Of a stretch of DNA of 23,994 bases, positions 1-23,994 are shown piece by piece (the first letter of the stretch is position 1; every line of letters starts with the position of its first letter). The notes below the pieces were generated by a model, which worked only from the letters and a program-made list of their open reading frames with translations, did no database searches and had not been told where the DNA came from. Both the position numbers and the translations under genes were made by a program. The stretch spans positions 1 through 23,994 of the IMG/VR virus record IMGVR_UViG_3300021957_000301. One strand, given 5' to 3'. Origin of the DNA: a virus.

Positions 1-2351
1 CCGCGGGTGTTGTTGCCATTTTCAGTTGTATCAATAAATGTAAATTTACCATCACCAGCTTGTAATTCAATATCCCCAGTGTTCCAAGCGGATATTGAAG
101 TTGGACCAGATGTGTCTCTACCTAGCCCCCTAATCAACATCTTACCTGACGCTTGGAAACGCATGTCACTATCAAGGGACATTACTGTTAAATTATCACT
201 ACCTCCAGAGCGTTCCATTGGCTGCATAACAATTTCATCATCTGCATATACATTAAAAGAACTTTTTATTGCGTTGATCTTTTGGTTATTCGGACCTGCG
301 CGTAATTGCAACTCTTGATCTGTGTAAATTCCAGTGTTGTAGCTACTGGATCTAATAATAACACCACCACTATTGTTCCCAGCTTGGGCCGCAGTTGTAA
401 GTACAACTCCGCCAGTACCTGTTGTTGTTAAGGCAAAGTTGGTATCGTTAGCTGTAGCTATAGATGTAACATGATTAAGCTCTGACTCAATTTCAAATTC
501 TGTCCCAGTTAAATTTAAATCATTACCAGCAGAGTAAGTAGTGTTAGTGTCATCATTGGTATCAACCCACGGAACATTAACGACTAATTGATCACTAGAA
601 TTGTGTTGAACTTTATAGAATCTACCAGCTGTAGTAGTTACAGATTGTTCAGTACCTGTTACTGCAGTGTTACTGCCCAGCTTTGATAAGCCCAAGGCGT
701 CTGATGTTGCAGCAGAGTAAGTAGTGTCTGTATTATCAGAAGCAGGCAATGTAATCTGTTTAGTTTCTACGTCTGTAACGTGACCTTGATCACTTACAGT
801 AATACCATTAACATATGTAAACGAACCACCATATCCAGGAGACGCAGCAGTTGCAGCTGATGTACTAGATGATATAGCATCATGGTTAATTGCCCCACTA
901 TCAGAAATACCAATATCAGTACCACCAGAGAAGTGAGCTCTAACATCTGTTGCAGAAGGACCTTTGTATATAAACTTACCTGTAGCTTGTACATATCTAA
1001 AAGATCCGTCTCCACCAGAATCAATTGCGCTGACTTTGTCACGGAAGTCAGCATCAGTATCAATGCGATCGTCTAGTTCGTTGATAGCTGCCACGAGATT
1101 ATTTTTTGCTGTGGTATCAAGTGATGCCAGATCCCCAATTTGATCAATTTGAACACTAGAACCAGAATCAAGAAGATCTGTTTGTGTTTTTAATTCATTT
1201 AACGCCGCCATAACGGTTGTTGCTGTGAACGTCGATCCAAATGCCCGCGATGGTTCTACTTTAGTGTTGAGAGTGTCTATTTCACCCTCAAGCTCACCAA
1301 TAGCAGCTCCTACGTCAGAAGCGGTTGTGCCCATAACTGCAGTTGTAATAGTTCCTAATTCACCATCCAATTCATTAATTGCATCAGACAAGGTTGTAGC
1401 AGTAGTTGTTAAGGCTTGACTAGGCTCTACTTTAGTATTAAGAGTATCAATCTCTGTTTCTAACTCAAGTATAGCACCACTTACAGTGCTTGCTGTAGTA
1501 CCCATTGCTGCAGCAGAAATAGTTCCTAATTCCCCATCAAGTGTGTCTAATAAGGTTCCATCTGTTGCAATATCTCTACCGTCAACTGTACCAGTAACAG
1601 TGATGTTTCCGGTTACATCTAATCCGTTGCCTACATCTACATTACCATTAAGAGTAAAAGTGGTACCGTCAAATGTGAAGTTAGCATCATCTTCTAACTC
1701 ACCACCAGTACCTACAATAACAACTCTGTTATCTGTAAGATCTTCAATCTTAGCTGTAGCTATTGTAGCAGAAGTATTTACATCTAATGTATCGGCTGAT
1801 ACCGCATCAATATAACCTGTACCGTTGATATACACATCACGCCATTGCTGGGCATTAGTACCAAGATCATATGCGTTATCTGTGTTTGGAATAATATGAG
1901 AGTTAACATCTGCTGAGAATACAACGTTGTCTGTATTAGCATCACCTAGAGTAACCGATCCGTTTGTACCAGCTTTAAAGTTTACTACACCATCAACAGT
2001 AAGAGTACCATCAATGTCCATGTTCCCATGGAGATTAAGATTACCTTTGATAATGTTTAATGCAGCAGAATCTCGCATAAACAACTTAGCAGAATTTATC
2101 TGAGTGTTGTTAGCTGAATCTAAACGACCATCAAGTTCTGCAATTGCTGTTGACACCGTACTAGCGGTAGTTCCCATTGCACCAGCTGTAATCGTTCCTA
2201 ACTCTGCATCATGTTCATTGATCGCTCCAACAATATCAGAGTCTTCCGCGGTCGTAAGATTTCCTCTCCAACCCACATCTGCAGAGATGATGTTAACCTT
2301 TTCTTGAAAGGATTTAACTGTATCGCTAATATTTACAATCTGCTTTGGCAT
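1..2351 (-). CDS. Long repetitive tail fibre protein, C-terminus beyond window
   Basis: The frame is open without a stop from an ATG at 2349-2351 to the left edge, giving at least 783 codons; I checked it codon by codon. The protein starts MPKQIVNISDTVKSF and is rich in Thr, Gly, Asp and Asn with almost no Cys, typical of extended beta-structured fibres. It contains repeats of an ELGTI..MGTTAS..ELE unit (Met at residues 59, 283 and 340) that look like short trimeric coiled-coil segments. Further on are fibre-type phrases such as DQGHVTDVETKQITLP and two TTYSA stretches with VNVPWVDTN between them, which I associate with tail fibres of marine T4-like phages. It begins 3 bp after the stop of the 73-aa gene, so translation is probably coupled. 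The role is inferred: a peripheral fibre, perhaps for receptor contact. The adhesin tip, if present, lies outside the window. Confidence 0.75.
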   Translation of the reverse strand, partial: MPKQIVNISDTVKSFQEKVNIISADVGWRGNLTTAEDSDIVGAINEHDAELGTITAGAMGTTASTVSTAIAELDGRLDSANNTQINSAKLFMRDSAALNIIKGNLNLHGNMDIDGTLTVDGVVNFKAGTNGSVTLGDANTDNVVFSADVNSHIIPNTDNAYDLGTNAQQWRDVYINGTGYIDAVSADTLDVNTSATIATAKIEDLTDNRVVIVGTGGELEDDANFTFDGTTFTLNGNVDVGNGLDVTGNITVTGTVDGRDIATDGTLLDTLDGELGTISAAAMGTTASTVSGAILELETEIDTLNTKVEPSQALTTTATTLSDAINELDGELGTITTAVMGTTASDVGAAIGELEGEIDTLNTKVEPSRAFGSTFTATTVMAALNELKTQTDLLDSGSSVQIDQIGDLASLDTTAKNNLVAAINELDDRIDTDADFRDKVSAIDSGGDGSFRYVQATGKFIYKGPSATDVRAHFSGGTDIGISDSGAINHDAISSSTSAATAASPGYGGSFTYVNGITVSDQGHVTDVETKQITLPASDNTDTTYSAATSDALGLSKLGSNTAVTGTEQSVTTTAGRFYKVQHNSSDQLVVNVPWVDTNDDTNTTYSAGNDLNLTGTEFEIESELNHVTSIATANDTNFALTTTGTGGVVLTTAAQAGNNSGGVIIRSSSYNTGIYTDQELQLRAGPNNQKINAIKSSFNVYADDEIVMQPMERSGGSDNLTVMSLDSDMRFQASGKMLIRGLGRDTSGPTSISAWNTGDIELQAGDGKFTFIDTTENGNNTR
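1194..1541 (-). repeat. Tandem 57-59-codon repeat in the tail fibre gene
   Basis: Two adjacent units, 1371-1541 and 1194-1370, each encode LDGELGTI, then MGTTAS, then ELE.EI.TLNTKVEPS. A shorter related copy (HDAELGTI..MGTTASTV..AIAELD) lies at about 2121-2213. The first two units have their MGTTAS codons exactly 171 bp apart. The heptad-like ELE.EI.TLNTKV stretch suggests a short trimeric coil between beta segments. The repeat was probably produced by unequal recombination within the fibre gene. Confidence 0.7.
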
Positions 2352-2354
2352 CTT

Positions 2355-2576
2355 TTATTTCTCTACTAATTTGGTCAGTAAATCTTTTATATCACTCATA
2401 TCATTCTTTAACTGATCTACATCAGATTTAAGTTGTTCCTGTTCCTGTTGCTGTACTCGCCAGTTATGTTTCCTTTGCCTAGCGAGTGCAGCTTCTGGTC
2501 TATTTATATTAACAACTGCACCGGTCTTTGCATCTCTTACTAAATCAGTATGACCTTCTACTTTTAGTTGATCCAT
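2355..2576 (-). CDS. Small coiled-coil structural-module protein, 73 aa
   Basis: A complete 73-residue protein lies between the 1699-aa gene (its stop is 1 bp upstream of this ATG) and the fibre gene (its ATG is 3 bp downstream of this stop). The N-terminal half carries the phrase LVRDAKTGAVVNINRPEAAL. I recall similar LVRD..TGAIVN phrases in small proteins of T4-like marine phages, but no function is known to me. The C-terminal half from about residue 45 is a clear coiled coil, with hydrophobic heptad positions in LKSDVDQLKNDMSDIKDLL. No strong ribosome-binding site precedes it, so translation is likely coupled to the upstream gene. A fibre-attachment or fibre-assembly role is plausible from position only. 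Confidence 0.7.
   Translation of the reverse strand: MDQLKVEGHTDLVRDAKTGAVVNINRPEAALARQRKHNWRVQQQEQEQLKSDVDQLKNDMSDIKDLLTKLVEK
2501..2508 (-). promoter_or_regulatory. Internal match to T4-type late promoter (TATAAATA)
   Basis: The minus strand reads TATAAATA exactly, inside the 73-aa gene at its codons for Asn-Ile-Asn-Arg. It could give extra transcription of the fibre gene, with a start near 2495 and a leader of about 144 nt. The match may be chance, because the encoded residues lie in a stretch that seems conserved. Confidence 0.35.
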
Positions 2577-2577
2577 A

Positions 2578-5500
2578 TCACACCGTTAATGCAATCACTC
2601 TTAGATCTCCAAAACGTGGTACCTTTGCACTGTTAGTTGACTTCATAACAATCTTAACTTGGAATTGATCAAAGTCATTTAGGTTTCCTCCAATACCACC
2701 TGGTAGATATCTATAGTCTCTGTAGATGTTGGGATTGTCATCTGATGGCATTGGTACTTCCGGAGCAATCAATGTGAAATCTTGATCAAGCAATCTTCCA
2801 CCACTATTTGTTCTAAAGTACACATCAAATGAACACGCAGATGGTTTGTTTGCAGCTAACATAATCTTGAGACCTCTTGCTTTTTCTGCAAGTGTAACAG
2901 GTCTTGTTAAGTGCTTACCCAGTGTTGATCCACCTCTAGCATTTGTCTCGACAACTGCATTTAGAGCATTGTTGTTATCAACTCTGTTGTGAATAGTAGA
3001 GATTGAAGTCCTCTGCATATCAACTACCGGAGATACAAGTGAAGAAACAGTTGTCATGTCTACTTTAAATGTAGAAGATTTAACACCTGCACCAATGTTT
3101 GCATCTGCGTTTCGCTTTGTCGCTAATAGCTTTGGTGTTTGGAAATAAATGTTTCTATTGATTGGATATGCAGCATAGCTAGTTTCTTTTTGATAAGCCG
3201 TTTCGGATCCAGCTAGTGATTTCCCAGAAGTTAGTTTACCTGAAACACTCACGTTAGTTGCTGGGGGTAGAATATTTTCGACCTTTAACATCATTGTTTC
3301 AAACATGTTTTGTCTTTCAACAGTGAAGCTCCCGCCACCAGTAGTTGCTGATGTAGCGTTGGCTCCTGCATTGAAAGTAAAGTGGTCACCATCTATAGAT
3401 GTTACCGTTCTAACACCATTGATATTATTTGCCGCGATGCCGCCAACAGCAGATGCGCCTGTAATCTTAACATCATCACCAACAATGAAACCATGGTCTC
3501 TACATGTAATTTGAACCTTGTCTGGATCACTTGTTTCAGTCTTGATTGTGTTAGATAGATTTACAGTAGGCGGAGAACTGTTTTCAACAACAGCTGTACC
3601 ACTAGTGGCAAAGTCTGCTCTGCTTAACTTAAATGTCATATCTTTGGTTTGATCTGGTTCCCAAGTCTTACCGTTTTGAGACTTGAATAATGATCCCAGA
3701 GTAGCTTGTTTAGTCAATCTTCTTTCGGTTGATCCTAACAAGAACTCTCCAGCTTCTGCAACATATACATTGTATTCGTTAGAGTCTGAAAGAAGTACAA
3801 TGCTGAAATCTGTATCACCCGTCAAGTATACTGGCTCTTCAAATGTAAATGTTGTGATAGAGCTTCCATCATCAGAAATTGTAATTGCGCTTGGAGCTTT
3901 GAACACTGTCGATCCAGGAACAATAGCAGAAGCAGAAGGAACCCCGTTGACCATTGGTCTAAGTTGTGCTACAACTGGAGTACCACCTTCAGCTGGCTTT
4001 GTCTTAAATCTCACATGAATGCTGGTAATAAACACACCAGTTGTGTCTTGAATGGTGAACGATTGTGCGAGGGGATCTTTACCACCACCGGCACCGCCGC
4101 CTCCGCCTCCGCCTCCACCAGCTTCAACTGTTGTAACAAGAGATGCTAAAGGTATGTTGTTTTGTGTAACTTGGAGATCTACAATTCTTGTAGAGAGAAC
4201 GGTTTGTTGTCTGTGGATTGTAACACCTTGAGCATAATACTTTGCAGCTGCAAGTGAGGTACAATCTTCTTCATTGTTCTTACTAATGTCAATAAGAGTA
4301 AACGTCTTATCTCCAGCAGCAAACTTGATGTCGGCTGTGTTAGGTAAGAAGAATGACCCTTCCAACTTACCATTTGCATCTGTCAGCAAGGTTGATGTTG
4401 GTGTGTTAGGGTGTTGTGTGATTGCGTTATAACCCGAAGAGAAGTCAGAGTCAACAGTAGAAATGTTTCTAAATGTTTCTTGTTTGACCCAGCTAGAAAC
4501 ACTCTTGTTTCCAAAGAATGGGAAGTGTCTTGTATTAGGTTTCAAGCCCTGCGCTCTAAAGAAAATCTTACGCGTTCTCATAAACGGAATAAATGTTCTG
4601 TTGACTTCTACACCTTCTTCATCTATAAAGGTAGTAGATGTTCTTAGCCCAGAAACCTGTACTGCTTGGTCTATTCTGAATTGAGGTGTGGTGGTTGTGT
4701 TACCAGATCGAACAGCGTTTGCATTATTTTGTTGAGTAGCACCAGTCAAAGTGTCACCCAATTGATCTCCAACTGCAATGTTCTCTGCTCCGGACCAGTT
4801 AAAGCTCCAGTCGTCCCAAATCTGACCGTTAACATTACCTTGCTCAAATCCACCATCAACAACAATAGGATCTACAAATTCTGTTTCAAACCATTCATCT
4901 GATGTTGGAGAGAGCTCCATAAAGCCTCTCTTCTGAACCACAGCAAATGGGTTAACATTTTCTGTTCCAGTCATGAATTCATTTTCAAGATAGTCAACTT
5001 CACTATAGTTTAGATATAGATTATCACCTTTGATTACAACATTAGAGTTGCCAGCATTATCACTATCATAGAATAGATTCACGTTTCTGTTGGTAAATGT
5101 GGGGCGCATTTGCTTACGAGAAGGATCGATAGCAGCCTTGTAATCTGGGGAGATAACAAATGATCTTGACTGGTCTTTGAAGTTATCTACAAAGAATCCA
5201 GATTTATTTCTGCTTAGTCCTGCTGAGTCAAACACATCAAACTGAGATGTTTCCAACTCAAGCAATGTCAGAGCAGTTGTTTCTTCTAGACTTGCAACTC
5301 TTTGTTCAAGTCTTCCAATGTCTGCCATTGTAAACCGCTTGTAAGTAAGCATTTCAGATTGCACATCATTGTCGTCAATTACATATGGATTCATAGTAAC
5401 ATTAAACAGATCCATTGCATTTTCTGGTGACTTAGGAAGTTTAGGATCAACCGCAGCTGCTCCTCTTACCACTCTAACTTTTCCATCAACATCAATTACA

Positions 5501-7677
5501 ACTTTAGCATCCTGACCTTGATAATAGTTAACATCAAATGTAATAAGATCGGTCGGTCTTGGGAGTTCGTTTAGTTTAGCCCCAGAACTAAAATTCCCCG
5601 AGCTGTTGACCACTGGTCTAAAGTCTAGTACATTACGTAGATTGATTACCTGACCATCAGCTTTAGTGAAGTTAGGAATACTTTCATAATCTACTTGACC
5701 TGTATATGAGTTAACTGCAAAGAAGTCCCCACCAGCGCCATGCTCAAAGTATTTGTATTTGACATATACACTAGAAGGTGCTGTGTTACCAGCAATTAGA
5801 TTTAGTTTTCCAAGATCGTAATAGTCGTCTCTTTGACCATCGTCAGTCTCATAGATAGAAGTGATACTATCCCCATCTGAATCCGTATCTTTAATTACTT
5901 CAAAAGAAAAGATATCAGCTTTATCAAATGTACAATTACCATTTCCATCTGGAGTGATTGTTTGTGTTCTGTCTGTAAGTGTCTTTGTTCTGACAACACC
6001 CTGCGACTTGTTAACATATGCAAGAACTTCATATGGATTTTGAGAAACAGCAGCGCCAGTAATTGACGCTGATTGTGTACCCGCTCCGGAGACTGATGCG
6101 TTAGTGTCCACATCCGAATCGGATGCGCCCATTGTCCAAAGAGTAGTATCAGAAAACGTCTCACCAGTAGCTGTAAGTGAAATTGTTGCTTCTCCACCTC
6201 CATTTGTTTGCGTAGAGAATCTGCGCTGGACTGTAAGAGATATGTCAGAGATTGATTGAGGTCTTGTTGTTGGTAAGTCAAACAATAGAGAACTACTAGC
6301 GGCGTCCTTTAAGACGGCTTTATTATTCTCTAGTACTAGGTTCCAGAAGTCAGTGTTACTATCACCAATGGATTTTACATCAGCAAAGTTTTGTCCAGCA
6401 TTCATATTAATTTCAAAGAGATACAATCTATAGTCAGCACCATCTTCTTCTACATGACGTACTCTAGCAGTACCAATTGTAGAACCACCATGAGTAACAG
6501 CACTTCGAAGATTCATTTCTTGGAAGATGTTAATATCAGGAATACCTTTAGATCCACCTTTACCATCAACAATAATATAACTACCATAGTTTGCAGCAAC
6601 CACCTGATTGTTTTCCGAAGAAGTTGTACGTGGTTTGGGAACCGTGATTATTGTCTCACCTGTTGTTCCTGCTCTATAACCATCAACGTATGCTATACCT
6701 GGACTAAGAATAAAGTCTAGTTGGGTGTTGTCCGAGTCATTTGTTTCAAATAAAAGTTCAAATGGTTTTACAATATAATCCCCAGACTCTTCCTTTGTTC
6801 TAAGAGCTAAGACATTATCAATCTCATTGTAACTATCAATAGCAGTTACTTGAGAAGTTATTACACCTTTAACAATTTTAGCTACTTCAATAAAGTTTTC
6901 ATCCGAGTCAACTTCATCTCTTGTTGCAATTGATAGTTTAATTCTATATCTATCCGCGCCTGGAGAAGCAAGGTTGGGCGTAGCCCCTTGGTTGTCAAAT
7001 AAAGCTTGATTGTCAGATGAAGTAATAACATCTTGAGTTACTTTGAATCCCAAACTTGCTGTGGGATTATTGGAATACTTTGAAATAATTTTAGACTGCT
7101 CGGTTGCAAACACAAAATGCTGTTGTGCAAAGAAATCACCACCATGAATAGACGCTTTACAACCTTGTCCAACTGCTGGGTTAGAAGTAGTGTTTGTCGA
7201 TTGTACTGTAAGTGTAAAGCTAGAACTTGTTAGCTCTTCACCAGGTGCCACTCGAATGGGGGATGCCCCCGATGTCCCACTTGAAGTATTTGTGTATGTT
7301 ATGTACAACGTGGCTGGATCAGATCCAGTAGCTGCCACAACTTCAATAACCCTAAAGGAGATTGAGCCTGACGAGGTAAATTCTACTCCAACTAAATCAG
7401 TAATTGTAGCTGGAAGCTGATTAACTGTTGTATCCAATTTCACAAATTCATATTCAGTGTTTACTGTAACCCCTCCAGGATTCACAGCTGCACCTTCTTT
7501 AAACAAATGCTTTCCTAGACGGGACATTTCTTTTTGAATGATTGTTTGGAGTTGTGTAAGCTCGCGAGCTTGTAGAGCACGTCCACTATTGAACAATACT
7601 CTATGATAGTTATCACTATCTTTAAAATCATCTCTATAAGTAGATGAAAAAATTTCTGATGTAAACGTCTGAGCCAT
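2578..7677 (-). CDS. Giant DUF4815-type virion structural protein, 1699 aa
   Basis: This is the largest gene in the window. The N-terminus (FNSGRALQARELTQLQTII, about residues 29-47) is the signature I associate with DUF4815, found in tail/baseplate proteins of T4-like marine phages. A conserved segment with a coil, IGRLEQRVASLEETTALTLLE followed by KSGFFVDNFK, lies near residues 785-830. An aromatic-rich block (MRTRKIFFRAQGLKPNTRHF) sits near residue 1040. A polyglycine hinge at 1187-1199 leads into DPLAQSFTI and a beta-rich C-terminal part with LRPMVNGVPS, also typical of these proteins. It carries six DSD tripeptides. It starts 12 bp after the gp8-like gene and ends 1 bp before the 73-aa gene. 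The exact baseplate position is unknown; a peripheral role comparable to T4 gp10 or gp7 is a guess. Confidence 0.75.
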   Translation of the reverse strand: MAQTFTSEIFSSTYRDDFKDSDNYHRVLFNSGRALQARELTQLQTIIQKEMSRLGKHLFKEGAAVNPGGVTVNTEYEFVKLDTTVNQLPATITDLVGVEFTSSGSISFRVIEVVAATGSDPATLYITYTNTSSGTSGASPIRVAPGEELTSSSFTLTVQSTNTTSNPAVGQGCKASIHGGDFFAQQHFVFATEQSKIISKYSNNPTASLGFKVTQDVITSSDNQALFDNQGATPNLASPGADRYRIKLSIATRDEVDSDENFIEVAKIVKGVITSQVTAIDSYNEIDNVLALRTKEESGDYIVKPFELLFETNDSDNTQLDFILSPGIAYVDGYRAGTTGETIITVPKPRTTSSENNQVVAANYGSYIIVDGKGGSKGIPDINIFQEMNLRSAVTHGGSTIGTARVRHVEEDGADYRLYLFEINMNAGQNFADVKSIGDSNTDFWNLVLENNKAVLKDAASSSLLFDLPTTRPQSISDISLTVQRRFSTQTNGGGEATISLTATGETFSDTTLWTMGASDSDVDTNASVSGAGTQSASITGAAVSQNPYEVLAYVNKSQGVVRTKTLTDRTQTITPDGNGNCTFDKADIFSFEVIKDTDSDGDSITSIYETDDGQRDDYYDLGKLNLIAGNTAPSSVYVKYKYFEHGAGGDFFAVNSYTGQVDYESIPNFTKADGQVINLRNVLDFRPVVNSSGNFSSGAKLNELPRPTDLITFDVNYYQGQDAKVVIDVDGKVRVVRGAAAVDPKLPKSPENAMDLFNVTMNPYVIDDNDVQSEMLTYKRFTMADIGRLEQRVASLEETTALTLLELETSQFDVFDSAGLSRNKSGFFVDNFKDQSRSFVISPDYKAAIDPSRKQMRPTFTNRNVNLFYDSDNAGNSNVVIKGDNLYLNYSEVDYLENEFMTGTENVNPFAVVQKRGFMELSPTSDEWFETEFVDPIVVDGGFEQGNVNGQIWDDWSFNWSGAENIAVGDQLGDTLTGATQQNNANAVRSGNTTTTPQFRIDQAVQVSGLRTSTTFIDEEGVEVNRTFIPFMRTRKIFFRAQGLKPNTRHFPFFGNKSVSSWVKQETFRNISTVDSDFSSGYNAITQHPNTPTSTLLTDANGKLEGSFFLPNTADIKFAAGDKTFTLIDISKNNEEDCTSLAAAKYYAQGVTIHRQQTVLSTRIVDLQVTQNNIPLASLVTTVEAGGGGGGGGGAGGGKDPLAQSFTIQDTTGVFITSIHVRFKTKPAEGGTPVVAQLRPMVNGVPSASAIVPGSTVFKAPSAITISDDGSSITTFTFEEPVYLTGDTDFSIVLLSDSNEYNVYVAEAGEFLLGSTERRLTKQATLGSLFKSQNGKTWEPDQTKDMTFKLSRADFATSGTAVVENSSPPTVNLSNTIKTETSDPDKVQITCRDHGFIVGDDVKITGASAVGGIAANNINGVRTVTSIDGDHFTFNAGANATSATTGGGSFTVERQNMFETMMLKVENILPPATNVSVSGKLTSGKSLAGSETAYQKETSYAAYPINRNIYFQTPKLLATKRNADANIGAGVKSSTFKVDMTTVSSLVSPVVDMQRTSISTIHNRVDNNNALNAVVETNARGGSTLGKHLTRPVTLAEKARGLKIMLAANKPSACSFDVYFRTNSGGRLLDQDFTLIAPEVPMPSDDNPNIYRDYRYLPGGIGGNLNDFDQFQVKIVMKSTNSAKVPRFGDLRVIALTV
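4081..4119 (-). other. Polyglycine hinge coding run in the 1699-aa protein
   Basis: Thirteen codons encode nine Gly, one Ala and three Gly (residues 1187-1199), using a mixture of GGA, GGC and GGT. The run separates the N-terminal two thirds of the protein from the module starting KDPLAQSF. The plus strand here is a dense run of CCG/CCT/CCA triplets, so length variation by slippage is possible. Confidence 0.85.
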
Positions 7678-7689
7678 ACTAGTCTTCCA

Positions 7690-9057
7690 TTAGAGTTGGA
7701 TAATAATTTTGATATCTTCTGTCTGGTCAGCAGATCTTTGAATTGCTGCTCTATTATCTATATACATTACTTCACCGGAGCTAAAGTCTACATCACCGTT
7801 CACATATGCATAAGAATCTGCATCGACGCCTGCTGTTTCAAGTACCCCGACTCCATTACCATCGTTTTCACCGATAGTTTCACCTTCAATAAATTTACCA
7901 AATTGTGTGTCAGAATCTTGAATATACCAAACAGTGTCTGAATCTGCTTTTACAACATATGCTTCAGCTAAAGACGATACGCCTTTAATGGTTTTATCGG
8001 CAGAAAAGTTTGAAGTAATATTGGAGAATTCCATTCTACGTAATGCATTACCAGTAACACCAGCATAAAGAGCATCTGAGTCAGGGATTTCAATATTCTT
8101 TACCAAAAGAACTTGTCTGAAATCATTATTGATAACCCAGTTCGATCCTTCAGCTCCATCTGGTTTCGCTGTGAACATAATTGCAGTTGCTTTGAGATCG
8201 TCTCTAGGATCAGACCCAAACCCTTTTGCAGGACCAATAATAGGTCTAGCAGTTGCGCCTGTTCCGTTACCTCCAGAAATTTCTACATGAGCATACGAGT
8301 AATTAGAACCATGAGCTTTTAATCCATCTGAATCTTTCACGTCAATTACAGTAACAGCCCCTCCACTGATTCTTGCAGTGGCCTTTGCTTCTGTACCATT
8401 ACCTACAATAGAGACTGTTGGAATTGTTGTATAACCAGACCCGCCCGAAGTTACTTGATAGCCTACTACTTCTCCAGCTGAAGCCGCGTTTTGAATACCA
8501 ACCTGCTCAACATGGTCGGCTGGATCATCAGAGTCAAAGGCTCCAAATTTAGTAACTGGCATGAAGTTAGCAGATAAGAATTGTGATGCTCTCAAAGCAC
8601 CAACTGAGTATAAGAACTTCCACACATACCCATCAGCTGTTTCAAATGCTGTTGTAAGAGTACCGGTGGGTTTCACAGTTGAAGTAACAGATTGTCCTGT
8701 TGCAGCTTTACCAGCCTCTAAGCAAACGTATACGTTATTTTCATCTGTAATCACATAGAAACTATTTGATGGATGTCCTACTGTATTATCATTATAGCCT
8801 TGATAGATTGCACCAAGCGACCAAGAATACCTAGGAATAACAAATGAGTTTGCTTCCACATTTTTTACAGAGATCATGTTGTACTGAGCATCACGCAAGG
8901 TTCTGATATTGTTGAGAGGATTAGGAGCAGTATCATCACTATCCCAATCAGTGGGTCTACCAACAGCAACATAGTAGCTATTTGCTGAATCTGCAATATC
9001 TCCTTGGAGGCTTAGAATAATCTCTTTTTTAAATCTATCTGTAATGATTGCTGGCAT
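7690..9057 (-). CDS. 8: Baseplate wedge protein, gp8-like, 455 aa
   Basis: The N-terminus (MPAIITDRFKKEIILSL, then SYYVAVGRPTDW) matches my memory of the gp8-type wedge proteins of marine T4-like phages. These start with a short helix and a YYV.G strand. The middle contains TSGGSGYTTIPTVSIVGNGT and SGGNGTGATARPIIGPAKG (about residues 203-277), an inserted beta module that makes it longer than T4 gp8 (334 aa). NNDFRQVLLVKNIEIPDS near residues 311-328 is another family-like phrase. In T4, gp8 joins the gp6-gp7-gp25-gp53 wedge, and those partners (except a clear gp7) are encoded nearby. The protein carries six DSD tripeptides. A weak AAGAGA precedes the ATG. The wedge call is family-level; gp8 identity rests on recollected similarity and position. 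Confidence 0.65.
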   Translation of the reverse strand: MPAIITDRFKKEIILSLQGDIADSANSYYVAVGRPTDWDSDDTAPNPLNNIRTLRDAQYNMISVKNVEANSFVIPRYSWSLGAIYQGYNDNTVGHPSNSFYVITDENNVYVCLEAGKAATGQSVTSTVKPTGTLTTAFETADGYVWKFLYSVGALRASQFLSANFMPVTKFGAFDSDDPADHVEQVGIQNAASAGEVVGYQVTSGGSGYTTIPTVSIVGNGTEAKATARISGGAVTVIDVKDSDGLKAHGSNYSYAHVEISGGNGTGATARPIIGPAKGFGSDPRDDLKATAIMFTAKPDGAEGSNWVINNDFRQVLLVKNIEIPDSDALYAGVTGNALRRMEFSNITSNFSADKTIKGVSSLAEAYVVKADSDTVWYIQDSDTQFGKFIEGETIGENDGNGVGVLETAGVDADSYAYVNGDVDFSSGEVMYIDNRAAIQRSADQTEDIKIIIQL

Positions 9058-9067
9058 GTTATATCTC

Positions 9068-10087
9068 TTATGCTGTTATATAGTATAGTGCGTCAGTATC
9101 GCTTGATGTGTACAGTTTAGGTGTCATTAGCATCCATCCATCTGTATTATCAACCCATACGCAGTTTACTATACCGTATTGTTTTACCGTAAAGCTCGTA
9201 CCGTTAAAAAATGTTGCAGGAGTCACGGTGACAGCTCCTGGAGCTCTATTAACAAATGTTTTTGTTTCCCCAACAAAAGAACCGTCTGCCAATGTAGCTG
9301 TGCTAGCAGTACCCAGATTAAAAATAGACATGGGTCGTTCTAAACTTATTGCCTGCGCGTTGGCATTTACTGTTTCTGTTCTGTATCTGATTCCAGTTTG
9401 TATGTGTACTAACCCAGCATTTTTACCAGACACCCCTAAACCAATATCTGTATCTGTCCCATGTGCAGCAAGCTGGGGTATGCCATTTGTTGCGGCATTT
9501 GATATTTGTATATGATTCACAGCATTTGCTGAAGGTGAAATCTCTAAAAACTCTGAACCATTTGTATCATTAATGTGTCCTGTAATGACTGGGTTAGTAA
9601 AGTTGGGTGTTGTAAATGTTTTGTTGGTAAGAGTTTGAGTGTGGTCTTTGAATACAAGCTCATCATCCCCTGTTAGTAGAGGTAGTGTAATAGTCCTATC
9701 AGCTGCTAACTCGCTTACAGCGACAACATATTGATGATCAGCGCTTGTATCATTAATCTGAGGTGTGGTTAACACTGGTGATGTGATAGTTTTATTAGTA
9801 AGAGTTTGCGCCGCTTCGTTCAGTGTGACTGTACCATTAGCAGCTGGAAGAGTAATTGTATGAGCAGAAGATCCCTCAGTGAACCCTAAAATTGTATCAT
9901 GTACCAAACCAGCATAGTTTACACCAGCATCTGACAAAGATACCTTTTGAGTAATCTGAGCACTATCGCCACCTAGTAGAGTATAAAGCTCTACAAAGTT
10001 ATCGTTGATTTTACCTGCTGCAATACGTAGAGTATCGCCAGTACCATCGTTGGCTGTAGTGCCTCTATTGATATTTTGTCTTGCCAT
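9068..10087 (-). CDS. Short fibre-like virion structural protein, 339 aa
   Basis: The start MARQNINRGTTANDGTGDTL followed by KINDNFVELY is a hallmark N-terminus of structural proteins in T4-like marine phages, probably a virion-attachment segment. After it come two imperfect copies of a beta unit: TITLP..GT.TLNEAAQTLTNKTITSP (about residues 78-104) and TITLP..ELVFKDHTQTLTNKTFTTP (about 132-161), each ending in INDT. The C-terminal part (about 250-325) has a compact sandwich-like pattern, with GETKTFVNRAPGAVTVTP and a Trp-rich VNCVWVDNTDGWMLM. It is the first gene after a late promoter, with a predicted leader of about 22 nt. A collar or short-tail-fibre role is inferred from the repeats. I cannot name a T4 counterpart. 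Confidence 0.7.
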   Translation of the reverse strand: MARQNINRGTTANDGTGDTLRIAAGKINDNFVELYTLLGGDSAQITQKVSLSDAGVNYAGLVHDTILGFTEGSSAHTITLPAANGTVTLNEAAQTLTNKTITSPVLTTPQINDTSADHQYVVAVSELAADRTITLPLLTGDDELVFKDHTQTLTNKTFTTPNFTNPVITGHINDTNGSEFLEISPSANAVNHIQISNAATNGIPQLAAHGTDTDIGLGVSGKNAGLVHIQTGIRYRTETVNANAQAISLERPMSIFNLGTASTATLADGSFVGETKTFVNRAPGAVTVTPATFFNGTSFTVKQYGIVNCVWVDNTDGWMLMTPKLYTSSDTDALYYITA

Positions 10088-10114
10088 TGCTAAATCCGTA
10101 TCTGTGGTTAGTTA

Positions 10115-10122
10115 TATTTATA
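10115..10122 (-). promoter_or_regulatory. T4-type late promoter for the 10087-to-1 unit
   Basis: The minus strand carries the exact late-promoter box TATAAATA in the 42-bp gap between the genes ending at 10130 and starting at 10087. The expected transcription start is near 10109, 22 nt ahead of the ATG. In T4 this box is read by the gp55 sigma factor with the gp33/gp45 coactivation system. Confidence 0.75.
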
Positions 10123-10129
10123 AGTGTTT

Positions 10130-11107
10130 TTAAGCTGAATCAGAATCATACCAGGTATATTTAACTTCATCCATAGTATCGAATATTGATCTATCTTGGC
10201 TGAATCTTCCGACTCGACCATCAACACCAGCTGAGTCTTCGTCCATTGTTGGTGAGTTTGTACCCATGAATTCAGCGATGCTATCGTAGTTTTGATCAAT
10301 TTGATCAAGTGGAATGTCTTGGTATGTTTTAACAGCGCTTGGAAGATCAATTCTAAGTTTACCGTATGTACCTCTACCATCTGAATCTACTTCACCAGTA
10401 AGATCTGTAACAGCCAAAGGAATACCTAAAGCAGCTTCGCCTTGAACAACAGGGTCAATACTAACTTTAACAAAGTCTGGCATTGATCCAAAGGCAAAAC
10501 CACCTGTTGTTTCAATAAGAACTTCACCTCCAAAGTACATTCCGGCTGGGTGTACAAACAGTTTATATGCTTCTCTCCATTGCTCAACAGGTATACCTGC
10601 TTTAATTAAAATAGCATATACTTGATATAGTTTGTCATCAGTAAGAAATTTTTGTGACTCAGGTCCAATTCTAGAATCATCAACACCAACCATAAATCTG
10701 TCTTCTTTGGTATATCTAACTTCTGGTGTAATTCCAAAAAACGCTCTGAAGAACTGTTGGATACTATACAATGTACCCTTTGATCTATAAAGAGTGTTAG
10801 AATACTTTGCAGCGGCTCTTTTATTAGTAAATCCTTCAAAGTATGATTGCCCGAGCAGTAATTCGTCTTCAATAAATGATAGTAGAGTTAGATCTGTTGA
10901 AGAGATGTCCCTTGAAAGAAATATATCATGAATTAATCTGCCAGGCGACTGATCAGAGTCTTCAAACTGATTATAATATTGAAGTAGTTTAAGTAGTTTG
11001 GGATATTCGGTTTTAAAATAATCAGGCAAGACTTGTTCGACCTGATGATTATCAGTAAACGTATAATCTCTCCGAAAGTTATCTCTTAGTGTATAATCTC
11101 TTGCCAT
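10130..11107 (-). CDS. Putative baseplate wedge structural protein, 325 aa
   Basis: The gene lies directly downstream of gp25 and gp6 in the same unit, where wedge genes are expected. Residues 26-48 (VLPDYFKTEYPKLLKLLQYY) form a family-like phrase. FPxYxxxDYPxxxxxLxxYY starts are common in large baseplate proteins of marine T4-like phages. FIEDELLLGQSYFEG (78-92) and RSKGTLYSIQQFFRAFFGI (108-126) look like packed helices. The second half is more beta-rich, and the C-terminus is acidic, ending WYDSDSA. A partial equivalent of T4 gp7 or of the P2 gpI fold is possible but unproven. It is far shorter than T4 gp7 (over 1000 aa). The start has only a weak AGTAAGA ahead of it and follows the gp6 stop by 9 bp. 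Confidence 0.6.
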   Translation of the reverse strand: MARDYTLRDNFRRDYTFTDNHQVEQVLPDYFKTEYPKLLKLLQYYNQFEDSDQSPGRLIHDIFLSRDISSTDLTLLSFIEDELLLGQSYFEGFTNKRAAAKYSNTLYRSKGTLYSIQQFFRAFFGITPEVRYTKEDRFMVGVDDSRIGPESQKFLTDDKLYQVYAILIKAGIPVEQWREAYKLFVHPAGMYFGGEVLIETTGGFAFGSMPDFVKVSIDPVVQGEAALGIPLAVTDLTGEVDSDGRGTYGKLRIDLPSAVKTYQDIPLDQIDQNYDSIAEFMGTNSPTMDEDSAGVDGRVGRFSQDRSIFDTMDEVKYTWYDSDSA

Positions 11108-11116
11108 GTCTTACTA

Positions 11117-12940
11117 CTATATTGAAGTTACGGTTACGGCGGAAGCGAATGAAGGATCTTCATCAAACTGTAGAATGTCTTGTCGGATAGGACCAATCGC
11201 ACTTTGGTTAGCTGGAAGCACACTAATTTTAATATAGTTTACACCCCCAATAATACTGTTAGGTTGCCAGCCCACCAGACTTAATTTTCCACCAGCAGCA
11301 TCATAACTTCCCACATTGTCTACAACAACAGTGAGACCATCGATAGTTACAATTTGCAGTTTGTTACTACTTAATTTGTTTCTAATTTTACACGCTCGCC
11401 CGCCAATGTTAAAAGAAGTACTGTCAACAATAAAGTTTTTATCATCAGGAGCAGAGATCGCTGTTGGATATCTTAAAGTAAAATCGTTTTGAGCATCTAG
11501 TCTAGGAGTTATTCTCTGTTGCATCTTAACTTCCATACGTGATGAAAGTACAGCTGGAGAGACATCATCTATCAGTGTTAGTATATTTGATCTTCTATAT
11601 GCTTGCCCAAACTTACCAGTGTTGGTTGTAAAATAATCTCTGATCACAGTGTTAACAGAATCTGTAATACTGTTTAATGAAAGAGTTGTTAGCTTAGGAT
11701 TGAATTGGAAGAAGGTATTTGTTTCCACAAATGTTGTAACTGGATCGACAAATCTCAATCTAAATGAAACAACTGAAAGCTGATTGACCAAGTCTTGTAT
11801 ACTAGTTTTAGTTGTAGTCTGAGTTGATGCTGGTACATCATCTTCAAAAACTATTGACATGTACACAGCACCAAACTCAGGATCTAGGGCATCTTCTCCT
11901 CCAAAAGATTTGATGTCCTTAATTAGAGTAGAAAAGTTTCGTAGAACAAGAGATGAATAATCATCAGCAGTAACCATTCTATTCTGAGTTGCATATTGGA
12001 ACGGAGCATTAATTCTAATCGACTGATTAGTTTCTTTTAAATCACCGCCCAAAGAATTTGTAACAGTTGATGCTGATATAGTATAGTTATTCAATCCCAC
12101 TTGTACTTGAGTAATTGGACTAAACACAGCACCTTCGTTTGCTACAGGACCTGCAACTGAAAGATAATCTATTTCAATTTTGTATCCAGCCTGAGGAGTT
12201 ACTCCAAATGTTACACCATCACCAAATGATAGTTCATAATATTCGTTAGGAGCTTCTTTTAGAATGTATAAAGCTGTCTGAGCGTTAATCAGCGTGGCGT
12301 CTTTAATATTTTGGTAAGTGGTAAAAGCTGTATCTGCTGGTGTTTCATATACACGTACGATAGCAGTATCAAGATCCATATCCTTATCTGGTACAATGTA
12401 CAGAGCATCTTGGGTGATAGCATCTGCAATAAATGTTTTTGTTTTTTGTGTACCTTGATAGATAGTAATATTAGCAGACCCTGTAGTAGTCTTGAATTGA
12501 TAAATGCCCGACCCATCATCAGTAGCTGTTACAGTTTCTCTTGTTTGAAATGTGTAAGTAATATCATCAATTGAACTTTCAAATCTAACTCCAGGGGCTA
12601 AAGAAACTGTAGAAGGTCTTTCAGCTAAAGAAGATAAATTAATTGAAAAGTTGACAACTGCTCTTGATGCAGTCTTTGACTTAGGGATATAACCAATACC
12701 TTCAGCCAAGGATACTAAAGAACTTCTTAGCTGAGCAGTTCCAAGAAATGATTCATTTAACGAAAAGTTTGCGATAAGTCCATTGTAGTGAGTATTATAT
12801 GCTAGCACATCTAATATGTTAGACAATCCAGACGCTTCGAAGTTATAGTCAGCAAACTCATCTTGTTGAGCTAAGAATGTCTTCAAGTTATTTTTAATTG
12901 ACGTAAAGTCTAGGTTTGTTGACTTAATTGTTGTTGCCAT
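11117..12940 (-). CDS. 6: Baseplate wedge protein gp6, 607 aa
   Basis: The N-terminus (STNLDFTSIKNNLKTFL, then FEASGLSNILDVLAYNTHYN at about 34-53) is the classic start of gp6/baseplate-J proteins of T4-like phages. The length is close to T4 gp6 (660 aa). The central region GGDLKETNQSIRINAPFQYA, followed by NRMVTADDYSSLVLRNF (about 298-335), matches the conserved J-type core. gp6 dimers join neighbouring wedges into the inner iris of the baseplate, with gp25 and gp53 as partners. Its ATG overlaps the gp25 stop in a TAATG arrangement, implying translational coupling and matched output of the two wedge partners. Confidence 0.93.
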   Translation of the reverse strand: MATTIKSTNLDFTSIKNNLKTFLAQQDEFADYNFEASGLSNILDVLAYNTHYNGLIANFSLNESFLGTAQLRSSLVSLAEGIGYIPKSKTASRAVVNFSINLSSLAERPSTVSLAPGVRFESSIDDITYTFQTRETVTATDDGSGIYQFKTTTGSANITIYQGTQKTKTFIADAITQDALYIVPDKDMDLDTAIVRVYETPADTAFTTYQNIKDATLINAQTALYILKEAPNEYYELSFGDGVTFGVTPQAGYKIEIDYLSVAGPVANEGAVFSPITQVQVGLNNYTISASTVTNSLGGDLKETNQSIRINAPFQYATQNRMVTADDYSSLVLRNFSTLIKDIKSFGGEDALDPEFGAVYMSIVFEDDVPASTQTTTKTSIQDLVNQLSVVSFRLRFVDPVTTFVETNTFFQFNPKLTTLSLNSITDSVNTVIRDYFTTNTGKFGQAYRRSNILTLIDDVSPAVLSSRMEVKMQQRITPRLDAQNDFTLRYPTAISAPDDKNFIVDSTSFNIGGRACKIRNKLSSNKLQIVTIDGLTVVVDNVGSYDAAGGKLSLVGWQPNSIIGGVNYIKISVLPANQSAIGPIRQDILQFDEDPSFASAVTVTSI

Positions 12941-13386
12941 TATCTTAGCCTCGATAAGTTCGTAGTGAATGTTACAATTTCTTCTGTGCTAACTATCTTA
13001 AACACAATCGACACTCTCATGTCGTTTTGATCTGGAAGAACATTAACATCGATATCCATTACTTCAACCCTAGGCTCATAACTCTGAATAGCGCTTGCAA
13101 TATTAACACTGACTTCTGATTCGGTTTGATCATCAGCAAGTTCAAATAATAGTCCTCTAAGGTTTGCACCAAAGAAAGGTTGAAATGGTTTTTCATAGTG
13201 GTTTGTTAACAGAAGGTTTTTGATCGCCTGTTTAACGGATGATGCATCTTTCTTTTTGTACACATCACCTGCAGGTTTTTTGTTAAACGAAAGATCAACA
13301 TCAACGTAATCTACAGTACGAGATGATATCAGCGTACTCTTTTGTAGATTACCATCTTCTGTTGATAGAACTCTTCTAATAGCCAT
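12940..13386 (-). CDS. 25: Baseplate wedge protein gp25, 148 aa
   Basis: This is a small, single-domain gp25-like protein, near the T4 length of 132 aa. The diagnostic EPR motif is at residues 104-106, in IQSYEPRVEVMDIDV. The stretch NLLLTNHYEKPFQPFFG (57-73) is typical of the family. gp25 forms part of the wedge core with gp6 and helps to initiate the sheath. It is the first gene of its unit, 17 nt after the predicted late transcription start, with a good GGAAG ribosome-binding site. Its stop overlaps the gp6 start. Confidence 0.93.
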   Translation of the reverse strand: MAIRRVLSTEDGNLQKSTLISSRTVDYVDVDLSFNKKPAGDVYKKKDASSVKQAIKNLLLTNHYEKPFQPFFGANLRGLLFELADDQTESEVSVNIASAIQSYEPRVEVMDIDVNVLPDQNDMRVSIVFKIVSTEEIVTFTTNLSRLR

Positions 13387-13408
13387 TTTACTTCCAAATA
13401 ATTTCTAT

Positions 13409-13416
13409 TATTTATA
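13409..13416 (-). promoter_or_regulatory. T4-type late promoter for gp25-gp6 unit
   Basis: An exact TATAAATA on the minus strand sits in the 33-bp gap between genes ending at 13420 and starting at 13386. The predicted start near 13403 leaves a 17-nt leader that includes GGAAG. Confidence 0.78.
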
Positions 13417-13419
13417 CGT

Positions 13420-14514
13420 TTAGATTAGGATGTTTGAGATTGAAATGTAAGACTGCTTAGTCATTGCCTGCCCATCAAACCCTAAACTGTATTGGGGTTC
13501 GTTAAGGTCGACAATTCTAACATCATTAAATGAGCTTAATGCTGATACAATTGCTTGTCTTACTTGTTGATGTCTTGATGTGGGGGCTTTGCTTGTGATA
13601 GGAAATAGCATAAATGTTACAACATGACTCCGTCTCACAGACTCGTTAACAATGGATTTTACACGTTCTCCAATTGCCTGTGGAGTATCTGTGGAAGTGA
13701 CAGTATCATTGTATCCAGCTGATATCACTACAACTTCGCCTGATTTGATCTTTTTAATATTTTGTTTAATTGTTTCATCACGAGATGTTCGTCCATCAGA
13801 TGCATAAGACTGCCATGGATCTCCACCGTAAACTCTGAGTAACCTTGCATGAATGTCTCCAACGGTAAAGTATCCAGCAACTTGATCAGGTAGTATTGCT
13901 GGAAACTTAACTGAAGTATCTGGGATCTCAGTTATCTCAACCAATTGACTAACTGCCTGTACAGTATTGTTGAATCTTGTTTCAGCTATTCTATCAAACT
14001 TTACATTATAGTTGGTTGGAATTTCAGGTACCTGTATTATAATTTGAGCGTTTAGCTCACCTTCAACATAGGTATCATAATCAAGAATGATTTTGTCAAA
14101 TGTTGGATGAAACACTTGAAGATACTTTGCTAATTCAAATGTCTTATCGTTGTCTGTTTTACCATTTCTTCTTAGTTCATAAACAATCCCTCTACCGGTT
14201 GTAGCAAGAAAGTTGTGATTATCTTCACTCTCTGTGATCTGTTCTTCAGGCGCTGGTTTGTATATACCCTCCACAACAACAAGCTGATGTAAAGAAAATC
14301 TTTTATCGTTATCCCTAATAGCTCTTACTATCTCTGCATGTGGAATTAAGTTTCTAGCAAGTTGTTTGCGTTCTTCTATAGTAGGTATGTGGTCTAATGT
14401 AACTCCATTAAGAAAAGATCCAATTGTTACTCCATCGCACAATGCTGTAGAAGCATCAATTGTTTCCAATCGTTCTGGAGCAAATCTTAAATCTGGTAAA
14501 TAATTTCTTGGCAT
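13420..14514 (-). CDS. Hub-region protein with degenerate SGNH-hydrolase-like C-terminus, 364 aa
   Basis: The last third (about residues 212-364) follows the SGNH order. A block-I-like YFTVGDIHARLL has GDI at 219-221 where GDS is expected. A block-III-like VVVISAGYND has GYND at 267-270, keeping the Gly and Asn. A final DGQAMTKQSYISIS (347-360) stands where catalytic DGxHPT is expected. So the nucleophile Ser appears as Ile and the His as Ala, suggesting loss of esterase activity. The first 200 residues include LARNLIPHAEIVRAIRDN, LVVVEGIYKPAPEE and GRGIVYELRR. These form a separate domain, which I recognise only loosely from marine T4-like phages. Its start overlaps the stop of the beta-helix gene (TAATG), placing it with the hub and tip proteins. 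It may be a carbohydrate-binding or purely structural tip component. Confidence 0.6.
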   Translation of the reverse strand: MPRNYLPDLRFAPERLETIDASTALCDGVTIGSFLNGVTLDHIPTIEERKQLARNLIPHAEIVRAIRDNDKRFSLHQLVVVEGIYKPAPEEQITESEDNHNFLATTGRGIVYELRRNGKTDNDKTFELAKYLQVFHPTFDKIILDYDTYVEGELNAQIIIQVPEIPTNYNVKFDRIAETRFNNTVQAVSQLVEITEIPDTSVKFPAILPDQVAGYFTVGDIHARLLRVYGGDPWQSYASDGRTSRDETIKQNIKKIKSGEVVVISAGYNDTVTSTDTPQAIGERVKSIVNESVRRSHVVTFMLFPITSKAPTSRHQQVRQAIVSALSSFNDVRIVDLNEPQYSLGFDGQAMTKQSYISISNILI

Positions 14515-15929
14515 TATACAGCCTTTATTCTTTTAGATGTTAGAGTCTGTGAAGGACTACCAATAGGTGTCTGCCCCTGCACAACAATTGAAGTTGTATC
14601 CACAATAGTTGATACGTTAGGTGGGCTAGTCTTAGCATATTCTGGAGATAGTTTACCTTGAGATTGCATCAGCGCAATAAACTCTGGATTGTTTCTGTGA
14701 GCTGGATCTCTCATTTTTGATCGTACTTGTCCAGCAGTTAGTTGTTTATCAGTTACACCAGCCGTTTTAGATGATAGATCAATATTGTTTTTTATTACAT
14801 TATCGGGGTCTACAGTCACTTTCTTAACACCTTTAGAGCCCTTTGTCCTATAATCTGTTAGTAATGTAGAAGTAGGTAAAGCCGTTGCAGTTGTGTCTCT
14901 TGCAGTATCATCTACAGGATAGTCGGGATTAGTTCCTACACTCGGTGTATATGTAGAAGGTGCAGCAGTCCCATCAGGATAGCTTTGATGGAGAGATGTC
15001 CCTGCTGTTGTCGCTGTTCTTGCATTGCCCTCTAAGTCTCCATACACAACATTTGTATCTACTGTCTCTGACCAAACTGTTTTCTTTGTATGCATGTTGT
15101 AGTTGTACATAATAATGTTTTCACCACCTATTGTACCCTGATCACCAAATACTGATATATTATCCGCAGCAATATTAGCTTCAGGAGATGTCATAACAAC
15201 CTCCTCTTCAGCAGTCATAGTAAGAGTGCCAGAGGATGCTACTAGGAAGTCTCCTTCAACTGCATATCTGGAGTCACCTTTTACAATTGTATTAAGACCT
15301 TCATGGAATGTTGCCATCCCACCTCCAGTTATAATATGAGATTGATTGCCTTTGACTGTTCTATTATCATCTCCATATATTGTGGCAATAGACGGTCCAT
15401 TGATAGTTTCAACTTTCTTTTGAGAGTTAACATTAAATGCACCTCCAACATCAATATTCAGATCACCAGTAACACTTAATGATAGGTTTCCTTGAAATGA
15501 TAATTTACCATCACCTGTTACAGAAAGATTATAATCTTCATTTACAACATCAACTCTTCTTTTAGAAGAAACTATAATAGATCCATCAGGACCAATGTTT
15601 ATTCCTGTTCCATCGGTATGACGAATCATGATTCTTTCAGATCCAGATGTGTCGTTATATTCAATTGAATGTCCACTAGGAGTTGTATATTCATATACCT
15701 GAGTGTACTCTGCTTCGTTCCCTTGAATTGTGTTATCAGGAATTTCGACCCCAAATGTGTTTAGAAGTTTACCACCTCGATTTGTTGTTGCTCTATTCTC
15801 TGCGCCTGGAGCTGGATGTACTCCAGTTTGATCTCCAACACCACTTTCTACTCGGCCGGCAGTTTGTACAGGACCACTTCCCTGTGTGGTAGTTCTATTA
15901 ACAAGACTCTCTACATTTCTAGTTGACAT
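14514..15929 (-). CDS. Beta-helix spike/tip protein resembling the gp5 C-terminus, 471 aa
   Basis: Residues about 86-275 consist of short alternating beta segments broken by Gly, Asp and Asn: HSIEYNDTSGSERIMIRHTD, INIGPDGSIIVSS, NLSVTGDGKLSF, LSLSVTGDLNIDV, and so on. This is the pattern of the intertwined triple-stranded beta-helix of T4 gp5 and VgrG spikes. The N-terminal 80 residues are low in structure (many Gly, Thr and Asn). After the helix comes YGDLEGNARTATTAG (296-310), then a tail with QVRSKMRD and linker-like sequence. No OB-fold or lysozyme domain is present here; both are in the gene at 17311-18429. TAATG overlaps with both neighbours indicate coupled translation. The likely role is the membrane-piercing needle or part of it. 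Confidence 0.68.
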   Translation of the reverse strand: MSTRNVESLVNRTTTQGSGPVQTAGRVESGVGDQTGVHPAPGAENRATTNRGGKLLNTFGVEIPDNTIQGNEAEYTQVYEYTTPSGHSIEYNDTSGSERIMIRHTDGTGINIGPDGSIIVSSKRRVDVVNEDYNLSVTGDGKLSFQGNLSLSVTGDLNIDVGGAFNVNSQKKVETINGPSIATIYGDDNRTVKGNQSHIITGGGMATFHEGLNTIVKGDSRYAVEGDFLVASSGTLTMTAEEEVVMTSPEANIAADNISVFGDQGTIGGENIIMYNYNMHTKKTVWSETVDTNVVYGDLEGNARTATTAGTSLHQSYPDGTAAPSTYTPSVGTNPDYPVDDTARDTTATALPTSTLLTDYRTKGSKGVKKVTVDPDNVIKNNIDLSSKTAGVTDKQLTAGQVRSKMRDPAHRNNPEFIALMQSQGKLSPEYAKTSPPNVSTIVDTTSIVVQGQTPIGSPSQTLTSKRIKAV

Positions 15930-17308
15930 TACACGTTTCCTTGCGCTGCTGATATAAGCTGCTGAGAAGAAAATGATCTCGAAGCACTACCATAATTTAC
16001 TTTTTTAAATGAAGCAATATAGTTTCCCATATTTACTCCAACTTTTACTTCTGAATCACCAGTATCTATCTCAGCATCAAACACCTGACCCCCTGGCCAT
16101 ACACTATAAAATGATTCAATCAACTGTTTAACACTCTTACCTTGCATCACAGTTGCAGGAGCTCCTACAACATGAGGAATCACAACACCTATTGAAAATT
16201 TACTATGAGTTGTTGAGAACGTACCTTCTCTTGATAGTGGCCTTCCTCGTTGAATATTGCCGTTGGGCAATACAACATAGTGAAAGGGAATACCATCATT
16301 ACCATCAGCAATATATGTTTGGTGAATCTCTTTTGAGGTAAGAACCTGATTTTCTGTCATCTGATGTCCAAAGAATACAATTTCTGTTATTTCTCTCGAG
16401 CTCTTCAACATCTCAATAGTTAGTTGTTCTTGAGTTGCTATAATATCAAAAAAGTCTTCAGTAGTCTGGGCGCCATTCCATTCGTTGTTTTTATCTGATA
16501 CATCATATACTCCTGTAGAAGAAGATCCTACATTTCTTTTATCAATCTGATCTTCCAAGCTAGTTGGCACACCGGCAAGTACTCTTTCAATCTCGTCAAT
16601 ACTTTTATCTGATACACTACCAACAAGCTCAGTCGCTTCATTTAACTTATTATTTTGTAAAAGAACGAGAGCTTCTCCAGCTATTTTTTCACTAACCCCA
16701 AGATTTTCAATAATGTTTAACGGGCGGGTATCATTCTGTAAGATAACATCTTGAAGAACATTACCAGTAACAGATCCTAAAATATCTGAGAACGATGTAT
16801 TGAAAGAAGATACAGCAGAGGACAGATCGCTTGAAAATTCACTAAAAGTTTTACTGACTAAATCAGAAACTTGCCCTGCATATTGCTCTGGTACAATATT
16901 TCCTAGAATAGCTGTTAGTTGCTTGTCAGTTGGAGATGCAACAAATTTAACGCCAGCTTTAACTCCTTCAGCAGTAGCACTTGTGAATACCAAATCGTTG
17001 AAAGAGTTATCTACCTGATTGCCTGTGATCAGATCAAGATCGCTTTTGCTTGCACTAACATCTTGAACAATTTGACTTTGTAGGCCGGTAAGATTTTCTG
17101 TTAACAACCCAATAGCTACAGCTGCATCAACTGTGGTATTTAATCCCTGTACACCACCAATTGTAGCATTTATATCATCACCAAGGCTTGAAGAGTTAAG
17201 CGCTTGAACTGATGAAGCCACTGTAGTTGCTTCTGTTGCAAGTTTGTCAAACCCAGATATGATACCAAGGCTTTTTAGTTTTGAATTAAGTGATAAAAGA
17301 GTTGCCAT
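15929..17308 (-). CDS. Hub-region protein with amidase/PGRP-like C-terminal domain, 459 aa
   Basis: Residues 1-250 are helical and Ser/Ala-rich with no domain I recognise. Residues about 305-430 resemble the N-acetylmuramoyl-L-alanine amidase type 2 (T7 lysozyme/PGRP) fold. The order is EIVFFGHQ, a helix LTSKEIHQTY, PFHYVVLPNGNIQRGRPL, GTFSTTHSKFSIGVV, then a helix and a final segment. Against T7 lysozyme, the catalytic Tyr in GYHF appears as Phe342, the His of GSHAKG as Phe364, and the last zinc-ligand region (DAEIDTGDSEVKVGVNM) has no His or Cys. It may therefore bind peptidoglycan without cutting it. It follows the gp5-like gene by 2 bp, with GGAGG lying just before and across that gene's stop, and overlaps the beta-helix gene start as TAATG. 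Confidence 0.6.
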   Translation of the reverse strand: MATLLSLNSKLKSLGIISGFDKLATEATTVASSVQALNSSSLGDDINATIGGVQGLNTTVDAAVAIGLLTENLTGLQSQIVQDVSASKSDLDLITGNQVDNSFNDLVFTSATAEGVKAGVKFVASPTDKQLTAILGNIVPEQYAGQVSDLVSKTFSEFSSDLSSAVSSFNTSFSDILGSVTGNVLQDVILQNDTRPLNIIENLGVSEKIAGEALVLLQNNKLNEATELVGSVSDKSIDEIERVLAGVPTSLEDQIDKRNVGSSSTGVYDVSDKNNEWNGAQTTEDFFDIIATQEQLTIEMLKSSREITEIVFFGHQMTENQVLTSKEIHQTYIADGNDGIPFHYVVLPNGNIQRGRPLSREGTFSTTHSKFSIGVVIPHVVGAPATVMQGKSVKQLIESFYSVWPGGQVFDAEIDTGDSEVKVGVNMGNYIASFKKVNYGSASRSFSSQQLISAAQGNV

Positions 17309-17310
17309 TA

Positions 17311-18429
17311 CTATCCTCCGTATGCATTATATACTGCTTTGGCATCGCCAAGTCTTTCTTCATATTCAAGTCTGTATGCTCTAATTACCGAGCCTTGTTG
17401 AGAGTTTCTACGAAGAAATGCAGCAATCCCCCCCGCTCTTTGATACGATCTCCAACTCTTAGCTTCTGGGTGAGCGCTTTTGAAGTTAACAGAAACCTCT
17501 GGATTTTCATACCAAGCAAATACTGTTTCCGTTGCTGATTCCATTGTCTGATCTTCTTGTAGCCATGTGAAGACATATCCATGTGTATCTTCTAGTTCGT
17601 CAATCACCCAATTCAATTGCATTGTAAAATTACCTACATACGCATTGTGATTAGCTGCATATTTTTCTAATGCAACTCTTCTAGGACCTGTCCACTGAGC
17701 AATACCAAACCCTCCTCGGCTTCCAGGAACCAAAGGATCTGTTTCCCCAATCGTGGGATCTAATCTTGCAAAGGATTCGTTCATAAAGTTTCCAACAAAC
17801 GCTGCAGCAATATATCCAGGGTTGTTATGTCCCCTTCGTTGAAAGTATTGTTTCAAAAAGTTAAACGCCTGCTCTTGTCTATTTTGACCTATTAGATCTG
17901 TTCCTAAATCTCCAGCCCCTGCAACAACACCATTGAGAATATCAGCTTGTTGTTGTGTAAGAGGAGCACCAACGGCTCCTTGAGATTCACCAGCGTTGGT
18001 CAATCTCTCGTTTATTGCTCCATTGATCTCATCACCTTCTCTAAACTGTGGAGCTGTTTGTGATGGTACAGGTATAACATAATTGTCTGAAGGGCCATCA
18101 TAACTAACCCTCATCTGAGGGTTGTGTGGAATAGAACCAAGTACTAAAGGAACTTGAGAGTGGCTGCCATCAATAAAGACACCAAACACTTTTGCGCCAA
18201 TTTGTATACCAGTAGGTGCTGTAGTTTGTGAAGTTCCTCCTTGAGTTACAGGAAGGACAACATTTGCCCACGGGAGATCAGTGTTTTTAATTTTAGATGT
18301 GTTACTTGTATGCAATCCAAATATTCTAACACGAACTCGGCCAAGCTTATCTGGATCCGCGATTGATTTTACTTCTCCAATAAACCATCTGGTATCATCA
18401 CCATAGTATTCAGTATTTATTGCTCTCAT
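17311..18429 (-). CDS. 5: Baseplate hub spike protein, gp5-like OB-fold plus lysozyme domain, 372 aa
   Basis: Residues about 10-100 form the gp5/VgrG OB-fold: RWFIGEVKSIADPDKLGRVR, VRIFGLH, LPWANVVLPVT, GAKVFGVFIDG, PLVLGSIPHN. After a linker, residues about 185-365 match the phage tail lysozyme type: YIAAAFVGNFMNES with a likely catalytic Glu at 218, GGFGIAQWTGPRR at 239-251, and QLNWVIDELE at 271-280. Unlike T4 gp5, there is no C-terminal beta-helix; that part is on the gene at 14514-15929. The probable role is local digestion of peptidoglycan as the tail tip crosses the periplasm. It starts in a 4-bp ATGA overlap with the gp27-like gene, its structural partner in T4, consistent with coupled, matched synthesis. 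Confidence 0.88.
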   Translation of the reverse strand: MRAINTEYYGDDTRWFIGEVKSIADPDKLGRVRVRIFGLHTSNTSKIKNTDLPWANVVLPVTQGGTSQTTAPTGIQIGAKVFGVFIDGSHSQVPLVLGSIPHNPQMRVSYDGPSDNYVIPVPSQTAPQFREGDEINGAINERLTNAGESQGAVGAPLTQQQADILNGVVAGAGDLGTDLIGQNRQEQAFNFLKQYFQRRGHNNPGYIAAAFVGNFMNESFARLDPTIGETDPLVPGSRGGFGIAQWTGPRRVALEKYAANHNAYVGNFTMQLNWVIDELEDTHGYVFTWLQEDQTMESATETVFAWYENPEVSVNFKSAHPEAKSWRSYQRAGGIAAFLRRNSQQGSVIRAYRLEYEERLGDAKAVYNAYGG

Positions 18430-19799
18430 GATGTTGATCCTGTTAACTTAACAATATCCATATATGTGTCGTAGATTCCATCGACAAATTTATGTCTTGC
18501 TTTGTATATTAAAAACTTACCAGATCTGTTTTTGTCAACTTCTTGAGATCTAGTAGGATCTAAAGTAGGTTCAGCAAAGTTAAGTTGAATTGTAGATCCT
18601 ACTCCAGCTCTTTCCTCCAACAAGTATGGTTGACCTGGTACAGATATTGTAAACACATTGTTCATAAGCAATGATCTCAATGCAGCAGATTTAATCTTTA
18701 GTTTATACAATCCTAAGTTACCATTCTCATCGTGATATCCAGCTAATGGTGATTCGTCTTCACCGTAAAACTGTCGGGAAGCAACTACAGAGCTAAATGT
18801 TTTAGACTTATAGTTACCGACATTAAATATTCCTTTGTTGGGAACTCCAATCTGTAGTGTATCGTCAAATGTAATCCCTTGCTCAGGAGTATATCCAATG
18901 TCTTCCAAAAAATTATTCATTGTGTCGCGGCCAGTATGAAAAGTATCGGCAATAGCATTACCAGCAGTAAGATCAAATACATCAAACAGAGAACCTAGGG
19001 CTCCTGATTGTGCTAGTCTCATAGTACTCTCAATGCTTGAAGCTGCATATGATTTAACATGGAAGACTTTTCTAATCTGTTCGTTGGGGTCATTGGCAGC
19101 AGCAAATTCGTTATGAGAAGCTTGAGCATATGTGTATGGGGTATCTTCATTCCACGGAGTAGTTTCTATCAGAGTAGCTAAATCATCCAGATGAATATCA
19201 TCATCTCTCATTGTTGCAAATAGAAAGAATGGACTACCATTTGAAGCAGCCATTCTATCTCGTAACCAATCAACAGCTTGAAGTGGATTCCACTGAGGAA
19301 TAATAACTCTCATTTTACTTTGATTAGCAAACCTACCTACTTCAAAATTATCATCGTTGTAGGCAAGGCCTTTGGCGAGGTAGCTAGAAAGAATGTCTTC
19401 GATTATTGTTTCTGGCACACCTGTGTGGGTCTCGCTGATCTTTTGAATATTGCTTAGGTATGCGTGCTCTTCAATTAATGTTAACACTCTAACATCAGTA
19501 CGTTCGTTTACTGATATCTCTTTGGCAATACCTGTTACCATAAATTTTTTAATTATAGTATTAGATGATGAAGTTGCCTTTAGTTGAATAGCAATCCGTT
19601 CTGATCCTTTAATACCAATAGTAGTTTTAAAAGCAACGTCATCAGTCATTGCTAAGGATCCTGTTAGATATGGTAATTCAATATTCTCAAAAATATTTAA
19701 CTCAACAACAGATGTGCTGATATCAAAGATCTCCTCAGGAAATCTCTCTGTAGTAAAATCTACTTTATCGAGAATGTATTGACTTTGTTCAGCAGACAT
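18426..19799 (-). CDS. 27: Baseplate hub protein, gp27-like, 457 aa
   Basis: The gene sits immediately upstream of gp5 and overlaps it by ATGA, the expected place for the gp27-type hub ring that holds the gp5 spike. The sequence has the mix expected for two tail-tube-like beta barrels: VVELNIFENIELPYLTGSLA with FMVTGIAKEISVNERTDVRV in the first 115 residues, then a middle part with IIPQWNPLQAVDWLRDRMA. The C-terminal LNFAEPTLDPTRSQEVDKNR, followed by KFLIYKARHKFVDGIYDTYM, fits terminal hub strands. It is somewhat longer than T4 gp27 (391 aa). The SD-like GAGAGAAT lies upstream of the ATG, and the gp53 stop is 1 bp before it. Confidence 0.82.
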   Translation of the reverse strand: MSAEQSQYILDKVDFTTERFPEEIFDISTSVVELNIFENIELPYLTGSLAMTDDVAFKTTIGIKGSERIAIQLKATSSSNTIIKKFMVTGIAKEISVNERTDVRVLTLIEEHAYLSNIQKISETHTGVPETIIEDILSSYLAKGLAYNDDNFEVGRFANQSKMRVIIPQWNPLQAVDWLRDRMAASNGSPFFLFATMRDDDIHLDDLATLIETTPWNEDTPYTYAQASHNEFAAANDPNEQIRKVFHVKSYAASSIESTMRLAQSGALGSLFDVFDLTAGNAIADTFHTGRDTMNNFLEDIGYTPEQGITFDDTLQIGVPNKGIFNVGNYKSKTFSSVVASRQFYGEDESPLAGYHDENGNLGLYKLKIKSAALRSLLMNNVFTISVPGQPYLLEERAGVGSTIQLNFAEPTLDPTRSQEVDKNRSGKFLIYKARHKFVDGIYDTYMDIVKLTGSTS

Positions 19800-19800
19800 A

Positions 19801-20550
19801 TTATTCTCTCAATAGCTTAAAATACTCATTTGCAACATTTGTGATTTGGGCTGGTTTGATCACTGTAATATTCTTTAGGTCTTCATTAAAACTAATATAA
19901 TCTTCCATAATAGTCACAGGCGTTAGATTAGTTGTCACTTGATTGAATGGATCAATGTCAACAATATCACCACTAGAGTTTTTATAATACACGACCGAGT
20001 TGTATTGAGTACTCTCACCAATTGCAGTAACAACGTTAATGGCTTGTTGTTCTACTGTATCTCCAGCAGCAATCTGTTCAGTTGTTCCAAAGTTGTTATT
20101 AAGCCCAGCTTCGTTTTTATCTGAAGCAATGATCAATTGACCCAGGTCCAAGTTTCTTTCAATAATCGATCCAGTAGTGCCAGATGTTTTACCAACAACA
20201 TTTACTCCAGGAAGAAAAAAGGAGGCGATGTTACCTTCTGTTGTAACAGCTCTGTGAGGATAGCGTTTCTTAACCATTGTTCTAAGCTCATGCTCAGGCA
20301 TAGGCCACCCTGACTCTCTTAGTTGATCATTCATTGCAAAGAATGTCCAGTGATAATCTGGTGTGCCATATAACTTTTGAGAAACAATATCAGGACGATC
20401 CCCATCCAGGATAGTATACTTCTCGTAAAAGGATATTTCTTGTTTGACCTGATCTATAATATCTACATAAGCAGTCAGGTTAGGAAACAGTGTCTGTGCT
20501 TCATTATCACCAAAATTATATCCAACTAATGGAAATCTTTTAAAATACAT
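19801..20550 (-). CDS. 53: Baseplate wedge protein gp53, 249 aa
   Basis: The N-terminal 110 residues carry the gp53 signature: MYFKRFPLVGYNFGDN, then EKYTILDGDRPDIVSQKLYG and DYHWTFFAMNDQLRESGWPM. This shares the LysM-like region seen in T4 gp53 (196 aa). I place the start at the ATG at 20548-20550 rather than 51 bp upstream. This ATG lies 1 bp after the gp48-like stop, is preceded by AAGGA at proper spacing, and gives the family-typical MYFKRFP start; the longer frame would overlap gp48 coding. The C-terminal half (about 120-249) is an extra beta-rich part with phrases like GTTGSIIERNLDLGQLIIAS. gp53 completes the wedge and connects wedges to one another. Confidence 0.9.
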   Translation of the reverse strand: MYFKRFPLVGYNFGDNEAQTLFPNLTAYVDIIDQVKQEISFYEKYTILDGDRPDIVSQKLYGTPDYHWTFFAMNDQLRESGWPMPEHELRTMVKKRYPHRAVTTEGNIASFFLPGVNVVGKTSGTTGSIIERNLDLGQLIIASDKNEAGLNNNFGTTEQIAAGDTVEQQAINVVTAIGESTQYNSVVYYKNSSGDIVDIDPFNQVTTNLTPVTIMEDYISFNEDLKNITVIKPAQITNVANEYFKLLRE

Positions 20551-20551
20551 A

Positions 20552-21520
20552 TTAGTATCCTTGTCCAATAAGCTCTTTGTGGAGTGTACTTGATTCCACA
20601 AACGTCATTGAGATATCTACCTCTGTGAAATCTCCTCCCTCGAGAAAGCCCATACTCCCAGAGTTATATGTGGCAGTAAAGTTTCTGAGATAAGATGGTA
20701 GAATTCTTGTTGCTAGCCTATTACTTGTGTTCTTATAGTACATGTTGATTTCAAAGACATTAGGAAATTCATATCCAGCATTGATGTTACCAATTTTAAT
20801 CACTTCAGGATACAATTCTGTTCTGAAGAAGTTGACAATATCTTTAATATTTTGAGTTTCAGTCTTTGAAGTCGGAATCATTTTAAATGTAAATGTAAAC
20901 TCTCTCAACGGCACACTTTTAAATAAAGCTCTTGTGTTGGGGTTTACAGATGTTCTTGTAGCAGATCTAACAGCACCTCTTGCTGCATCTGATGGTATCT
21001 TATTTGCGGCTCTGGTTACAGCTAACCTGCCTACAGGAGTTCCTAGCGGTGCATTGCCCGTCAAGGTATCAACAAACGAGTCTATACCTTCTACAGCGGC
21101 GTTCATAAGGGAAGGAACGACAGCATTACCAGCTTGCAAGCCAGAAGCGACACTTGCACCAAGGATACCCAGATCAACGTTATCATATGCAGCTGCATCA
21201 TTGATCTGAACTGCTTGAGGAAGGAACAGCGTACATTTACCAAGCCTACGCTCAATCACTTCACCTGATTGAATAGTTTGCTGATCAGCATTATCACCGT
21301 TCATTGCTCTGATAGTATCAGACCGAGAACTAGATCTGGTGTTACTAACACCAGCAGCACGTGCAAGATTGGGATCAACTTGGTTCTCACCATATCCAGT
21401 TATTGTGGGTGCATTGCCAAAGATAGCTGCAACATCAACAGCCCGTAGTTTGATTGCCTGAAAACTAACTCTTGCTTCATATTTTGTATCTTCTAGATCA
21501 ACAGGAAATTGTAGAGCCAT
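20552..21520 (-). CDS. 48: Baseplate tube-junction protein, gp48/gp54-like, 322 aa
   Basis: This is the first gene of the large leftward unit, directly ahead of gp53. MALQFPVDLEDTKYEARVSF at the N-terminus and the C-terminal part (PLREFTFTFKMIPTSKTE at about 200-217, then IVNFFRTELYPEV, GYEFPNVFEINMYY and PSYLRNFTATYNSGSMGFLE) fit the tail-tube-like fold of T4 gp48 (364 aa) and gp54 (320 aa). These proteins cap the hub and start tube polymerisation. Residues 60-190 are Ala/Gly/Asn-rich and probably flexible or helical. Only one such protein is encoded on this strand, so I cannot decide between gp48 and gp54. The predicted leader is about 30 nt with a weak GGAT site. Confidence 0.8.
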   Translation of the reverse strand: MALQFPVDLEDTKYEARVSFQAIKLRAVDVAAIFGNAPTITGYGENQVDPNLARAAGVSNTRSSSRSDTIRAMNGDNADQQTIQSGEVIERRLGKCTLFLPQAVQINDAAAYDNVDLGILGASVASGLQAGNAVVPSLMNAAVEGIDSFVDTLTGNAPLGTPVGRLAVTRAANKIPSDAARGAVRSATRTSVNPNTRALFKSVPLREFTFTFKMIPTSKTETQNIKDIVNFFRTELYPEVIKIGNINAGYEFPNVFEINMYYKNTSNRLATRILPSYLRNFTATYNSGSMGFLEGGDFTEVDISMTFVESSTLHKELIGQGY

Positions 21521-21530
21521 TTAATAATCC

Positions 21531-21538
21531 AATAAATA
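21531..21538 (+). promoter_or_regulatory. Late promoter variant AATAAATA for the rightward unit
   Basis: AATAAATA fits the looser NATAAATA late consensus reported for marine T4-like phages. It lies 24 bp ahead of the chosen gp4 ATG. The predicted transcription start near 21544 gives a leader of about 19 nt containing GAAAG. It faces the leftward promoter at 21556-21563. Confidence 0.6.
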
Positions 21539-21555
21539 GTGTTAAACGTTGAAAG

Positions 21556-21563
21556 TATTTATA
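21556..21563 (-). promoter_or_regulatory. T4-type late promoter for the gp48-gp53-hub unit
   Basis: An exact TATAAATA on the minus strand lies 36 bp ahead of the gp48-like ATG, with an expected start near 21550. The box reaches into the first base of the gp4 start codon on the other strand. Confidence 0.75.
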
Positions 21564-22075
21564 TGGCTTATTCAGGAAAGTATATTGTAAAACACCGCAG
21601 CAAGTATAAAGGTGACGCTGATAAGGTGATTTATCGATCTATGTGGGAGCGTCATTGCTTTTATTGGTGTGATATGAATGCCAATATCAGAGGTTGGTCA
21701 AGTGAGGAAGTAGTAATTCCATATCGTTGGGATGTTGATAAGCGTATGCATAGATACTTTATGGACCTCAAGATTACTTATAAGGATGGTAGAACAATCC
21801 TTGTTGAAATCAAACCAGAGAAAGAAACTGCACCTCCTAAGCGACCAGACAAGTCTAAGCGGTATATCAACGAGGCAATGACGTATGTAAAGAATATGAA
21901 TAAGTGGGAAGCTGCTGAAGAGTATGCAAATGATCGTGGTTGGAAGTTTCAAATTTGGACAGAGAAGACATTAACTGAAATGGGAATCATGCCAAAGCAA
22001 TCAAAGAAAGGTGGGTTGAAAGCCCTCAAGCCACTAAAGCCTTTTCGAAAGAAAAAGGTTAAGAAAAAGGTATAA
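21563..22075 (+). CDS. 4: Head completion nuclease gp4, 170 aa
   Basis: The protein begins MAYSGKYIVKHRSKYKGD, which fits the T4 gp4 start (150 aa). An in-frame ATG 24 bp upstream gives a less family-like start and would lie inside the predicted 5' leader, so I use 21563. A PD-(D/E)xK nuclease core of TnsA-like layout is visible: Glu29 in RSMWERHCF, Asp68 in RYFMDLKIT, and Glu82-Ile-Lys84 in ILVEIKPEK. The C-terminus is very basic (from residue 147, with a KKKVKKKV end), suited to DNA contact. In T4, gp4 (also called gp50/65 in part of the literature) acts at the end of packaging and prepares the head for tail joining. It is the first rightward gene. Confidence 0.92.
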   Translation: MAYSGKYIVKHRSKYKGDADKVIYRSMWERHCFYWCDMNANIRGWSSEEVVIPYRWDVDKRMHRYFMDLKITYKDGRTILVEIKPEKETAPPKRPDKSKRYINEAMTYVKNMNKWEAAEEYANDRGWKFQIWTEKTLTEMGIMPKQSKKGGLKALKPLKPFRKKKVKKKV

Positions 22076-22078
22076 ATA
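22071..22078 (+). promoter_or_regulatory. T4-type late promoter overlapping the gp4 stop
   Basis: An exact TATAAATA on the plus strand shares its bases with the gp4 stop codon (TAA at 22073-22075). With the usual distance from the box, transcription would start near 22084, the A of the next ATG. It could serve the 22084-23951 genes independently of gp4. Confidence 0.6.
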
Positions 22079-22083
22079 CCAGC

Positions 22084-22671
22084 ATGAGTAATTTATTTCA
22101 AACACTAGAGATGGAAGCATTCCGTAACGGAATCACTCCTCGCACGAAACAATCAAGAGACTGGTTCCGTAAGAAGGCCCAGACGATGAGACGTGTTAAT
22201 CGTAATCAGCTTATGAAAGAAGAGCCTATTGAGCTAAAGAGCAGGTTTCAACCTGGAGCTATGGCTATGTTCTTCTATAATCCAAAGACAAAAGACAAGC
22301 TACCATACTATGACTCTTTTCCTTTGACAATTATTGTTGATTCTGCACCTGGTGGTTTTTATGGAATGAATCTTCATTACCTTCCTCCAACACTCAGAGC
22401 TAAGTTCTTAGATGTGTTGTTGGATAATACGAATAACAAATACTACGATGAAAAAACCAGATTCGCTGTCACTTACAATTATCTTAAAAGATCAGCTCGT
22501 ACAAAGTACTTTAAGCCTTGCTTCAAACACTATCTAACAGATCATGTTAAAAGTAGGTTTGCTATCATACCAGCTCCTGAATGGGAGATTGCAACATTTC
22601 TACCATTAGCCGATTGGCAGAAGCAAAGTGGTAATAAAGTGTATCAAGATTCAAGAAGGATGTTGAGATGA
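22084..22671 (+). CDS. Conserved T4-like marine phage protein of unknown role, 195 aa
   Basis: I recognise the phrase DKLPYYDSFPLTIIVD, followed by GGFYGMNLHYLPPTLRAKFL (about residues 76-112), as a recurring one in T4-like marine phages, but I know no established function. The N-terminal 55 residues are basic (many Arg and Lys, ITPRTKQSRDWFRKKAQTMR); the middle is a compact aromatic-rich beta domain. Position next to gp4 recalls T4 gene 2 (DNA-end protector), but I see no sequence support for that. The ATG at 22084 has no good ribosome-binding site at normal spacing; an alternative in-frame ATG at 22111 has none either. It ends in an ATGA overlap with the tail-tube-fold gene, so it is probably translated with the tail genes. 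Confidence 0.75.
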   Translation: MSNLFQTLEMEAFRNGITPRTKQSRDWFRKKAQTMRRVNRNQLMKEEPIELKSRFQPGAMAMFFYNPKTKDKLPYYDSFPLTIIVDSAPGGFYGMNLHYLPPTLRAKFLDVLLDNTNNKYYDEKTRFAVTYNYLKRSARTKYFKPCFKHYLTDHVKSRFAIIPAPEWEIATFLPLADWQKQSGNKVYQDSRRMLR

Positions 22672-23237
22672 ACATTGACCAACTAAAATCAGTAGCATCA
22701 AAGTCAAGAGGGTTTGCCAGCGCCAATCAGTTTATGGTTACACTTCCTTCTCTTGGTAGGTATGATACACGTGACTTGAATATACTATGTTCTAATGTCA
22801 ACATGCCAGGACGTCAAATCTTAACACAAGAAAGATTGATTGGCATCAAGGGTCGCAAGATGCCTAATGGTTTTGCATCAGACGATGTGAACATGACCTT
22901 CTATGTAATGAATGATTACAAAGTAAAAGAATACTTTGAAGAGTGGCAACAGTCTACAATTAATCAAGATACATACGAAATATCATATCCTTCAACATAC
23001 TGTAGAGATGTTAGAATCGCTCAGCTAAAGAAAGGTATGGCTTTTGACTTTCCTGTTGATAAAATATTTGGGATTAATATTGATCTAGATATTCGTACGA
23101 GAGAGTCTATTGTATATGAAACCAAACTGTTGGATGCATTTCCAACAACACTAAATGCAATTGAATTAAATAATGAGCTGGATGGCCTAGTCCAGCTTCA
23201 GGTCCAGCTTTCATACAGAAACTGGACTAGAGTATAA
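22668..23237 (+). CDS. Tail-tube-fold protein, gp19-like family, 189 aa
   Basis: The pattern ASANQFMVTLPSL, LCSNVNMPGRQILTQERLIG, DDVNMTFYVMNDYKVKEYFEEW and, at the C-terminus, LVQLQVQLSYRNWTRV is that of the T4 gp19 tail-tube family. It shows the central phrase NMPG and a closing aromatic strand. T4 gp19 is 163 aa. Whether this is the main tube subunit or a paralogue at the tube ends cannot be told from the window. It starts by ATGA overlap with the preceding gene and has AGAAGG at good spacing, so it may be made more abundantly than that gene. The gp26-like assembly gene follows after 12 bp. Confidence 0.75.
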   Translation: MNIDQLKSVASKSRGFASANQFMVTLPSLGRYDTRDLNILCSNVNMPGRQILTQERLIGIKGRKMPNGFASDDVNMTFYVMNDYKVKEYFEEWQQSTINQDTYEISYPSTYCRDVRIAQLKKGMAFDFPVDKIFGINIDLDIRTRESIVYETKLLDAFPTTLNAIELNNELDGLVQLQVQLSYRNWTRV

Positions 23238-23249
23238 GGATGATAAATT

Positions 23250-23951
23250 ATGGCACTACCTAAGATTAATGGGACTCCCAAGTATGATATGACTATCCCT
23301 TCAACAAAAGAAACAGTAAGGTTCAGACCGTTTCTTGTGAAAGAAGAGAAAGTTCTAATGATGGCTATGGAGTCTAACGACAATAACCAGATGTTGAACT
23401 CTATTGTAGACACACTAGATGCATGCATAGAGGATGGGGTTAACAAATCAAAACTAACAACGTTTGATGTTGAATATATGTTCACTAAGCTGAGAGCAAA
23501 GTCAGTAGGTGAGACTTCAAAGGTTGGCGTTCAATGCACCAAATGTGAAGAAACAAACGAAGTATCAGTCAATGTAGAAGACATCAAAGTTGATGTACCA
23601 GAAGTTGATCATATGATCGATCTTGGTAATGATATTAAGATCGAAACCAGATGGCCATGTTATTCTGATATCATTAAGCTGAATCCAGAAGGTAATTCAA
23701 CTGATCAAGTATTTGCAATTCTAAGAGCAAGTCTGTCAGCAGTTCACACTAATGATGAGCGTATTGATTTAAAAGATGAGTCCGAAAAAGAAGTACAAGA
23801 TTTTATCGAGTCAATGAATAGAACTCAATTTGAAATGCTGCAAAAGTTTATTGAGGATATGCCTACACTATCTCATAGTGTAAAGTTCAAGTGCTCAAGT
23901 TGTAGTGAAGACAATACAGTATTGCTAGAGGGAATGCAAAGTTTTTTTTAG
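23250..23951 (+). CDS. 26: gp26-like baseplate hub/tail assembly protein, 233 aa zero-frame product
   Basis: The N-terminus (MALPKINGTPKYDMTIPSTK, then VRFRPFLVKEEKVLMMAMES) and LRAKSVGET (81-89) are strong signatures of the T4 gp26 baseplate family. Two CxxC pairs (Cys96/Cys99 and Cys215/Cys218) form a likely zinc site, with EFVESL-like DFIESMNRTQFEMLQKF between them. Upstream is AAGGATG at good spacing. The zero-frame protein ends MQSFF-stop at 23949-23951. The last two Phe codons lie in a run of eight T, phased as T TTT TTT just ahead of the stop, so some ribosomes probably slip into the -1 frame and make a longer protein. In T4, gp26 is a hub component and gp51 an assembly factor; by analogy with lambda gpG/gpGT, this pair may act as a tail-assembly chaperone. 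Confidence 0.88.
   Translation: MALPKINGTPKYDMTIPSTKETVRFRPFLVKEEKVLMMAMESNDNNQMLNSIVDTLDACIEDGVNKSKLTTFDVEYMFTKLRAKSVGETSKVGVQCTKCEETNEVSVNVEDIKVDVPEVDHMIDLGNDIKIETRWPCYSDIIKLNPEGNSTDQVFAILRASLSAVHTNDERIDLKDESEKEVQDFIESMNRTQFEMLQKFIEDMPTLSHSVKFKCSSCSEDNTVLLEGMQSFF
23942..23948 (+). promoter_or_regulatory. Predicted -1 ribosomal frameshift site T TTT TTT
   Basis: The zero frame reads AGT TTT TTT TAG, so the heptamer T TTT TTT fits the X XXY YYZ form exactly and is followed directly by the stop codon. In the -1 frame, reading continues TTA GTG TGT and stays open to the window edge. Slippery runs of this kind are used in tail-assembly chaperone genes of other phages, for example P2 E/E' and lambda G/T. 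Confidence 0.7.
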
Positions 23952-23994
23952 TGTGTCTATCTCACAATGATTTATACACTCATTATCACACTAA
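23948..23994 (+). CDS. Partial -1 frame extension of the gp26-like protein, possible gp51-like part
   Basis: After slippage the protein would continue LVCLSHNDLYTHYHT, 15 codons without a stop before the edge. This resembles what I recall from gp51-like or fused assembly proteins of marine T4-like phages, which run SHD.L..YY.TNF with a Leu/Met-rich helix after it. It has no start codon or ribosome-binding site of its own near the junction, which favours expression only by frameshift. The rest lies outside the window, so the length and identity are open. Confidence 0.55.
23948..23994. repeat. 8-bp inverted repeat just after the frameshift heptamer
   Basis: TTAGTGTG at 23948-23955 and CACACTAA at 23987-23994 are perfect complements. 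They enclose a smaller inverted repeat, AATGA/TCATT (23966-23970 and 23980-23984). In the RNA this could fold as a stem with an inner hairpin downstream of the slippery site. The outer stem lacks the 5-9 nt spacer normal for a frameshift stimulator, so the meaning is uncertain. Confidence 0.4.

Follow-up and report, generated by a model that had tools for sequence, protein, structure and literature searches.

The 3' end of a gp26-like gene in an uncultivated T4-like phage raises the question of whether this gene gives rise to one protein or to two. The gene ends in a run of Ts directly followed by its stop codon, and the -1 frame remains open beyond that stop. The stretch analyzed here (the window) is the entire virus record IMGVR_UViG_3300021957_000301, a fragment of a marine T4-like phage with a length of 23,994 nucleotides that ends at position 23994 within the -1 frame. 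Based on sequence comparison we consider it highly probable (about 0.92) that the gene yields a pair of short and long chaperones by -1 ribosomal frameshifting.

The putative shift site and its gene

The gp26-like gene (23250–23951, plus strand) encodes 233 amino acids in the zero frame, the putative short tail assembly chaperone (TAC-N). It matches PF12322 (T4_baseplate) over nearly its full length with an E-value of 1.5e-60. Its score of 205.1 bits, where the cut-off is 24.5, places it in the T4 gp26/gp51 family. Nearly the full length is also covered by the match to phrog_150 (baseplate hub, E = 1e-63). Genes for head closure, the DNA end protector and the tail tube are located 5' on the same strand, and the opposite strand carries a T4-like baseplate cluster.

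Two observations on the minus strand are recorded here in their own right. The gp5 hub/lysozyme seems to be split among separate genes between 14514 and 18429: an OB domain with the tail lysozyme (17311–18429), an amidase-like protein (15929–17308) and a gp5 trimer/needle protein (14514–15929). A gene at 13420–14514, in the midst of the baseplate cluster, encodes a 364-aa protein that matches no PHROG and hits a GDSL lipase below the threshold.

The gp26-like gene ends with GAG GGA ATG CAA AGT TTT TTT TAG, the last four codons occupying positions 23940–23951. Eight consecutive Ts are found at 23942–23949. The first seven (23942–23948) form the slippery heptamer T TTT TTT (U UUU UUU in the RNA) in the X XXY YYZ phase of a -1 shift, and the zero-frame stop TAG (23949–23951) follows immediately. 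Read from 23948, the -1 frame translates as LVCLSHNDLYTHYHT and is open up to the contig end at 23994. The window thereby holds the first 15 of about 60 codons of the extension, with which the C-terminal domain of the putative long form (TAC-NC) begins. A preliminary description of this DNA had pointed to the in-phase slippery run, the stop directly behind it and the open -1 frame, and all three are present as described.

Conservation of the heptamer and the -1 frame

A scan of viral contigs resulted in 80 loci, from which the 43 that were non-redundant at 97% and had enough flanking sequence were used for all counts. Without exception the gp26 genes of these relatives end with an in-phase T TTT TTN (TTTTTTT in 23, TTTTTTG in 9, TTTTTTA in 6 and TTTTTTC in 5). 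The gp26 stop codon follows directly in 35 of them and after one further codon in the other 8. Elsewhere in these same genes the heptamer occurs once in 10,052 codon positions. The two wobble positions fixed by the heptamer are T in 100% of the relatives (43/43), compared to 65–88% T in the other 24 NNY columns.

The -1 frame is likewise preserved, being open for 59–69 codons in all 43 relatives and for 60 codons in L002, the nearest relative with sufficient flank (87% protein identity, 63-kb contig). Conservation of the T run among homologues and continuation of the frame past the window edge, both proposed earlier as checks, were thus found in the relatives. The median dN/dS of the extension in the -1 frame is 0.27 (IQR 0.18–0.34), that of gp26 itself 0.35, which indicates purifying selection on the extension as a protein in this frame. 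The 43 relatives share ancestry, so the counts above are not independent, yet their divergence is large, synonymous differences in the extension averaging about 0.77 per site. A chance origin of the slippery site together with the open frame is excluded.

Relationship of the extension to T4 gp51

T4 gp51 matches PF12322 with its residues 1–201 (E = 3.9e-52). Since both T4 gp26 and T4 gp51 belong to this family they are paralogues, and gp51 consists of a gp26-like domain followed by a C-terminal extension. When the profile of the -1 extension was aligned to the C-terminus of gp51 using hhalign, we obtained a match with a probability of 96% and an E-value of 1.2e-9, the alignment starting just past the shift site. 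The same profile gave no match to the gp26 body. In addition, the C-terminus of T4 gp51 and the short ORFs of cyanophages fall into the same family, phrog_634.

The earlier impression that the -1 translation is the beginning of a real domain is therefore borne out by homology to the gp51 C-terminus as well as by dN/dS, and the comparison with gp51 profiles suggested at that time was positive. Because T4 gp51 itself is a gp26 paralogue plus extension, the predicted frameshift product equates with the entire gp51: the long form (gp26-like domain and extension) would be the counterpart of the whole protein, and the -1 frame alone that of its last 45–50 residues or so. The proposal of a 26-51 fusion holds insofar as the long form matches gp51; it does not hold in the sense of two unrelated genes that were joined. 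T4 and the window thus share the PF12322 family, and the predicted long form has the domain order of gp51 with a homologous extension. They differ in that T4 uses two genes, located on opposite strands and with no slippery site.

One gene or two

We determined the number of PF12322 copies in phage genomes. A single copy was found in 16 genomes (P-SSM2, C48C1, Melnitz-3, MED4-213, S-CRM01, AF3, AsFcp_2, heyday, OLIVR6, Bhz51, Vibrio 1.255, Dickeya RC-2014, KVP40, Aeh1, HTVC008M and S-PM2), and two copies in five (T4, RB49, Acinetobacter 133, 44RR and SonariX). In each of the 16 single-copy genomes gp26 is followed by the extension in the -1 frame, and 13 of them have the T6 heptamer, which is missing in the three Ackermannviridae. 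At the gp26 end of the two-copy genomes the slippery heptamer was found in none of the five, and the next gene follows there instead. A separate full gp51 gene, which had been named as evidence against frameshifting, was absent from the single-copy relatives, i.e. from the 16 phage genomes and from the relatives' contigs of 63–121 kb; the latter contain one PF12322 copy and no second gene with an in-frame extension.

The Ackermannviridae-type homologues show an arrangement of their own. Salmonella heyday (L099) and Vibrio D508, Vibrio 1.255 and Dickeya RC-2014 (L102–L104) kept the -1 extension with no T6 heptamer, and carry ATTTTC or CTTTTC/CTTTTT at its site. An ATG overlaps the stop codon in three of the four; in heyday there is none.

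Alternative explanations

The -1 ORF could instead be a separate small gene of 34–60 aa, translated by termination-reinitiation from a start overlapping or following the gp26 stop. This is how GenBank annotates it, as "gp51", in P-SSM2, C48C1, Melnitz-3, MED4-213, S-CRM01, AF3 and OLIVR6. A GTG does overlap the stop codon in the window (TAGTG) and could allow reinitiation, and several distant relatives have TAATG or TGATG at this position. However, in 27 of the 43 close relatives no ATG, GTG or TTG exists in the -1 frame ahead of the conserved SHD motif, and the sole ATG detected (in L037) is located 16 codons upstream. As its second codon the extension has ATA in 19 cases, GTA in 10, GTG in 9, ATT and CTA in 2 each and GTT in 1, a pattern that fits a hydrophobic residue and not a start codon. 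The annotated short "gp51" genes of cyanophages and their relatives are the -1 extension, and the starts chosen for some of them remove conserved residues. Reinitiation moreover leaves the invariant T run unexplained, and T4 gp51 carries the extension on the same polypeptide as a gp26-like domain. We consider a reinitiated gene improbable.

Slippage of the RNA polymerase on the T run, with the long form made from edited mRNA, appears less probable still. It would be favored by the run of eight Ts, which the window has in common with 23 of the 43 relatives. In the other 20, only six Ts are present, interrupted by G, A or C, and the codon phase of the ribosomal heptamer is kept. Runs of six nucleotides are short for transcriptional slippage, so these 20 relatives argue against it. 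A sequencing or assembly error, suggested by a homopolymer at a contig end, has next to no likelihood, and the same holds for a decayed gene whose T run arose by chance. The frame relation recurs in 43 contigs that are non-redundant and in complete genomes of isolates (among them KVP40, Aeh1, S-PM2, P-SSM2 and HTVC008M), which excludes an error in the T run, and the extension has a dN/dS of 0.27.

Possible stimulators of the proposed frameshift

Ribosomal frameshifting is commonly stimulated by structures in the RNA, and we searched the 43 sequences for a conserved stem or pseudoknot downstream of the heptamer. None was detected (mean z -0.59, RNAalifold energy 0), thus a usual frameshift stimulator is missing. 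Upstream, a Shine-Dalgarno-like AGAGGGA (23927–23933) is located 8 nt 5' of the heptamer. Its GG is present in 43/43 relatives, and the mean energy of the anti-SD duplex is -4.5 kcal/mol compared to -1.4 kcal/mol in a control region. The site overlaps with an invariant Gly codon, and an amino acid constraint explains its conservation equally well. We therefore regard AGAGGGA tentatively as a possible internal stimulator.

We lean slightly towards a further reading with two parts. In the first, T4-like phages would originally have had the frameshifted single gene, and T4 26 and 51 would have arisen by a duplication in which the shift site was lost from one copy while the fused frame became fixed in the other. 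In the second, the shift at U UUU UUN would need no RNA structure downstream, the upstream SD-like element being its only help, if any. Parts of this reading were probably already proposed by Vladimirov, Gautam and Davidson (2022).

Structural similarity and proposed mechanism

The AlphaFold model of the gp26-like protein has a pLDDT of 86. Its top three structural matches in VIA-align were 3fgx (Z 7.9), 2ob9 (Z 6.8), which is titled HK97 tail assembly chaperone, and yqbN (3klu, Z 6.4), followed by the next match at 2.5. All three cover residues 1–95 of gp26, and with Z-scores below 8 they are of moderate strength. We take 3fgx and yqbN to be tail assembly chaperone (TAC) proteins as well. Foldseek alone gave no significant E-value for the gp26 model, and no solved structure was matched when the sequences of gp26 and T4 gp51 were used as queries. 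With moderate confidence the model points to a TAC-N-like fold. For the extension alone three helices are predicted.

Gene order beyond the window was taken from the relatives, as the window ends before the next gene. In most loci with enough flank a large ORF, mostly of 420–770 aa and with hydrophobic segments, begins at most about 17 nt after the stop codon of the extension. Its position is that of a candidate tape measure gene; among the relatives it had no match to a tape-measure family. One such ORF, of 607 aa, lies directly 3' of the extension in L002 (3384–5207) and is without a family match. A search for its relatives led to 7 loci only, and it is perhaps fast evolving.

In T4 both proteins, gp26 and gp51, are classed as chaperones of hub assembly, gp51 being essential for assembly yet not part of the final particle (PMC3004832), and lambda uses a short and a long chaperone for its tape measure protein (PMC5009743). 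Together with the TAC-like fold and the position next to the putative tape measure gene, these precedents support the view that a short and a long chaperone serve the tape measure protein. Most ribosomes would terminate at the TAG at 23949 and release the short chaperone (TAC-N). On U UUU UUU a fraction would slip back by one base, so that the stop is avoided and translation continues for about 60 further codons, resulting in the long chaperone (TAC-NC), the presumed counterpart of the whole T4 gp51. Both forms probably coat and hold the tape measure protein during assembly of hub and tail tube, as lambda gpG and gpGT do.

Comparison with known systems

The gp26 family differs from lambda gpG/gpGT (Levin et al. 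1993; Xu et al. 2004) in being larger and in carrying CxxC pairs. The shift sites also differ, U UUU UUN in the window and its relatives in contrast to G GGA AAG in lambda. What both have in common is that the short gene ends with a slippery heptamer in phase, together with an open, conserved -1 frame.

The window is a further case of a chaperone strategy that has been known in T4-like phages since 2022. In the work of Vladimirov and colleagues the two genes are reportedly 26 and 51, and frameshifting is said to be kept in several T4-like groups. As far as this study (Vladimirov, Gautam and Davidson 2022, Virology 566:9-15) is cited in the PRFect (PMC10885494) and phage Adele (PMC12846349) papers, it describes T4-like phages with a short gene and, in some, a longer fused gene, and TAC-N genes with poly-T slippery sites and short and long forms. 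The window has such a poly-T site and probably the short and long forms, and differs in being a fragment of an uncultivated phage. The inference in the preliminary description that a T4-like gene pair uses the lambda/P2 chaperone strategy is essentially right, with support from the heptamer in 43/43 relatives and the homology to gp51, but judging from these citations it is not new.

According to the phage Adele paper (PMC12846349), the TAC locus of Vandenendeviridae and Andersonviridae also features a -1 shift and a 3' ORF misannotated as a separate gene; these are other phage families, and their invariant GTTTTT is a shorter T motif than that of the window. In the literature searched we found nothing specific on a gp26/gp51 frameshift in cyanophages. 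In Aeromonas phage AsFcp_2 a -1 extension of 57 codons (L098:2717–2884) is unannotated, leaving a gap between gp26 and the next gene.

The extension is thus missed by annotation pipelines and in some genomes omitted altogether. What has been annotated as a short "gp51" gene in marine T4-like phages, cyanophages among them, is most likely the tail end of a frameshifted chaperone and not a separate gene. Our analysis extends the 2022 description to further uncultivated phages and leaves its picture unchanged: one recoded gene and two paralogous genes appear as a clean exchange, two answers to the same stoichiometry problem.
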